Shown here piece by piece: positions 1 through 64,000 of a DNA stretch of 64,000 bases (its first letter is position 1; each line of letters opens with the position of its first letter). Under the pieces are notes generated by a model. It was not told the origin of the DNA and ran no database searches. It saw only the letters and a program-made list of their open reading frames with translations. Source of the DNA: an uncultured Lysobacteraceae bacterium (GTDB lineage Bacteria; Pseudomonadota; Gammaproteobacteria; Xanthomonadales; Xanthomonadaceae); contig CADECF010000002.1 of assembly GCA_902825775.1 (NCBI GenBank), forward strand, positions 186,001 through 250,000, written 5' to 3'. The translations under genes were made by a program, and so were the position numbers.

Positions 1-66
1 AAGCCATGTTCAGCGGCCATGAAGTGCGCTATTGATGCCCGCGCCGGCCTCGTCCAGACTGACGGC

Positions 67-579
67 ATGATCCGGACCCCCTTCGTCGCATTCCTCGCGG
101 TGCTGGCATTGCTGCTGACCGGCTGCGGCTTCCATTTGCGCGATGCCCTGACCTTGCCCAAAGACCTCGGCCCCGTACGCGTAGTGTCGGCCGATCCGTA
201 CAGTCCGCTCGGCACGGCATTGGCACAGGCCCTGTCGCGCATCGGCGCTACGCCGGCTTCGCCCGACGCCACCGAAGGCGTGGCCACGCTCGAGGTGATT
301 TCCGAACGCTGGGGCAGCACGCCGATCGCGATCGACCAATTCGGCCGCGCGCAGGAATTCTCGCTGCGCTACGCGGTAGTGTTCGGTTTGCGCAAAGCCG
401 ACGGCACCGACGTATTGCCGCGACAGACGCTGGAATTGTCGCGCGACTACATTTCCAACCCGGTCAATCCCACCGGTGCGGAGAGCGAGCAGGACTTGCT
501 CGCCCGCGAGTTGCGGCGCGAAATGGTCGCCAGCATCCTGCGCCGCATCGACGCGGCGGAACAGGTGCCGCAATCCTGA
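67..579 (+). CDS. lptE: LPS-assembly lipoprotein LptE
   Basis: Outer-membrane lipoprotein that plugs the LptD barrel and helps insert lipopolysaccharide into the outer leaflet. The 170-residue product begins MIRTPF, has a hydrophobic signal peptide and a lipobox LLTGC with the acylated Cys at residue 20, followed by GFHLRDA, the usual start of mature LptE (RlpB). The ATG at 67 was preferred to one at 19 because it puts the signal peptide at the N-terminus. It is followed one base later by holA, the usual lptE-holA-nadD order. Family assignment rests on the lipobox, size and neighbours; the body of the protein is poorly conserved. Confidence 0.93.
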   Translation: MIRTPFVAFLAVLALLLTGCGFHLRDALTLPKDLGPVRVVSADPYSPLGTALAQALSRIGATPASPDATEGVATLEVISERWGSTPIAIDQFGRAQEFSLRYAVVFGLRKADGTDVLPRQTLELSRDYISNPVNPTGAESEQDLLARELRREMVASILRRIDAAEQVPQS

Positions 580-580
580 T

Positions 581-1615
581 ATGGAACTGACCCCGGAACG
601 GCTGGCTGCGCAGCTCGCAGCCGAACCGTTGCGGCCGGCTTACCTGATCGCCGGCCCCGAAGCTTTGCGCGTGCTGGAAGCCGCCGACGCGTTGCGCCAG
701 CAGGCGCGCGCGCAGGGCTATGCCGAGCGCGAAGTGTTCGAAGCCGAAGGCAATCAGCGCGAACCCGACTGGGATGCGCTGCACGCCACATTGTCGGCAC
801 CGAGCTTGTTCAGCGCGCGGCGCCTGATCGAACTGCGGCTGCCTACCGGCAAACCGGGCAAGCAGGGCGCCGAACTGATCTCCGGCTTCTGCGCCGATCC
901 GGCGCCGGACGTATCGCTCGCGGTCGTCGCCGGCGACTGGAGCCGCGCCCATGCCGGCAAATGGAGCGAAGCGATCGGCCGCGTCGGCCACATCGTCGTC
1001 GCCTGGGCGGTGAAACCGCACGAATTGCCGGGCTGGATCGAGCGCCGCCTGCGCGCGCGCGGCCTGCGCGCGGACCGCGGGGCGGTGCAGAGCCTGTGCG
1101 ATCGCGTCGAAGGCAACCTGCTGGCCGCAGCGCAGGAAATCGACAAGCTGGCACTGCTCAACGACGGCCAGACTCTGGACGCCGCGCGCATGGAGGCGTT
1201 GGTGGCCGATGCCGCGCGCTACGACGTATTCCGTCTGGTCGACGCGGCGCTGGGCGGACAGCCGGCGCAGGTTTCGCGCATGCTCGCCGGCCTGCGTGCC
1301 GAGGGCGAGGCGGTGCCCGCGCTGCTCGGCATGGTGGTGATGGAACTGCAGCGCGCCGCCGCGTTGGCGCGCGCGCAGGCGCGCGGCGGCAATCTGGCCG
1401 CGGAGTTCAAAGCGCAGCGCGTCTGGGATTCGAAGCAGGCGCTGTACAAGCGCGCATTGCAGCGGCATGCCGCGCCGCGCTGGGAAAGTTTCGTGGCCGG
1501 TGCGGGCCGCGTCGACCGCATCGCCAAGGGCCGCGCCGCGGGCGATGCCTGGCAGGCGTTGGAACGATTGCTGCTGGCGGTCGCCGAACCGCGCGCGGTG
1601 GCGTTGCTGGCATGA
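581..1615 (+). CDS. holA: DNA polymerase III delta subunit
   Basis: Clamp-loader subunit that opens the beta sliding clamp. The 344-residue product (E. coli HolA is 343) starts MELTPERLAAQLAAEPLRPA and has the typical LIAGPEALRVLEAADALRQ and later DAARYDVFRLVDAALGG segments of the AAA-like delta fold. The ATG follows the lptE stop by one base, so the two are almost certainly translated from one message. A palindromic repeat follows before nadD. Confidence 0.95.
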   Translation: MELTPERLAAQLAAEPLRPAYLIAGPEALRVLEAADALRQQARAQGYAEREVFEAEGNQREPDWDALHATLSAPSLFSARRLIELRLPTGKPGKQGAELISGFCADPAPDVSLAVVAGDWSRAHAGKWSEAIGRVGHIVVAWAVKPHELPGWIERRLRARGLRADRGAVQSLCDRVEGNLLAAAQEIDKLALLNDGQTLDAARMEALVADAARYDVFRLVDAALGGQPAQVSRMLAGLRAEGEAVPALLGMVVMELQRAAALARAQARGGNLAAEFKAQRVWDSKQALYKRALQRHAAPRWESFVAGAGRVDRIAKGRAAGDAWQALERLLLAVAEPRAVALLA

Positions 1616-1628
1616 GCCCTTCGCTCTT

Positions 1629-1707
1629 CGTGGGAGCGGCTTCAGCCGCGAGCTCTTTCTCCAAAAAACCGGAGGTCGAAAAGCTCGCGGCTGAAGCCGC
1701 TCCCACG
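1629..1707. repeat. Palindromic intergenic repeat, family A
   Basis: Two arms, GTGGGAGCGGCTTCAGCCGC and its reverse complement, each extended by GAGCTC or AAGCTC and separated by about 25 nt. It lies between holA and nadD. Copies recur at 2867, 17815, 23000, 32713 and 42552. The pattern resembles REP/BIME elements mobilised by RAYT transposases; no such transposase is in this window. Confidence 0.9.
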
Positions 1708-1727
1708 AAAAGCGGTGCGGGCATCGA

Positions 1728-2402
1728 TTGAACACACCGGCGCCATTGCGGCTGTTGTACGGCGGCACCTTCGATCCGGTGCACAACGGCCATCTCGCCG
1801 TCGCCCGCCATGCACGCGACGCCTTGGATGCCGAGGTGCATCTGATGCCCGCGGCCGATCCGCCGCACAAAGGGCCCACCCATGCCGACGCCGAACAACG
1901 TGCGGCGATGCTGGCGTTGGCGATCGGACACGAGCCGCGCCTGCGGGTCGACCGCCGCGAATTGCTGCGCGACGGGCCGTCGTACACCATCGACACATTG
2001 CGCGAGTTGCGCGCCGAAATCGGCGACGCGACGCCTGTCGCGCTGTTGGTCGGCGCGGACAGTTTTCTGGCCTTGCCTACCTGGAAATCGTGGCGGACGC
2101 TGTTCGACCACGCGAATTTCGCAGTCGCCGAGCGTCCCGGCAACGGGATCGAAAGCCAACTGCCGCCGGAGTTGTCGCAGTGGCTCGAAGGCCGCTGGGT
2201 CGCTGCCGCCGAGCTGAGCCGCTTCCCGGCAGGGAAAGTGTTGCGTCTGGAACAGCCGCTCCAGCCCGAATCGGCCAGCGATATCCGCCGTCGCATCCAG
2301 GCCGGAGAACCCTGGCAGGACCAGGTAGCGCCGGCCGTAGCGGCCTACATCGAGCGGAACCGGCTGTACGGTGCCCGAACTGTCACGCCCAGTCCGTTAT
2401 AA
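1728..2402 (+). CDS. nadD: Nicotinate-nucleotide adenylyltransferase
   Basis: Transfers AMP from ATP to nicotinate mononucleotide in NAD synthesis. The 224-residue protein carries the nucleotidyltransferase signature GGTFDPVHNGHL near residues 12-23 and the C-terminal SASDIRRRIQAG version of the SxxxxR motif. The only fitting start is TTG at 1728; there is no in-frame ATG upstream and no clear Shine-Dalgarno, so the exact start is a little uncertain. It sits between holA and rsfS, as in other gammaproteobacteria, but is separated from holA by a repeat element. Confidence 0.95.
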   Translation: MNTPAPLRLLYGGTFDPVHNGHLAVARHARDALDAEVHLMPAADPPHKGPTHADAEQRAAMLALAIGHEPRLRVDRRELLRDGPSYTIDTLRELRAEIGDATPVALLVGADSFLALPTWKSWRTLFDHANFAVAERPGNGIESQLPPELSQWLEGRWVAAAELSRFPAGKVLRLEQPLQPESASDIRRRIQAGEPWQDQVAPAVAAYIERNRLYGARTVTPSPL

Positions 2403-2403
2403 T
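2398..2403 (+). promoter_or_regulatory. Possible -10 box for rsfS
   Basis: A perfect TATAAT overlaps the nadD stop codon 30 nt ahead of the rsfS start. No good -35 is visible at 16-18 nt, so this is only suggestive of a promoter internal to the operon. Confidence 0.35.
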
Positions 2404-2432
2404 CCTTGCGTAATTCCCGGAGCCGATAACCC

Positions 2433-2855
2433 TTGACCAGCCCCGCGCAAGTCATCAAGACCCGCCTGCCCAACCCGCCGCCGCCCGTACCCGTTCTGCT
2501 CGAACAGGTCCATTTAGCCCTCGAAGACATCAAGGCCCGCGATACGGTCGAGATCGACGTGCGCGACAAGACCAGCGTCTGCGATTTCATGGTGATCGCA
2601 TCGGGCACGTCCACCCGCCACGTGAAGTCGATCGCCGACGAAGTGATCCGCTTCGCCAAGAAGCTCGACGTACAGCCGCTGGGCGTGGAAGGCGAGCGCG
2701 AAGCCGAATGGGTCCTGGTCGATCTCGGCGACGTGATCGTGCATGTGATGCTGCCGCGCGTGCGCGAGTTCTACGCGCTGGAGCGGTTGTGGACGGTCGG
2801 CGACCAGCCGCCGGAAGCATCCGAAGTCGAGACCGACGCCGAAGACCGCTTCTGA
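2433..2855 (+). CDS. rsfS: Ribosomal silencing factor RsfS
   Basis: Binds uL14 on the large subunit and blocks subunit joining in stationary phase. The 140-residue product contains the family core: [20 protein letters not shown], then [40 protein letters not shown] and [10 protein letters not shown]. It begins with TTG at 2433, with CGGAG about ten bases upstream, which adds about 20 Pro-rich residues ahead of the conserved domain. It is normally followed directly by rlmH; here a repeat, a terminator and an opposing phosphatase gene intervene. Confidence 0.94.
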
Positions 2856-2866
2856 TCCGGTCGGTT

Positions 2867-2986
2867 TTGTAGGAGCGGCTTTTGTGGGAGCGGCTTTAGC
2901 CGCGAGCTCTTGATCTTGTCGGTGGCCGAAAAGCTCGCGGCTAAAGCCGCTCCCACAAAGCCGCTCCCACGAAAAGCCGCTATCGC
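2867..2986. repeat. Palindromic intergenic repeat, family A, with nested half-copies
   Basis: Central palindrome GTGGGAGCGGCTTTAGCCGC / inverse, with a T instead of C in the loop-proximal position on one arm and the matching A on the other. It is flanked on each side by a short extra copy of the outer half (TGTAGGAGCGGCTTTTG and CAAAGCCGCTCCCAC). The compensated T/A change indicates that the arms are kept complementary. Confidence 0.88.
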
Positions 2987-2993
2987 AAAATGC

Positions 2994-3021
2994 AAAAAAC
3001 GGCGCCTCGCGGCGCCGTTTT
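2994..3021 (-). terminator. Intrinsic terminator (bidirectional)
   Basis: Perfect stem CGGCGCC-TCGC-GGCGCCG flanked by A6 and T4. On the - strand it ends in T6 about 20 nt after the PhoX-like gene; on the + strand it can also stop transcription from rsfS. Confidence 0.88.
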
Positions 3022-3041
3022 CGTTTCGGCATGAAGGACGA

Positions 3042-4595
3042 TCACATCGGCCCGCGTTGCCACGGCCCGGTGATCGCGAACGTGATGCCCGGCGTCTGGA
3101 TATTGACGAACATCGTCCTTCCGATCGGATCCCAGCACGCACCGGTGAATTCGCTTTCGCGATAGTCGCCCTCTGGAATCGCCTTGTCGGCATTGGCGAT
3201 CTGGGTCGAGGTCAGCTCGGCGTTGTTCTTGCAGAAATAGAACGACTCGCCTTTGCGGGTCAAACCGATCAGGCGCGTGCCCGGACCGTACTGGTCGGGG
3301 CTGCCGGCGGGCGCTGCATCGGGATCTTCGCAAAGCAATACGCCGCCGCGCGGACTGACCGTGATGTTGTCGGGATTGTGCGCGGCCAGTTGATGGCCGC
3401 TGACGAATAGCGCGCGCAGTTTCTGCGTGGCCAGATCCAGCACCCATACCGTGCCGTTGCCGCGGCCCTTGCGTCCGTCGACGCCCAGGCCGCAACTGGT
3501 GTCGACTATGAACATCTTGCCGTGGCTGTACCAGATGCCTTCGCCGCGGCTCATCCGCAATCCGCCTTCGCTCCACGCTTGCGCGAACGGGCCGCTGAGC
3601 GTTTCGCCAGCGGAAATGTCCGGAAAACCGGACGGGGCGACGATCGAATCCAGATCCGGATCGGGCACATCGACCCATTCCAGCGCGTATTCGGCGCCGA
3701 TGCCGGCCACCACCAGGTCCGCGTTCTGCTGGCCGCGCACGCGCGCCGCCTGCAGCCGTCCGCCGTTCTGCAGCGATCCGTAACGGCCGCTGCGGTCGTT
3801 GGGGACGAAGCGGTAAAGGCCCGACTTGTTGCGGTCGTCCTCGGTCAGATACACGAAGCCGGTGCTCGGATCGACGGCCACCGCTTCATGGCTGAAACGG
3901 CCCAGCGCGACCAGCGGCTGGCCGCTCGTGCGTTCGGCTTCCGGGTGCACTTCGAACACATAGCCGTGCTTCTTGCCGGCGCTGGAGGCCGCGTTGGTCT
4001 TGATCTCCTCGCAGGTCAGCCACGTGCCCCACGGCGTAGGGCCGCCGGCGCAATTGACGAGCGTGCCGCCGAGGCTGGGTTCCAGCGTCTGCCAGCCGCG
4101 CGCGCCGTAACCGAGGGTGGTGGTGCCGCCGCCGGCGAACTGGCCTCCGCCGATGTCGCCGGTGTCGTACATCGCCGGTGCGGCGATGGGCGCCGCGCCG
4201 CCGCGTTCGTGATTGCGGATCAGCACCATCTCGGTGCCGTGCAGGCGATCGTCCTTGCGTCCGAAGCGATCGCCGCGGGGCCGGCGGAAGCCGACCACCG
4301 CGGTGCCGTCGTGTTTGTCGGGGCAGGGCTGGCCGTTGTCCATCAGATCGCCGCTCCAGCCGAAGGAGCGGTAGCTGAAACCGCGCGGCAATTGCAGCAG
4401 GGGCAGGCCGGTGGTGCGGTCGGCGACGGGTGCGAGGGTGCCGTAGGGACTGGGGATGGGCAGATTGCGCGTCGGGTCGTCAGCGGCGAGCGTCTGGCGC
4501 GTGTACAGCGCGCCCAGACTGCCGATGGCGCCGACGGCCATCGCCGCGGCGCTGCCTTTGATGACCTGGCGGCGGGAGTGATCGACGGGTTGCAT
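3042..4595 (-). CDS. PhoX-family (DUF839) Tat-exported phosphatase-like protein
   Basis: 517-residue protein starting MQPVDHSRRQVIKGSAAA, a twin-arginine signal (RRQVIK) followed by a hydrophobic stretch, so export folded through Tat is likely. The mature part shows DUF839/PhoX features: WGTWLTCEE, GRFSHEAVAVDP and YLTEDD, spread over a beta-propeller-sized domain. PhoX enzymes are calcium/iron phosphatases acting on phosphate esters in the periplasm; activity here is inferred from family only. GGAG lies five bases before the ATG. It is transcribed against rsfS and rlmH, which it separates, and ends at a strong terminator. Confidence 0.87.
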   Translation of the reverse strand: MQPVDHSRRQVIKGSAAAMAVGAIGSLGALYTRQTLAADDPTRNLPIPSPYGTLAPVADRTTGLPLLQLPRGFSYRSFGWSGDLMDNGQPCPDKHDGTAVVGFRRPRGDRFGRKDDRLHGTEMVLIRNHERGGAAPIAAPAMYDTGDIGGGQFAGGGTTTLGYGARGWQTLEPSLGGTLVNCAGGPTPWGTWLTCEEIKTNAASSAGKKHGYVFEVHPEAERTSGQPLVALGRFSHEAVAVDPSTGFVYLTEDDRNKSGLYRFVPNDRSGRYGSLQNGGRLQAARVRGQQNADLVVAGIGAEYALEWVDVPDPDLDSIVAPSGFPDISAGETLSGPFAQAWSEGGLRMSRGEGIWYSHGKMFIVDTSCGLGVDGRKGRGNGTVWVLDLATQKLRALFVSGHQLAAHNPDNITVSPRGGVLLCEDPDAAPAGSPDQYGPGTRLIGLTRKGESFYFCKNNAELTSTQIANADKAIPEGDYRESEFTGACWDPIGRTMFVNIQTPGITFAITGPWQRGPM

Positions 4596-4746
4596 GGCGA
4601 CTCCAGCTTGCGGGGGGAGTCCAGACACTAGGCAGCGGCGGTAACCGGGAGATGACATTCCGGTTTCGGTCCACGGAAATGCGATGGCGGTCGTTGGCGG
4701 ATCCATGACCGATGCGTTCGGATGTCTTGAAACGCCTGCGGCGTTT

Positions 4747-4775
4747 CCCGGGTGCGCTGCGCTTACCCGGGCTAC
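4747..4775. repeat. Repeat family F, single copy
   Basis: CCCGGGTGCGCTGCGCTTAC followed by CCGGGCTAC, a self-complementary unit lying ten bases before the rlmH start codon. Two further inverted copies are at 63859-63927. Its position may affect rlmH translation or its promoter. Confidence 0.8.
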
Positions 4776-4784
4776 CATGCGGGG

Positions 4785-5255
4785 ATGAAGGCGAAATTGA
4801 TTGCGGTCGGCGAACGCGCTCCGGCATGGGTGGCGCAGGGGTTCGCCGAATACCAGAAGCGGCTATCGCACTGGCTGCCGTTCGAACTGGCCGAAATCGA
4901 GCCGGGCCTGCGTGGCAAAGGCCGCGATGCGTCGCGCGCGACGCAGGACGAAGGCGCGCGCGTGCTCGCGGCACTGCCTAAGAACGCGCATGTGGTCGCT
5001 TTGGATGGCCGCGGCAAGGCTTATTCGTCCGAACAGCTCGCGCAGCGGCTCGAGCATTGGCGCGGCTCGGGCCGCGACCTGGCCTTGCTGATCGGCGGGC
5101 CGGAGGGCCATGCGGCGGAAGTTTTGTCGCGCGCCGACGAAACCTGGTCGCTGGGGCCGCTGACCCTGCCGCATATGCTGGTGAGGTTGCTGGTGGCCGA
5201 GCAGGTGTATCGCGCGGCGGCGTTGTTGGCCAACCATCCATACCACCGCGCCTAA
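4785..5255 (+). CDS. rlmH: 23S rRNA pseudouridine-1915 N3-methyltransferase
   Basis: SPOUT methyltransferase acting on helix 69 of 23S rRNA in 70S ribosomes. The 156-residue product begins MKAKLIAVGERAPAW, has the SAM-binding trefoil knot motif LIGGPEGH and ends in the typical PYHRA tail. The ATG at 4785 gives the usual family length; an in-frame ATG at 4752 is inside the upstream repeat. rlmH usually follows rsfS directly, whereas here it is about 1.9 kb away. Confidence 0.95.
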   Translation: MKAKLIAVGERAPAWVAQGFAEYQKRLSHWLPFELAEIEPGLRGKGRDASRATQDEGARVLAALPKNAHVVALDGRGKAYSSEQLAQRLEHWRGSGRDLALLIGGPEGHAAEVLSRADETWSLGPLTLPHMLVRLLVAEQVYRAAALLANHPYHRA

Positions 5256-5278
5256 GTTCGATGCGCGCTTCGGCTTTT

Positions 5279-5408
5279 TGTAGAGCGGGGCTTGCCCCGC
5301 TGCGCTCGCTTTGTAGAGCGGAGCTTGCTCCGCTGCCCTGGCTCTGTAGAGCGGAGCTTGCTCCGCTGCTTTTAAGTTCAGAGCAGCGGAGCAAGCTCCG
5401 CTCTACAA
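5279..5408. repeat. Clustered palindromic repeats, family B (four arms)
   Basis: Three direct copies of GTAGAGCGG(A/G)GCTTGC followed by the CCGCTGC half, and one inverted copy ending GCTCTAC. Each copy is itself a small hairpin. It lies between the convergent rlmH and TonB-like genes. Related copies are at 43610 and 56909. Confidence 0.9.
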
Positions 5409-5409
5409 A

Positions 5410-5438
5410 GCGGGCGGCTTGTGGGGCCGCCCGCTTGC
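5410..5438 (-). terminator. Probable terminator of the TonB-like gene
   Basis: Stem GCGGGCGGC/GCCGCCCGC with a short loop, starting a few bases after the - strand stop. The following T tract is short (TTT), so termination is likely but not certain. Confidence 0.5.
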
Positions 5439-5444
5439 GTGCGT

Positions 5445-6122
5445 TCAGCGATTCAACGTGAAATTGATCGGCACCATGCCGATGGCCGGGATCGCCTGGC
5501 CATCCTTCATCGCCGCGCGGAAGCGCCAGCGCTTGAGCACCTGGGCGCGGGCGGCGACATCCAAGTCGCGATGGCCGCTGCTCTGCACGATCTGCACATC
5601 GGTCGGCAGGCCGTCGATGCCCACGGTCACCTGCAGCATGACGGTGCCCTCGAGTCGCATGCGCAGCGCGTCGCGCGGATAAGTCGGCGGCGGCGCCTTG
5701 ATGTATTCCAGACGCACGGCTGCGACAGACACCGGTCCGATGTCGGCCGGCGTGGTCGGGCCGGCGTCTACCGGCGGCACGTAGGCTTCTGTCCCTTCAT
5801 TGCTCACGATCGGGACATCGGCGACGGCGATGTCTTGCCGTGGCACCGCGGGCGCGGGCGTCCGCGGCTGAACCACCGGCACGTTTATCGGCGGAGGCGG
5901 ATCGGGTATAGGTTGTTTCTTTTCAGGCCAGAAGATGACGGGTCGGATGATGTCTTGTTGTTCCACTGCCGGCGGCATGGCGACAGGTGCGATCAGCACC
6001 ATCAGTGCCACCGCATGCAGCGCGATCGCCGTGCTCGTGGCGGCTATGCGTAGCGGATTGAAAGCCTTGCCGTCGTCGTCGGACAGCGAAAAACGGAGAC
6101 CGCGGTTTTGCGAAAGGACCAT
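5445..6122 (-). CDS. TonB C-terminal-domain protein
   Basis: 225 residues with the TonB layout: a cytoplasmic N-terminus, one membrane segment around residues 24-46 (TAIALHAVALMVLIAPVAM), a proline-rich periplasmic spacer around 66-95 and a C-terminal TonB fold containing YPRDALRMRLEGTVMLQVTV and a W-R-F near the end (KRWRFRAA). TonB couples the inner-membrane proton gradient to outer-membrane receptors through ExbB/ExbD; no exbBD is nearby, so it may be an accessory TonB or a TonB-like envelope protein. GGAGGTG precedes the ATG. It probably ends at the hairpin just downstream. Confidence 0.85.
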   Translation of the reverse strand: MVLSQNRGLRFSLSDDDGKAFNPLRIAATSTAIALHAVALMVLIAPVAMPPAVEQQDIIRPVIFWPEKKQPIPDPPPPINVPVVQPRTPAPAVPRQDIAVADVPIVSNEGTEAYVPPVDAGPTTPADIGPVSVAAVRLEYIKAPPPTYPRDALRMRLEGTVMLQVTVGIDGLPTDVQIVQSSGHRDLDVAARAQVLKRWRFRAAMKDGQAIPAIGMVPINFTLNR

Positions 6123-6338
6123 GACCCACCTCCAAGGTTATCGCCTGCGTGATCCCTAACGCGCCTGCGGAGAAGGTGGGGTTAAAGCTACCGACCCCTG
6201 ACCGGCGCGCTACCCGACTGCGACTTCAAATTGCGCCGCTCGGGTGTGCAGGTCAAGTGATGGCGGAAGCGCGAAACGATTCGTTTCGAATCGAATCGAT
6301 CCAGTGGAATTGTTTCGGTTGAAACCGGAGCGCTTTAG

Positions 6339-6363
6339 CCCTCTCCCGCAAGCGGGAGAGGGA
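6339..6363. repeat. Short palindrome, family D
   Basis: CCCTCTCCCGC-AA-GCGGGAGAGGG, perfect hairpin upstream of the TonB-like gene and downstream of the small ORF at 6379. Related copies at 24425, 26073 and 45241, and a diverged one at 15211. Nothing else recognisable was seen in the rest of the 6123-6378 gap. Confidence 0.8.
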
Positions 6364-6378
6364 GCCGTTCGTCGCGTC

Positions 6379-6564
6379 TCAGTCGTCCCCACCATCCGCT
6401 TCCGGATCGCGCTGCAAATCGCGCTCATCCGGTTGTGCAGGACGCGGAGGCTTCTTGGGTGTACGCGCATCCTCGGCATCGCGAGGATGCGGCTCCGCAT
6501 AGCCCGGATTGCGGCCGGGCTTGGGATCGGGCGCCGGCGGCGCCGATTTGTCGCGCTTGGCCAT
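6379..6564 (-). CDS. Small charged Pro-rich protein of unknown function
   Basis: 61 residues, MAKRDKSAPPAPDPKPGRN at the start, rich in Pro, Asp, Arg and Lys and probably disordered. I do not recognise a family. Support for its reality is positional: its ATG overlaps the TGA of the SIMPL-domain gene in an ATGA arrangement, the hallmark of translational coupling, and a similar coupling is used by many real gene pairs in this window. Confidence 0.6.
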   Translation of the reverse strand: MAKRDKSAPPAPDPKPGRNPGYAEPHPRDAEDARTPKKPPRPAQPDERDLQRDPEADGGDD

Positions 6565-7313
6565 CAGCGGCCCAGCTCGAACACCACGTCGAGCGTCATC
6601 GACAGCGTGGTCTCGCCCGGCGACACCGACGTATCGCCGGCATAGGCTTCCTTGGAACGCGACATCGCCATCATCGGCATCGGCGGCCGCGGGAAGCTGC
6701 CGCCGTTCTCGGAGATGCTGACCACGCGACGCACCTTCAACCCCATGGTTTTGGCGTACATCTCGGCGCGCGCCTGCGCCTTCTCCAACGCGGCGCGGCG
6801 CGCTTCGTCGTAGGCCTCATCCGGCTTGTCGACCTCGAAGTTGGGGCCGTTGACCTGATTGGCGCCCTGGGCGACCAGCGTGTCCAGCACCTTGCCGAGT
6901 TTGGCGATGTCGCGCACCTTCAGGCTGACCGTGTTGCTGGCCTGGTAGCCGGTGATTTCCGGCGCCTGGTTCTCGACGTACTTGTATTGCGGATTGATGC
7001 TGATGCCGCTGGTCTGCACGTCGCGCTCGGCGATGCCCGCGGCCTTGATCGCAGCCACCACTTTGGCCATCTGCTCGGCGTTCTGGCGCATGGCTGCATT
7101 GGCGTCGGCGGCTTGGGTGACCACGCCGGCGGAAATCGTGGCCACGTCGGGCACGCGCTTGGAATCGGCCTGGGCCGATACCGAGAGCAGGGTGCCGTCG
7201 GCGGGAATGGCGTAGCCGCCCGGGGCGGCGGTCTGGGCGCAGGCAGAGGTCATCAGGAAGCTCGTGGCAAGGGCGGTGGTCAACAACAGCGGGCGCAGTC
7301 CGGTAAAGCGCAT
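6564..7313 (-). CDS. SIMPL-domain (DUF541) periplasmic protein
   Basis: 249-residue exported protein. It has a signal peptide over about the first 27 residues, then the DUF541/SIMPL domain with the typical LLSVSAQADSKRVPDVATI opening and a repeated alpha/beta body ending TTLSMTLDVVFELGR. Family members sit in the periplasm or outer membrane and are linked to oxidative-stress tolerance; the biochemical role is not known. The S-A-C-A-Q stretch could act as a lipobox but is imperfect. AAGGAGAG precedes the ATG. Its stop overlaps the start of the downstream small ORF. Confidence 0.88.
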   Translation of the reverse strand: MRFTGLRPLLLTTALATSFLMTSACAQTAAPGGYAIPADGTLLSVSAQADSKRVPDVATISAGVVTQAADANAAMRQNAEQMAKVVAAIKAAGIAERDVQTSGISINPQYKYVENQAPEITGYQASNTVSLKVRDIAKLGKVLDTLVAQGANQVNGPNFEVDKPDEAYDEARRAALEKAQARAEMYAKTMGLKVRRVVSISENGGSFPRPPMPMMAMSRSKEAYAGDTSVSPGETTLSMTLDVVFELGR

Positions 7314-7425
7314 GGAGTCTCTCCTTGGGGATGTGTGACAGGGTGTTCGGAATCCAGTTAACGGTCCGTGAGCCGCAGAGGGGTTGAGCGGGCTCGATCC
7401 AGTCAGCGCGGGTTATTCTTCTTGG

Positions 7426-8028
7426 ATGCTGTATCTCGCCTCGAAATCGCCCCGCCGCTCGGAACTGCTTGCCCGCCTGGGCCTGGAATTCGGCCTGCTG
7501 GACAACGACGTTCCCGAACACCGCGCTCCCGGCGAGCCGGCCGAGGAATACGTACGGCGTGTCGCCCGCGAGAAGGCCGGTGCCGGCCTGCTGCAGGTGG
7601 TGAGCGTGGCCGGCGCGGTGGTGCTCGGCGCAGATACCGAAGTCGTGCTCGACGACGACGTGTTCGGCAAGCCGCGCGACGCCGACGATGCCGCCGCCAT
7701 GCTGCGGCGCCTGTCCGGCCGCACCCATCGCGTGATCTCGGCGTTGTCGTTGGTGTCGGCTTCGCGCGAGGCGCAGGCGGCGTCGCTGTCCGAGGTGACC
7801 TTCGCCGAGCTCGACGATGCCGACATCGCGGACTACCTCGCCAGCGGCGAATGGGAAGGCCGCGCCGGCGCCTACGCCATCCAGGGCCGCGCGCAGGCCC
7901 TCATCAAGCATTTGTCCGGAAGCTATTCCGGCGTGATGGGATTGCCGCTGTACGAGACTGCGCGCTTGTTGCGCGGCTTCGGCGTGTCGCCGAGAGAAAA
8001 AAAATTAGACACGGATCAAATCGGATGA
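7426..8028 (+). CDS. maf: Maf family nucleotide pyrophosphatase
   Basis: Hydrolyses non-canonical or dTTP/UTP-type nucleotides to monophosphates. The 200-residue protein opens [20 protein letters not shown], with the SKSPRR phosphate-binding motif, and has [10 protein letters not shown] and [16 protein letters not shown] further on. It sits upstream of rng, as usual. The ATG at 7426 puts the conserved motif at the N-terminus. The last dozen codons ([13 protein letters not shown]) run into an AT-richer repeat at 8007, so the C-terminal end looks recently altered. Confidence 0.94.
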
Positions 8029-8086
8029 ACACGGATAAAACTTTTTCAATTGATTTATCCGCTTTTATCGGACTTTATCCGTGTCG
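8007..8086. repeat. AT-rich inverted repeat between maf and rng
   Basis: Begins GACACGGATCAAATCGGATG and ends TTTATCCGTGTC, the two ends forming an inverted repeat around a second ACACGGATAAA/TTTATCCG pair. Its base composition is much lower in GC than the flanking genes. It contributes the last maf codons and ends about 30 nt before rng. Confidence 0.75.
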
Positions 8087-8116
8087 AAAGCCTTTGCGTT
8101 TCACGGAACTTCGGGC

Positions 8117-9715
8117 ATGACCGAGGAAATCCTTGTCAATGTGACGCCGCGCGAGACCCGCGTCGCCGTGGTCGAGAACGGCATGCTGCAGGAATTGCAC
8201 ATCGAACGCGGCTGGCGGCGCGGCGTGGTCGGCAATATCTACAAAGGCCGCGTGCAGCGCGTGATGCCGGGAATGCAGGCGGCCTTCATCGAGATCGGCC
8301 TGGATCGCGCGGCCTTCCTACACGCCAACGACATCGTGCGGCCGGCGCCGGTGGGGCAGGGCGAGGGCGACGACGAAGCGCCGTTGCCGCCGTCCGCGCC
8401 CAAGCCGATCACAGAACTGGTGCGCGAAGGCCAGGAAGTGATCGTGCAGGTCGTCAAGGATCCGATCGGCAGCAAGGGCGCGCGCCTGACCACGCAGCTG
8501 AGCATTCCGTCGCGCTACCTGGTGCTGCTGCCGCAGTCGCGCGTGGTCGGCGTGTCGGCGCGGATCGAGGACGAGGCCGAGCGTGCGCGACTCAAATCAC
8601 TGGTATCCGAGTTCGCGGGCATCGCCAAGCCCGCCGAAGTCGTGGTCGCGCTCGACGGCCTGGCCGGCGAAGCCGCAGGCGAGGCGTCGGTGGCGGATAT
8701 GGTGCGTACCGCGATCGCCGCTTCCAACAAGCGTCCGGAGCAGGGTTATATCGTCCGCACCAATGCCGAGGGCCAGCCGGCCGAAGCGTTGGCCGAGGAC
8801 ATCGCCTATCTCAGCCGCGCCTGGGCGCTGGTCGAACAGCGTTCGCGCGATGCGCGCGTCGGCGCGGCGGTATACGAGGACCTGAGCCTGCCGCTGCGCG
8901 CGGTGCGCGACCTGATGCGGCGCGACGTGGAAAAAGTGAAGGTCGATTCGCGCGAGACCTGCGACAAGCTGCGCGAGTTCGCCGCGCAATACATGCCGGG
9001 CCTGGCCGAGAAGATCGAGCATTACGGCGGCGCGCGTCCGATCTTCGACCTGTACGGCGTCGAGGACGAGATCCAGAACGCGCTGCGCAAGGAAGTGCCG
9101 CTCAAGTCCGGCGGCTATCTGGTGATCGACCAGACCGAGGCGATGACCACGGTCGACGTCAACACCGGTTCGTTCCTGGGTCAACGCAATCTAGAAGAGA
9201 CCGTTTACAGGACCAATCTGGAAGCGGCGCAATCGGTGGCGCGGCAACTGCGCCTGCGCAACCTGGGCGGGATCATCATCATCGACTTCATCGACATGGT
9301 CGACGCCGAACACCGCCGCCAGGTGCTGCGCACGCTCGAAAAATCGCTGGTCAAAGACCACGCCAAGACCACGGTCTACGATTTTTCGCCGCTGGGCCTG
9401 GTGGAAATGACCCGCAAGCGAACCGTCGAAAGCCTCGAACGCCAGTTGTGCGAACCCTGCCACGAATGCGGCGGCCGCGGCATGCTCAAGACCAGCGAAA
9501 CGGTGACCTACGAAATCTTCCGCGAGATCACCCGCGCGGTGCGGCAGTTCGAAGCGGCGCGGCTGTTGGTGATCGCGTCGCCGAAAGTGGTCGCGCGGAT
9601 CACCGACGAGGAGTCGGCCGCCGTCGCCGAACTCGAGGAATTCCTCGGCAAATCGATCCGTTTCCAGCCGGACGAGCAATACCTGCAGGAGCAGTTCGAT
9701 GTCGTGCTGCTGTAA
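8117..9715 (+). CDS. rng: Ribonuclease G
   Basis: Endoribonuclease of the RNase E/G family, processing 16S rRNA 5' ends and degrading mRNAs. The 532-residue product starts MTEEILVNVTPRETRVAVVE, has an S1-like RNA-binding region with a Pro/Asp/Glu-rich insert (about residues 75-100), the DNase I-like catalytic part with IIIIDFIDM near residue 386, and a zinc-link CEPCHECGGRG near 445. No RNase E-type scaffold tail is present, which separates it from rne. The ATG at 8117 is preferred to 8081, which lies inside the repeat. yhdP follows closely. Confidence 0.95.
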   Translation: MTEEILVNVTPRETRVAVVENGMLQELHIERGWRRGVVGNIYKGRVQRVMPGMQAAFIEIGLDRAAFLHANDIVRPAPVGQGEGDDEAPLPPSAPKPITELVREGQEVIVQVVKDPIGSKGARLTTQLSIPSRYLVLLPQSRVVGVSARIEDEAERARLKSLVSEFAGIAKPAEVVVALDGLAGEAAGEASVADMVRTAIAASNKRPEQGYIVRTNAEGQPAEALAEDIAYLSRAWALVEQRSRDARVGAAVYEDLSLPLRAVRDLMRRDVEKVKVDSRETCDKLREFAAQYMPGLAEKIEHYGGARPIFDLYGVEDEIQNALRKEVPLKSGGYLVIDQTEAMTTVDVNTGSFLGQRNLEETVYRTNLEAAQSVARQLRLRNLGGIIIIDFIDMVDAEHRRQVLRTLEKSLVKDHAKTTVYDFSPLGLVEMTRKRTVESLERQLCEPCHECGGRGMLKTSETVTYEIFREITRAVRQFEAARLLVIASPKVVARITDEESAAVAELEEFLGKSIRFQPDEQYLQEQFDVVLL

Positions 9716-9742
9716 GGCTCGGACCGCGGTACGCAGGGCGCA

Positions 9743-12700
9743 ATGATGCCCACGCCCTGGCGCCATCGCCTCCGCCTGTTGCGCAGGGGTATGTGGTACG
9801 CGCTCGCCGCCGCGCTGGTGCTGATGGCGCTGGGCGCGGGCGTGACCAGCCAGTTGCTGCCGCTGGCCGAGCGGCATCCGGACAAGATCGCCGCCTGGTT
9901 GAGCGAGCGCGCCCAGCGCCGCGTCGCCTTCGATCACGTCGAGACGGCTTGGACCCGGCGCGGCCCGCTGCTGCGCCTGGACGGACTGCGCATCGGCGAT
10001 GGCGCCGACGCGGTCCCGATCGGCGCGGCCGAGATCCTGGTCGCGCAGTACGCCGGATTGTTGCCGGGACGGTCGTTCACCGAATTGCGCGTGCGCGGCC
10101 TGGAACTGGTGCTGGAGCGCGGCGACGACGGGCGCTGGTCGATACGCGGCCTGCCCGGACAACAGCAGCCCGGCGGCGATCCGCTCAAGACCCTGGAGAA
10201 CCTCGGCGAGTTGCAAGTGATCGACGCCAAGCTGGCGCTGGTGGCGCCGTCGCTGGGCATCGATGCGCGTCTGCCCAAAGTCGACCTGCGCGTGCGCGTG
10301 GACGGCGACCGCGTGCGTGCCGGTGCGCGTGCCTGGATCCGCAACGAAGCCGCGCCGGTGGATGCGACGATAGATTTCGATCGCAAGAGCGGCAACGGCC
10401 GCGCTTATTTCGCCGCCCGACAAGCCGATCTGGCGGCATGGTCGCCGTTGCTGCGTTACGCCGGCACGGTGGTCGACGGCGGTACCGGCCAAGTTCAGAC
10501 CTGGGCCGAACTTCGCGACCATCGCATCCTGACGGTGACGGTCGATGCCGCCATCAATCGACTGTCGTTGCGCGGTGCTGCGGCTGCCGGCGTGCAAACG
10601 CCGCGGCTGGCGTTCGACCGTTTGGAAACGCGCGCGCGTTGGCGGGTGGCATCGGGCGGCTGGCGTTTCGATGCGCCGCGCCTGCGCATCGGCAGCGGTA
10701 AAACGCAGCAATCGCTCGACGGTCTGGTATTGGCCGGCGGCCAACGCTATGCCGTGCTCGCGGACCGCGTGCAGATCGCGCCGTTATTGTCGATCGTCGC
10801 CTTGAGCGATCGGCTCGACCCGGGATTGCGGCGCTGGTTGCTGGCCGCCAAACCGGTGGCGACGCTGGATCGGATCGAAGTGGCCGGCGTGCGCGGCGGC
10901 GCGATGCGCGCGCGCGGACGCATCGCGGCGTTGGGTTTCGCGCCGGTCGACAACGCGCCGGGTCTGAGCGGATTATCCGGCGACTTCATCGGCGACGCGG
11001 ACGGTTTCGCGCTGAATCTGGATCCGAAATCGGATTTCGTGTTCGAGTGGCCGCGCGGTTTCGGCGTGCCGCATCCGGCCAAATTGCAGGGCACCGTCGC
11101 CGGTTGGCGCGAAGGCGCGGGCTGGCGCGTCGGCAGCGGCGACCTGTACGCGCGCGGCACCGATTTCGGCGTGCGCATGCGCGGCGGATTGTGGTTCCAG
11201 GGCGACGGCACCCGGCCCTGGATCGATATCGCCGCGCAGTTGGACGAATCGCCGGTGCCGGCGGCGAAAGGTTTCTGGGTGAAGCACCAGATGTCGCCCG
11301 CGACGGTGAAATGGCTGGACGACGCGCTCATCGATGGCCGGGTGCGCAACGGCAACGCGGTCGTATCCGGCGATCTCGACGACTGGCCCTTCCGCGACCG
11401 CAACGGCCTGTTCCGGGCCGATGCCGATCTGGTCGGCGCGGTGTTGAAATTCCAGCGCGATTGGCCGGCCGCCGAAGCGCTGGACGGCAAAGTCAGCTTC
11501 GTCGCCGATGGCTTCACCGTCGACGGCAAGGCGACCATCGCCGGCGTCGGCATCCGCAAATTGCACGCCGGCATACCGCGTTTCGGCAAGGCCGAACTGA
11601 CCGTGCAGGCCGAAGGCGGCGGCGATGCGTCGAAACTGCTCGCCTTGCTGCGCCAGAGTCCATTGCGCAAAGAGCACGGCGAGACTTTGGACAATGTGGC
11701 GGCCAGCGGGCCGGCCGCGCTCACCTTCGACATGTGGCTACCGTTGCATCGCGACGCCCAAGGAGGCAAGAAAATCGCAGGTACGGTCGATCTGACCGGC
11801 GCCAAATTGTCCGAGAAACGCTGGCAACTGGCCTTCGACGACGTACGCGGACGCGCGCGCTACGGCGACGGCGGTTTCGATGCGGACAAGCTCGATGTCG
11901 TGCAGGATGGTCAGCCGGGAAAATTGTCGTTGCGCGCCGGCGGTTTTGCGCGCGATGCGCGGCATGCGTTCGAAGCGGAGCTGCAATCGCTTATCACGAG
12001 CGACGCCTTGCTCGACCGCGACAAGGATCTGGCCTGGCTCAAGCCTTATCTCGACGGCCGTTCGCAATGGACGGTGGCGGTGTCGATACCGCGCGCGATC
12101 GCCGGGCAGAAAGCCGCGGCGCCGACGCGCCTGCAACTGCGTTCCAATCTGGTCGGCACCGCGCTCGATCTGCCCGCGCCGCTGGCGAAACCGGCCGGCA
12201 CGCCGCTGGCCGCCACGATCGATGCCGCATTGCCGCTGGGCAGCGGCGAAGTGCAGGTGACGCTGGGCAACCTGCTCGCCGCGCGCGCGCGCAGCGCCGG
12301 CGGCCGCACCGGCGTGCGGATCGTACTGGGCAGCGGCAGCGTCGCCGAACCGCCGCCGGCCTCGGGGCTGATCGTCAGCGGGCGCGCGACGACGCTCGAT
12401 GCGATCGACTGGCTGTCGCTCGCGCAAGGCGGCAGCGGCGGCGGCGAGGGCTTGAAACTGCAGCAGGCAGATGTGGTGGCCAATCGCTTGCAACTGTTCG
12501 GTTCGTCGTTCGCGAATACGCGGTTGCAAGTGACGCCGGTGGCGGGCGGCACCCGCATCCGCGTCGACGGCCCCGCGCTCGCCGGAACGTTGCTCGCGCC
12601 GACGGCGGAGGGCGCGCCGCTCGCCGGCAACTTCGAGCGCGTCTACTTCCGCATGGCCAAGTCCGGCACGACGCCCGTACCGACGCCGCCCGCGGCCGCT

Positions 12701-13582
12701 ACTCCCAATAAGCCCGGTGCGGACATCGACCCGGCGAAAGTGCCGCCGTTGTCGTTCGACATCGCCGACCTGCGGCTCAACGACGGCCCGTTCGGCACCG
12801 CCAAATTGCGCACGCGGCCGGTCGCCGCCGGCATGCGCATCGAACAGCTGCAGACGCGCGCGCCGAAACAGCGGATCGATCTGGAAGGCGACTGGTTCGG
12901 GCGCGGCGCAGGCGCGCGCACGCGCTTGGGCGTGACCGTCGACAGCGACGATGTCGGCGCGCTGCTCGCGGGCGCAGGCTTCGGCAAGCAGGTCGATGGC
13001 GGCAAGGGCCGGATACGTTTCGATGCGCAATGGCCGGGAGCGCCGTCCGCGTTCAAGCTGGACGCGTTGCAGGGCAAGCTGACCTTGTCGGCCACCGATG
13101 GACGCCTGCTGGAAGTGGAGCCCGGCGCCGGCCGCGTGCTCGGGCTGCTGAGCTTGGCGCAATTGCCGCGACGCTTGATGCTCGACTTCCGCGACTTCTT
13201 CTCCAAAGGTTTCGCTTTCAACAAGATCGCCGGCAATATCGATTTCGCCGCCGGCCACGCGCGCAGCGACGATCTGCTGATCGACGGCCCGGCCGCCGAG
13301 ATCCGCATCCGCGGCGCCGCCGACCTGCGCGCCCAGCAATTCGATCAGACCATCGAAGTGCTGCCGCGCGCCGGCAACCTGTTGACCGTGGCCGGCGCGT
13401 TGGCCGGCGGTCCGGTGGGCGCGGCGATCGGCGCCGCGGCCAATGCGGTATTGAAGAAGCCGCTGGGCCAGATGGCGGCCAAGACCTACCGCGTAACCGG
13501 GCCTTGGAAGGAGCCCAAGGTCGAGGTGATCGGGCGCGAGCAAGGGCGGGCGCCGCGCCCGCCGGCGCCGCCGGCTGGTTGA
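9743..13582 (+). CDS. yhdP: YhdP family AsmA-like phospholipid transport protein
   Basis: 1279 residues, close to E. coli YhdP (1266). It has one N-terminal membrane anchor (WYALAAALVLMALGAGV, about residues 20-36) followed by a very long beta-rich periplasmic region of the AsmA/TamB type, and an end resembling the family: TYRVTGPWKEPKVEVI. YhdP, TamB and YdbH act together as bridges moving phospholipids to the outer membrane. It follows rng by 27 nt, the usual rng-yhdP-tldD order, and two adjacent ATG codons open it. A repeat separates it from tldD. Confidence 0.9.
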   Translation: MMPTPWRHRLRLLRRGMWYALAAALVLMALGAGVTSQLLPLAERHPDKIAAWLSERAQRRVAFDHVETAWTRRGPLLRLDGLRIGDGADAVPIGAAEILVAQYAGLLPGRSFTELRVRGLELVLERGDDGRWSIRGLPGQQQPGGDPLKTLENLGELQVIDAKLALVAPSLGIDARLPKVDLRVRVDGDRVRAGARAWIRNEAAPVDATIDFDRKSGNGRAYFAARQADLAAWSPLLRYAGTVVDGGTGQVQTWAELRDHRILTVTVDAAINRLSLRGAAAAGVQTPRLAFDRLETRARWRVASGGWRFDAPRLRIGSGKTQQSLDGLVLAGGQRYAVLADRVQIAPLLSIVALSDRLDPGLRRWLLAAKPVATLDRIEVAGVRGGAMRARGRIAALGFAPVDNAPGLSGLSGDFIGDADGFALNLDPKSDFVFEWPRGFGVPHPAKLQGTVAGWREGAGWRVGSGDLYARGTDFGVRMRGGLWFQGDGTRPWIDIAAQLDESPVPAAKGFWVKHQMSPATVKWLDDALIDGRVRNGNAVVSGDLDDWPFRDRNGLFRADADLVGAVLKFQRDWPAAEALDGKVSFVADGFTVDGKATIAGVGIRKLHAGIPRFGKAELTVQAEGGGDASKLLALLRQSPLRKEHGETLDNVAASGPAALTFDMWLPLHRDAQGGKKIAGTVDLTGAKLSEKRWQLAFDDVRGRARYGDGGFDADKLDVVQDGQPGKLSLRAGGFARDARHAFEAELQSLITSDALLDRDKDLAWLKPYLDGRSQWTVAVSIPRAIAGQKAAAPTRLQLRSNLVGTALDLPAPLAKPAGTPLAATIDAALPLGSGEVQVTLGNLLAARARSAGGRTGVRIVLGSGSVAEPPPASGLIVSGRATTLDAIDWLSLAQGGSGGGEGLKLQQADVVANRLQLFGSSFANTRLQVTPVAGGTRIRVDGPALAGTLLAPTAEGAPLAGNFERVYFRMAKSGTTPVPTPPAAATPNKPGADIDPAKVPPLSFDIADLRLNDGPFGTAKLRTRPVAAGMRIEQLQTRAPKQRIDLEGDWFGRGAGARTRLGVTVDSDDVGALLAGAGFGKQVDGGKGRIRFDAQWPGAPSAFKLDALQGKLTLSATDGRLLEVEPGAGRVLGLLSLAQLPRRLMLDFRDFFSKGFAFNKIAGNIDFAAGHARSDDLLIDGPAAEIRIRGAADLRAQQFDQTIEVLPRAGNLLTVAGALAGGPVGAAIGAAANAVLKKPLGQMAAKTYRVTGPWKEPKVEVIGREQGRAPRPPAPPAG

Positions 13583-13632
13583 TTCGGTGGCCTCGAGGCC
13601 GCATGTTTGGGTTCTGACGCTTGTTTTTAAGC

Positions 13633-13723
13633 CGTCATTCCCGCGAAGGCGGGAATCCAGCGGCTTTGGCTCTTGAATCAAGGGCGAAATCAAAATGGGT
13701 CCCAGCTTTCGCTGGGATGACGG
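13633..13723. repeat. Repeat family C, pair of palindromes
   Basis: CGTCATTCCCGCGAAGGCGG followed by GAATCCAGC, then about 35 nt later GGGTCCCAGCTTTCGCTGGG and ATGACGG: two hairpins that are also partly inverted copies of each other. Located between yhdP and tldD. Related copies at 46379, 56981 and, diverged, 60648. Confidence 0.85.
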
Positions 13724-13752
13724 TTGAACCCCTTTACTTCCGGATCTCTTGA

Positions 13753-15195
13753 ATGACCCAATCCCTGACCATCGCCGAATCCCGCCTGCTGCTCCCCGCC
13801 GGCCTCGACAGCAGCGGCCTCGACCGCGCCTTCGGCACGCTGCTCGGGCCGGGCATCGATTTCGGCGACCTCTATTTCCAGCACACGCGGCGCGAGAGTT
13901 GGAGCGTGGAGGACGGCATCGTCAAGGACGGCGCGCATTCGATCGAACAGGGCGTCGGCGTGCGCGCGATCAGCGGCGAGAAAACCGGTTTCGCCTATTC
14001 CGACGACATCAACGCGCAGGCGCTGCTGTCGGCGGCGCATTCGGCGCGCGCGATCGCACGCGACGGCAACGAACATCCCGCGCATGCGCTGGTGCGCGGA
14101 CCCGGCCGCGAGCTGTATGCGCCGCAGGATCCGATCGATGTCTTGGACAATGCCGAGAAGGTCGAAGCGCTGCGCCGCGTCGACAAGCTGCTGCGCGCCG
14201 CGGATCCGCGCGTGCAGCAGGTGATGGTCAGTTTATCCGGTGGCGTCGACACCATCCTGGTCGCGCGCAGCGACGGCGTGCTGGCCGGCGACGTGCGGCC
14301 GTTGGTGCGGCTCAACATCCAGGTGATCGTGGAACAGAACGGCCGACGCGAAACCGGTTTCGCCGGGTACGGCGGCCGCTATTCGTATGCGGAACTGCTC
14401 GCCGACGGCAAGCCGGAAAAATTCGCGCGCGAAGCTTTGCGCCAGGCGTTGGTGAACCTGGAAGCGATCGATGCGCCGGCCGGCCTGATGCCGGTGGTCC
14501 TCGGCGCCGGCTGGCCCGGCGTGCTGCTGCACGAGGCCGTCGGCCACGGCCTGGAAGGCGACTTCAACCGCAAAGGCACTTCGACTTACGCCGGCCGCAT
14601 GGGCCAGCGCGTCGCGTCTCCGGGCGTGACCATCGTCGACGACGGCACGCTGCCGGGCCGGCGCGGCTCGCTCAACGTCGACGACGAAGGCACGCCTACG
14701 CAGTGCAATACGCTGATCGAAGACGGCGTCCTGGTCGGCTACATGCAGGACACGCTCAACGCGCGCCTGATGGGCGTCGCGCCCACCGGCAACGGCCGCC
14801 GCGAATCGTTCGCGAGCTTGGTGATGCCGCGCATGACCAATACCTACATGCTGGCCGGGCAGCACGATCCGGAAGAGATGATCCGCTCGGTCAAGAAAGG
14901 CCTGTACGCGGTCAATTTCGGCGGCGGCCAGGTCGACATCACCAACGGCAAATACGTGTTCTCGGCGACCGAGGCCTATTTGATCGAAGACGGCAAGATC
15001 ACCGCGCCGGTGAAAGGCGCCACGCTGATCGGCAACGGCCCGGAAACCATGCAGCGGGTCAAGATGATCGGCCACGACATGCGCCTGGACGACGGCGTCG
15101 GCGTCTGCGGCAAGGACGGGCAGAGCGTGCCGGTGGGCGTGGGGCAGCCGTCGTTGCTGATCGACCAGTTGACGGTGGGCGGTACGAGCACGTGA
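13753..15195 (+). CDS. tldD: Metalloprotease TldD
   Basis: Catalytic partner of the TldD/TldE (PmbA) heterodimeric protease, which degrades unfolded peptides and processes peptides such as microcin B17 and the antitoxin CcdA. The 480-residue product has the zinc site [11 protein letters not shown] at residues 260-270. N-terminal [18 protein letters not shown] is typical. Its partner pmbA lies 720 bp downstream on the same strand, with darP on the opposite strand between them. Confidence 0.96.
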
Positions 15196-15210
15196 AGCGG
15201 ATGCATGCCT

Positions 15211-15340
15211 TTTCCTTCTCCCCTCGGGAGAAGGTGCCCGGAGGGCGGATGAGGGTTCGGTGTGTCGATGGAGGATCGCGCTCGCGCCGAACCCTCATCC
15301 GGCGCTGCCGCGCCACCTTCTCCCGATGGGAGAAGGAAAA
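15211..15340. repeat. Long inverted repeat, family D variant
   Basis: CCTTCTCCCCTCGGGAGAAGG, then GATGAGGGTTCGG, and further on CGAACCCTCATCC and CCTTCTCCCGATGGGAGAAGG: a large inverted repeat whose ends are themselves hairpins. It separates tldD from the convergent darP. The same layout recurs at 26073-26197. Confidence 0.82.
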
Positions 15341-15353
15341 GCAGGCGCTGTCG

Positions 15354-15899
15354 CTACGTGAGGTCGGTGTCGTCTGCGGTCGAGGGCGCGAGCAACTCGC
15401 GCAACTCGCGGAACAATTCGCGATAGCTGTGCGGCGGCTTGTTCTTCGCCCGTTCTTCGCCGGCGTTGCGCACCAGCTGGCGCAAGCGCTGCCGGTCCGC
15501 AGCCGGATGCTCGGTCAGCAGTTCGGCCAACGCGGCATCGCCATCGGCCAGCAAGCGTTCGCGCCACGACTCCACGCGATGCAGCGCCGCCGTCTCGCGC
15601 CGCGAGGCTTCGCCGCCGGCGTCCAACGCGTCGCGGATCGCATCCAGCGTGGCATCGTCTTCGCGCCGCATCTGCTTGGCCAGGAAGGCCATCTGCCGCT
15701 TGCGCGCGATCGGCGAGGTGATCCGCTGCGTATCGGCGATATGCGGCCGCAAGCCTTCCGGAATCGGCAACTTGTCCAACTGCGCGGCGCTCAACGCGGC
15801 CAGTTGATGGCTCAAAGCCAGCACGTCCAGCGCGGCCTGCCGCTGCTGGGTGCGGCTGGGGCTCAGGAATTCGCCGGTGTCTTCGTCACGTCCTCGCAT
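15354..15899 (-). CDS. darP: Ribosome biogenesis factor DarP (YjgA, DUF615)
   Basis: Assists 50S subunit assembly around the peptidyl-transferase centre. The protein is 181 residues from the chosen start, [20 protein letters not shown], which matches the familiar opening of this family; an ATG six codons upstream overlaps the divergent pmbA start and is less likely. [19 protein letters not shown] in the middle and the C-terminal [12 protein letters not shown] fit DUF615. It lies between tldD and pmbA on the opposite strand, a common arrangement in this group. Confidence 0.9.
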
Positions 15900-15916
15900 C
15901 GCACTAGGATAAGCCA

Positions 15917-17278
15917 TTGAACGCAGTGATTACCCATCTCCAAGACGACAGCCAGGCGCGCCTGGACGCATTGGCCGCCATTTCGCAGCGCCTGCTCGAG
16001 CGTTGCCGCGCCAACGGCGCCAGCCAGGCGGAGGTCAGCTGCAGCGAAGAGCGCGGCCTCAACGTGAATGTGCGCATGGGCGCGGTGGAAACCGTCGAAT
16101 CCACCCACGATCGCGGCATCGGCGTCACCGTCTATTTCGGCCAGCGCAAAGGCAGCGCCAGCACCGCCGACCTGCGCGAGGACAGCCTGGAATCGACCGT
16201 GGCCCAGGCCTGCGCGATCGCCCGCTATACCGAAGACGATCCCGCCGCGGGCCTGGCCGATGCCGAGTTGATGGCGCACGCGCAGGGCGAGTTCGATACC
16301 TGGCATCCGTGGGATATCGATGCGGACCAAGCGTTGGACCTCGCGCTCGCCTGCGAAGCGGCCGGACGCGATGCCGATGCGCGCATCGAGAATTCGGACG
16401 GCGCATCGGTCGGCAGCAGCGCGAGCCTGAGCGTGTACGCCAATTCGCACGGCTTCATCGGACGCGATCGCGATACCCAGCACACCATCGGCTGCGCGCT
16501 GATCGCCGGCCGCGGCGAAGCGATGCAGCGCGAGGGCTGGTACAGCACGGGCCTGGCCGCGGAGGATCTGGAATCGGCCGCGGCCATCGGCCGTCGCGCC
16601 GCCGAGCGCACGTCGGCGCGGTTGGCGCCGCGGCAGATCGCCACCGGCGCGTATCCGGTGATGTTCGCCGCCGATGTCGCGCGTTCGCTGATCGGGCATT
16701 TGCTCGGTGCGGTATCGGGCGGTGCGTTGTATCGGCGCGCCAGTTTCCTGCTCGACAGCGTCGGCACGCCGTTGTTCCCGTCGTGGTTCTCGATCGAAGA
16801 ACAGCCGTTCCTGCGCCGCGGTTTCCGTTCCTCGTCCTACGATGCCGAAGGCGTGGCCACGCGCGAATCGCCGCTGGTGCGCGACGGCGTGCTTCAGCGT
16901 TACGCGCTGGGCAGCTATTCGGCGCGCAAGCTGGGTCTGCAGACCACGGCTAATGCCGGCGGCGTGCACAACCTCGCGGTCTCGGCGAACGCCGGCGGTC
17001 TCGACGAGATGCTGCGCGGCATGGGCCGCGGCTTGCTGGTCACCGACCTGATGGGGCAGGGCGTGAACAACGTCACCGGCGACTATTCGCGCGGCGCGGC
17101 CGGCTTCTGGGTGGAAGACGGCGCCATCGCGTATCCAGTCGACGGCATCACCATCGCCGGCAACCTCAAGAGCATGTTCGCGGGCATCGAAGCGGTGGGC
17201 AGCGATATCGACCCGCGCTCCTATATCCGCACCGGTTCGATCCTGGTCGGGCGGATGACGGTGGCCGGCGCCGAATGA
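15917..17278 (+). CDS. pmbA: Metalloprotease-like partner PmbA (TldE)
   Basis: 453-residue paralogue of TldD that forms the heterodimeric TldD/E protease. The N-terminal [19 protein letters not shown] and the C-terminal [17 protein letters not shown] region are typical. No HExxH zinc motif is seen, as expected for the non-catalytic TldE chain. The start is TTG at 15917, which overlaps the extended darP reading frame on the other strand; GTG at 15926 is an alternative, so the exact N-terminus is uncertain by a few residues. Confidence 0.94.
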
Positions 17279-17367
17279 GCGCCTGACCGGCCCGCGCGGC
17301 ATTTGACGTATCCTGCTCAGACGGGCGGCGCCTGCCGCCCGAGCCATCCAATCCTTGGGGAGTGAGC

Positions 17368-17793
17368 ATGAGCGATTTCAACGAAGCAATGGCGCCGCCG
17401 CCCGCACCCGCCGGAACGCCCGGCGCCGAAGAGCGGCAGTGGGCGATGTTCGCGCATCTGTCCGCGCTGGTGGGCGCGATCATCACCGGCGGCTGGGCTT
17501 TCAGCATCGGCTGCTTTCTCGGGCCGCTGATCATCTGGCTGGTCAAGAAAGACACGATGCCCTTCGTCGCCGATCAGGCCAAAGAAGCGCTCAATTTCAA
17601 CATCACGCTGGCGATCATCTTCGCGATCCTGTTCGTACTGACCGTGGCCACGCTGGGATTGGGCGCGCTGATCAGCATTCCGCTGTACATCATCCTGGGC
17701 ATCGCCTGGCTGGTGTTCACCATCATTGCAGCGATCAAGGCCAACGAAGGCGTCGCCTATCGTTATCCCTTCGCATTGCGCTTGGTGAAGTAA
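17368..17793 (+). CDS. DUF4870 membrane protein (copy 1)
   Basis: 141-residue integral membrane protein of the DUF4870 (Tic20-like) family. The pattern is an RQWAMFAHLSALVG opening, a membrane helix ending WLVKKDTMPFVADQAKEALNFN, then two long hydrophobic helices and the C-terminal YRYPFALRLVK. The Q(A/H)AKEALNFN motif is diagnostic. GGGGAG lies five bases before the ATG. The function is not known. A paralogue follows 299 bp downstream across a repeat. Confidence 0.88.
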   Translation: MSDFNEAMAPPPAPAGTPGAEERQWAMFAHLSALVGAIITGGWAFSIGCFLGPLIIWLVKKDTMPFVADQAKEALNFNITLAIIFAILFVLTVATLGLGALISIPLYIILGIAWLVFTIIAAIKANEGVAYRYPFALRLVK

Positions 17794-17814
17794 ACCGAGC
17801 GACGGCTTGTGGGG

Positions 17815-17919
17815 TTTGTAGGTTTGTGGGAGCGGCTTCAGCCGCGAGCTCTTAACGCTGTCGGCGCGCTCTGTAAGAGCTCGCGGCTGAAGCCGCTCCT
17901 ACAAAAAGCCGCTCTCACA
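17815..17919. repeat. Palindromic intergenic repeat, family A
   Basis: Arms GTGGGAGCGGCTTCAGCCGC + GAGCTCTT and AAGAGCTC + the inverse, plus short flanking half-copies (TTTGTAGG, AAAGCCGCTCTCAC). It separates the two DUF4870 genes. Confidence 0.88.
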
Positions 17920-17952
17920 GAAAAAAGCTGCATTTTTGTCTGAAATCAATAG

Positions 17953-18021
17953 CGTGCGAATGAATTCGCACCTACTTTAGAAGCGAGTACGAGCGCCGTC
18001 GACTTGGCGAAGTAGGTCTTT
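17953..18021. repeat. Second dyad element between the DUF4870 genes
   Basis: GTGCGAAT-GA-ATTCGCAC is a perfect hairpin; directly after it ACCTACTT pairs with AAGTAGGT about 45 nt on. The element is AT-richer than its surroundings and could be another repeat family or the promoter region of the second DUF4870 gene. Confidence 0.55.
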
Positions 18022-18092
18022 GGTTTACTTGCGCCCGCCGCGGCAGACCCCATTATCGATTCACACCGGAGCGTTTCCGGCGGGAGTCGACC

Positions 18093-18491
18093 ATGAACAG
18101 CAACGTACAGACCGTCATCCCCAGCCTGAGCGATCGCCAGTGGGCGGCAGGCGCGCATGTGGCTGCGTTGACCCTCGCATTGCTCACCAGCTGGGTCGTA
18201 GGCATCGCCGGCGCGCTCGGCGCCTTGGCCGTGTGGATGCTGGTGCGCGACAAATCCGAATTCGCCGCCGAGCACGCCAAGGAAGCGCTCAATTTCAACC
18301 TGAGCATGTTCTTGTATGCGGCCATCGCGGTGGTGCTGGTGATCTTCACCTTCGGCATCGGCATCATCGTGGCCTTGCCGGTATGGCTGGTGCTGGCGCT
18401 GGTGTGGCTGGTATGCAGCCTGATCGCGGCGTTCAAGGCCTACGACGGCCAGCACTACCGCTATCCGATGACGATCCGCCTGTTCCGATAA
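18093..18491 (+). CDS. DUF4870 membrane protein (copy 2)
   Basis: 132 residues with the same plan as its upstream neighbour: SDRQWAAGAHVAALTLALLT, EHAKEALNFNLSMFLYAAI, two further membrane segments and a HYRYPMTIRLFR end. GGGAG precedes the ATG. The two are clearly paralogous but quite diverged, so the duplication is old. The function is unknown. Confidence 0.88.
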   Translation: MNSNVQTVIPSLSDRQWAAGAHVAALTLALLTSWVVGIAGALGALAVWMLVRDKSEFAAEHAKEALNFNLSMFLYAAIAVVLVIFTFGIGIIVALPVWLVLALVWLVCSLIAAFKAYDGQHYRYPMTIRLFR

Positions 18492-18557
18492 GCAGGCGCC
18501 GCCGAAAGCGGTCCCCCGGATGCGGACGGCCGAAACCGTCCGCACCCGCCGCTCCCC

Positions 18558-19880
18558 TCACTGCCGATCGGTGTAATCGGCGAGCGCGCCGTAGCCGCGC
18601 CGGTCGATCTGGTCCAGCCGGTCGCCCAAGGCCGGATGCGTCTTGTACAACTGCGCCATGCGCGAGGACTGCGTGCCGAGCGATGTCATCTTCTGCAGCA
18701 CCGAATACAGCGCTAGCGGGTTGTAGCCGGAGCGCGCCAGATAGATCTGCGCGGCTTCGTCCGAGCGGTATTCGGCGCCGCGATCAAGGCTGGTGAGCAT
18801 GATCGCAGCGCCGTTCTTCTCGACGAAATCGCGCGCGTAGCTGCCGGCGATGCCGCCGCCGGTGTTCACCTGGCGCAATGCGACGTTCTTGCTGGCGGAG
18901 GCCATTTCCTGTTTGCGGATCACGTTGTAGTGGTCGCGCTGGACGATGTGGCTGATCTCGTGGCCCAGCACCGCGGCCACTTCCGCGTCGCTGTCGAGCA
19001 ACTGGTACAGGCCGCGCGTGACCAGCACATAGCCGCCCGGTGCGGCGAATGCGTTGACGTCGGTGGAATCGATCACGCCGAACGTCCACGGCAGCTCCGG
19101 CCGGCTGCTGTGCGAAGCGACCCAGCGCCCGATCGTGTTGACGCGGCGTTGGGCGGCATCGTCCTGCCACAGCGGCCGCGCGCCGAGGATGCGCGCCGAC
19201 AGCAGCGGGCCGAGCGCCAGCTCTTCGGCCGATTGTTCGGCTTCGGATTTGCCCATCGACGCATCGGCGACTTCGGCCGCGCTGTCGACCTTGCCGCCCA
19301 GGCCGCCGCCGAGCTGCGACAGCAGGCCGCGCGCCAGCGACAAGCCCGACCGCTTCTGCGCCTGCGTGGCGCCGCCCTTGTCGGCCGCGGGTCTGGCCTC
19401 CGTGGCGTACGGCACGACCGTATCGGCGAGATGCTGCGAGCGCGCATAACTCGCGGCCGCAGCGGGCGCGACGCGGTACGACTCCATCTTCGACAACTGC
19501 GCAGTATTTGCGTACGCAGTGCGCAAATCGTTTTCGTCCAAGCCGCGAACGCCAGCGGTTTCGCTGGCGCGGCCCGAACCCGATTTGCCGGCGAACAGCA
19601 CGCCGGCGCCGGCGTTGTCGACGCCGGCCGATGCCATGCGCACGTCGTTGACGCGCACGTAACCGGGTTTGTCCGCCATATTCAGCTGGTACCACAGCCC
19701 CTTCTGCGACGAGATCTTCACCGGTGCGTTGCGTTTGAGCCTGGCGACGCGTTCGGTCGAGAAATCGGGGCCGCTATAGACATCGATGTTGGGCTTGCTG
19801 ACGACTGCGGCGATCTCCGCGTTCTGGCCGGCGGCCGCGGCGATGCCGCAGCAGGCGAACAGCATCAGGATGTAGCGCAT
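18558..19880 (-). CDS. M48 family zinc metalloprotease with SH3-like N-terminal domain
   Basis: 440-residue exported protein. A signal peptide covers about the first 19 residues, then a bacterial SH3-type domain (about 27-88; VSKPNIDVYSGPDFSTERVA, GYVRVNDVR), a linker, and an M48 peptidase domain with the zinc motif HEISH at 317-321 and downstream EYRSDEAAQIYLARSGYNP, which holds the third ligand. Such proteins act in periplasmic or outer-membrane protein quality control (compare BepA/LoiP). The upstream gene (CHASE2) ends eight bases before its ATG, so the two form an operon. Confidence 0.9.
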   Translation of the reverse strand: MRYILMLFACCGIAAAAGQNAEIAAVVSKPNIDVYSGPDFSTERVARLKRNAPVKISSQKGLWYQLNMADKPGYVRVNDVRMASAGVDNAGAGVLFAGKSGSGRASETAGVRGLDENDLRTAYANTAQLSKMESYRVAPAAAASYARSQHLADTVVPYATEARPAADKGGATQAQKRSGLSLARGLLSQLGGGLGGKVDSAAEVADASMGKSEAEQSAEELALGPLLSARILGARPLWQDDAAQRRVNTIGRWVASHSSRPELPWTFGVIDSTDVNAFAAPGGYVLVTRGLYQLLDSDAEVAAVLGHEISHIVQRDHYNVIRKQEMASASKNVALRQVNTGGGIAGSYARDFVEKNGAAIMLTSLDRGAEYRSDEAAQIYLARSGYNPLALYSVLQKMTSLGTQSSRMAQLYKTHPALGDRLDQIDRRGYGALADYTDRQ

Positions 19881-19888
19881 GGGCTCTC

Positions 19889-21718
19889 TCACCGTTGCGG
19901 GGTATCTGTCTTGAAGAACGTATTCGAGGCCGACAACGGCCATTCCAGGGGCTCGTTCAGGTCTTGGCCGAGCAATTCGCGCAGGCGCATGCGTTCGCCG
20001 CGCTGGCTGTCGTCGCGGCCGTCGTCGATCTCGGCCGAGACCACGCAGACCAGTACGCTGCCGTCGTCGTCCAGGCGCTCGTCCTGCTCGTTGAAGTGGC
20101 GGTAAAGCGCATCCAGATCGCGCTGCGCGTGCGCGTGCGCCTGGGCCTGGTCGCGGCCTTTCCACACCAGCACCATCAGATCGTCGAGGATGTCGTGCAG
20201 CCAGCTCTTGCGTTCGACCACGCCTTCGATCATCACCGCCTCGCAGCCCGCGTACAGGAATCGGCGCAGGCGACGCCGGTATTCGCGCCGCCGGCGTTTG
20301 GCGGCGCGCGCGTCGAGCCTGGGATCGGGTACGAAGCGCAGCCTGGCCATCGCCATCCACGGGAATTCGCCGGCATCGTATTCGGCCAAATAATCCGCGT
20401 TTCCGACCGCGCGCCCGCGCTGCACGCCGGCATACAGCCGGCACAGGCCGAAACACAGGCTGACGAAACCCAGGCTGGCGAAGATGTCGAAGAAAGTGCC
20501 GAAGAAACTCAGCCCGACGAAAGCGATCAGCAGCAACAACAGGTTGGTGGCGACGAACACCGAGTCGACGTCTTCGTGCGGTTCGCCGCGCCAGAACGCG
20601 AACGCCGTCAGCAGCACAAGCGCGCCGGCCAACAGATACTTCAGCCAAGTCGGCGGCATGCGGATCGCGCTGCCGGCGACCAGCGCCTCGGTCGCTTCGG
20701 CGAGCACGTCGACGCCGGGCATGATCGGATCGACGGGCGTCGGCTTGGCATCGTTGAGGCCCGATGCGGTATAGCCGACCATCGCGATCCTGCCGCGCAG
20801 AGGCATCATCGGGCTGCCCGCCTCGCGGCAGATCGCCTCGCCGCCTTCGAGCAGATCGGCCGCGCTGACGTGCGGCAGGCGCGTGTCGCGGCGCCAGTTG
20901 GGACGCACGGTCGCGGCCGGCGGTTGCTGCACGCGCGTGCGTGCGGCGATCGCGGTCTGCAGCGGCAACGAAGCCAGCGCCCAGTCGCCGACGTCTTCGC
21001 GCAATGGAATATCGCGCAGCACGCCGTCTTCGTTGCGGGTGACATTGGCCAGTGCGCTATAGCGGCGCAGATTTTTGCCGTACGGCAGCTGCATCGCGAC
21101 CTGCGGATTGTCCCGCGGCGGGCGCACCACGGCGAAAGCCGATGGCGCATCGACCATGCGCAGCAACGCCGCCTCGTCGTAATCCTTGTGCAGCCGGTCC
21201 GAAGCGAATACGAAACGGCCGGCGCCGCCTTCGGCCATCGCATCGAGCATCGCGTCGCCCTGCGGATCGTCGGGCGAAGGATCGACGAACAGCACGTCGT
21301 AACCGACCGCGGCGATGCCGCCGCGATCCAGCGCATCGAGCAGATCGGCGTGGCGTTGCCGGCTCCAGGGCCAGCCGCCTTCGCCGCGCGCGCGGAAATG
21401 CGCGATCGAACATTCGTCGATCTCCACCACGATCACGCGCCCCGAAGGCGCGGGCTCCCACGGACGCCAGCGCACCACTTTGTCGAAGATGGCGTCTTCG
21501 GCCGCATCCAGCGAACGCTCGTGCGTCCAGTCCCAGACCAGCCAGCTCACGGCCGCGAAAGCCAGCAGCGGATAGAAGGCGAATTTCAGTCGGAAGGTGA
21601 GCCGCGAAAAAGGCCGGCGATAGGCGCGTTCGACCTTGGACCAGTTGTCCATGAACAGGATCGCCGACTTGGCCATGGCGGCATCGATCCAGGCCAGCAA
21701 CAGCCGAAAGATCCGCAT
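19889..21718 (-). CDS. CHASE2 sensor-domain membrane protein
   Basis: 609 residues: N-terminal membrane segment (about 48-65), an extracytoplasmic CHASE2 domain (about 90-345; VIVVEIDECSIAHFRARGEG, GYDVLFVDPSPDD, RGRIAMVGYTASGLNDAKPT), two or three membrane helices (about 355-430) and a cytoplasmic tail of about 180 residues. CHASE2 normally feeds adenylate cyclase, diguanylate cyclase or kinase domains; I recognise no such output motif in the tail, so the output is unknown. It is co-transcribed with the SH3-M48 peptidase, suggesting envelope sensing tied to proteolysis. Confidence 0.85.
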   Translation of the reverse strand: MRIFRLLLAWIDAAMAKSAILFMDNWSKVERAYRRPFSRLTFRLKFAFYPLLAFAAVSWLVWDWTHERSLDAAEDAIFDKVVRWRPWEPAPSGRVIVVEIDECSIAHFRARGEGGWPWSRQRHADLLDALDRGGIAAVGYDVLFVDPSPDDPQGDAMLDAMAEGGAGRFVFASDRLHKDYDEAALLRMVDAPSAFAVVRPPRDNPQVAMQLPYGKNLRRYSALANVTRNEDGVLRDIPLREDVGDWALASLPLQTAIAARTRVQQPPAATVRPNWRRDTRLPHVSAADLLEGGEAICREAGSPMMPLRGRIAMVGYTASGLNDAKPTPVDPIMPGVDVLAEATEALVAGSAIRMPPTWLKYLLAGALVLLTAFAFWRGEPHEDVDSVFVATNLLLLLIAFVGLSFFGTFFDIFASLGFVSLCFGLCRLYAGVQRGRAVGNADYLAEYDAGEFPWMAMARLRFVPDPRLDARAAKRRRREYRRRLRRFLYAGCEAVMIEGVVERKSWLHDILDDLMVLVWKGRDQAQAHAHAQRDLDALYRHFNEQDERLDDDGSVLVCVVSAEIDDGRDDSQRGERMRLRELLGQDLNEPLEWPLSASNTFFKTDTPQR

Positions 21719-21812
21719 CAGCCCCGATCCCCTTCCTTGCGCGATTCTGGTCCCATCGACCGATCAACGCGAAAACCGCGTCGCAGGGGTCAGGCGGCCG
21801 CGGGCCTCGCGA

Positions 21813-22691
21813 TCAGTGGCTGCGTTCGATCACGGTACGGCCGAGCGCCGCCAACGTTGCCGTGCGTTCGCCGAAAGGGGCGAGCGCAGCGGCCATCGTT
21901 TCGGCCAGGGCCCGCAACCGCGCGCGCGAACCGTCGACGCCGAGCAGCGCCGGGAATGTGGCTTTGGCCTGGGCGGCGTCTTTGCCGGCGGTTTTGCCCA
22001 GCGTGGCGCTGTCGCCTTCGACATCGAGCAGATCGTCGCGGATCTGGAAGGCCAGGCCCAGCGCATCGGCGTAGCGATCCAGATGCTCGCGTTGCGCCGC
22101 ATCGACGTCGGCGGCGATCGCGCCGAGCCGCACCGATGCGCGCAGCAGTGCGCCGGTCTTCAGCGCGTGCAGGCGTTCGAGTTCGGCGATGGCGATGTTC
22201 TTTCCGCCGGTGGCATCGATATCCAACGCCTGCCCGCCGCACATGCCGCGCGCGCCTGCGGCTACCGACAGTTCGCGCAGCAGCGCGACGCGGATGCGGT
22301 CGGCGAACGGCGCATCGGCCAGCCATTCGAATGCGAGCGATTGCAGTGCGTCGCCAGCGAGGATCGCGGTGGCTTCGTCGAACGCGATATGCACGGTCGG
22401 CTTGCCGCGGCGCAAGTCGTCGTCGTCCATCGCCGGCAGGTCGTCGTGGACGAGCGAATAGGCGTGGATCAGCTCGACCGCCGCGGCCGGGGCGTCGAGT
22501 GCGGCCGGATCCGCGCCGAACGCGGTGCCGGTGGCATAAACCAGCAGCGGGCGCATGCGTTTGCCGCCATCGAGCGCGGCGTGGCGCATCGCGGCGTGCA
22601 GGCGTTGCGGGGCGTCGGCGGCGGAAGGCAGTGCGCCGTCGAGCGCGCTTTCGACGCGCGCGCGCCAGGCGGCGAAGGCGGGCTCAGGCAT
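21813..22691 (-). CDS. ispA: Polyprenyl (farnesyl) diphosphate synthase
   Basis: Condenses isopentenyl diphosphate with dimethylallyl/geranyl diphosphate to farnesyl diphosphate, feeding UppS and quinone synthesis. The 292-residue protein has the first Asp-rich motif within [18 protein letters not shown] and the second in [13 protein letters not shown], plus GGKRMRPLL near the N-terminus. The ATG overlaps the xseB stop by eight bases, the conserved xseB-ispA pair. In many bacteria dxs follows; here the operon ends instead. Confidence 0.94.
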
Positions 22692-22935
22692 CCGGCTGGA
22701 ACGGTTCCGCCGAAGCCGGGTCGGCGGGATCGCTGAGCAGCCGTACCCGCAGTTCGGCCTGTTCCAGCGCCTGTTGGCAGCGGCGGTAGAGGCCGACGCC
22801 GCGTTCGTACGCGGCCAGCGATTCTTCCAGGCTCATTTCCCCGTGTTCCATTTTTTCGACCAGTTGTTCGAGCGCGTCGAGCGAGCTTTCGAAATCGGCG
22901 ACGGGGGACGTTTCGGCGGCGGGTTTACGGGCCAT
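22684..22935 (-). CDS. xseB: Exodeoxyribonuclease VII small subunit
   Basis: 83 residues with the XseB signature [20 protein letters not shown] followed by [20 protein letters not shown], a short coiled-coil protein that binds XseA to form the single-strand exonuclease. It is the first gene of the xseB-ispA unit. A repeat element separates it from the convergent end of tilS upstream. Confidence 0.93.
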
Positions 22936-22999
22936 GGGGCGAGTTTAAGCCATGAACCGGTTCGCAGGAACGGGCCGCTTCGCCCTAGTAGAACGGGCT

Positions 23000-23082
23000 T
23001 GTGGGAGCGGCTCCAGCCGCGAACTCTTGATCCTGGCTTTTTCAGCGACTGGCAAAAGCTCGCGGCTGAAGCCGCTCCCACA
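23000..23082. repeat. Palindromic intergenic repeat, family A
   Basis: GTGGGAGCGGCTCCAGCCGC + GAACTCTT and AAAGCTCGCGG + the inverse; one arm carries C and A substitutions. It ends ten bases from the tilS stop codon. Confidence 0.88.
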
Positions 23083-23091
23083 GGTCCCGCG

Positions 23092-24399
23092 CTACAAAGA
23101 CGACGGTTTCCAAACTAGGCGCGCACCGCGGTCGCGCAACCACGCGTCGAAGCTCGCCGAATAGAGCAGGTCCCCGGCTGCAAGCAAGCCGGCGTTGTCC
23201 GATAGCAGCGGCAGGCGGATGCGTTCCCACGGCGGCACGCCCAGATCCTGCAGGACATGCTTCAGCGCATGGCTGTGGCCGCGGCCGGGCAGGGCGATGC
23301 GCTCGCCGCCCTGGCGTGCATGCGCCCGCAGCGCCGCATCGAAAGCATCGGCGCCTTCCAGTACCCATCGGCCGCCGCCGGGCAGGGACAGCGGCGCGCG
23401 GCCATCCCATTCGACGGCCCAATCCTTGGCCAACGCAGGGTATTGCCAATCGGCGTGCAGCAGGTCGCGCCAGCGCCTGACCACGGCGCCGGACCAGGCG
23501 AACGCGGCTTCGGCATCGGATCCGGCTTCGATCAGATCCTGCTCGATGGTGGCGATGCCCTGCGCCGGCAGCGGCGGCAGCGCGAGCTCGTCGGTCCAGC
23601 GGCGCAGTACGCGCGCGCGGCGCGCGACGGGCAGGCGTTTCAGTTTGCCGGCATCGATGGCGTGCGGGTCGAGGCTACGCACCTGCGCGAGCGCTGCGGC
23701 GTCTTCATCGGCCAACAGCGTGCCCGTTTCCGCGCACAGCGCCGCGCTCAGCGCGAACGCGGCGTCGGCATGCGGCCAGCGTTCGCGCAGCAGCGGCAGC
23801 ACGCGATGGCGAAGGTAGTTCCTGTCGAGCGAGACGTCTTCGTTGCTGGCGTCGTCGACCCAGCGCAGGTCCTGCGTTTCCGCGTACGCCAACAATGCCG
23901 AGCGCGGCACGCCGAGCAGCGGGCGCCACAGCCAGCAGCGTCCGAACTTGCGCAGCGGCCGCATCGCGCCGAGCCCATCCGGTCCGGACGCGCGCAGCGC
24001 GCGCAACAGGAAAGTTTCGGCCTGATCCTCGCGATGGTGGGCGGTGACCAGCACTTCGTCGTCGCCCAGCGCGCTGCCGAACGCGGCATGGCGCGCCTTG
24101 CGCGCGGCGGCTTCGAGGCCGTCGCCGCCATCGCGCGGCACCTCCACGCGCAGTATGGTCAGCGGTACGCCGAGCGCGTCGCAAAAACGCAGGCAATGCG
24201 CGGCCCAGTCGTCGGCCTGCGGACTTATTCCATGATGCACGTGGATCGCGCTCAGGCCGGCATCGCGGGCCGCGGCGATGCCGCACAGCAGATGCAACAA
24301 CGCGGCCGAATCGACGCCGCCGCTGAAGCCGACGTGCAAAGGCCGCACCGGCAGGCTGCGCAAATCGTTTTCGAGATGTGCTTGCAGGTGCGAGGACAT
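23092..24399 (-). CDS. tilS: tRNA(Ile)-lysidine synthase
   Basis: Adds lysine to C34 of the CAU-anticodon tRNA(Ile), an essential decoding step. The 435-residue protein has the ATP PP-loop motif SGGVDS at 26-31, AIHVHHGISPQADDW, TAHHREDQAETFLLRALRAS and a C-terminal TilS domain (ALKHVLQDLGVPPWERIRLP). The ATG at 24399 puts the PP-loop at the usual place; a longer frame runs into a repeat. In related genomes tilS often follows accA in the dnaE-accA group; here a small membrane gene and repeats intervene. Confidence 0.95.
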   Translation of the reverse strand: MSSHLQAHLENDLRSLPVRPLHVGFSGGVDSAALLHLLCGIAAARDAGLSAIHVHHGISPQADDWAAHCLRFCDALGVPLTILRVEVPRDGGDGLEAAARKARHAAFGSALGDDEVLVTAHHREDQAETFLLRALRASGPDGLGAMRPLRKFGRCWLWRPLLGVPRSALLAYAETQDLRWVDDASNEDVSLDRNYLRHRVLPLLRERWPHADAAFALSAALCAETGTLLADEDAAALAQVRSLDPHAIDAGKLKRLPVARRARVLRRWTDELALPPLPAQGIATIEQDLIEAGSDAEAAFAWSGAVVRRWRDLLHADWQYPALAKDWAVEWDGRAPLSLPGGGRWVLEGADAFDAALRAHARQGGERIALPGRGHSHALKHVLQDLGVPPWERIRLPLLSDNAGLLAAGDLLYSASFDAWLRDRGARLVWKPSSL

Positions 24400-24424
24400 A
24401 GGCGGATAGGGTGGCGCTGCTGCT

Positions 24425-24590
24425 TTAGCCCTCTCCCGCTTGCGGGAGAGGGTTGGGTGAGGGCAAGCGATACGGCCGATCGCGACGAAAGCTGCTATCG
24501 AAGGGGGATACGCTCTGCATTCCACTGTTTGACGCGATCGGAAAGTTCGTGCGCCCTCACCCCGGCCCTCTCCCGCAAGCGGGAGAGGGA
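24425..24590. repeat. Long inverted repeat, family D
   Basis: Ends are the hairpin CCCTCTCCCGCTTGCGGGAG / inverse followed internally by GGGTGAGGGC and GCCCTCACCCC. The about 100 nt between the arms contains no convincing gene. It fills the gap upstream of tilS. The same layout is at 45241-45420. Confidence 0.85.
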
Positions 24591-24599
24591 GCAAGGCGA

Positions 24600-24899
24600 T
24601 TACTCGGTTTCGATACTGACGCCGCCGACGAATTTGGCGGCGATGTTGTACACGAAGCCCTGTATCGCGCCGCCGATGAAACCGAATATGCCGTAAAGGA
24701 TCGGGAAGACGATGATCGCCAGTGCGCCTAACCCAGACATCCAGGCCATGCCGGCGTCGTTGGCGCCGTCGGGCGCGGGCATCGCGCTGCCGGCCAGGGA
24801 ACCCAGGAAAATCAATATGCCGGCCAGTAGACCGATGACGGCGGCGATGATGGCGGAGATCTTGGCGACGGACAGTACACCGACACGGCGAATGATCAT
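24600..24899 (-). CDS. Small membrane protein of unknown function
   Basis: 99 residues, MIIRRVGVLSVAKISAIIAA at the start, with two membrane segments (about 12-38 and 58-85) rich in Gly, Ile and Ala, and an extracytoplasmic linker. The R-R-V-G-V-L-S-V-A-K opening is a recurrent pattern in small bacterial membrane proteins of unknown role. It stands alone between accA and tilS in the same direction. Confidence 0.7.
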   Translation of the reverse strand: MIIRRVGVLSVAKISAIIAAVIGLLAGILIFLGSLAGSAMPAPDGANDAGMAWMSGLGALAIIVFPILYGIFGFIGGAIQGFVYNIAAKFVGGVSIETE

Positions 24900-24996
24900 T
24901 GCGCTGCTCCCGAATCCCGGCGGAATGCCGGGTCCGGGGTCATCCTAGACCATGCGCCCCTGGGGGAGCTGCTTAGCCGCCTCCCGAATCGAATAA

Positions 24997-25030
24997 GGGA
25001 TCTGCTTTTTCTTGTTCTGAAGCAGATCCC
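24997..25030. repeat. Stem-loop downstream of accA
   Basis: GGGATCTGCTT and AAGCAGATCCC form a perfect 11-bp stem about a dozen bases after the accA stop. The following T tract is poor, so it may stabilise the mRNA end or be a repeat rather than a terminator. Similar GGGATTTGCT / AGCAAATCCC pieces occur in the element at 58530. Confidence 0.6.
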
Positions 25031-25042
25031 ACAAAAAGGCGC

Positions 25043-26002
25043 TTAGGCGGCTTCGTAAGCGCCGTAACCGCGCAGCCGCTCGTAGCGCCGCTGCAGCAAT
25101 TGCTCGACGGGGACCTGTTCCAGCGCGTCCAGCTCGTTGAGCAGCACCGCTTTCAGGCGCGTGGCCATCTGCTTGGGATTGCGGTGCGCGCCGCCGATCG
25201 GTTCACGGATCACCTTGTCGATCAGGCCCAATTCGTGCAGACGCTTGGCGGTCAGGCCGAGCTGCTCGGCGGCGTCCTTGGCTTTGTCCGCGGTCTTCCA
25301 CAGGATCGACGCGCAGCCTTCCGGGGTGATTACCGAGTAAGTGCTGTATTCCAGCATCAGCGTGCGGTCGCCGACGCCGATCGCCAGCGCGCCGCCGCTG
25401 CCGCCTTCGCCGATCACGGTGCAGATGACCGGTATCTTCAGTTCCGCCATTTCCATCAGATTGCGCGCGATCGCTTCGGACTGGCCGCGCTCTTCGGCGT
25501 CGATGCCGGGCCAGGCGCCTGCGGTATCGATGAACGTCAGCAGCGGCAATTTGAAGCGCTCGGCCATCTTCATCAGCCGCAATGCCTTGCGATATCCGTC
25601 CGGCTTGGGCATGCCGAAGTTGCGGCGGATCTTGGCCTTGGTATCGCGGCCTTTTTCGTGGCCGATCACCATCATGCTGCGGCCGTCGATGCGCGCCAGG
25701 CCGCCGACGATCGCGTTGTCGTTGGAGAAGGCGCGGTCGCCGGCCAGTTCCTGGAACTCGTCGCAGATCACGCGCAGGTAATCCAGCGTATACGGCCGTG
25801 CGGGATGGCGCGCGAGTTGCGATACCTGCCACGGCGTCAGATCGCGGAAGATCTGCGCGGTGCGCAAGCGCAACTTGTCTTGCAGCGCATGGACTTCGGC
25901 ATCGACGTTGACCGCGGGGCCGGTGCTGGCGTGCCGCATCTCCTGGATCTTGGCTTCCAGGTCGGCGATCGGCTGTTCGAAGTCGAGGTAGTTGGGATTC
26001 AT
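25043..26002 (-). CDS. accA: Acetyl-CoA carboxylase carboxyltransferase subunit alpha
   Basis: With AccD, transfers carboxyl from biotin to acetyl-CoA, the first step of fatty acid synthesis. The 319-residue product (E. coli 319) begins [20 protein letters not shown] and has [20 protein letters not shown] and [16 protein letters not shown]. It lies downstream of dnaE in the same direction, the conserved dnaE-accA order, though a 199-bp repeat-filled gap separates them. Confidence 0.97.
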
Positions 26003-26072
26003 CGGTGCTGATGGAACGGCGAAGGCGGCAGTCTACCCGAGTGGGCCATACCAGACCGTGTGGTGGGTGGCT

Positions 26073-26197
26073 CTTCCTTCTCCCTCCGGGAGAAGGTGCC
26101 CGAAGGGCGGATGAGGGTTCGGCGAAGTCGCGTTGTTCTGACGACTGCGACTTCGCCGTACCCTCACCCCAACCCCTCTCCCGCAGGGAGAGGGGCT
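26073..26197. repeat. Long inverted repeat, family D variant
   Basis: CCTTCTCCCTCCGGGAGAAGG, GATGAGGGTTCGGCGAAGTC and then GACTTCGCCGTACCCTCACC with a final CCCTCTCCCGCAGGGAGAGG. It fills most of the accA-dnaE gap and ends six bases from the dnaE stop. Confidence 0.85.
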
Positions 26198-26202
26198 CAA
26201 GC

Positions 26203-29200
26203 TCACCCCACCCAAGGCCGCGACATGGTCAGCTTGACCGTGCGCACGCCCGGCTGTTCGCGCAGCGCCGAGGGCAGATCGGCATCGACGCGCACGCCCT
26301 GGCTGCCATTGAGGTCGAGGGTGCCGGCGGCACCGTCGCGCAGCAGGTCGAAGCGAATAGGGGTAGCGCCAGGCCGGTGCCGCGCCAGCAGCGCATCGAT
26401 GCGTTCGAATGCGCCGGGCACGCGCAGATCCAAACGCAGCGACAGCCGCTGCGCGACCTGCGGGCATATCTGCTGAAAATCCCAGCAGCGCCGCGCGCGC
26501 AGCGAGAAGCCGCCACTGAATTCGTCCTCGCGCAAACCGCCTTCGATCACCAGGATGCGGTCGCGGGTCAGCAGTTGCGCGAATTCGAGATAGGTTTCGT
26601 TGAAGAAGGCGCATTCGAGCCGGCCGCGTCCGTCGTCGATCTGGACGAAGGCCTGGCTATCGCCTTTTTTGCGCAGTGCGACGACCTGGCCGGCGATCAC
26701 CACGGTCTTTTCCGGGCGCCAGCCGCGGCGATCCTCGTCGGGACGTTCGCTCCAGATCCGGTCGAGTTCGCCCAGATCGTTGCCGACCAGCGAACGCAGC
26801 TCGTCGCGATACGGATCCAACGGATGGCCGCTGAGATAGTGGCCCAGCGTCTCGCGTTCGCCGTTGAGTTTCTGTGTGAGCGGCCAATCCTCGACGTTGG
26901 GCAGCGACACGTCGATATGCGGTTCGGCGCTGGCGCCGCCGAACAACGACACCTGGCCGGCCTCGCGCTCGCGCGCCAGCTGTTCGGTGGCCTTCAGCAC
27001 TTCCGGCAATTGCAGCATCAGCGAGGCGCGGTTGCTGCCCAGCGCATCGAGCGCGCCGGAATGCACCAGCGCTTCGAGCACGCGTTTGTTCAACTTGGTC
27101 GAGTCGATGCGCTTGCAGAAATCGAGCAGGTCGGCGAACACGCCGCCGCGCAGGCGTTCGTGCGAGATCGCTTCGCAGGCGCCGCGGCCGACGCCCTTCA
27201 CCGCGCCCAGGCCGTAACGCACCGTCCGGTCGTCGATCGCCTCGAACATGTAGTTGGATGCGTTGACGTCCGGCGGCAGCACGCCGAGCTTCAGCGCGCG
27301 CGCCTCATCGAGGAAACCGACCACCTTGTCGGTATTGTCCATGTCGCTGGACAGCACCGCAGCCATGAATTCGGCCGGATAGTGCGTCTTCAGCCACGCA
27401 GTTTGGTAGGCCACCAACGCGTAGGCGGCCGAGTGCGACTTGTTGAAGCCGTACTCGGCGAATTTTTCCATCAAATCGAAGATCTGCGTCGCGCGGCGCG
27501 GATCGACGCCGCGTTCGGCCGCGCCGGTTTCGAATTTGGCGCGCTCCTTGGCCATTTCTTCGGGCTTTTTCTTGCCCATCGCGCGGCGCAGCAGGTCGGC
27601 GCCGCCCAGCGAATAGCCGGCCAGCACCTGCGCGATCTGCATCACTTGTTCCTGATACACGATCACGCCGTAGGTCGGCGACAGCACCGGTTCCAGCAAC
27701 GGATGCGGATAGCTGACTTCGGCGTTGCCGTGCTTGCGATCCACCCAGTCGCGGTCCATGCCCGAACCCAATGGTCCGGGACGGAATAGCGCGGCCAGCG
27801 CGATGATGTCTTCGAACCGGTCCGGGCGCGCGCGCTTGACCAGTTCGCGCATGCCGCGGGATTCGAATTGGAACACCGCCACCGTTTCGCCGCGTTCGAA
27901 CAGTTCGTAGGATTTCTTGTCGTCCAGCGGCAGCGTGGCGATATCCAGCGGCGCTTGGCCCGCCGCCGCGCGGCGCGCGTTGATCGCTTTCACCGCCCAG
28001 TCGATGATCGTGAGCGTTCGCAGGCCGAGGAAGTCGAACTTCACCAGGCCGATCGCTTCGACGTCGTCCTTGTCGAATTGCGTGACCGGGCTGCGGCCCA
28101 GCCCATGGCCGTCGTGTTCCGCGAACAGCGGGCAGAATTCGGACAGCGGCGCCGGCGCGATCACCACGCCGCCGGCGTGCTTGCCGGCGTTGCGGGTCAG
28201 ATCCTCCAACTGCAGCGCCAGGTCGACCAGGTCGCGCACGTCCTCCTCGGATTCGTAGCGCTCCTTGAATTCGGAAACGATCCGGCTTGAATCCTTGCGC
28301 GCGCGTTCGCCGCGCCCGATCGCATCTTCCAGCGTCATCGGGTCGGTGGGCTGCAGCGGGATGAGTTTCGCCAGGCCGTCGACGAAGCCGTACGGGAAGC
28401 CGAGCACGCGGCCGGCGTCGCGCAACACGGCTTTGGCCGCCATCGTGCCGTAGGTGATGATCTGGCTGACGCGGTCGCGGCCGTATTTCGCCGCGACGTA
28501 GTCGATCACTTCGTCGCGCCGGTCCATGCAGAAGTCGATGTCGAAGTCGGGCATCGACACGCGTTCGGGGTTGAGGAAGCGCTCGAACAGCAGGTCGTAC
28601 GGGATCGGATCCAGATCGGTGATGCCCAGCGCCCAGGCCACCAGCGAACCGGCGCCCGAACCGCGGCCCGGACCGACCGGGATATCGTGCTGTTTGGCCC
28701 AGTTGATGAAGTCGGCCACGATCAGGAAGTAGCCCGGGAAGCCCATCTTGATGATGACGTCCAGTTCCAGTTCCAGCCGCGCGTCGTAATCCTCGCGCGT
28801 CTTGCCCTCGGCCAGCGGCAATTTTTCCAGACGCTGCGCCAGGCCTTCGCGCGATTGCGTGCGCATCCACGTTTCGAGCGTGTGTTCGTCGGGCACCGGG
28901 AACGCGGGCAGGTAGTACTTGCCCAGGCTCAGTTCGAAATTGCAGCGGCGCGCCAGATCGATGGCGTTGTCGATCGCGTCGGGCGCATCGGCGAACAGTT
29001 CGCGCATCTGTTCGCTGGATTTCAGGTATTGCTCGCGGCTGTAGTCGCGCGGCCGCTTGGGATCGTCGAGCACGCGGCCGGAGGCGATGCAGACGCGCGC
29101 TTCGTGCGCGTCGAAACCCTCGGCGTCTAGGAAGCGCGCATCGTTGCTGGCGATCACCGGGACGCCGCGCGCGGCGGCGGCGTACAGCGCGAATTCGTTG

Positions 29201-29733
29201 AACGCGGCTTCGCCTTCCAGATCGCAGCGGGTCAGTTCCAGATGCAGGCGGTCCGGGAACAAGCGCTGCGCATCGGCCAGCCATTGCTCGGCGTGGTCCT
29301 GCCGGTGCGCGGCCACCAGGCGCCCGGCCTGGCTATGGCGTCCGGCCAGCGCGAACAGCCCGGCGCAGTCCTCTTCGCGCAGCCAATCCGGCCGTACCAC
29401 CACGCCGTCGTGGCGATGGCCCTGCAGCCAGGCGCGGCTGAGCAGGCGCGAGAGCGCCAGGTAGCCGGTGCGGTCCCGGCAGAGCAGGGTGATCCGCCAT
29501 GGCGCCTCGTCGCCCTCGGCGACGCTGATGTCCGCGCCGGCAATCGGTTTCACGCCGGCCGCTTCGGCGGCCTTGTAGAACTTGACGAGCGCGAACAGGT
29601 TGTTGCGGTCGGTGATGGCTACCGCCGGCTGCTGCAAGGCGACGCAACGCGCGACGAGCTCCGGCACGCGGATCGTCGAATCGGCGAGCGAATACTCGCT
29701 GTGCAGGTGCAGGTGGGCGAAACGTGAGGACAT
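26203..29733 (-). CDS. dnaE: DNA polymerase III alpha subunit
   Basis: Replicative polymerase, 1176 residues (E. coli 1160). N-terminal PHP domain starts FAHLHLHSEYSLADST. The palm active site PDFDIDFCMDRRDEV near residue 395 holds the catalytic aspartates. HKSHSAAYA-like NKSHSAAYALVAYQTAWLK is in the fingers, followed by a helix-hairpin-helix region, and a C-terminal OB fold begins VIAGQVVALRKKGDSQAFVQ. It is in the usual place downstream of the lpx-rnhB genes, but a DUF1232 gene is inserted between rnhB and dnaE. Confidence 0.97.
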   Translation of the reverse strand: MSSRFAHLHLHSEYSLADSTIRVPELVARCVALQQPAVAITDRNNLFALVKFYKAAEAAGVKPIAGADISVAEGDEAPWRITLLCRDRTGYLALSRLLSRAWLQGHRHDGVVVRPDWLREEDCAGLFALAGRHSQAGRLVAAHRQDHAEQWLADAQRLFPDRLHLELTRCDLEGEAAFNEFALYAAAARGVPVIASNDARFLDAEGFDAHEARVCIASGRVLDDPKRPRDYSREQYLKSSEQMRELFADAPDAIDNAIDLARRCNFELSLGKYYLPAFPVPDEHTLETWMRTQSREGLAQRLEKLPLAEGKTREDYDARLELELDVIIKMGFPGYFLIVADFINWAKQHDIPVGPGRGSGAGSLVAWALGITDLDPIPYDLLFERFLNPERVSMPDFDIDFCMDRRDEVIDYVAAKYGRDRVSQIITYGTMAAKAVLRDAGRVLGFPYGFVDGLAKLIPLQPTDPMTLEDAIGRGERARKDSSRIVSEFKERYESEEDVRDLVDLALQLEDLTRNAGKHAGGVVIAPAPLSEFCPLFAEHDGHGLGRSPVTQFDKDDVEAIGLVKFDFLGLRTLTIIDWAVKAINARRAAAGQAPLDIATLPLDDKKSYELFERGETVAVFQFESRGMRELVKRARPDRFEDIIALAALFRPGPLGSGMDRDWVDRKHGNAEVSYPHPLLEPVLSPTYGVIVYQEQVMQIAQVLAGYSLGGADLLRRAMGKKKPEEMAKERAKFETGAAERGVDPRRATQIFDLMEKFAEYGFNKSHSAAYALVAYQTAWLKTHYPAEFMAAVLSSDMDNTDKVVGFLDEARALKLGVLPPDVNASNYMFEAIDDRTVRYGLGAVKGVGRGACEAISHERLRGGVFADLLDFCKRIDSTKLNKRVLEALVHSGALDALGSNRASLMLQLPEVLKATEQLAREREAGQVSLFGGASAEPHIDVSLPNVEDWPLTQKLNGERETLGHYLSGHPLDPYRDELRSLVGNDLGELDRIWSERPDEDRRGWRPEKTVVIAGQVVALRKKGDSQAFVQIDDGRGRLECAFFNETYLEFAQLLTRDRILVIEGGLREDEFSGGFSLRARRCWDFQQICPQVAQRLSLRLDLRVPGAFERIDALLARHRPGATPIRFDLLRDGAAGTLDLNGSQGVRVDADLPSALREQPGVRTVKLTMSRPWVG

Positions 29734-29800
29734 CGGCGGGCCGGCGGACCAGCCAGCAGGTTAGGCCGCAGCGGCAGTGCGAACAAGGCTTGACAGCGCC

Positions 29801-29936
29801 GTAGGGCGGGTCCTGACCCGCCATCGTGACCTTTACGTCCTATCGGTGTCCGGAACGATGGATGCGGGTCCGCCGTTCCGTCGAGCCGATCGGCGCGATC
29901 GGCGCGGCCGCAATGGTGGGCCAAGGCCCACCCTAC
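29801..29936. repeat. Repeat family G, large imperfect inverted repeat
   Basis: GTAGGGCGGGTCCTGACCCG and, at the far end, GGTGGGCCAAGGCCCACCCTAC; each is a hairpin and the outer GTAGGG/CCCTAC ends match. The last bases lie inside the end of the DUF1232 gene. It fills the 198-bp dnaE upstream gap. Confidence 0.7.
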
Positions 29937-30553
29937 GCGATCCGGAAGCGCAATCCGCGGCGGGTATCGTCCAGATGCAAGCCGTCGTTAGGACGCATCT
30001 GCTGGCGCAACATCGACATGGCGGCGACGCGGTCGCTGATCCAGGCCGCGCGCCGCTGCGGCCCATCGCCGGCGGGGTGGCTGGATTCGCGGTAGAGCCT
30101 GAAGTCGCGGTATTCCTCGGCCTCGGCCGCTACCGCCGGCCAGGCCAGTTCGAGCAGCAGCACGTCGTCCAACTGGCCGAGCAGCGGAATCGCATCGGGG
30201 ATCAGATCGTCGGGCTGGTCCAGGTAGCGCAGCAGTTTGCGCACGCTGGCGCAGTCGGCTTCGGCGCAATCCCAGTCGGGGTCGTCGACCATGCTGCGCA
30301 ATTCTTCGATGCGCGACAGCCGCTGCTCGAGCACCTCGCGCGCCTGCGCTTCGGGCAACGACAGCATCCACGCCGCGAGTTGAGTGATGCGTGCGGCATC
30401 CACCTGTTCAGCCTCGGGATAGATGTCGCGCAACAGCGCATCGAACGCTGCGACCTGTTCAGCATCGATGCTCAGCCCGCCCAAGGCATGGCCGTCGGCG
30501 CAGTTGGGCCGCGGCAAAGGATGGTCGGTCGGATATGTGGATTGCGGACGCAT
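29933..30553 (-). CDS. DUF1232 (YkvA-like) domain protein
   Basis: 206 residues. The core LLRYLDQPDDLIPDAIPLLG followed by QLDDVLLLELAW is the DUF1232 signature, in which a D-x-I-P-D/x-G-x-L-D-D hairpin lies near the membrane surface. The rest is helical and acidic, with no obvious signal peptide. Function unknown. It sits between rnhB and dnaE in the same direction, where no gene is usual. The last codons (RRGLRFRIA) border repeat family G. Confidence 0.75.
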   Translation of the reverse strand: MRPQSTYPTDHPLPRPNCADGHALGGLSIDAEQVAAFDALLRDIYPEAEQVDAARITQLAAWMLSLPEAQAREVLEQRLSRIEELRSMVDDPDWDCAEADCASVRKLLRYLDQPDDLIPDAIPLLGQLDDVLLLELAWPAVAAEAEEYRDFRLYRESSHPAGDGPQRRAAWISDRVAAMSMLRQQMRPNDGLHLDDTRRGLRFRIA

Positions 30554-30711
30554 CGCGCACCTCCCATGTTCCGGCCAGCGAAGGGGAAGTCGCGGGATCG
30601 GCCGGCAGTCGCGCGACCATGTCTTTCTATGGATGCGCGGAAAGCATGCAGGGTTGCAATCGCGTTGTCGTGAGGCGGAAGTCGGAGTGACCTTATGCCT
30701 AATTCAGCGTT

Positions 30712-30767
30712 CGATCAGATTCGTACGATCAGATCAGCACGATCGGATCGGCACGATCAGAGCCGCA
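30712..30767. repeat. Four tandem 14-bp units at the rnhB end
   Basis: CGATCAGATTCGTA, CGATCAGATCAGCA, CGATCGGATCGGCA and CGATCAGAGCCGCA in tandem, with 2-4 differences between units. The last unit contains the rnhB stop codon. The remaining bases of the 30554-30711 gap show nothing recognisable. Confidence 0.8.
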
Positions 30768-31398
30768 ACAGCTCGAGTTGGCGTTCGCAAGCCTGCGCCA
30801 CCGGCGCGAAACTGCGGCGGTGATGCGGGCACGGCCCATGCGCGTGCAGCGCCGCGAGATGCGCGGGCGTCGAGTAACCCTTGTGCTCGGCGAAGCCGTA
30901 TTCGGGATGGATGTCGTGCAATTTCAGCATGGCGCGATCGCGCGACACCTTGGCCAGGATCGACGCGGCCATGATCGAACGGTCGCGCGCGTCGCCGCCG
31001 ATCCAGGCTTCGGCCGGACACGGCAGCGCCGGCGGCAGATGGTTGCCGTCGATGCGGGCGATGCCGGCCGCATGCGCGACGCCTTCGAGCGCCAGCCGCA
31101 TGCCGCGCATCGTCGCCTGGAAGATGTTGATGCGGTCGATCTCGTCGACTTCGATGAATACGACATGCCAGGCCAGCGCGCGTTCCACGATGCGCGCGTA
31201 CAGGAATTCGCGGCGCGCGGCGGTGAGCTGCTTGGAATCGTCGAGGCCGTTGATGCGCGGCCGCGAAGGGTCGAACACGACCGCCGCCACCACCACCGGA
31301 CCGGCCAGCGGTCCGCGTCCGGCTTCGTCGATGCCGGCGACCAATAGCCGGGGATCGGGAATCGTGAATGGGGAATCGGTCGGCGAAATGGCGCTCAT
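30757..31398 (-). CDS. rnhB: Ribonuclease HII
   Basis: Removes ribonucleotides misincorporated in DNA and RNA-DNA hybrids. 213 residues with the acidic active-site motif [27 protein letters not shown], and [20 protein letters not shown]. The ATG overlaps the lpxB TGA in an ATGA, which supports this start; the preceding codons of the long open frame are a shadow of lpxB. The first 18 residues are encoded partly by a GGGAATCGGG repeat. Confidence 0.95.
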
Positions 31399-31438
31399 GG
31401 CTTCTTTTCGATTCCCGATTCCCGATTCCCGACTCCCG
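31350..31438. repeat. GGGAATCGGGAATC tracts spanning the lpxB/rnhB junction
   Basis: Two short tandem tracts, 31350-31379 (GGGGATCGGGAATCGTGAAT and following) and 31409-31438 (GATTCCCGATTCCCGATTCC and following), in inverse orientation on either side of the overlapping stop/start. They encode residues near the N-terminus of RnhB and the C-terminus of LpxB. Confidence 0.8.
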
Positions 31439-32621
31439 GCTTCTCGACCAATTCTGCCACCGCCTCGGCCGCGCGCAAGGACGCGTTGCGCCGCAGCACT
31501 TGGTGCAGCTCGCGGAAGCGCAGCGGCAGCGCCGCCATCGAGGTGGGGTTGCGCAGCCAGCTGGAGATCGCCGCGGCCAGGTTTTCGGGTGTGCAGTCGT
31601 ATTGCATCAGTTCGGGCACCAATGCTTCGTTGGCCAATACGTTCGGCAGCGAGTAGTGTTCCACCTTGAGCATGCGCAGGCCTTTCACGATCGAATAGGT
31701 CAGCGGCGCGATCTTGTAGGCCACCACCATCGGCCGCTTTGCCAGCATGCATTCCAAAGTGGCGGTGCCCGAGGCCAGCAACACGACATCGGCGGCGGTC
31801 ATCACCGTGCGCGCATTGCCGTCGGTGATGCGCAGCGCCGGCTTCAGCGCCGCGGCGTCGGGATGCGCGGCGAGTTCGCGTTCGAATGCGGCGCGCGCCG
31901 ACGCGTTGGCCATCGGCGCGACGATGCGCAGGTTGGGTTGCGAGCGCAGCGTCAGCAGCGCGGCGGAGAGGAAGTCGCGGCTGAGGCGCTGGATCTCGCC
32001 CAGCCGCGAACCCGGCAGCAGCGCCAGCATCGGCGTGTCGGCGGTCAAGGCCAGCGTGTCGCGCGCAGCGTGGCGGTCGGGGTCCAGCGGCATTTCGTCG
32101 GCCAGCGGATGGCCGACGAAGCGCGCGTCGACCTGGTGCCGCGCGTAGATCGGCGGCTCCATAGGGAACAGGCACAGCACGCGGTCGGCGCTGCGTCCGA
32201 TCTTTTGCGCGCGCTTCTCGCGCCAGGCCCAGACCGACGGGCTGACGTAATGCACGGTGCGGACGCCGCGCTGCTTGAGCCATCGCTCCAGGCCCAGGTT
32301 GAAGTCGGGCGCATCGATGCCGATGAAAACGTCCGGCCGCCAGGCGAGCACACGCTCGCGCATCTCGCGTCGCAGCTTCATCAACCGCGGCAAATGGCGC
32401 AGCACTTCGGCCAGTCCCATCACCGCCAGTTCCTGCGCGTCGTACCAGGCATCGAGGCCGGCCGCGCGCATCGCATCGCCGCCGACGCCGGCGAATTGCG
32501 CATCGGGATAGCGTTCGCGCAGCTTGTCGATCAGGCCCGCGCCGAGCAGGTCGCCGGAGGCTTCGCCGGCGACGAGGGCGAAGCGCTTGGGAGTCGATGA
32601 CGGGGAATCGGCGTTAAGCAA
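31395..32621 (-). CDS. lpxB: Lipid-A-disaccharide synthase
   Basis: Glycosyltransferase (GT19) joining UDP-diacylglucosamine and lipid X. 408 residues; [48 protein letters not shown] and [10 protein letters not shown] are diagnostic. No ATG is available; TTG at 32621 is the best in-frame start but has no Shine-Dalgarno, so the first dozen residues are uncertain. The C-terminal [13 protein letters not shown] is encoded by the GGGAATCGGG repeat. A 214-bp repeat-bearing gap separates it from lpxA, unlike the tight spacing elsewhere in this operon. Confidence 0.95.
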
Positions 32622-32712
32622 GTCGGTGTCGTTGCGAGCGGCGAGACGCTAGTTTGCCGTATTTGCACCCTCTTTGAAAAAGAAGGGAGATTTGCTTTTT
32701 GATCCTGCTCTT

Positions 32713-32790
32713 CGTGGGAGCGGCTTCAGCCGCGAGCTTTTTCGGCCCGTAGCGCGAGATCAAGAGCTCGCGGCTGAAGCCGCTCCCACG
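32713..32790. repeat. Palindromic intergenic repeat, family A, inside the lpx operon
   Basis: GTGGGAGCGGCTTCAGCCGC + GAGCTTTT and AAGAGCTCGCGG + the inverse, nested between CCTCTTTGAAAAAGAAGGGAG and CCCCTTTCTTCGAAGGGGGA pieces of another palindrome. It occupies the lpxA-lpxB gap. Confidence 0.88.
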
Positions 32791-32835
32791 AAGAGCGTCT
32801 CGATCCCCTTTCTTCGAAGGGGGAGGAACAGCGGG

Positions 32836-33621
32836 TCAGCGTAGCAGCGGACGTTCGCCGCGCTCGATGAATTCCGAGAACGCGCGCACGTCCTCGCTGT
32901 CGCGCGCCATCTCGGCGAGCTGCTTGCGCGCATCGGCGAGATTGGCGCCGGACATGTACAGCGTGCGGTAAGCGCGCTTGATCGCGGAGATCCGTTCGGC
33001 ATCGAAGCCGCGGCGTTTGAGGCCTTCGCTGTTGATGCCGCGCGGCCGGCCGTATTCGTCCGCCGCCACCATCACGAACGGCGGCACGTCGCCGTTGACC
33101 ATGGCGCCCATGCCGACGAAGGCGTGCGCGCCGATGCGGCAGAACTGGTGGATGCCGGCGAAGCCGCTGAGGATCACGTAATCGCCGATTTCGACGTGCC
33201 CGGCCAATGTCGAATTATTCGAGAACACGCAATGGTTGCCCACGACGCAATCGTGCGCGACGTGGCTGTAGGCGAGGATCCAGTTGTCGTCGCCGATCCG
33301 GGTCGTGCCGCCGCCGTCGCCGGTGCCGCGGTTGAGGGTGACGAACTCGCGGATCGTATTGCGGTCGCCGATCACCAGTTCGGTGCGCTCGCCCTTGAAT
33401 TTCTTGTCTTGCGGCTCGCCGCCGATCGCCGCATGGCCGACGATATGGTTGTCGCGGCCGATCCGGGTCGGGCCGTGCACGCTGCAATGCGGGCCGATGC
33501 GGCTGCCGTCGCCGATCTCGACGTCGGCGCCGATCATCGTGAACGCACCGATGCTTACATCGCGGCCGATGCGCGCGCCGGGATCGATCACCGCGCTGGG
33601 ATGGATGGAAGCGCCGGCCAC
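32836..33621 (-). CDS. lpxA: Acyl-ACP--UDP-N-acetylglucosamine O-acyltransferase
   Basis: First step of lipid A synthesis. 261 residues (E. coli 262) made of left-handed beta-helix hexapeptides, with the catalytic His in [14 protein letters not shown] and the C-terminal helical part [20 protein letters not shown]. It begins with GTG at 33621, one base after the fabZ TGA; this gives the normal length and N-terminus ([16 protein letters not shown]). No ATG fits. Confidence 0.96.
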
Positions 33622-33622
33622 G

Positions 33623-34078
33623 TCAGTCCCTGGCCTCCGCGCAGAAGATCTCGGCGCAAGCGGCCTGCGCACCGTCCACCCGCGCCACGCCCTCGTACAG
33701 CGCCATGTTGCGGATCGTGCGCTTGAGCTTGACCTCCAGCTCCAGCCGGTCGCCCGGCACGACCATCTTCGAGAACTTGGCTTTGTCGATCTTGACCAGA
33801 TAGAACACGCGGCCATCGGCGGTGCCGTCGTGCGACATCTGCCAGAGCACGCCGCCGGCCTGCGCCAGCGCTTCGATGACCAATACGCCGGGCATCACCG
33901 GATGGCCCGGGAAATGGCCCTGGAAGAACGGCTCGTTGATGGTCACGCTCTTGTAGGCAAGCACGCGCTTGTGCGGCTCGAGTTCGACCACGCGATCGAT
34001 CAACAGGAACGGATAGCGGTGCGGCAGCAGTTTCTGGATGCCGACGACGTCGAGGGGCAGGGCGGGGGGAGCGCTCAT
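33623..34078 (-). CDS. fabZ: 3-hydroxyacyl-ACP dehydratase FabZ
   Basis: Hot-dog dehydratase of fatty acid elongation, 151 residues like E. coli Fab[15 protein letters not shown] and the active site [20 protein letters not shown], with catalytic His and Glu, are present. The ATG overlaps the lpxD stop (ATGA), and its own stop is one base before the lpxA start, so lpxD-fabZ-lpxA are translationally linked, balancing lipid A and phospholipid synthesis. Confidence 0.97.
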
Positions 34079-35091
34079 CCTTTTTCCTTGTTGCGTGCCA
34101 GCAGCTGCCGGGCGATCGAATCGAGTTGTTTGAAACGCGCGGCGTTCTTGCGCCAGCTGCGGTTGTCCATCAAGGGCGTACCGGACGAATACTCGCCCGG
34201 TTCCCGGATCGAATGGGTGACCAGGCTCATCGCGGTCACCATCACCCGGTCGCAGATTTCCAGGTGGCCGAGCACGCCCGCGGCGCCGCCGATCAGGCAA
34301 TAGCGGCCGATGGTGGCGCTGCCGGCGACCGCCGCGCAGCCGGCCATCGCGGTGTGCGCGCCGATGCGAACGTTGTGGCCGATCTGGATCTGGTTGTCGA
34401 GGCGCACGTCTTCCTCGAGCACGGTGTCGTCGATGGCGCCGCGGTCGATGGTGGTGTTGGCGCCGATTTCGCAATCGTCGCCGACGTCGACGCCGCCCAA
34501 CTGCGGCACTTTCATCCAGCGGCCATGCTCCATCGCCAGGCCGAAGCCGTCGGCGCCGAGCACGGCGCCCGGGTGCACCAGCACGCGCTTGCCCAGCCGC
34601 ACGCGCACGACCAGCGTCACCCGCGCGACCAGTTCGCTGTCGGCGCCGACATGGCAGTCCTCGCCGATCACGCAGCCCGGGCCGACGGTCGCGCCGGCGG
34701 CGACGGTGCTGCGCGCGCCGATCGACACGAATGCGCCGATCGACGCTGACGGATCGACTTGCGCCGAAGCGTCGATGCTGGCGCTGGCATGGATGCCGGG
34801 CTCAGCGGCGCGCCGCGTTTCGAACAGGGAGGCGATCTTGACGAAGGCCGCGTACGGATCGTCGGCGATCAACGCGGTGACCGGGCTGGAGGCCGCATCG
34901 GCTTCGCGCAAGACCACTGCAGCGGCCGGCGTTCCGGCCAGCATGGGCCGGTAGCGCGGGTTGGCCAGGAAAGCGAGCTTATGGGCGCCGCCGTTGGCGA
35001 GCGTGGCCACGCCGTCGATGCGTGCGCTGGCGTCGCCCTGCACTCGCAGCCCGAAGCGTTCGGCCAGATCGGCGACGGTAAAGCTATCCAT
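34075..35091 (-). CDS. lpxD: UDP-3-O-(3-hydroxyacyl)glucosamine N-acyltransferase
   Basis: Third step of lipid A synthesis. 338 residues: N-terminal uridine-binding domain (MDSFTVADLAERFGLRVQGD), then hexapeptide repeats with the catalytic-His region DNQIQIGHNVRIGAHTAMAG, and a C-terminal helix ending ARNKEKG. It starts 91 bases after bamA. No skp/ompH gene is present between them, in contrast with E. coli. Confidence 0.96.
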   Translation of the reverse strand: MDSFTVADLAERFGLRVQGDASARIDGVATLANGGAHKLAFLANPRYRPMLAGTPAAAVVLREADAASSPVTALIADDPYAAFVKIASLFETRRAAEPGIHASASIDASAQVDPSASIGAFVSIGARSTVAAGATVGPGCVIGEDCHVGADSELVARVTLVVRVRLGKRVLVHPGAVLGADGFGLAMEHGRWMKVPQLGGVDVGDDCEIGANTTIDRGAIDDTVLEEDVRLDNQIQIGHNVRIGAHTAMAGCAAVAGSATIGRYCLIGGAAGVLGHLEICDRVMVTAMSLVTHSIREPGEYSSGTPLMDNRSWRKNAARFKQLDSIARQLLARNKEKG

Positions 35092-35182
35092 CACGCTATG
35101 GTGCCAGAGCCGGCTAGGGCGAGCACGCTTTTGCGTGCCCGCCATCGGTCGGATCCGAGGGGTGCCAATCGCGATCCCCGCG

Positions 35183-37612
35183 TTACAGGCCGCCCGAGAA
35201 GGTGAACTGCAGCCGTTCGGTTTCGTCGCCCGGGAAGCCGGTGAGCGGATCGGCGCCCTTGTCGCGCAACGGGAACGCGTAGCTGATCGAGATCGGTCCC
35301 ATCGGCGAGCGCCACAGCAGCGCGATGCCGGTCGATGCGCGCAACTCGCTGGCATCGAAGTCGTCGACGTCGCGGTACACGTTGCCGAAGTCGAGGAACG
35401 CCGAAATACGTGCGGCATTGCTGTCGAACAGTTTCGGGAAATACATTTCCAACGAACCGACGGTCTTCACCGAGCCGCCGATCGGCTGCGGGAAGCCCTG
35501 GCCGAAGAACGTGGCGGCGCGCGGGCCGAGGGTATTGTCGGTATAGCCGCGGACGCGGCCCTGCGAGCTCACGCCGCCGGCGTAGAAGTTCTCGAAGAAC
35601 GGCAGGCCGCTGGCCGTCACCGTGCGTCCGTCGGACAGGGTGCGGCTGAAGTCTTGGCCGTAGCTGTCGCCGTAGCCCAGGTCCAGGCGCGTGTTGAGGA
35701 TCAGCGACTGGCTCAAGGGCCAGAACTTGGAGAAGTCGTATTCGATCTTGAAATATTCCACGGTCGAACCCGGCAGCGTTGCCTCGAGCACGATCCGCTG
35801 CGAAGTGCCCGAACTCGGGAAGATCGCGTTGTTGCGCGTATCGCGCGCGAAACCGGCCTGCGCGCGCCAGGCGTGGAAGGTGCTGTTGCCGACCGCATCC
35901 ACGTAATCGATGATTTCCTGCGGCGTGCCGCCGAAGCGGTTCACCAGGATTTCGTTGCTGTCGATGCCCAGCAGCGCCGAGACCGAATCGTATTCGGTGA
36001 TCGGCAGGCTGGTGATCACCTGCGCTGCGCCGCTGTTGGAAGAGTACTGCGCCACGTTGAAGTCGGAGTAGTCGAACTCGCGCCACCACAGGTTGTAGCC
36101 CAGCGACATGCCGTTGTCGCTGAAATACGGGTTCATGAACGAGAAGTCGTAGCGGTTCTGGTACGAGCTGCGCTGCGCGGCCACCGAGACCCGGTTGCCG
36201 TTGCCCAGGAAGTTGCTTTCGGTCAGCTGGATCGAGGTGGTGATGCCGCTCAACTGCGAGTAGCCGACGCCGAACAGGAAGCTGCCCGAAGTGGTTTCCT
36301 TGACGTTGACCACGACGTCGACCTGGTCGCTGCTGCCCGGCACTTCCGGCGTCTCGATATCCACGGTCTCGAAGTAACCGAGCTGCTGCAGGCGGATCTT
36401 GGAACGGTCGATCGCGGCCTGCGAATACCAGGAACCTTCGAACTGGCGCATCTGCCGGCGCAGCACTTCGTCGGCGGTGCGGGTGTTGCCCTTGAACACG
36501 ATGCGGCGCACGTTGACGCGCGGGCCGGGCACGATCTGCATGTCGATGGCGACGGTGCGGTTCTCGCGGTTGACGTCCGGTATCGGGTTCACCTGCGCGA
36601 ACGCATAGCCGATGTTGCCCAGCACCGCGGTGATCGCTTCGGTGCTGGCCTGCAGCACGCGCCGCGAGAAGATCTGGTCCGGCTTGACGTAGACCATCTT
36701 GTCGATCTGTTCGCGCGGCAGCACGGTGTCGCCGCTGACCTTCACTTCGGAAATCTTGTACTGCTCGCCTTCGGTGATGCCGGCGGTGACGAACATGTCG
36801 CGCTTGTCCGGGCTGATCGACACCTGCGCCGAATCGCGGCTGAAGTCCACATAGCCGCGATCCAGGTACCACTGGTCGAGCTTTTCGAAATCGCCGTCGA
36901 GCTTCTCGCGCGAATATTGGTCGTCGCGCTTGTACCAGCTCAGCCAGTTGTGCTCGCGCGATTCCCAACTGCCGCGGATGTCCTCTTCGGGGAACAGTTC
37001 GTTGCCGATCAAATTGATGTGGCGGATCTTGGCGGCCTTGCCTTCCTTGATCGCGACGGTCACGTCGACGCGATTGCGGTCCAGCTGGCTGACCGTAGGC
37101 GTGACTTCGACGTTGTACTTGCCGCGGTTGTTGTATTGGCGCACCAGTTCCTTGGTGACGCCGTCCAGATCCATGCGGTCGAAGGTTTCGCCTTCGGCCA
37201 GACCGATGTCCTTCAGGCCCTTCATCAGGTCCTCGGTCTTGATGTCCTTGTTGCCGGTGAAGGTGAGCTTGTTGATCGCCGGGCGCTCGACCACGGTCAC
37301 GACCAGGATGCCGTCCTGCCGGCTGAGGCTGACGTCTTCGAAGAAGCCGGTCTTGTACAAAGCGCGGATCGCCGCGGCGCTGCGCGCCTGGTCGATGGTG
37401 TCGCCGCGTTCGATCGGCAGATAGGTGAACACGGTGCCTGCCGAAATGCGCTGCAGGCCGTCGATGCGGATGTCGGTGACGGTGAAGGCGTCAGCGCTCT
37501 GCGGCAGTTGCAGCGGCGACTGCGGCGTCGCGGCGAACTGGGCCCAGGCGGGCGCGGACAGCGCCGAGGCGAGGGCGAGGGCAAGCAGGCGGCGAGTGGG
37601 GCTTCGCGTCAT
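35183..37612 (-). CDS. bamA: Outer membrane protein assembly factor BamA
   Basis: Omp85 protein that inserts beta-barrels into the outer membrane. 809 residues from the preferred ATG, beginning MTRSPTRRLLALALASALSA, a signal peptide cleaved near AWA-QF. Five POTRA domains occupy about residues 45-450 and a 16-strand barrel the rest; the conserved loop motif GRVRGYTDNTLGP is present. A second in-frame ATG at 37696 overlaps the rseP stop as ATGA and would add 28 polar residues ahead of the signal peptide; the shorter start is favoured but has only a weak ribosome site. Confidence 0.96.
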   Translation of the reverse strand: MTRSPTRRLLALALASALSAPAWAQFAATPQSPLQLPQSADAFTVTDIRIDGLQRISAGTVFTYLPIERGDTIDQARSAAAIRALYKTGFFEDVSLSRQDGILVVTVVERPAINKLTFTGNKDIKTEDLMKGLKDIGLAEGETFDRMDLDGVTKELVRQYNNRGKYNVEVTPTVSQLDRNRVDVTVAIKEGKAAKIRHINLIGNELFPEEDIRGSWESREHNWLSWYKRDDQYSREKLDGDFEKLDQWYLDRGYVDFSRDSAQVSISPDKRDMFVTAGITEGEQYKISEVKVSGDTVLPREQIDKMVYVKPDQIFSRRVLQASTEAITAVLGNIGYAFAQVNPIPDVNRENRTVAIDMQIVPGPRVNVRRIVFKGNTRTADEVLRRQMRQFEGSWYSQAAIDRSKIRLQQLGYFETVDIETPEVPGSSDQVDVVVNVKETTSGSFLFGVGYSQLSGITTSIQLTESNFLGNGNRVSVAAQRSSYQNRYDFSFMNPYFSDNGMSLGYNLWWREFDYSDFNVAQYSSNSGAAQVITSLPITEYDSVSALLGIDSNEILVNRFGGTPQEIIDYVDAVGNSTFHAWRAQAGFARDTRNNAIFPSSGTSQRIVLEATLPGSTVEYFKIEYDFSKFWPLSQSLILNTRLDLGYGDSYGQDFSRTLSDGRTVTASGLPFFENFYAGGVSSQGRVRGYTDNTLGPRAATFFGQGFPQPIGGSVKTVGSLEMYFPKLFDSNAARISAFLDFGNVYRDVDDFDASELRASTGIALLWRSPMGPISISYAFPLRDKGADPLTGFPGDETERLQFTFSGGL

Positions 37613-37695
37613 CGTTACGTCCGTTGAGGGGATCGAAGGGCCGGATTGCCAGTGCGACGGCGGTTTATCGCGGTGCAAACGCGAGATAACGGCCA

Positions 37696-39054
37696 TCAGC
37701 GCACCAAACCCAGAATGTCATTGTAGAACGCCAGTCCCATCAGGCTGGCCAACAAGGCCAGGCCCACGTACTGGCCTGCGGCCATGGCGCGTTCGCTGAG
37801 CGGACTGCCCTTGACCAACTCTATAAGGTAATACAGCAGGTGCCCGCCGTCCAAAACTGGGATCGGCAGCAAGTTAATGATGGCCAGACTGAGCGACAAC
37901 AGGGCCAGAAAGTTCAAAAACCAGGCCGGACCCAGTTGCGCCGAGGCGTTGGCGTAGCGGGCGATGGTGATGGGGCCTGAGACGTTTTCGACCGAAGCGC
38001 GGCCGCCGATCAGGCGGCCGATCATCGCGAACGAGTCGGTGGTCAGTTTCCAAGTCTCGCTGAACGCCGCCGGTATGGCCGCCAGCGGCCCGTAGCGCAG
38101 CTTGGCGTCGTAGGTCGGCATTTGCTGCGTTTTGGGCGGGGCGACCCCCAAGGCCCAATAGGCCTTGCCATCGGGATCGGTGCTGCGCGCCGGCTTGAGT
38201 TCGAGTGCGAGCCGTTCGCCATCGCGCTGCACTTCCACCATGCCGACGCCGCCGCGGTCGCCGAGCGCCTGCACCAACGGACGAATATCGTCGAAGGCGA
38301 CGATCGGCGTGCCGTCGATGGCGGTCAGGCGATCGCCCTCGGCCAGCACGCCGTAAGCCGGCGTACCGGGCGCGATCTCGCCGGCGACCGGCGGCATGAG
38401 CCGATGCCGCGGCGTCAGTCCGGCCAGTTGCAACGCGCGCGGTTCGTCGAACGAGTCCGGCAGTTTCGACAGGTCGAGCTTGCGTACGGCCTGATCGCCG
38501 TCGGCTTCGCGTACCTGCACGTCCACGGGCGCGCGATCGAGCGCGGCGGTGGTCAGCGCCATCGCGGCCTCGCTCCAGGTCGGCGTGTCGCGGTCGCCTA
38601 CCTTGAGCAGGGTGTCGCCGGCGCGGAAGCCCGATTGCGCGGCGATGCCTTCCACGAAGCCCAATGTCGGCGAGTAGTCGTTGCGGCCGATCACGAACAT
38701 CGCCCACAACAAAGCGACGCACAGCAGCAGGTTGGCGAGCGGACCCGCGGCGACGATCGCGATCCGCTGCCAGACGTTCTTGCGGTTGAAGGCGGCATCG
38801 AGATCGGCTGCGGGCACATCCGCTTCGCGTTCGTCGAGCATCTTGACGTAGCCGCCGAGCGGAATCGCCGCGATGCGGTACTCGGTGCCGTCGCGGCCGT
38901 AGCGCGACCACAGCGCGTTGCCGAAACCCACCGAGAAACGCAGCACTTTCACGCCGCAACGGCGGGCCACCCAGAAGTGGCCGAACTCATGGAAAGTCAC
39001 CAGCACGCCGATGCTGACGATCAACCACCAAACCGAGCCCAGCAAGTCGCTCAT
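37696..39054 (-). CDS. rseP: Site-2 protease RseP
   Basis: Inner-membrane zinc protease that releases sigma-E from RseA during envelope stress. 452 residues with HEFGH at 22-26 in the first membrane segment, two PDZ domains in the middle, and [20 protein letters not shown] with the third zinc ligand near the C-terminus. The ATG overlaps the dxr TGA (ATGA), which fixes the start; the longer upstream frame is a shadow of dxr. Confidence 0.96.
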
Positions 39055-40247
39055 GCGCCGATCGTCATCGTGGCCGCCACTTTCGACGCGATCCGCCGCG
39101 CTTGCGCATCGGCATCCAGCAGCGTCTCCAGCGTATCGGCGGTTTGCGGAGGGAGCGCGGCGAGAACCTCCTCGACCAGCGCAGGTATGGCTAGGAAACC
39201 CACTTGGCCCTGAAGAAAGGCTGAAACGGCGATTTCGTTGGCGGCGTTCAGCACCGCCGGCGCGGTGCCGCCGGCGCGCAATGCGCGAAACGCCAGGGCC
39301 AGGCAGGGAAAAGCGTCCAGATCCGGCGCTTCGAAATCCAGCCGCCGCTGCGCCAGCAGATCCAGCCGCTCGACGCCCGATTCGATCCGCTGCGGCCACG
39401 CCAAACCGACCGCGAGCGCGGTGCGCATGTCGGGCAGGCCCAACTGCGCGAGCGTGGAACCGTCGATGAATTCCACCAGCGAATGCACCAGGCTTTGCGG
39501 ATGCACCAGCACCTCGATCCGGTCCGGCGGCATGCCGAACAGATGATGGGCCTCGATCACCTCCAGGCCTTTATTCATCAGCGTGGCCGAGTCGGCCGAA
39601 ATCTTCGGGCCCATCGACCAACGCGGATGCGCGACCGCCTGCGCCGGCGTGACCGCAGCCAGGTCCTCGCGAGGCCAACCGCGGAACGGTCCGCCCGACG
39701 CGGTCAGCACGATGCGGCGCAACGAGTCGCGGTGGGCCTCGTCGGGCAGGCATTGGAAGATCGCGTTGTGTTCGCTGTCGATCGGGATGATGCGCGCGCC
39801 GGATTCGCGCGCCGCGCGCATCAGCAATTCGCCGGCGAGCACCAGCGATTCCTTGTTGGCCAGCAGCAATCGCTTGCCTGCGCGGGCGGCGGCCAGCGTC
39901 GACGACAAGCCTGCGGCGCCGACGATCGCGGCGACCACGGTGTCGCACGCATCGCCTGCGGCCAATGCGTCGATCGCCGCGTTGCCGGCGTGGGCCTGCG
40001 TATCCAAACCGGCGTCGCGCAAGCCGTCGCGCAAGGCCGCGTAGCGCGATTCGTCGGCGATCACCGCATGCATCGGACGGTGCCGCACGCACAATGCGAT
40101 CAGCGTATCGGTATTGCTGCCGCCGGCGAGCACGGTGGCGCGCAGCCGGTCGGGATGGCGCGCGATCACGTCCAGCGCCGAGGTGCCGATGGAACCGGTG
40201 GCGCCGAGGACGGCGACGTTGCGCAGGGCGGTGGAGTCGTTGGACAT
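39051..40247 (-). CDS. dxr: 1-deoxy-D-xylulose-5-phosphate reductoisomerase
   Basis: Second step of the MEP isoprenoid pathway. 398 residues with the NADPH site [18 protein letters not shown] (as [12 protein letters not shown]), [17 protein letters not shown], the metal/substrate region [20 protein letters not shown] and [10 protein letters not shown]. It lies between cdsA and rseP, eight bases after cdsA, as is usual in gammaproteobacteria. Its product feeds IspA and UppS, both encoded in this window. Confidence 0.97.
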
Positions 40248-40256
40248 CGCGTCGAC

Positions 40257-41093
40257 TCAGAAGCCCAGCCAGGCCTTCCCCAGCGCGAATACGGGCAGGG
40301 CCGCCAGCACGCCGTCGACGCGATCGAGGATGCCGCCGTGCCCGGGCAGCAGGTTGCTCGAATCCTTGGCGCCGACGTGGCGCTTGAGCAGGCTTTCGTA
40401 CAAATCGCCGATCACCGAAGCGCCGACGGTCAGCACCGTGATCAACGCCACGGCCGGCAATTGCGCAACCTGCGCACCGGCGAACAGCGCACCGGCGATG
40501 CCGACCGCGAGGCCGGCGGCCAGCCCGCCGAGCAGTCCTTCGACCGTCTTGTTGGGGCTGATGCGCGGGCTCAACTTGTGCTTGCCGAACTGCCGGCCCA
40601 CGAAATAGGCGCCGCTGTCGGCGGCCCAGACGATCACCAGCGCGACCAGCAGCCAGCGATGCCCGTTCGGCTGGCTGGCATGGATCAGCGCCAGTGCGCA
40701 CCAGGCCGGCACCACCGCCAACGTGCCGGCGGCGAGCTTGAACATGCGCGCATGGGTGTCGTGGTCGGAAGCGAACGAATAGTGCTTCAGCCATAGCGCG
40801 GCCAGCAGCCACCAGATCACGCCGATCACCGTGGCCAATTGGAACAGCACCAGCGAGCCGCCGGCCGTGGACCGCGACGCCCAGACCAGGGCCACCATCA
40901 GCAGCAGGTTGACCAGCAGCAGCACGGTGCGCGACAGCGTGTCGTCGATCTCGGCCAGGCGGAACCATTCCCACAAACCGGCCAGGAACACCACGGCGGC
41001 CAGCGCGACCAACCAGGGCGTGGCCAACAGCAGGATCGCAGCGACCGCCAGCGGGGTCAGGATCAAGGCGGTGAGGGTGCGGACTTTGGTCAT
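40257..41093 (-). CDS. cdsA: Phosphatidate cytidylyltransferase
   Basis: Makes CDP-diacylglycerol from phosphatidate and CTP, the branch point of phospholipid synthesis. 278 residues with about seven membrane helices and the C-terminal CdsA signature, LLKRHVGAKDSSNLLPGHGG followed by ILDRVDG. The ATG overlaps the uppS stop (ATGA). Confidence 0.96.
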   Translation of the reverse strand: MTKVRTLTALILTPLAVAAILLLATPWLVALAAVVFLAGLWEWFRLAEIDDTLSRTVLLLVNLLLMVALVWASRSTAGGSLVLFQLATVIGVIWWLLAALWLKHYSFASDHDTHARMFKLAAGTLAVVPAWCALALIHASQPNGHRWLLVALVIVWAADSGAYFVGRQFGKHKLSPRISPNKTVEGLLGGLAAGLAVGIAGALFAGAQVAQLPAVALITVLTVGASVIGDLYESLLKRHVGAKDSSNLLPGHGGILDRVDGVLAALPVFALGKAWLGF

Positions 41094-41875
41094 TCGGCGC
41101 TCGGGTCGGAAGGGGCGGCCATCCCGGATCCAGTCCGGGACAAGCTTTGCGCCCCGGTCAGGCCGAAACGGCGCTCGCGCTGGGCGTAATCGTCCAACGC
41201 GCGGCGCAGTGTCGCCGCATCCAGCTCCGGCCACAATGTTTCGGTAAACCACAGCTCGGTGTAGGCCAGCTGCCAGAGCAGGAAATTGCTGATGCGGTGG
41301 TCGCCGCCGGTACGGATGAACAAGTCGGGCGGCGGCAGGTCGCCTAGCGCCATACGCGCGGCCACGGCGGCCTCGTCGATGTCCTGCGGGCGCAGCTTGC
41401 CGTCGGCCACGTCCTGGGCCAGCGCCCGCGCGGCGGCGGCGATGTCCTGGCGGCCGCCGTAGCTGGCCGCGATCGACAGCGTCAGCCGCCGATTGCCGCG
41501 GGTGGACATTTCGGCCGCGGCCATCTTGTCCTGGATCGCCGGTGCGAAGCGCTCGCGTTCGCCGATGAAACGGATGCGCACGCCGCGCCGGCCCAGCTCC
41601 TCGACTTCGCGTTCCAGCGCGTTGAGGAACAGTTTCATCAGCGCGCCGACTTCTTCCTCGGGCCGGCCCCAGTTCTCGCTGGAGAACGCGAACAGCGTCA
41701 GCGCCTCGATGCCTTGATCCAGGCAGAAGTCGATGCACAGGTTCACCGAGCGCGCGCCGGCGCGATGGCCGATGACGCGCGGCCGCTTGCGGCGCTCGGC
41801 CCAGCGGCCGTTGCCGTCCATGATCACGGCGAGGTGGCGCGGGATCCGATCCTGCGCGGGTGGCGATGTACTCAT
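41090..41875 (-). CDS. uppS: Undecaprenyl diphosphate synthase
   Basis: Cis-prenyltransferase making the C55 lipid carrier for peptidoglycan and O-antigen. 261 residues with HLAVIMDGNGRWAERRKRPR, FAFSSENWGRP and the C-terminal DLFIRTGGDHRISNFLLWQL. The last 20 residues (beyond ERRFGLTG) are a low-complexity Ser/Ala/Pro tail overlapping the start of cdsA. It is 14 bases downstream of frr. Confidence 0.96.
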   Translation of the reverse strand: MSTSPPAQDRIPRHLAVIMDGNGRWAERRKRPRVIGHRAGARSVNLCIDFCLDQGIEALTLFAFSSENWGRPEEEVGALMKLFLNALEREVEELGRRGVRIRFIGERERFAPAIQDKMAAAEMSTRGNRRLTLSIAASYGGRQDIAAAARALAQDVADGKLRPQDIDEAAVAARMALGDLPPPDLFIRTGGDHRISNFLLWQLAYTELWFTETLWPELDAATLRRALDDYAQRERRFGLTGAQSLSRTGSGMAAPSDPSAE

Positions 41876-41889
41876 GTCCGGCGGCTGGG

Positions 41890-42447
41890 TCAGACGGCCA
41901 TCAGCTCCTGTTCCTTGGCCTTGACCACCTCGTCGACGTCCTTGATCGCCTTGTCCGTCAGCTTCTGGATTTCGTCTTCGCTGCGGCGCTCTTCGTCTTC
42001 GGTGATCTTCTTGTCCTTCAGCAGGTCCTTGACCTGCTGATTGGCGTCGCGGCGGATATTACGGATCGCGACCTTGGTGTCCTCGCCTTCGCCGTGCACA
42101 TGCTTGGACAGTTCCTTGCGACGCTCCTCGGTCAACGCCGGTAGGTTGATCCGGATCGTCGTGCCGGCCGTGTTGGGGGTTAGGCCCAAGTCGGACGCGA
42201 GGATGGCCTTTTCCACCGGGCCCACCATCTGCTTCTCGTAGGGGCTGATGGTCAGCGTACGCGCATCGGTGACGGCGATGCTGGCGACCTGCGACAAAGG
42301 CGTGTCCGACCCGTAATAGTTGACCTTCAGATGGTCGACCAGCGCCGCCGTGGCCCGGCCGGTGCGGACCTTGGTCAGGTCGTGGCGCAGGGCCTCGACG
42401 CTTTTGGCCATGCGGGCCTGCGTGTCCTTCTTGATGTCGTTGATCAT
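41890..42447 (-). CDS. frr: Ribosome recycling factor
   Basis: Splits post-termination ribosomes with EF-G. 185 residues; [20 protein letters not shown] at the start, [20 protein letters not shown], and [24 protein letters not shown] precedes the ATG. It is usually next to pyrH; a metal transporter and repeats separate them here. A -10-like box just upstream suggests that it heads the envelope operon. Confidence 0.97.
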
Positions 42448-42479
42448 GCCCGGCTCCGTAGCGATTGCTTAATCGATGG

Positions 42480-42485
42480 ATTATA
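42480..42485 (-). promoter_or_regulatory. Probable -10 box of the frr-to-rnhB operon
   Basis: TATAAT on the - strand, about 33 nt upstream of the frr ATG; the region beyond is very GC-rich and the -35 is poor (AAGGCC). Position and perfect hexamer make it a fair candidate for the promoter of the long operon. Confidence 0.45.
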
Positions 42486-42551
42486 GGCGATGGGCGGGGC
42501 GGGGCCTTTGGAGCAGGTCCCGCGGGAGCCGGCTTTCGTGGAAGCTGGCTT

Positions 42552-42633
42552 TTGTGGGAGCGGCTTCAGCCGCGAGCTTTTTGGGTATCGCCGCGCCTGG
42601 CAAGAGCTCGCGGCTGAAGCCGCTCCCACAAAA
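42552..42633. repeat. Palindromic intergenic repeat, family A
   Basis: GTGGGAGCGGCTTCAGCCGC + GAGCTTTT and AAGAGCTCGCGG + the inverse, between the CDF gene and frr. Confidence 0.9.
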
Positions 42634-42654
42634 GCCGCTTCGGCAAGCGCCGGA

Positions 42655-43557
42655 TTAATGGGCGTGCGGCGCCCGGTCGTGCAGATCGTGTTCGCAGGCC
42701 TTGCCGTGCTCGATCTGCAGGGTCGGGTGGTTGATCCCGAAGCGATGGTCGAGGGCATGGTTGAGGCGGTCGATGAAGCCGTCCTGGTCGCCGTCGTCCG
42801 GGCGCACCAGGTGCGCGGTCATCGCGATCTCGCCCGCACCCAGCGACCAGATGTGCAGATGGTGCACCGCCGTGACGCCCGCCTGCGCGGCCAGGAAGGC
42901 GCTGACCTCGGCGTGGTCGATATCGCGCGGCACGGCGTCCATGGCCGCGTTGAAGGCGTCGCGCAGCAGCCCGAACGCGCCCACGGCGACGACGGCGCCG
43001 ACCAGCAGCGCGGTCAGCGGATCCAGCCAGCTCCAGCCCAAGGTCAGCATGCCGATGCCGGCCAGTACCGCGGCCAGCGACACCGCCGCGTCGGCGACCA
43101 AGTGCAGGAATGCGCCGCGGCGGTTGAGATCCTGGGCATGGCCGTCGCGCACGAACCAGGCGGCGCCCAGATTGACGGCGATGCCGATCGCCGCGACCAC
43201 CACCACCGGCATCGCCGGGATCTGCGGCGGCGCACTGAAACGCCGTACCGCTTCCCAGCTGAGCGCGCCGGCGAAGGCGACCAGCAGCAATGCGTTGGCT
43301 AGCGGCGATAGCAGCGTGGCGCGGCGGTAGCCGTAAGTGTGCCGTTCGGTTGGCGGCCGTTTGGCGATGACCGCGGCGCCCCAGGCCAGACCCAGACCGA
43401 GCACGTCGCCGAGGTTGTGCAGCGCGTCCGACAGCAGCGCCAACGAATTGGTGGCGAAACCGTAACCCGCTTCCAGCGCCGTGTACGCCAGGTTGATCAG
43501 CGTCACCGCGGCGAAGGCGCGGGTGCTGGAGCCGGGCGAGTGGCTGTGCGAGTGCAT
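42655..43557 (-). CDS. Cation diffusion facilitator (zinc/cobalt/cadmium efflux)
   Basis: 300-residue CDF transporter: His-rich N-terminus (MHSHSHSPG), six membrane segments with ALLSDALHNLGDVLGLGLAW in TM2 and FLHLVADAAVSLAAVLAG in TM5 (the H-x3-D and H-x3-D zinc sites), a cytoplasmic domain with HHLHIWSLGAGEIAMTAHLV and a His-rich end (HGKACEHDLHDRAPHAH). It exchanges divalent metal for protons. A GTG at 43590 is an alternative start. It is flanked on both sides by palindromic repeats and interrupts the conserved pyrH-frr pair. Confidence 0.9.
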   Translation of the reverse strand: MHSHSHSPGSSTRAFAAVTLINLAYTALEAGYGFATNSLALLSDALHNLGDVLGLGLAWGAAVIAKRPPTERHTYGYRRATLLSPLANALLLVAFAGALSWEAVRRFSAPPQIPAMPVVVVAAIGIAVNLGAAWFVRDGHAQDLNRRGAFLHLVADAAVSLAAVLAGIGMLTLGWSWLDPLTALLVGAVVAVGAFGLLRDAFNAAMDAVPRDIDHAEVSAFLAAQAGVTAVHHLHIWSLGAGEIAMTAHLVRPDDGDQDGFIDRLNHALDHRFGINHPTLQIEHGKACEHDLHDRAPHAH

Positions 43558-43609
43558 GGCGTCATGGTGCCACCGCGCGGCTGCGGACACTATTTCACCC
43601 GCGGAGACC

Positions 43610-43690
43610 TTGTAGAGTCGAGCTTGCTCGACTGCTTTTTCGATGGTTGTCGGATTATCAAGAGCAGTCGAGCAAGCTCGACTCTACAAG
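43610..43690. repeat. Palindromic repeat, family B (GTAGAGTCGAGC type)
   Basis: TTGTAGAGTCGAGCTTGCTC + GACTGCT, 25 nt, then AGCAGTC and the full inverse. This sequence type is familiar from Stenotrophomonas/Lysobacter REP elements. Lies between pyrH and the CDF gene. Confidence 0.9.
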
Positions 43691-43704
43691 ATCGGGAGGC
43701 CGGG

Positions 43705-44427
43705 TCAGTCGCGGCCTTTCACCAGCGTGCCGATGTTCTCGCCGCGCAGCACGCGCAGCAGCACGCCCGCCTGGCCCATGTCGAAGATGCGCAGCGGAAG
43801 ATCGCTGTCGCGGCATAGCGCGAACGCGGCGGTGTCCATCACGTTGAGGTCGCGCGAAATCACCTGATCGTAGGTCAGGCTGTCGAAGCGCTTGGCGTTG
43901 GGGTTTTTCTTGGGGTCGGCATCGTACACGCCGTCCACCTTGGTCGCCTTCAGCAGCAGGTCGGCGCCGATCTCGATCGCGCGCAAAGCGGCGCCCGAGT
44001 CGGTGGTGAAGAACGGGTTGCCGGTGCCGGCGGCGAAGATCGCGATGCGGCCCTTCTCCAAATGCCGGATCGCGCGGCGGCGGATGTAGTCCTCGCAGAC
44101 GTCGTTGATCTTGATCGCGCTCATCACCCGCACTTTCGCGCCGAGCTTTTCCAGCGCGTCCTGCATGGCCAGCGCGTTGATGACGGTGGCCAGCATGCCC
44201 ATCTGGTCGCCGGTGACGCGATCCATGCCGGCGGCGGCCAAGCCGGCGCCGCGGAAGATGTTGCCGCCGCCGATCACCAGTGCGATTTCGGCCCCGGCTT
44301 CGCGCGCCTCGATCACTTCCCGCGCCAAGCGGCCGATCACTTTCGGATCGATGCCGTAGTCCTCGTCGCCCATCAGGGCCTCGCCGGAAAGCTTCAATAG
44401 GACGCGGCGATAGGCGAGTGGGGACAT
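43705..44427 (-). CDS. pyrH: Uridylate kinase
   Basis: UMP to UDP, hexameric kinase of the amino-acid-kinase fold. 240 residues from the ATG at 44427 ([20 protein letters not shown]), which has GGAG upstream; an ATG seven codons earlier is less likely. [28 protein letters not shown] and [20 protein letters not shown] are diagnostic. Divergent from the AIM24 gene. Confidence 0.97.
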
Positions 44428-44543
44428 GGGGCGGCTCCAGGCGTGCAAACGCGTCGATTCTAGCCGAATCGGCGGCGCCGGCCGTCATTTGTCCGCAGCT
44501 GCGCCGGTATACCATCGCGCCTCACCCATCGGAGGCGTCGGCA

Positions 44544-45239
44544 ATGGCAGTGCAGTCCCTGCAGGAATTTCTCGCGGCATCCAAGGAAAAGGATCTCAGC
44601 GCCGATGCGTTCGAGCTGGAAAATCCGCATCTGCTCGAAGTCCGCGTGGACGGTCTGGTCTGGGCCAAGAGCGGCGCGATGGTCGCGCGCAAGGGCGGGG
44701 TCAAGTTCACCCGCCAGGGCGTGCTGGAACAGGGCTTGGGCAACCTGTTGAAGAAGGCGGTCAGCGGCGAAGGCATGCAGCTGATGAAGATGGAGGGCCA
44801 GGGCCGCGTCTATCTGGCCGACAAGGGCAAGAAGATCACGCTGCTGCGGCTGGCCGGCGAGTCGATCTTCGCCAACGGCAACGACGTGCTGGCGTTCGAG
44901 GCCGGCGTCGAGAACAAGATCACGATGATGCGCCGCGCTGCCGGCATGTTGTCCGGCGGTTTGTTCAACGTGCGTCTGAGCGGCAGCGGCATCGTGGCGA
45001 TCACATCGCACTACCAGCCGCTGACCTTGCCGGTGAACGCGCAAACCGGGCCGGTGTTCACCGATCCGAACGCGACCGTCGCCTGGTCCGGCGGGTTGTC
45101 GCCGGAAATCGTCACCGACATTTCGTTGGGTACGCTGCTGGGGCGCGGCTCCGGCGAGAGCATCCAGCTCAAATTCGCCGGCGAAGGGTGGGTGGTGGTG
45201 CAGCCTTACGAAGAAGTGGTGTTGCAGGCGAAGGAATAG
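44544..45239 (+). CDS. AIM24 family protein
   Basis: 231-residue cytoplasmic protein of the AIM24 family (PF01987-type beta-sandwich). It has LLEVRVDGLVWAKSGAMVAR, LADKGKKITLLRLAGESIFA, and NVRLSGSGIVAITSHYQPLT. Bacterial members are of unknown function; the yeast namesake affects mitochondrial inner-membrane organisation. GGAGG precedes the ATG. It is the only + strand gene in the rpsB-tsf-pyrH-frr region and breaks the usual contiguity of tsf and pyrH. Confidence 0.88.
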   Translation: MAVQSLQEFLAASKEKDLSADAFELENPHLLEVRVDGLVWAKSGAMVARKGGVKFTRQGVLEQGLGNLLKKAVSGEGMQLMKMEGQGRVYLADKGKKITLLRLAGESIFANGNDVLAFEAGVENKITMMRRAAGMLSGGLFNVRLSGSGIVAITSHYQPLTLPVNAQTGPVFTDPNATVAWSGGLSPEIVTDISLGTLLGRGSGESIQLKFAGEGWVVVQPYEEVVLQAKE

Positions 45240-45240
45240 C

Positions 45241-45420
45241 GCTTTGCTCCCTCTCCCGCTTGCGGGAGAGGGCTGGGGTGAGGGCGCGCGGACTATCCGA
45301 TCGCGTCGAACCCTGGATGGTCCTGTGTGCTTTGAGCGTCGGGGGACGCTTGTTTGACGCTATCTCGACGCCTCGCGCGCCCTCACCCAACCCTCTCCCG
45401 CAAAGCGGGAGAGGGCTAAA
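45241..45420. repeat. Long inverted repeat, family D
   Basis: CCCTCTCCCGCTTGCGGGAG + GGTGAGGGCGCGCG at one end, GCGCGCCCTCACCC + CCTCTCCCGCAAAGCGGGAG at the other. The inner 80 nt also holds TCGATGC-like matches but no gene. Fills the convergent gap between AIM24 and tsf. Confidence 0.85.
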
Positions 45421-45422
45421 AC

Positions 45423-45449
45423 AAAAAAGCCGCGGTTTCCCGCGGCTTT
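45423..45449 (-). terminator. Intrinsic terminator of rpsB-tsf
   Basis: Stem GCCGCGG-TTTC-CCGCGGC followed on the - strand by T6, about 25 nt after the tsf stop. Strong. Confidence 0.92.
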
Positions 45450-45473
45450 CTGGTGTTTCGAAGACCTAGCGGC

Positions 45474-46346
45474 TTACGCCAGACCCGCCTGCTTCATCAC
45501 TTCGGCGGCGAAGTCGTCTTCCTTCTTCTCGATGCCTTCGCCCACGGCCAGGCGCACGAAGCTCAGCACTTCGGCGTTGCCGGCGGCCTTCAGCGCGGCC
45601 TCGACGGTCTGATCGGTGTTCAGCACGTACGGCTGGCCGGTCAGGGTGATCTCGCTGATGGTCTTGGCGACTTTGCCGGAGATCATCTTTTCCAGGATCT
45701 CGGCAGGCTTGCCCGAATCCTTGACTTGAGCCAGCGCGATTTCCTTCTCGCGCGCCACGAACTCGGCCGGCACGTGCGCGGGCGAGATGTGCGGCGGGTT
45801 CATCGCGGCGATGTGCATCGCCAAACCGCGGGCCAGATCGGCATCGCCGCCCTTGACCTCGACCAGCACGCCGATGCGGCCCCCGTGCACATAAGCGCCG
45901 ATGGTGTTGGCGCTTTCCATGCGCGCCATGCGGCGCACCTGCACGTTCTCGCCAACCTTGGCGATCAGCGCGGTGCGCGCCGCGTCCACGGTCTCGCCCG
46001 AAGCGATCGTCGCGGTTTTCAGCGCATCGACATCCTTCGCGTTCAGCGCGGCCTGGGCGACGGCGTCGGTGAAGGCCAGGAAATTCGCGTCCTTGGCGAC
46101 GAAGTCGGTCTCGGAGTTGATCTCGGCCAGCACGGCCTTGCCGTCGGCTTGGGCCATCGCGATGCGGCCTTCGGCGGCGATGCGGTCGGCCTTCTTGTCG
46201 GCCTTGGCCAAGCCGGTCTTGCGCAGCCAATCGGCAGCGGCTTCGATGTCGCCGTTGTTTTCGGTGAGCGCTTTCTTGCACTCCATCATGCCGGCGCCGG
46301 TGCGCTCGCGCAGTTCCTTGACCAGGGATGCGGTGATTTCTGCCAT
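45474..46346 (-). CDS. tsf: Elongation factor Ts
   Basis: Nucleotide exchange factor for EF-Tu. 290 residues; [20 protein letters not shown] at the start, [20 protein letters not shown], and the EF-Tu-contact motif [21 protein letters not shown] precedes the ATG. It follows rpsB across a hairpin and a repeat and ends at a strong terminator. Confidence 0.97.
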
Positions 46347-46378
46347 GGGTGTTACCTCGGGTATCTGAGAATTCGTTC

Positions 46379-46467
46379 GTCATCCCGGCGAAGGCCGGGA
46401 TCCAGGCCCGCGACGACGCAAGGCCTAAACAAAAGTCGCTGGATTCCCGCCTTCGCGGGAATGACGG
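46379..46467. repeat. Repeat family C in the rpsB-tsf gap
   Basis: GTCATCCCGGCGAAGGCCGG + GATCCAGG and, inverted, GCTGGATTCCCGCCTTCGCGG + GAATGACGG. It sits between the intercistronic hairpin and tsf, within the transcribed operon. Confidence 0.88.
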
Positions 46468-46479
46468 CTAAGAGAGAAA

Positions 46480-46507
46480 CGCAGCCGCGCACTATGGCGC
46501 GGCTGCG
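46480..46507 (-). terminator. Intercistronic hairpin between rpsB and tsf
   Basis: CGCAGCCGCGC-loop-GCGCGGCTGCG, an 11-bp perfect stem starting about a dozen bases after the rpsB stop, with TTTCTCTCTT on the 3' side of the - strand. It probably acts as a partial terminator setting the rpsB:tsf ratio or as a 3' stabiliser. Confidence 0.7.
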
Positions 46508-46518
46508 TTGCGCAGCGG

Positions 46519-47421
46519 TTACTCGGCGGCCTTCGCTTCGACGGCTTCGTTCTCGGCCACTTCGGCCTCGGCCTTGGCGATGCCTTCGTTCGCATCGGCC
46601 TTCGGCGCGGCGTCCTTCTTGCCGGGCGCAGCCTTCTTGGCCGGCGCGCCGCGACCGCGCGGACCGCGCTTGTCGGCGACCGGGTTGCCTTCGGCGTCGA
46701 GCTCGACGAACTCGTCCTCGCGCACGCCGGCGGCCGGCGCGGCGGCCTTGCCTTCCAGCACGGCGTCGGCGGCGGCGCGGGCGTACAACTGCACGGCGCG
46801 GATGGCGTCGTCGTTGCCCGGAATGGCGTAGTCGACCAGGGCCGGATCGTAGTTGGTATCGACCACCGCGATCACCGGGATGCCGAGCTTCTTGGCTTCC
46901 TTGATGGCGATGTCTTCATGGCCGATATCGATCACGAACAGCGCGTCGGGCAGGCGGTTCATTTCCTTGATGCCGCCCAGCGAGGCTTCCAGCTTGTCGC
47001 GCTCGCGGCGCAGGCCCAGCACTTCGTGCTTGACCAGCTTCTGGAAGGTGCCGTCGGTTTCGCCGGCTTCCAATTCCTTCAAGCGCGAGACCGAGGCCTT
47101 CACGGTGCGGAAGTTGGTCAGCGTGCCGCCCAGCCAGCGCTGGGTCATGTACGGCATGCCGCAGCGGGCGGCTTCTTCTTTGATCGAATCGCGCGCGCTG
47201 CGCTTGGTGCCGACGAACAGCACGGTGCCGCGCTTCTGCGCGATCGCGGAGATGAAGTTCATCGCATCGACGAACAGCGGCAGCGTCTTCTCGAGGTTGA
47301 TGATGTGGATCTTGCCGCGGGCGCCGAAGATGTACGGGCCCATCTTGGGATTCCAGTAGCGGGTCTGGTGGCCGAAGTGCACGCCGGCTTCCAGCATCTG
47401 GCGCATGGTGATCTGGGACAT
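46519..47421 (-). CDS. rpsB: 30S ribosomal protein S2
   Basis: 300 residues. The first about 230 are standard S2 ([93 protein letters not shown]). The last about 65 form an Ala/Lys/Glu-rich low-complexity tail, longer than in E. coli S2 (241 residues). The ATG at 47421 is fixed by homology. The gene is preceded by a long leader and a strong promoter. Confidence 0.97.
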
Positions 47422-47638
47422 CGCTAAAACTCCGAATGGGGAACCGACCGCCGGGGAAGTGATGGCGGCTCGCCCGGTGAGGGGCGAGAGGTTCCGGGGT
47501 TGGGCCTCCCCGCTGCCTCCGTGGCCAGATCTCTGGTCCTTGCGGACTCGAGACACCCCGGCACGGGTGTTTGCAGCGGGTGTGGATTCGACGGTGACGT
47601 CCGCCGTGGACGGCCTGGCGAGCTAGGCCCGACAAAGC
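47422..47638 (-). ncRNA. Structured rpsB leader, candidate S2-binding autoregulatory region
   Basis: About 216 nt between the predicted transcription start and the rpsB ATG, without an ORF. Read on the - strand it contains two clear hairpins: ACACCCGTGCCGGGGTGT (47553-47570) and GGACCAGAGATCTGGCC (47521-47537), followed by G/C-rich paired segments. In E. coli the rpsB leader folds into hairpins through which S2 represses its own translation; the same function is inferred here from position and structure only. Confidence 0.55.
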
Positions 47639-47644
47639 TGCGGA

Positions 47645-47673
47645 ATTATAGCGGGCTTATCGATCCGGGGCAA
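47645..47673 (-). promoter_or_regulatory. Sigma-70 promoter of rpsB-tsf
   Basis: On the - strand TTGCCC, 17 nt, TATAAT. Both hexamers and the spacing are near ideal. The fimbrial operon ends only 32 bp upstream with no visible terminator, so some readthrough into this promoter is possible. Confidence 0.85.
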
Positions 47674-47704
47674 ATTCGACGAGGCCAGCGAAAAACACGC
47701 CCGA

Positions 47705-48715
47705 TCAATAGGTTACGGTCACCGTGACAGTGTCGCTATAGGTGCCGTTGGGCACCGACTGGGTGGGCGAACCCGGCACCCGGCCGTACACGATCACCGT
47801 ACTGGTGGCCGCGGTGCTGGTGCCGGGATAGGTGTCGCTGTTGACCGTGTTGCCCCAGCGCTGCATGCGCGACGAGTCCCGGTACAGTTCGTAGGAGACG
47901 TAATAAGCGCCCATTCGCATGCGCCGCGTGTTGCCGAGCGCATTGACGCCGTTGTTCAAGCCCACGTTCCATACGCTGCGGTTGCGGCAGGCCAGGCTGA
48001 TCGCCGAAGTGGAGTCGCGGTTGGCGTCGATGATGCCGGCGTTGCCTCCGAAATCCAGATCGCTGGCCGTCGATATCCGGCAAAAACTCGGCACCTGCGC
48101 GCGCGCGGCGAAGCTGGTCGTGACGGGAGTGGCCGAAGTGCCCCCGGAATTGCACGCGGTCGGCACCGTCGTCGTGCCGTAGGTGTAGCGATACACCATT
48201 TGCGTGTCGGGGAACGTGGCCGAGAAGTTGCCAGCAGCCAAACTCTGCGCGGCCGCGCCGCCGTACAAAGTGAATTGCCCCGAACCGCTGCCGCTGGTGA
48301 ACAAACCGAAGAAGGAAGTGAGCGGATAGTTCACCGCGATCTCGACCGCAGTCGGTGGCGTGTCGCTATAAGTCCAGGGAATGCTGCGGGCGGCATCCGA
48401 ATAGATCTGGAAGGCCAGGGTGTCGGTGGTCGAAGGCGGCCGCATCAGGCGCAATCCGCCCGCGGTGCCGACGTTTCCATTGCCGATCTTCAGGCACAGC
48501 TTGACCCTCGCCTGGTTGACGGGGAGGAAAAGTTCATCGGTCTGGCAATCGACATTGAAAGTGGCGGTGGCCGTTCCGGCGCCGGTGTCGTCGACGGCGC
48601 CGAAATTCAGTTCCGAAGGACTGATGCTGCAAGTGGTGGCCGCGTGCGCCTGCGGCACGAAAGCCCATCCGCCCAGCAGTGCGGCCCACAGCAGGAGAGT
48701 GCGCAACATAGTCAT
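47705..48715 (-). CDS. Spore-coat-U-type fimbrial subunit with two SCPU domains (putative tip adhesin)
   Basis: 336 residues with a signal peptide cleaved after AHA (residue about 24). Two SCPU domains follow: first about 26-195 (CSISPSELNFGAVDDTG), second about 205-336 (FCRISTASDLDFGGNAG, ending GTYSDTVTVTVTY). The C-terminal beta-strand and the Y-x-L-Y-R-D-S motif are those of secreted subunits assembled by chaperone and usher. Being the longest subunit, encoded last and fused, it is likely at the fibre tip. The ATG overlaps the usher stop (ATGA). Confidence 0.86.
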   Translation of the reverse strand: MTMLRTLLLWAALLGGWAFVPQAHAATTCSISPSELNFGAVDDTGAGTATATFNVDCQTDELFLPVNQARVKLCLKIGNGNVGTAGGLRLMRPPSTTDTLAFQIYSDAARSIPWTYSDTPPTAVEIAVNYPLTSFFGLFTSGSGSGQFTLYGGAAAQSLAAGNFSATFPDTQMVYRYTYGTTTVPTACNSGGTSATPVTTSFAARAQVPSFCRISTASDLDFGGNAGIIDANRDSTSAISLACRNRSVWNVGLNNGVNALGNTRRMRMGAYYVSYELYRDSSRMQRWGNTVNSDTYPGTSTAATSTVIVYGRVPGSPTQSVPNGTYSDTVTVTVTY

Positions 48716-51087
48716 GGCGAGTCGTCCGGGACGCAGATCAGCGGGCCGATGCGGGGAATCGCATCGGTGCCGCGCGGATAATCGAAAATCACGCTGCAAC
48801 CGCCATCCGGCGTTTGCGCGCGCAGGCGATTGCGGTCGCCGAGGGATTCCATATAGGTCTCGCCGTCGTAACCGACGAAGGCGTCGCTAGCGACGGCGCC
48901 TTCGACGCGCACGGTGCTGCCCAACGGCAACGGCCGGCCGTTGCGGTCGTGCAGGATCAGCAAGCCCGCTTTGACCCGCACGATGCCGAAATCCACGCGT
49001 ACGCCCGAGCGCTCGCGCGGCACCGCATTCTTGTCGACCGCTTCGATCCGCATGTCGGCAGGCAGATCCATCGGGTCGATCGACAGCTTGTTGCGCTGCC
49101 AGGCGTTGATCGGCGTGACCAGCAGCATGCCGTCGTCGTCGGTACGCCCGATCGAACGATTTTCCAGTTTGACCGGAACGCCTGCGACGCCGGCGGTGGT
49201 CACCAGCGCGAATGCGTCGTCCACGCTGCGCGAGGCGAAGGCATGCCCGCCCATGAGCACGAGCGCGCCGTTCGCGCCGGCGTATCCGTAGCTGTCGCCG
49301 TCGAAACTGGCGATGCCCAGGCTGTAGCGGCCGGCGTCGTTGATCCAGCCGCCTTCGGCCAGGCCGCCGCTGGCATCGTCGCCCGCGCGTGCCTGCAGCC
49401 GGTATCCGAACCCGCCATCGGCCGGCAGCGGCTTGGAGAAATCGGCGACCGCCTGATCGCGGTCGCCATTGCGCTGCCACGAAGCGCCGGTTTGCCGATT
49501 GCCGTCCAGCGGTACCGCGAAGCCGACATAGAGGCTGCGATCTTCGCTGCGATCCAAGTTTTGGTTGAGCGAAAGGCTGGCCGACCAATTGCCGGCGAAC
49601 GTCTGCGACCAGAACGCGCCGGCATAGCGCGAAGGATCGGTATCCGGATACCGCAAACGCACGTAGTTGAGGCTGATGTTGCCCAGCCGCTGCAACGTCA
49701 CCCCAGCCAATGCGCGTTCGCTCACCTGAGGCGGCGGCGCGCCGTACAGCGCCGCGATATCGCGGTATTGGCCGTGGGTACGTTGGCTGTCGGCGGAAAA
49801 ATTGAATCGCCCGTCGCTCCAGTTGTACGACAGCGCGGTCAGCGAGCCGCGGTCGCCGTCGAGCGTGCTGTACGAGTACGCCGCGCCCAACACGCCGGCG
49901 CGTCCGAGCAGCCACAGGCCGCCTCCGCCGGCGTTGGCCAGCCGGTCGGTCGCCTCCGCGTGCGCTTCGATGGTGAAACTGTCGCTGATGCCGTAACGCA
50001 GGTTCGCGCTCGCGGCGGGGTCGTCGCCGTAAGAAAAAGAACGCACGCCATAATCTTCCCGGACTAGGCCGGCCGACACCGACCAGTCGGACAGGCCTTT
50101 GGCGAGCAGTTGCTGGGTCGCATAAAACGGGAAGTCCAGCGTGCGCGTGCGACCGAACGCATCGGTGACCACGATCTGGGCATTGCCCGCGCCGGTGATC
50201 CCCGGCACGGTCGCCAATTGAAAAGGACCGACCGGCAACTCGCCGGTGTATTGCTTGATGCCGTTGATGTACAGATCGACCGCCGACGGCACCGCGACCT
50301 CGCCCAGGAACGCCGGCAGCGGCGAAGTGATCCGGTACGGCTGCAAGCCGAAGTTGCGGCCGATCTGGAAGCCGCCCAGGCGCACGGTACGGGTCCAGTT
50401 GAGAAAGCCGCTGAAGGTGTCGCCGACCGTGAGGCTGATCGCCGATTCCGGAAACGAAAGCTGCCAGCTGCTGTCCAGGCGCACCGTTTCGCCATGCCAA
50501 CCTAGGCCGGGCGCGCGATAAGCCCGGGTCAGTGCGCTGTTGCTGAACACGCCATCGCCGATGCCGAACAGCCGAAGTTCGGCGGTCGCGGAAAGGTTGC
50601 TGGTTTGGTCCTGCTGACTCGCATACAGATCGTAATTGAGCAGCACGCCGGGCGAAGCCTGCGCCTGCAGCGGTCCGCCATCGGCCGCCATGTTCAGGCG
50701 GGTCGTGGCCAGCGACAGCTGCGACAACGGCGCGTCGATCGCGATGCGCTGCGCGCCCGCATCGTAACGGGCGCTCACGCCCGGGAATTCGTCCAGTGCG
50801 GTCAGCCGGTCCGGCGCTCGTCCGCCGGTATCGAAACCGATCTGCGCCAACGTGTCCGCATGCGCGAAAAAGCGCCCGTCGCGGTCGACGAAGCGGAACA
50901 ACTGCGGATTGCGCATCTGGTTGAGCGTGACTTCCAGATACAGTTCCTGGCCTTCCGTCGCCGCTTCCGCGGCGATAGCCGGTACTTGTTGGGCTTGGGC
51001 CGGAACCGCTGCGAACGCGAATGCCGTCAGCAGCAGCGCCCTACGGAGCGGCGGCGACCGGCGGCAATGATTGTTCAACCGGCTCAC
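48712..51087 (-). CDS. Outer-membrane fimbrial usher (FimD/PapC family)
   Basis: 791 residues from GTG at 51087. Signal peptide (LLLTAFAFAAVPAQA-QQ), N-terminal chaperone-binding domain, a 24-strand barrel with the usher signatures LPAFLGEVAVPSAVDLYING and GNAQIVVTDAFGRTRTLDFP, a middle plug, and C-terminal domains ending CSVIFDYPRGTDAIP. GTG is chosen because AGGA lies six bases upstream; TTG at 51078 is an alternative, and the longer open frame upstream is a shadow of the chaperone gene, which the usher start overlaps by 47 nt. Confidence 0.9.
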   Translation of the reverse strand: MSRLNNHCRRSPPLRRALLLTAFAFAAVPAQAQQVPAIAAEAATEGQELYLEVTLNQMRNPQLFRFVDRDGRFFAHADTLAQIGFDTGGRAPDRLTALDEFPGVSARYDAGAQRIAIDAPLSQLSLATTRLNMAADGGPLQAQASPGVLLNYDLYASQQDQTSNLSATAELRLFGIGDGVFSNSALTRAYRAPGLGWHGETVRLDSSWQLSFPESAISLTVGDTFSGFLNWTRTVRLGGFQIGRNFGLQPYRITSPLPAFLGEVAVPSAVDLYINGIKQYTGELPVGPFQLATVPGITGAGNAQIVVTDAFGRTRTLDFPFYATQQLLAKGLSDWSVSAGLVREDYGVRSFSYGDDPAASANLRYGISDSFTIEAHAEATDRLANAGGGGLWLLGRAGVLGAAYSYSTLDGDRGSLTALSYNWSDGRFNFSADSQRTHGQYRDIAALYGAPPPQVSERALAGVTLQRLGNISLNYVRLRYPDTDPSRYAGAFWSQTFAGNWSASLSLNQNLDRSEDRSLYVGFAVPLDGNRQTGASWQRNGDRDQAVADFSKPLPADGGFGYRLQARAGDDASGGLAEGGWINDAGRYSLGIASFDGDSYGYAGANGALVLMGGHAFASRSVDDAFALVTTAGVAGVPVKLENRSIGRTDDDGMLLVTPINAWQRNKLSIDPMDLPADMRIEAVDKNAVPRERSGVRVDFGIVRVKAGLLILHDRNGRPLPLGSTVRVEGAVASDAFVGYDGETYMESLGDRNRLRAQTPDGGCSVIFDYPRGTDAIPRIGPLICVPDDSP

Positions 51088-51796
51088 CGTTGATCCTGGC
51101 CTTGAAAGTGCCGCTTGCCGCTGCGGAATCCGCCGGCAGCGGCCAGCGTTTGGTTTGTCCCGGCAACACGTAACCCGATAAGCCGGGCGCGATCGCTCGG
51201 CGTTCGCCGCGCGCATCGACCAGGACCAGATCGGCGACCTGAGCATGTTGTCTGCCGGTATTGCTGATTTCCAAGAATGCATTTCCGCCTTCGTTGGCCA
51301 GGCGAGTCTGCAGGCGCGGCGCGATGTCCGCTTCGCCCGCCGGCATCAGGAACACCGGCACCGAATACTGGAGCACGAACTGCAAGCCTGATTTTGCCGG
51401 CGCTTCCGCCTGTGCGGCGCCCGTGGCGACAGGAAGTTCGTCGACGATCACCCGATAACTCGTTTCGGCATCCGCGGGCGGCGGTCCCAGGCGGATGACG
51501 CGCACCAGTTGCTTGGCGCCCGGCGCGATCGTCAACATCGGCGGGCTGACCGCGATGTCCTGAGTAGGCTGCAGACGGTCTTCGCCGTTTTCCTGGGTCC
51601 AGCGGAACACGCGCACCTGCGCATGCAGGGGCGCGGTTCCGGTATTGCTCAAGGTCAGGCCATCCGCATTCTGGCGCGCCTGCAGGGTCACCGAAGTAGG
51701 ACCCACCTGCAGGCTGGCCGCGCCGGCGCTGGCGCCGGAGAGGAGCAGCGCGACGGCCAGGGCCGCGCGCCAGGATTTGGAAAAACCGTTCTTCAT
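51041..51796 (-). CDS. Periplasmic fimbrial chaperone (PapD-like)
   Basis: 251 residues: signal peptide to about residue 27, then two Ig-like domains. Family features are SLQVGPTSVTLQARQNADGL, QLVRVIRLGPPPADAETSYR with the subunit-anchoring Arg, VIVDELP, and the hydrophobic G1-strand LQFVLQYSVPVFL that donates to subunits. It folds SCPU subunits and delivers them to the usher encoded next. Confidence 0.9.
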   Translation of the reverse strand: MKNGFSKSWRAALAVALLLSGASAGAASLQVGPTSVTLQARQNADGLTLSNTGTAPLHAQVRVFRWTQENGEDRLQPTQDIAVSPPMLTIAPGAKQLVRVIRLGPPPADAETSYRVIVDELPVATGAAQAEAPAKSGLQFVLQYSVPVFLMPAGEADIAPRLQTRLANEGGNAFLEISNTGRQHAQVADLVLVDARGERRAIAPGLSGYVLPGQTKRWPLPADSAAASGTFKARINGEPVEQSLPPVAAAP

Positions 51797-51809
51797 ATGG
51801 GTTCGCGTC

Positions 51810-52316
51810 TTACCACGTAACGGTGGCGGTCACCACGTCACTATAAGAATCCGCGCGAAAGTTGGCCGACGGCACCTTGCCGTAGACCGGCTTGCTGTCG
51901 ACCGCGCCCGTGCCGGTGCCCGTCAGGGTATCGGTACCGATGGTCAGGCCCCAGTTCTGGGTCATGCTCGAATCGCGGTACAGGGCATAGGGCACCTGGT
52001 CGGTGTTGCCAGCCGTGGCGCTCTTCATCTTGCGCGTGGTGACGGTGGCGCCGGAGGTCGAGCCGGCATTCAGGCCGATGTTGTACGGCGTGCCGCTGGT
52101 GCACTTCACTTTGACCGCACCGATGGCGCCGGTGTCGGTGGCATTGGAGTTGACGCTGCCGAAATCGACATCGGTCGGTGCGGTCTGGATGTCGCACACG
52201 CTGGTGATGACGATCTTGACGTTGAAAGTCTTGGTGTCGGTGCCGGCGGCGAAGGCCGAGGCGGTACCGGCAACGAACAGGGCGGTGGCGAGCAGGGTGG
52301 TCTTGAGGATCTTCAT
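51810..52316 (-). CDS. Spore-coat-U (SCPU) domain major fimbrial subunit
   Basis: 168 residues: MKILKTTLLATALFVAGTAS signal peptide cut after AFA, then one SCPU domain with two Cys (CDIQ and VKC) that probably form a disulfide, ALYRDSSMTQNWG and the terminal strand DSYSDVVTATVTW. As first gene of the operon and smallest subunit it is probably the shaft protein. GGAG precedes the ATG. Unlike its neighbours it is rich in Thr, Ser and Asn. Confidence 0.88.
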   Translation of the reverse strand: MKILKTTLLATALFVAGTASAFAAGTDTKTFNVKIVITSVCDIQTAPTDVDFGSVNSNATDTGAIGAVKVKCTSGTPYNIGLNAGSTSGATVTTRKMKSATAGNTDQVPYALYRDSSMTQNWGLTIGTDTLTGTGTGAVDSKPVYGKVPSANFRADSYSDVVTATVTW

Positions 52317-52517
52317 GGTGGTCTCCGGCGCTGAGTGGGTTTTTCCCGGCGGGATGCCGGTCGCCGAAGGACAAAGCAGAATCCGTGCAAAATGCCAAAA
52401 AAATTGAGAACCAAGTCTCAAAAGGGTCGTGTAAATGTAAATTTATCGTGAATAACTTATGAAAGCGGCGTGATGCGCATACTTGGTCGTATGGCGTCAG
52501 AACCCTGACCCAAAATG

Positions 52518-52532
52518 TGACGCAGTGCGTCA
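52518..52532. promoter_or_regulatory. Candidate operator palindrome
   Basis: TGACGCA-G-TGCGTCA, a perfect 15-bp palindrome about 200 bp upstream of the pilin gene and 85 bp upstream of map. It resembles a dimeric regulator site; the cognate factor is unknown. Confidence 0.45.
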
Positions 52533-52605
52533 TTCAGAGTGGTCGGGACCCGCCACGGGCCCACCCAGCCCCGGCCCCGGGCGGCCGGAACTCCCTGGAA
52601 TGGGC

Positions 52606-52611
52606 GATAAT
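52606..52611 (+). promoter_or_regulatory. Possible -10 box directly upstream of map
   Basis: GATAAT ends seven bases before the map ATG; if used, the transcript would start at or next to the start codon (leaderless). No Shine-Dalgarno is seen before map, which fits, but no good -35 is visible either. Confidence 0.3.
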
Positions 52612-52617
52612 TGGTCC

Positions 52618-53394
52618 ATGGGATTCACGATCAAAACCTCCGAAGACATCGAAAAGATGCGCATCGCCGGCCATTTGGCCGCCGAGGTGCTCGAAATCCT
52701 GGTGCCGCACGTCAAGCCGGGCGTCACCACCGAGCAGCTCGACCGCATCGCCCACGACCACATCGTCAACGTGCAAAAGGCGGTGCCGGCCAACGTCGGC
52801 TACCGCGGCTTCCCTAAGACCGTGTGCACCTCGGTCAATAACGTGATCTGCCACGGAATACCGAGCGAATCCAAGGTCCTGAAGGACGGCGACATCGTCA
52901 ATATCGACGTCACCGTGATCAAGGACGGTTGGCACGGCGACACCAGCCGCATGTATTACGTCGGCGCGCCGTCGGTGATGGCCAAGCGTCTGGTGGAAAC
53001 CACTTACGAAGCGATGTGGCGCGGCATCCGCACGGTGCGCCCGGGCGCGACGCTGGGCGACGTCGGCGCCGCGATCCAGAGCCTGGCCGAATCCGAACGC
53101 TTCAGCGTGGTGCGCGAGTACTGCGGCCACGGCATCGGCCGCGTCTATCACGAAGAGCCGCAGGTGCTGCATTACGGCCGCGCCGGCGAAGGGCTGGTGC
53201 TGCAGAAGGGCATGACCTTCACCATCGAACCGATGATCAACGAAGGCGCGCGCCATACCAAAGTGTTGCCGGATGGTTGGACCGTGGTCACCAAGGACCG
53301 CAAGCTCTCGGCGCAGTGGGAGCACACCATTGCCGTCACCGACGACGGTTACGACGTGCTGACGCGATTGCCGGGCGAAGACGCCCGCCCGTGA
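52618..53394 (+). CDS. map: Methionine aminopeptidase type I
   Basis: Removes initiator Met from nascent proteins. 258 residues; metal ligands lie in NIDVTVIKDGWHGDTSRMYY (two Asp), GHGIGRVYHEEP (His), TIEPM (Glu) and QWEHT (Glu). The ATG at 52618 gives the usual MGFTIKTSEDIEKMRIAGHL start. The stop overlaps the glnD GTG (GTGA). map is normally divergent from rpsB with a short spacer; here a 4.6-kb fimbrial operon lies between. Confidence 0.97.
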   Translation: MGFTIKTSEDIEKMRIAGHLAAEVLEILVPHVKPGVTTEQLDRIAHDHIVNVQKAVPANVGYRGFPKTVCTSVNNVICHGIPSESKVLKDGDIVNIDVTVIKDGWHGDTSRMYYVGAPSVMAKRLVETTYEAMWRGIRTVRPGATLGDVGAAIQSLAESERFSVVREYCGHGIGRVYHEEPQVLHYGRAGEGLVLQKGMTFTIEPMINEGARHTKVLPDGWTVVTKDRKLSAQWEHTIAVTDDGYDVLTRLPGEDARP

Positions 53395-56024
53395 ACGATC
53401 CGGCCGCCGCTGACCCGATCGCGGCGCCGCTGAACGACGCGGCGGACGACGCGGCCTGGTCGGCTGCGGCGCGCGCCGCATTGGCGCAGTCCGATGCGCG
53501 CCTGACCAAACGTTTCGACCAGGGCGACGACGTCGACCGCCTGCTGGCCTTGCGCGCTCGCTCGGTCGATCATTTCTTGAAAGCGGCGTGGACGCGCTGC
53601 ATCGCCGCCGATGCGCCGTTGGCTTTGTTCGCCGTCGGCGGCTACGGACGCGGCGAGCTGTTCCCGCAATCGGATATCGATCTGCTGGTATTGGCCGAGC
53701 CGGAAGCGCAGCAGGCCAGCCACGATGCGCTCGCGCGCCTATTCGCGATGCTGTGGGACGCGGGCCTGCGCGCCAGCCACGCGGTGCGTTCGCCGGTGCA
53801 ATGCACCGAAGCCGCAACGGACCTCACCGCGCTGACCGCGATGCTGGAAGCGCGGCCGTTGGCGGCCGACGAGCGCGCACAAGCGATGCTGGCCGATGCG
53901 ATCGCCACCGGCAAGGTCTGGCCGGCGCGCGATTATTTCGTCGCCAAGAGCGAAGAACAGCGCGCGCGCCATGCGCGCTTCGGCGACACCTCGGACAATC
54001 TCGAGCCCAATCTCAAGGAAGGCCCCGGCGGCCTGCGCGATTTGCATACGCTGGCGTGGATGGCCTTGCGTGCGTTCGGCGTGCGCGAGCTGCAGCCGTT
54101 GATCGGCCTGGGCCATCTCGGCGCCGACGAGGCCGCCGCGCTGGAACGGGAGCGGCGGATGCTGGTGAAACTGCGTTACGGCCTGCATCTGGTCGCCGGT
54201 CGCGGCGAGGAACGCCTGCGCTTCGATCATCAGAAAACGCTGGCGGAGCGTTTGGGTTTCGCCGACGACGCGCAGAACCTGGGCGTCGAGCAGATGATGC
54301 AGGGCTTCTACCGCAGCGCCGCGATCGTGCGCCGGATCAACGACCGCCTGCTGCAGCGTTTCGAGGAACAGTTCGACGGCGCCGCCGTGCCCGAGCCGCT
54401 GGACGAGCGTTTCGAACTGCGCCGCGGCTATCTGGCGGCACGCAACGACGCATGGCCGCACAACGACATCGCCGAGGTATTCGCTTTGTTCGCGATGTGG
54501 GCCGCGCAGCCGCAAGTGCGCGGGCTGCATTCGCACACCGCACGCGCCTTGGCGGAGGCCTTGCCGTCGCTGCCGGCCTACGCCGCGGCAGCGCCGGCGT
54601 TGCGCGAGAATTTCATGGCGTTGCTACGCGGCCCGCAGCCGGTGAAGACGCTCGAGCGGATGGCGCGCCTGGGCGTGCTCGGCCGCTGGTTGCCGGCCTT
54701 CGCGCAGGTATCGGGACGCATGCAATTCGACCTGTTCCATGTCTATACGGTCGATCAGCACACGCTCGCCGTATTGCGCAACCTCGCCAGCTTCGCATCC
54801 GGTTCGCCGGACGAGCGCTTCGCGATGGCGCACGAAGTCTGGCCGCGGTTGCGCAAACCGGAATTGTTGTTGCTGGCCGGGCTGTTTCACGATATTGCCA
54901 AGGGCCGCGGCGGCGATCATTCCGATCTCGGCGCGATCGATGCGCGCGAATTCTGCGCCGCGCACGAACTGAGCGAGGCCGACACCGAACTCGTCGCCTG
55001 GCTGGTCGAAAAACATCTGCTGATGTCGGTCACCGCGCAGAAGCAGGACATCGCCGATCCGGAAGTGATTCATCGTTTCGCCGCCATCGTCGCCGACCGC
55101 GTGCGGTTGGATTACCTGTACCTGCTGACTTGCGCCGATATCGCCGGCACGTCGCCGAAACTGTGGAACGCATGGAAGGACCGGCTGCTCGCCGATCTGT
55201 ACACCGCCACGCGCTTGGCCTTGCGCCGCGGCCTGGAGCATCCGGTCGCTGCGGCGGAGCGCATCGCCGAGAATCGCGACGCGGCCACCGATCTGCTGAT
55301 CGCCGAAGGCGTCGACGCCGCCGAAAGCGATGCGCTGTTCGCGCGCATGCCCGCCGAGAGTTTCCTGCGCGAACGCGCCGAACAATTGGCCTGGCAGGCG
55401 ATGTCGCTGCGCGGCAGCGAGCCGGGCGCCACGGTCGTGCGCGTGCGCGAGCTGGCCGGGCATGCGGGCGCATTCGAAGTGTTCGTGCATTCGCCCGATC
55501 GCGACGGCCTGTTCGCCTCGATCGTGATCACGCTCGACCGACTGCTCGGGCTGGCGATCCAGCAGGCGCGCGCTCTGGACGGCCCCAGCGGCACGATCTT
55601 CGATAGTTTCGAAGTGGTCAACGCCGATCCGCGTTACGCGCCCGGCGCGGCGCAGATCGAACGCAGCCTGGCTGCGGCCCTGTCCGGGCCGCTGGAAAGC
55701 ATCCGGCCGTCGCGGCGCACGCAGCCGCGGCATCTGCGCCATTTCCGGATCGCGCCGCAAGTCGCTTTCGACGCTAGCCCCGACGGCCGCCGCAGCATCC
55801 TCAGCGTGGTCTGCACCGACCGCCCGGGTCTGTTGGCCGACCTCGCGCACGTGTTGCGCTCGCAACGCCTGCGCGTGCACGACGCGCGCATCGCCACGTT
55901 CGGCGAACGCGCCGAAGACGTATTCCTGATCGGCGACGCCAACGACCGGGCGCTCGACGACACCCAGCAACAGGCCCTGCGCGACGCGCTGCTGGCCCGC
56001 ATCGACGGAGAGAACGACGCATGA
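53391..56024 (+). CDS. glnD: PII uridylyltransferase/uridylyl-removing enzyme
   Basis: Senses glutamine and modifies PII proteins, controlling nitrogen metabolism. 877 residues: nucleotidyltransferase motif [19 protein letters not shown] (about 83-101), HD domain for de-uridylylation [18 protein letters not shown] (about 497), and two ACT domains (about 683-750 and 800-877; [20 protein letters not shown]). It begins with GTG overlapping the map stop and ends overlapping the dapD ATG, so map-glnD-dapD are coupled. Confidence 0.96.
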
Positions 56025-56902
56025 CCCCAGCCCGCAAGACCGCCAAGAAGAAGGTTCCGCCGGGTCCCGGCATCGAAGAGATCAAGTTCATGATCGACAG
56101 CGCCTGGGAACGGCGCACGATGCTGACGCCCGAGGAAATGGAAGGCTCGACGCGGCCGGCGGTGGAGCGCGTGATCGAAGGCCTGGAAAGCGGCGAATTC
56201 CGCGTCGCCGAACCCGACGGCAAGGGCGGCTGGACGGTCAACGAATGGTTGAAGAAAGCCGTGCTGCTGTACTTCCGCGTGCAGGACATGGAACTGATGG
56301 AATCGTACCCGTCGCCGTACTGGGACAAGATTCCGATGCGCTTCGCCGATTTCGACGAGGCCGCGTTCCGCAAGCTCGGCGCGCGCGTGGTGCCCGGCGC
56401 GGTGGTGCGCCGCGGCACCTACATCGGCAAGGACGTGGTGCTGACGCCGAGCTTCGTCAACATCGGCGCCTACGTCGGCGCCGGCACGATGGTCGACACC
56501 TGGGCGACGGTCGGTTCCTGCGCGCAGATCGGCAAGCATTGCCACATCTCCGGCGGCGCCGGCATCGGCGGCGTGCTGGAGCCGTTGCAGGCCAGCCCGA
56601 CCATCATCGAAGACCATTGCTTCATCGGCGCGCGTTCGGAAGTGGTCGAAGGCGTGGTGGTGGGCCATCACAGCGTGATCGGCATGGGCGTGTTCATCGG
56701 CCAGTCGACCCGCATCTACAACCGCGCCACCGGCGAGATTTCCTACGGCTTCGTGCCGCCGGGCAGCGTGGTGGTGTCCGGTTCGCTGCCGGCCAAGGAC
56801 GGTTCGCATTCGTTGTATTGCGCGGTGATCGTGAAGCAGGTGGATGCGAAGACGCGAGCCAAGACCTCGATCAACGATCTGCTGCGCGGAATGGCGGATT
56901 AG
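56021..56902 (+). CDS. dapD: Tetrahydrodipicolinate N-succinyltransferase
   Basis: Lysine and diaminopimelate pathway: succinylates tetrahydrodipicolinate. 293 residues with a left-handed beta-helix ([49 protein letters not shown]) and the typical [13 protein letters not shown] segment. The N-terminus carries a Lys-rich extension ([12 protein letters not shown]). It is separated from the ArsC-like gene and dapE by repeats of families B and C. Confidence 0.96.
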
Positions 56903-56908
56903 CTTTTT

Positions 56909-56970
56909 TAGAGCGGAACTTGCTCCGCTGCTTTTCCGCGTAACAGCAGCGGAGCAAGCTCCGCTCTACA
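56909..56970. repeat. Palindromic repeat, family B
   Basis: TAGAGCGGAACTTGCTCCGC + TGCT, 13 nt, then AGCAGCGGAGCAAGCTCCGC + TCTA, six bases after the dapD stop. It may also act as a terminator-like structure. Confidence 0.85.
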
Positions 56971-56980
56971 GAACTAAGTC

Positions 56981-57010
56981 GCTGGATTCCCGCCTTCGCG
57001 GGAATGACGG
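56981..57010. repeat. Repeat family C, single hairpin
   Basis: GCTGGATTCCCGCCTTCGCG followed by GGAATGACGG. An in-frame ATG inside it (57004) extends the next gene but is unlikely to be its start. Confidence 0.85.
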
Positions 57011-57030
57011 CTAAAAAGCAAAGGCGGGAC

Positions 57031-57390
57031 ATGACAACTCTGTACGGTCTCTCGAACTGCGACACCTGCAAGAAAGCTCGCAAGTGGCTCGAACGCTTTG
57101 GCGTCGCGCACACGTTCGTCGACTATCGCGACAACAGGCAGCCGGCCGAGACGCTGACCGAGTGGTCTAAACAGGCAGGCGGCTGGGATGCGCTGATCAA
57201 TAAATCGTCGACCACCTGGCGCAATCTGCCGCCGAATCGCAAAACGCCAGGCTCGGATGCGGAATGGAAATTGCTGCTCAAGGAATATCCGCAACTGATC
57301 CGCCGGCCGGTCGTCGTCGCCGACGACGGCGTGGTCACGCAAGGCTTCACCGACAACGGTTTCAAACAGCGCTTCGGAGTCGGCAAGTGA
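57031..57390 (+). CDS. ArsC/Spx-family thioredoxin-fold protein (YffB-like)
   Basis: 119 residues, [20 protein letters not shown] at the start with a CxxC motif, [17 protein letters not shown], and [16 protein letters not shown]. It is the YffB branch of the arsenate-reductase-like family, thought to bind glutathione; true arsenate reduction is not implied. It lies between dapD and dapE, a recurrent arrangement in Pseudomonas-type genomes, so a link to dapE expression is likely. Its TGA overlaps the dapE GTG (GTGA). Confidence 0.9.
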
Positions 57391-58514
57391 AGGAAGTCGT
57401 CGAACTCGCCAAGGAGCTGCTGCTGCGCCCGTCGGTCACGCCCGATGACGCCGGCTGCCAAGCGTTGATCGCAGAACGTTTGCAACGCGCTGGTTTCCTT
57501 TGCGAACAACTGCGTTTCGGCGAGGTGGACAATCTTTGGGCCACGCACGGCAGCGGCGGCCCCGTGCTCGCGCTGCTCGGCCATACCGATGTGGTGCCCG
57601 CGGGTCCGCGCGAAAGCTGGTCCAGCGATCCGTTCGTGCCGGAAATCCGCGACGGCGTGTTGTACGGCCGCGGCGCGGCCGACATGAAAGGCAGCGTCGC
57701 CGCATTCGTGATCGCGCTGGAGCGTTTCGCCGCCGCGCATCCGGGCCACCCCGGCACGGTGGCGCTGCTGCTGACTTCGGACGAAGAGGGCGATGCCATC
57801 GACGGCGTGCGCCATGTCGCCGATGTTTTCCGCGAACGCGGACAGAAGATCGACTGGTGCATCACCGGCGAGCCCTCGTCGCAAGACAAGCTCGGCGATC
57901 TGCTCCGCGTCGGCCGCCGCGGCACTTTGTCCGCGACCTTGAGCGTGAAGGGCGTACAGGGCCACGTCGCGTATCCGGAAAAGGCGCGCAATCCCATCCA
58001 CCAGGCGATGCCGGCGTTGGCCGAACTCGCAGCGCATCGCTGGGACGAAGGTTACGAATCGTTCCCGCCCACCAGCCTGCAGATCAGCAATGTGCATGCC
58101 GGTACCGGCGCCAACAATGTGATTCCGGGCGAGCTGCAGGCGCTTTTCAACCTGCGCTATAACCCGCATTGGCGCGCCGAACAGCTCGAGCAACGATGCG
58201 AATCGGTACTGCGCGCGCATGGTCTCGAATACAGCGTGCATTGGCACCGCGGCGGCGAGCCGTTCTACACGCCAGAAGGCCCGCTGCGCAACGCCGCGCG
58301 CGAGGTGCTGGCGCGGTTCTCGGGCGCGGCACCCGAAGAAAGCACCGGCGGCGGCACGTCCGACGCGCGCTTCATCGCCCCGCTCGGCGCCCAGTGCGTC
58401 GAGATCGGCCCGGTCAACGCCAGTATCCATAAGGTCGACGAACATGTGGCGGTGGCCGATCTGGAAATTTTGCCCGACCTTTACTTAGCCCTGATCGAGC
58501 GTCTGCTGCTTTAG
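57387..58514 (+). CDS. dapE: Succinyl-diaminopimelate desuccinylase
   Basis: Di-zinc hydrolase releasing L,L-diaminopimelate. 375 residues, equal to E. coli DapE. Metal ligands: His66 in LLGHTDVV, Asp99 in [10 protein letters not shown], Glu134 in TSDEEGDA and the His near the end in SIHKVDEHV. The start is GTG at 57387, overlapping the ArsC-like stop. Together with dapD it supplies lysine and peptidoglycan precursor from aspartate, the same amino acid asnB uses. Confidence 0.96.
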
Positions 58515-58529
58515 CTCTGCTTCTGCTGT

Positions 58530-58636
58530 TGCCCCCTTTACCGAAGGGGGCTACGGGGGATTTGCTCTTGATCTTGCTGTGAAGGCAAGCGCCAAAAGCA
58601 AATCCCCCTCGGTCCCCCTTTTTCAAAGGGAGAAAC
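58530..58636. repeat. Inverted repeat, family E
   Basis: CCCCCTTTACCGAAGGGGGC + GGGGGATTTGCTCTTG and, inverted, AAAAGCAAATCCCCCTCGG + TCCCCCTTTTTCAAAGGGAG. Pieces of the same sequence flank the family A copy at 32713. It occupies the first part of the 431-bp dapE-asnB gap. Confidence 0.82.
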
Positions 58637-58721
58637 AGCCTTGGCCGGGTCGAGCCCCCGCTGGCGTTTGATCAAAGAACAGGGCTTGCCAGCCCGCGGG
58701 GAAACAGGTTAGGTTGCAGCC

Positions 58722-58817
58722 ATGCATCGCCGGTCCGCCAACGCCAACCGCAATTCCAATAACCGCAATAATCTGCGCTCGAATAATCGTGCGCGGCCGC
58801 TGCGGGTCTGCGACTAG
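58722..58817 (+). CDS. Asparagine-rich leader peptide upstream of asnB
   Basis: A 31-codon ORF, too short for routine annotation: begins MHRRSANANRNSNNRNNLRS and ends NNRARPLRVCD. Nine of 31 codons are Asn (residues 7, 9, 11, 13, 14, 16, 17, 21, 22) and eight are Arg. Six of the nine Asn codons are AAT although the genome favours GC-ending codons. AGG lies eight bases before the ATG as a weak ribosome site. A terminator follows 27 nt after the stop, and asnB, the asparagine synthetase gene, follows that. This is the arrangement of amino-acid attenuator leaders (compare hisL with seven His codons, thrL, pheL). Function inferred; not tested. Confidence 0.75.
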   Translation: MHRRSANANRNSNNRNNLRSNNRARPLRVCD

Positions 58818-58843
58818 GCAAGGCAACACCAAGCCCAACGTCC

Positions 58844-58872
58844 AAAACCCGCGCCGCAAGCGCGGGTTTTTT
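58844..58872 (+). terminator. Intrinsic terminator in the asnB leader
   Basis: AAAACCCGCG-CCGCAAG-CGCGGGTTTTTT: a 6-bp all-GC stem extended by four A-T pairs and ending in T6. Flanking CCAAC (58835-58839) and GTTGG (58873-58877) can lengthen it. It lies 74 nt before the asnB ATG, so it must be read through for asnB expression. Confidence 0.9.
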
Positions 58873-58946
58873 GTTGGCCGCAACGTTCGAGAGAAAAACC
58901 GCAGGCCCCTCCACATTCTTTTTTTTTGCGAAATCAGGAGTCAGAC

Positions 58947-60635
58947 ATGTGTTCCATCCTCGGTATCTTCGGCCTGCAGCCGGGCGACGACATCGGCGCA
59001 TTGCGTCGCCAGGCGTTGGATCTTTCGCAGAAGCAGCGCCATCGCGGCCCCGATTGGAGCGGCGTCTATCTCGACGAGGGCGCGATCCTGGTGCATGAGC
59101 GCCTGGCCATCGTCGATCCCGCAGGCGGTTCGCAACCGCTGCGCTCGTCCGATGGCGAGCTGGTGCTGGCGGTCAATGGCGAGATCTACAACCACCGCGA
59201 GCTGAAGAAGGAACTGACCCAGCCTTACGCCTTCCAGACCGGTTCGGACTGCGAGGTGATCAACGCGCTGTACCGCGAAGACGAGCCCGCCTCGTTCCTC
59301 AACCGCCTCAACGGCATTTTCGCTTTCGCGTTGTGGGATAAATCCCGGCAGCGCGTGATCGTCGCCCGCGATCCGATCGGCGTTTGCCCGCTGTACTGGG
59401 GCCACGATCGCGAAGGCCGGTTGTGCGTGGCCTCGGAAATGAAAGCGCTCGCCGGCCTCTGCGCCGACGTCGCCCAGTTTCCGCCCGGTCATTGGTACGA
59501 CAGCGCCAGCGGCCAGTTGCAGAAGTACTACATCAAGCCGTGGCGCGATTACGACGCGACCCAGGGCGTGAAAGTATCGCCGCAGGAACTGCGCGAAGCC
59601 TTCGAACGCGCCGTCCACCGGCAACTGATGACCGACGTGCCTTACGGCGTGCTGCTGTCCGGCGGACTGGATTCCTCGCTGGTCGCGGCCTGCGCGGCGC
59701 GCTTCGCCCGCAACCGCGTCGAAGAAGACGACACGTCCGAGGCTTGGTGGCCGCGCCTGCACTCGTTCGCGATCGGTTTGGAAGGTTCGCCCGATCTGGC
59801 GGCGGCCGAAGTAGCCGCAGCGGCGCTCGGCACCGTGCACCACGGCTTCAAATACAGCTTCGACGAAGGCCTGGACGCGCTGCCGGAAGTGATCCGCCAC
59901 ATCGAAACCTACGACGTCACCACCATCCGCGCGTCCACGCCGATGTATCTGCTGGCGCGGCGGATCAAGGCGATGGGGGTGAAGATGGTGCTGTCCGGCG
60001 AAGGTTCCGACGAGATCTTCGGCGGCTATCTGTATTTCCACAAGGCGCCGAACGCGCGGGAATTCCATGAGGAACTGGTACGCAAACTCGACGCGCTCTA
60101 CAACTACGACTGCCTGCGCGCCAACAAGTCGATGATGGCCTGGGGCGTGGAGCCGCGGGTGCCTTTCCTCGACGTCGAATTCCTCGACGTCGCGATGAGG
60201 ATGGATGCGCAAGCCAAGATGGTGGACAAGACGGGCAAAGGCAGAAAGGGCATCGAAAAGGCGGTGCTGCGCGAAGCGTTCGAAGGCTATCTGCCCGATT
60301 CGATCCTGTGGCGGCAGAAGGAACAGTTCAGCGACGGCGTCGGCTACGGCTGGATCGACGGTTTGAAGGCGCATGCGGAAAAACAGGTCAGCGATCGCGA
60401 GCTTGCGGCCGCCGACAAGCGTTTCCCCATCAATCCGCCGCAGACCAAAGAGGCCTACTACTACCGCAGCCTATTCGAGCAGGCTTTTCCGGGCGCCGCC
60501 TGCGCGGAAACGGTGCCGGGCGGCAAGTCGATCGCTTGCTCGTCGCCGGCTGCGATTGCTTGGGATGCGAGTTTCGCCGCGGCGGCAGATCCATCCGGGC
60601 GCGCGATAGCCGGCGTGCACAACGCCGCGCTCTGA
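58947..60635 (+). CDS. asnB: Asparagine synthase B (glutamine-hydrolysing)
   Basis: Makes Asn from Asp, ATP and Gln. 562 residues (E. coli AsnB 554). The N-terminal nucleophile Cys directly follows Met (MCSILGIFGL), which fixes the start at 58947; AGGAG lies six bases upstream. Glutaminase domain to about 190 (RHRGPDWSG, VNGEIYNHRELK), then the ATP-pyrophosphatase domain with LLSGGLDSSLVAA near 237 and LSGEGSDEIFGGYLYF. The last about 45 residues are an Ala/Ser-rich tail. A nine-T tract lies 19 bases before the ATG. It appears to be the only gene in its transcription unit downstream of the leader. Confidence 0.97.
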   Translation: MCSILGIFGLQPGDDIGALRRQALDLSQKQRHRGPDWSGVYLDEGAILVHERLAIVDPAGGSQPLRSSDGELVLAVNGEIYNHRELKKELTQPYAFQTGSDCEVINALYREDEPASFLNRLNGIFAFALWDKSRQRVIVARDPIGVCPLYWGHDREGRLCVASEMKALAGLCADVAQFPPGHWYDSASGQLQKYYIKPWRDYDATQGVKVSPQELREAFERAVHRQLMTDVPYGVLLSGGLDSSLVAACAARFARNRVEEDDTSEAWWPRLHSFAIGLEGSPDLAAAEVAAAALGTVHHGFKYSFDEGLDALPEVIRHIETYDVTTIRASTPMYLLARRIKAMGVKMVLSGEGSDEIFGGYLYFHKAPNAREFHEELVRKLDALYNYDCLRANKSMMAWGVEPRVPFLDVEFLDVAMRMDAQAKMVDKTGKGRKGIEKAVLREAFEGYLPDSILWRQKEQFSDGVGYGWIDGLKAHAEKQVSDRELAAADKRFPINPPQTKEAYYYRSLFEQAFPGAACAETVPGGKSIACSSPAAIAWDASFAAAADPSGRAIAGVHNAAL

Positions 60636-60647
60636 GTTTTCCTTTGG

Positions 60648-60722
60648 TCTGTCATCCCGAACACAGCGAGGGATCCACTCTCACGGAAAGTAGATCCCTC
60701 ACCTTCGGTTCGGGACGACAGG
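60648..60722. repeat. Diverged inverted repeat, family C-like
   Basis: TGTCATCCCGAACACAGCGA + GGGATC and, inverted, GATCCCTCACCTTCGGTTCG + GGACGACA. It lies in the convergent gap between asnB and the acylase gene and may serve as a terminator for both. Confidence 0.75.
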
Positions 60723-60729
60723 GGAGGGA

Positions 60730-63156
60730 TCAGCGCGCAGGTTCGAGTTTCAACGTGTATTCCGCCTCGCCCGGCAAGAACGGTGTCGGCCGCCCATGCA
60801 CCCAGTCCTCGTGGCCCGCGCCCCAGAACGGCGACAACGGATTGCCTGCTTGCCCGCCGGGCATGTGCACGATGCCGTCGGCTTCGTGGCCCGGCGACAC
60901 CACCATGCGTTCGGATGCGCCGAAAGCAGGTCCGGCGACGCGAGGCATCGCGGTATCGCCGTCCAATCGATCCGGCGGCATGCAAAGCACGCGCTTTCCG
61001 ATCAGCGGAATCGCTTTCGCCAGGGGATGGCAGATGGCGGCAGTGTTGCGCTCGCCCCAGGTGCGTTCGGCCAACGGGCCCTTCTTCGAGAATTCGCCGG
61101 CCACTTCGGCGGCGGCGTCTTCGAACAAGGCATCCCAGGAGGCGAAACGGCGCGGCAACAGGTGCGCCGGCCGTTGCGTCACCAGGGGCCAGGCCACGCC
61201 TTCCAGTTGCGACAGGCCGGGCATGTCGAAGTCGTCGCCCAGAGCGGCCTGCGCAGGTGCGGTCAATCCGTCGGCGATGCGTGCGTTCACCGCCAAGCGC
61301 CAGGCACGGACGATGCGATAGCTGACCGAATCGGCGCTGGCACGTCCCTGCCATGCGCTCGCCGCATTCGCCAGCGCCTGCAACGACGGCGATTCGGCGT
61401 GTTGCGATTGCTCGCGCAGCAGGCGCCACCACCGTTCCAGGAACAAGGCGCGATCGTCGAGCTGTATCGCCAGCAAATCGCGCTCGGTGAAGACGCGTTT
61501 GGCGAACAGGCCATCGCGGATCTGCTTCGCGCGCGCGCCGAGCGCGTAACCGCCGTCGCCGAGCTCCGCCAGGGCCTGGCCGTCTACGACGCGTGCGTTC
61601 GCGGTCCAAAGCCTGCCGTCGTGCGGCGCGGGAATCGAAGGGTTGGCCGCGCGCCACTTCCACCACGGCATCTCGCAGGGATCGTGAGGGCCGGGTACCC
61701 AGCCCGGAAGCGGCGGATCGGACGGCGGCGTCGACGCTTGCGGGCGATCGGGGAGGCAACTGGGCCTGCGTTCGGGAATGCGTCCGGCGATCGTCCATTC
61801 GATATGGCCAGCGCGATCGGCGACCACGAAATTCTGACCGGGTATGCCAAAACCGGATGCCGAAGCGGCCGCCTGCGCCGCGTCGGCCGCCGTCGCCATG
61901 CCGGCCAGTCCGAAGTTGAGCGAGCCGGGAAGATGCGCACTCCAGCGCAGGGCCAGCGACGTGCCGTCCTTGAGGTCGTGCATGATCGGACCGGCGCGCG
62001 TTTCGCGCACTTCGAAAGGCACCGGATCGGCACCGGCGACGCGGATCGTTTCTTCGATGGTCGCGACGGTTTCCGGCATGTACGGCGACGGGCATGCCGG
62101 CTCGGGCCCTTGCGGAGCCGTTGGGCACAGCCGCACCCAATCCATCCAGTCGCCGTAGCTATTGGTGAAGGCCCAGGCGACATGGCCGTTGCTGCCCACG
62201 ACGACCGCCGGCAGGCCGGGCAGGGTGAAACCGGTCAAGTCGACCTTGCCGCCGGGCGCGCGGGCATCGGCGTAACGCAATCTCGCGCGGAACCAGATGT
62301 TGGGCGCGCGCAGGCCCAGGTGCATGTCGTCGGCGACGATCGCGCGGCCGTCGCGCGTCAACGCGCCGGAGACCGCGAAATTATTGCTGCCGTTTTCGGG
62401 CTTCGAAATCAGTTTCAGGTCGCGTGCCTGGGCCGGCATGGGCAGCGTGCGCAGGTTCAGCTCGCCGGCGCCGGGCAGCACCGCGTCGCCGCGCGCTTCG
62501 CCCATCAGCGGCGCATCCCAGGTCGAGCCCGGATTCTGCAGCAGGCGCAGCAACGCCGGCGGCACGTGCGCCGAGATTTTCCACATCGCGTACTCGTCTC
62601 CGTTGTCTTCGCCCTGCAGGTCGAAGAACATCGCGTAGCCGGTCAATGCCGAATCGGCCAAGCGCCAGGGTTGCGGGTCCTGCCGCAGCAGCAGGTAAGG
62701 CCATGGCTCGGCGCGCAAGTCGCGCAGGCCGGCGTTGACGCCTTCGGTATAGGCGCGCAATTGCGGCAATTTGTCGCCGGCGACAGCGGCGATGTTCTTT
62801 TCGACACGGGCGCGGAAGCGATGGATGCGGTGGCGCTTGTCGGTATCGACGGCTATGGACCCGAACAGTTCGGCCAGCTCGCCCGCAGCCGTGCGCCGCA
62901 TCAGGTCCATCTCGAAAAAACGTTCCTGCGCATGCACGTAACCGAGCGCGCGCATGGCGTCGGTTTCGTTGGCGGCATCGATGGTGACGATGCCGAGTTT
63001 GTCGCGCTGGATCGTGACCGGCGCGGACAGCCCGTGCAGGGCCAGTTCGCCGTCCATCCGAGGCAGGCTGCCGCGCAGTTGCCACCAGGCGGCGGCGAAA
63101 ACCAAAACCAGCAGAACCAGAAGCGCTAAACCCGTGCGTTTGAACCACTTCGACAT
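60730..63156 (-). CDS. Penicillin acylase family (Ntn-hydrolase) protein
   Basis: 808-residue precursor of the S45 family. An N-terminal membrane anchor or signal (LALLVLLVLVFAAAWW, about 10-25), then the alpha chain, and the autocleavage/nucleophile site ENGSNNFAVSG with Ser at residue 257. The beta chain contains VVVGSNGHVAWAFTNSYGDW and the C-terminal MVVSPGHEADGIVHMPGGQA. Family enzymes cleave amides such as beta-lactam side chains or acyl-homoserine lactones; the substrate cannot be read from sequence. AGGGGAA precedes the ATG. The upstream tpm ends 29 bases before it, so the two may be co-transcribed. Confidence 0.9.
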   Translation of the reverse strand: MSKWFKRTGLALLVLLVLVFAAAWWQLRGSLPRMDGELALHGLSAPVTIQRDKLGIVTIDAANETDAMRALGYVHAQERFFEMDLMRRTAAGELAELFGSIAVDTDKRHRIHRFRARVEKNIAAVAGDKLPQLRAYTEGVNAGLRDLRAEPWPYLLLRQDPQPWRLADSALTGYAMFFDLQGEDNGDEYAMWKISAHVPPALLRLLQNPGSTWDAPLMGEARGDAVLPGAGELNLRTLPMPAQARDLKLISKPENGSNNFAVSGALTRDGRAIVADDMHLGLRAPNIWFRARLRYADARAPGGKVDLTGFTLPGLPAVVVGSNGHVAWAFTNSYGDWMDWVRLCPTAPQGPEPACPSPYMPETVATIEETIRVAGADPVPFEVRETRAGPIMHDLKDGTSLALRWSAHLPGSLNFGLAGMATAADAAQAAASASGFGIPGQNFVVADRAGHIEWTIAGRIPERRPSCLPDRPQASTPPSDPPLPGWVPGPHDPCEMPWWKWRAANPSIPAPHDGRLWTANARVVDGQALAELGDGGYALGARAKQIRDGLFAKRVFTERDLLAIQLDDRALFLERWWRLLREQSQHAESPSLQALANAASAWQGRASADSVSYRIVRAWRLAVNARIADGLTAPAQAALGDDFDMPGLSQLEGVAWPLVTQRPAHLLPRRFASWDALFEDAAAEVAGEFSKKGPLAERTWGERNTAAICHPLAKAIPLIGKRVLCMPPDRLDGDTAMPRVAGPAFGASERMVVSPGHEADGIVHMPGGQAGNPLSPFWGAGHEDWVHGRPTPFLPGEAEYTLKLEPAR

Positions 63157-63185
63157 GCATTTCCCCTGGTATCGGTCGACCGCGA

Positions 63186-63845
63186 TCAGTCCCGGCGCGT
63201 CATGCGGTAAACCGCAGTGTGCAGGGCGGTGACGCCCTCGGCGACGAAACCCGGCTGCGTGGCGAGGATATCGCGCCGCTCGAGGGTTTCGACACTCCAT
63301 TCGGTAGCGAAAAGGCCACGCACCTCGTCTTTATCCACGGAAAACGGCGGACCTTGCTTCTCGCGCTGCGGATATTCCAGGGTGACCAGCAGGCCGCGGC
63401 AGCCGCCCGGCAATTTCCAATACAGGTCGAGCGCATAGCGCCGCCGCATATCGGCCGGCAGCGCGATCAGTGCGGCGCGGTCGTAGACGCCTTCGCATCC
63501 GGCCAGGGCATCGGCACCCAGCGCGAAGGCATCCCCCTGGATCAGCTCGATCTCGCCGGCGACGTAGTGCCTGCCGAGCCGGCTTTCGCGTATTTCGGGC
63601 TTCAGTGCGTTTTCGTCGAAGAATTGTTCTACCGCGATCCGCGACAACTCCACGCCGAGCACGCGGTGCCCGCGCGATGCCAGCCAAAGCATGTCCAGCG
63701 ACTTGCCGGCCAACGGTACGAACACACGGCTGCCGACGGGCAGGACAAGCGCATCCCAGTGCCGTTCCAGCAACGGCGTGACGCGATCCTGATGGAAGCC
63801 GATTTGGCCGTCGCGCCAACGTTGTTGCCAGAAATCGGCTTCCAC
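63186..63845 (-). CDS. tpm: Thiopurine S-methyltransferase family protein
   Basis: 219-residue SAM-dependent methyltransferase. VEADFWQQRWRDGQIGFHQD at the start, the SAM motif VFVPLAGKSLDMLWLASRGH + RVLGVELS, and VYDRAALIALPADMR are diagnostic of bacterial Tpm, which methylates thiopurines and oxidised selenium/tellurium compounds. The start is GTG at 63845 with GGAG five bases upstream; no in-frame ATG fits. It is preceded by a repeat of family F. Confidence 0.93.
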   Translation of the reverse strand: MEADFWQQRWRDGQIGFHQDRVTPLLERHWDALVLPVGSRVFVPLAGKSLDMLWLASRGHRVLGVELSRIAVEQFFDENALKPEIRESRLGRHYVAGEIELIQGDAFALGADALAGCEGVYDRAALIALPADMRRRYALDLYWKLPGGCRGLLVTLEYPQREKQGPPFSVDKDEVRGLFATEWSVETLERRDILATQPGFVAEGVTALHTAVYRMTRRD

Positions 63846-63858
63846 GACATCTCCACGT

Positions 63859-63927
63859 TGTAGCCCGGGTAAGCGCAGCGCACCCGGGGCGCGCAATCCC
63901 GGGTGCGCTGCGCTTACCCGGGCTACG
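63859..63927. repeat. Repeat family F, inverted pair
   Basis: TGTAGCCCGGGTAAGCGCAGCG + CACCCGGG and, inverted, CCCGGGTGCGCTGCGCTTAC + CCGGGCTACG, with 8 nt between. A single copy is at 4747-4775. Confidence 0.85.
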
Positions 63928-63929
63928 AA

Positions 63930-64000
63930 TTATTCGATGGCCAGCCCATCCACCTTTTGCCAACCGCGCGGCAGCAACCCGCCGCGGCTCGCCCGCGCCC
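63930..64000 (-). CDS. C-terminal end of a gene running off the window
   Basis: The - strand reads SRGGLLPRGWQKVDGLAIE and stops with TAA at 63930-63932. Too little is present to name the family. Same direction as tpm. Confidence 0.45.
   Translation of the reverse strand, partial: ARASRGGLLPRGWQKVDGLAIE

Follow-up and report, generated by a model that had tools for sequence, protein, structure and literature searches.

The asnB gene in the window, as we call the whole stretch of 64,000 nucleotides analysed here, is very probably controlled by a ribosome-mediated transcription attenuator that, judging from the sequence, senses charged Asn-tRNA. Several features that mark classical attenuators were found together at this gene, namely a short leader ORF with repeated codons for a single amino acid, a target gene whose biosynthetic product matches that amino acid, an intrinsic terminator and, by computation, a conserved antiterminator that is formed from the leader RNA and excludes the terminator (Table 1). 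An Asn-tRNA(Asn)-sensing attenuator acting on asnB is also what the original prediction had put forward, and this reading is supported by the conservation of the leader, by the presence of AsnRS and by the failure to find GatB in the genome.

Table 1. Features of the asnB leader region, in positions of the window
Feature	Position	Strand	Basis
Predicted -35 element, TTGCCA	58686..58691	+	sequence
Predicted -10 element, TAGGTT, weak (3 of 6 consensus bases), 6 nt before the leader ATG	58710..58715	+	sequence
Leader peptide ORF, 31 codons plus TAG, 9 Asn	58722..58817	+	sequence; found again in relatives
Regulatory Asn codon cluster, residues 7-22	58740..58787	+	sequence
Segment 1, CCGCA, forms a 1:2 helix (candidate protector hairpin) with 58801-58805 when the RNA folds without a ribosome	58763..58767	+	fold of the window only
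Segment 2, antiterminator 5' side, core GCGGGU 58802-58807, in the last leader codons	58793..58814	+	fold, covariation
Segment 3, antiterminator 3' side, holds the terminator 5' arm, core ACCCGC 58847-58852	58840..58857	+	fold, covariation
Intrinsic terminator, stem 58844-58854/58860-58870, loop 58855-58859, T run 58867-58872	58844..58872	+	fold, -18.0 kcal/mol
Shine-Dalgarno AGGAG of asnB	58936..58940	+	sequence; Shine-Dalgarno word there in 161 of 167 relatives
asnB, glutamine-hydrolysing asparagine synthase B, 562 aa, regulated gene	58947..60635	+	profile match

The leader ORF encodes MHRRSANANRNSNNRNNLRSNNRARPLRVCD and ends with a TAG codon at 58815-58817. As originally described, it has 31 codons and nine Asn codons within 16 residues, and these nine, which are all the Asn of the peptide, fall in residues 7-22. 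The window has 477 ORFs of 12-100 aa, of which the runners-up carry four Asn in 16 residues, and the maximum reached in 150 simulated first-order Markov windows was five. Dinucleotide shuffles of the upstreams of 184 relatives (five each, 920 in total), scored with an ORF rule slightly unlike the one used for the layout count given below, produced four Asn in seven cases and five Asn in none. A chance ORF was rejected on these simulated windows and shuffles. The 167 leaders found in relatives, which are related and thus non-independent sequences in every count given over them, use both Asn codons (AAT 530 times, AAC 574 times) and seldom their one-step neighbours (AAA 16, AAG 19). In the 153 distinct leaders, Asn makes up 18.7% of the residues, which is 10.3 times its share in four window-encoded proteins and 8.7 times what base composition predicts. 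Leader length ranges from 20 to 53 aa across relatives, and the N-terminal parts differ. The stop codon in the 167 relatives is TAG in 149, TAA in 13 and TGA in 5, a preference that perhaps reflects pairing or slow release.

For the comparison, the material consisted of 80 loci with AsnB relatives, 29 loci from a search of the order (299 genomes), 120 upstreams from these genomes and the window itself; upstreams identical over their last 250 nt were removed, which left 220. The close-relative set comprises 172 of these (the window, L002-L045 and L082-L218, grouped by locus number), and 161 of them have an ORF with at least four Asn in 16 residues followed by a terminator no more than 80 nt past its stop. 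Six further close relatives show the same layout with three Asn (L016, L027, L045, L089, L197 and L217). Five upstreams are left: L014, L033 and L042 come from records labelled Holophagales, Rhodococcus and Deltaproteobacteria, respectively, and in L144 and L145 the element is present farther upstream, with four Asn. The original prediction had proposed just such a comparison of asnB upstreams; Asn codons, frame, terminator and position all recur, and the outcome it had named as adverse, no conservation of Asn codons or frame, did not occur. Because the Asn-rich ORF and the terminator recur in this way, asnB is very probably switched on at asparagine shortage. The combination was found in none of the 12 upstreams of family f9 and, among the 36 loci with more distant AsnB proteins (L046-L081, at most 66% identity), in L077 only; two of these 36, L070 and L072, are labelled Lysobacterales or Lysobacteraceae. 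The locus L077, from a metagenome-assembled genome labelled Rubrivirga whose AsnB is 62% identical, has a four-Asn ORF and a strong terminator within 260 nt of asnB, and it either carries an independent attenuator for Asn or sits on a misbinned contig.

The distribution of the element was also followed with a covariance model, R1, that describes the leader tail and the terminator. Thinning of the representatives at 85% core identity left 103, and R1 was built on 100 of them, with L032, L097 and L122 left out; pair counts, given below for all 103, come out almost the same on the 100-row alignment. At loose thresholds (E 0.001 or 0.01) the model finds matches in 246 of the 299 genomes from the order and in 187 of the 274 from the class, and because it is unspecific at this level a cut-off of 49 bits was used. 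At or above this score there are 137 places in the 299 genomes, all of them before asnB, on the same strand and 20-356 nt away from it. These account for 137 of the 138 asnB genomes that are listed for families f1, f2 and f12, which by their named loci include Xanthomonadaceae and Rhodanobacteraceae. This coverage is non-independent, because the model was partly built from those loci; the absence of other equally high-scoring places is independent of them. The one genome missed at 49 bits, G231 (L122), passes the layout test for Asn ORF and terminator and matches R1 with an E-value of 2.0e-7. No strong match was found in f1 or f12 genomes with a more distant AsnB (at least six, namely G091, G237, G067, G230, G277 and G279, with AsnB E-values of 3.6e-235 to 4.2e-246), in the six f1 genomes listed without AsnB or, at 49 bits among the 299 genomes of the order, in families f3 to f11. 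In the 274 genomes of the class, of which just 4 have an AsnB match at E 1e-100, the best R1 match outside the order reaches only 41.1 bits, and the second-best match in the genome of the window scores 29.6 bits. The nine next R1 loci (L234-L242) contain no ORF of 12-50 codons with five Asn in 12. In L262 and L263, of genus g16, some 280-360 nt, which include GC-rich stretches that look repeat-like by eye, separate the attenuator from asnB, which is why the attenuator lies so far from the gene there.

The gene at the end of this arrangement is what it had been taken for: its product matches the NCBIfam asparagine synthase B family with 863 bits, and it is the single match in the genome at E 0.001. 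It is probably the sole gene of its transcription unit, because the next large ORF beyond it, at 60730-63300, lies on the opposite strand. The upstream gene dapE, which has the orientation of asnB, ends at 58514. Between dapE and the leader promoter, at 58525-58639, there are inverted repeats with 38-nt arms that are 71% complementary and 26-nt arms that are 77% complementary. The terminator hairpin has 11 pairs and a z-score of -3.33, and none of 200 shuffles folds as well. The strong terminator of the original prediction is thus upheld, with a correction of its distance: the stem starts 26 nt past the leader stop and not 27 nt. A simple terminator scanner run over 58200-59200 does not list the hairpin at 58844-58872, probably owing to the overlap of stem and T tract.

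The last codons of the leader carry a copy of the core of the terminator 3' arm, so that segment 2 pairs with segment 3 when 58776-58859 of the window is folded. The energy of this fold, -33 kcal/mol, is that of the whole stretch (z -1.89, with 8 of 200 shuffles as good), compared with -18 kcal/mol for the terminator alone. Over the 103 representatives, 84.3% of the antiterminator cells are in standard pairs, against 29.9-43.5% when the partner is slid, and the corresponding value for the terminator is 94.2%. Both sides have changed in 67 antiterminator cells, compared with 37.6 in shuffles (0 of 500 as high), and the covariation is 0.186 against 0.103, values to be read with the warning of the tool itself that kinship alone may beat such shuffles. 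One C on the 5' side of the terminator has a leader G opposite it and no complement in the aligned terminator column in 27 of the 103 representatives (G-C-T in 19, G-C-A in 8), which suggests that this C is kept for the antiterminator. The pairing energy of the leader tail, set against random synonymous recoding, has a median z of -2.2 over the 167 leaders and lies below -1 in 92% of them. The pairing varies among relatives: the pair next to the core is standard in 117 of 145 leaders (G-C 75, A-T 30, G-T 12) and non-standard in 28, a GCGGG-type core was not found in 22 of 167, and in 45 of 103 the outer pair of the antiterminator is left open.

A ribosome covers 13 nt beyond its A site, and folding was computed with this footprint masked. 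With the ribosome at the stop codon, the median probability of the terminator, P(terminator), is 0.98 over the 167 leaders. When the ribosome stands at Asn codons, the equilibrium probability, taken as the per-leader median over these codons, has a median of 0.92 and a lower quartile of 0.17, and the per-leader minimum has a median of 0.79. In the window, the values at the nine Asn codons are 0.97, 0.97, 0.52, 0.31, 0.93, 0.01, 0.00, 0.95 and 0.18, that is, at least 0.93 at four of the nine stall positions. At equilibrium, the folding model thus predicts that stalling clearly lowers termination in part of the species only, and because of this limit the switch between stalling and completion would rest mainly on the order of folding. 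Before the 3' arm exists, the median pairing of the terminator 5' arm, any partner counted, is 30% for a ribosome at the stop, 71% for stalling at Asn and 69% when no ribosome is present; stalling raises this pairing over the stop position by more than 0.3 in 132 of 167 leaders and does not do so in 35. The ribosome-free state is mixed: the median P(terminator) is 0.97, with a value near 0 in L006, and the 5' arm in the window is 95% paired before the 3' arm is made.

Computation supplied the conserved Asn-rich ORF, the terminator, the alternative pairing, their place ahead of asnB, the presence of AsnRS and the failure to find GatB; stalling, readthrough and a leaderless start are inferred, and the proposed mechanism is as follows. 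Transcription would begin at the leader AUG or close to it, with a ribosome translating the leader behind RNA polymerase. When asparagine is ample, the ribosome would reach the UAG codon and cover segment 2, leaving the 5' arm of the terminator free, and transcription would end ahead of asnB. When Asn-tRNA is scarce, the ribosome would stall in the Asn cluster, so that segment 2 could pair with the 5' arm before the 3' arm is made; no terminator would then form, and asnB would be transcribed.

Other readings of the same elements have to be weighed, beginning with the molecule that is sensed. The production of Asn-tRNA from aspartate via GatCAB, which would uncouple the leader from free asparagine, is unsupported: GatB, the subunit looked for, was not found in the genome, which is 98.7% complete, and AsnRS is present there. 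AsnRS matches reach E 1e-30 in 146 of 151 genomes and exceed the cut-off in 140. With AsnRS present and GatB and likewise AsnA not found, charged Asn-tRNA should therefore track free asparagine. An attenuator whose main stall codon is another one, for example Arg, appears very improbable. Arg codons do flank the Asn codons and make up 13.5% of the leader residues, 1.7 times their share in the proteins of the window, but this is the expectation from base composition (ratio 1.0), unlike the excess of Asn, and the product of the target gene makes asparagine. It is also very improbable that the small Asn-rich peptide acts in trans and that attenuation is a side issue. The available part of a report on Sinorhizobium (PMC7298713) offers a precedent in peTrpL, which acts in trans; against such a role stand the spread of leader lengths and the variable N-terminal parts, a codon choice at the C-terminal end that favours RNA pairing, and the position of all 137 strong R1 matches before asnB. 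That the hairpin is simply the terminator of dapE, with a chance ORF beside it, is hardly credible: the simple scanner lists no terminator on the + strand between dapE, which has the same orientation, and the hairpin, but this idea is contradicted by the comparative data, in which the Asn content is far above chance and conserved and the alternative pairing covaries.

More weight goes to an alternative that would leave attenuation by Asn codons intact and concerns only how the leader is transcribed. The predicted transcription start lies at about 58722. A TTGC.. / T....T pair with a 17-18 nt spacer precedes the leader in 165 of 167 relatives, and, with the start codon picked by promoter score, 6-7 nt separate it from the end of the -10 element in 156 of 167; when start codons are ignored, the ATG that follows the best promoter-like site is 5-8 nt from it in 130 of 167 leaders, 129 of these in frame with the Asn ORF. 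A Shine-Dalgarno word is missing in 146 of the 167 leaders, compared with 6 of 167 for asnB. The promoter-like site 6 nt before the ATG and the lack of a Shine-Dalgarno word therefore suggest a leaderless start, and the leader mRNA is probably leaderless, which we consider likelier than an ordinary 5' UTR. Transcription from farther upstream of 58722, so that only the leaderless start would be wrong, is rather unlikely, although it draws on several observations: a scan for consensus promoters lists none in 58200-59200, the proposed site matches 8 of 12 consensus bases, promoter scores barely exceed those of shuffled DNA (median 9.0 against 8.5), and for 37 of the 167 leaders the distance from the best promoter-like site to the next ATG falls outside 5-8 nt. 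The regular spacing in the other 130 leaders and the missing Shine-Dalgarno words speak for the leaderless start.

Classical attenuators are known for Trp, His, Thr, Phe and the branched-chain amino acids, with trpL, hisL, thrL, leuL, ilv and pheL as the proteobacterial leaders. The asnB leader resembles these in its ORF rich in codons for the product, in the mutually exclusive antiterminator and terminator, and in a stop codon that adjoins segment 2; it differs in sensing asparagine, as predicted, in having the single gene asnB as target and perhaps in being leaderless. A known riboswitch, a T-box or another Rfam leader was rejected, as no Rfam family matches at its gathering score. The best Rfam match over the region, RF00512 (Leu_leader), extends over the whole model length (E 6.4e-4) but scores 28.2 bits against a gathering score of 50, and the asnB leader has no run of Leu codons. 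Related arrangements were seen at L253-L257, L259 and L261, where leader ORFs with a run such as LVLVLITSPTGAGRTGV, ending in VLITSP, precede a gene that we take, by eye and from recall, to be ilvC-like. These leaders resemble the asnB leader in that the tail contains GCGGG and is followed, after a short spacer, by a similar GC-rich terminator; they carry branched-chain and Thr codons instead of Asn. TTGACA occurs upstream in four of the five ilvC-type leaders examined, and these leaders may be leaderless as well. We put forward, tentatively and as a possibility less likely true than not, a leaderless attenuator class in families f1, f2 and f12, in which asparagine would be sensed by a leader peptide whose translation begins at the first nucleotide of the transcript, and in which one 3' module (GCGGG tail, stop, short spacer and GC-rich terminator) is combined with other sensor codons too, as before ilvC.

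A close parallel for the leaderless start is the trpL attenuator RNA of Sinorhizobium meliloti, whose 5' end is the ATG of the leader ORF according to the available part of its report (PMC7298713). For the asnB leader a start at the leader ATG is a prediction; the trpL leader differs in responding to tryptophan and in belonging to Alphaproteobacteria. No asparagine leader peptide was found in the open literature, as represented by listings and the beginnings of abstracts, and a prior mention is possible in subscription papers such as a 2004 proteobacterial survey. Neither asparagine nor asnB appears in the available main text of Naville and Gautheret 2010 or of a 2005 survey of attenuators in Actinobacteria, and for Xanthomonadales together with attenuation the open literature, in the same partial form, returned only Gram-positive his genes.

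Taken as predicted, the element belongs to the classical attenuators, senses an amino acid new to them and is probably leaderless; it is conserved in three related families with this asnB. It would add a newly sensed amino acid to the classical roster and would explain how asnB may be regulated in these bacteria. If the shared 3' module is real, new amino-acid specificities would arise by a change of the codon run alone. Finally, a natural sensor of Asn-tRNA with many natural variants, perhaps leaderless, would provide a test bed for the coupling of ribosome and polymerase.
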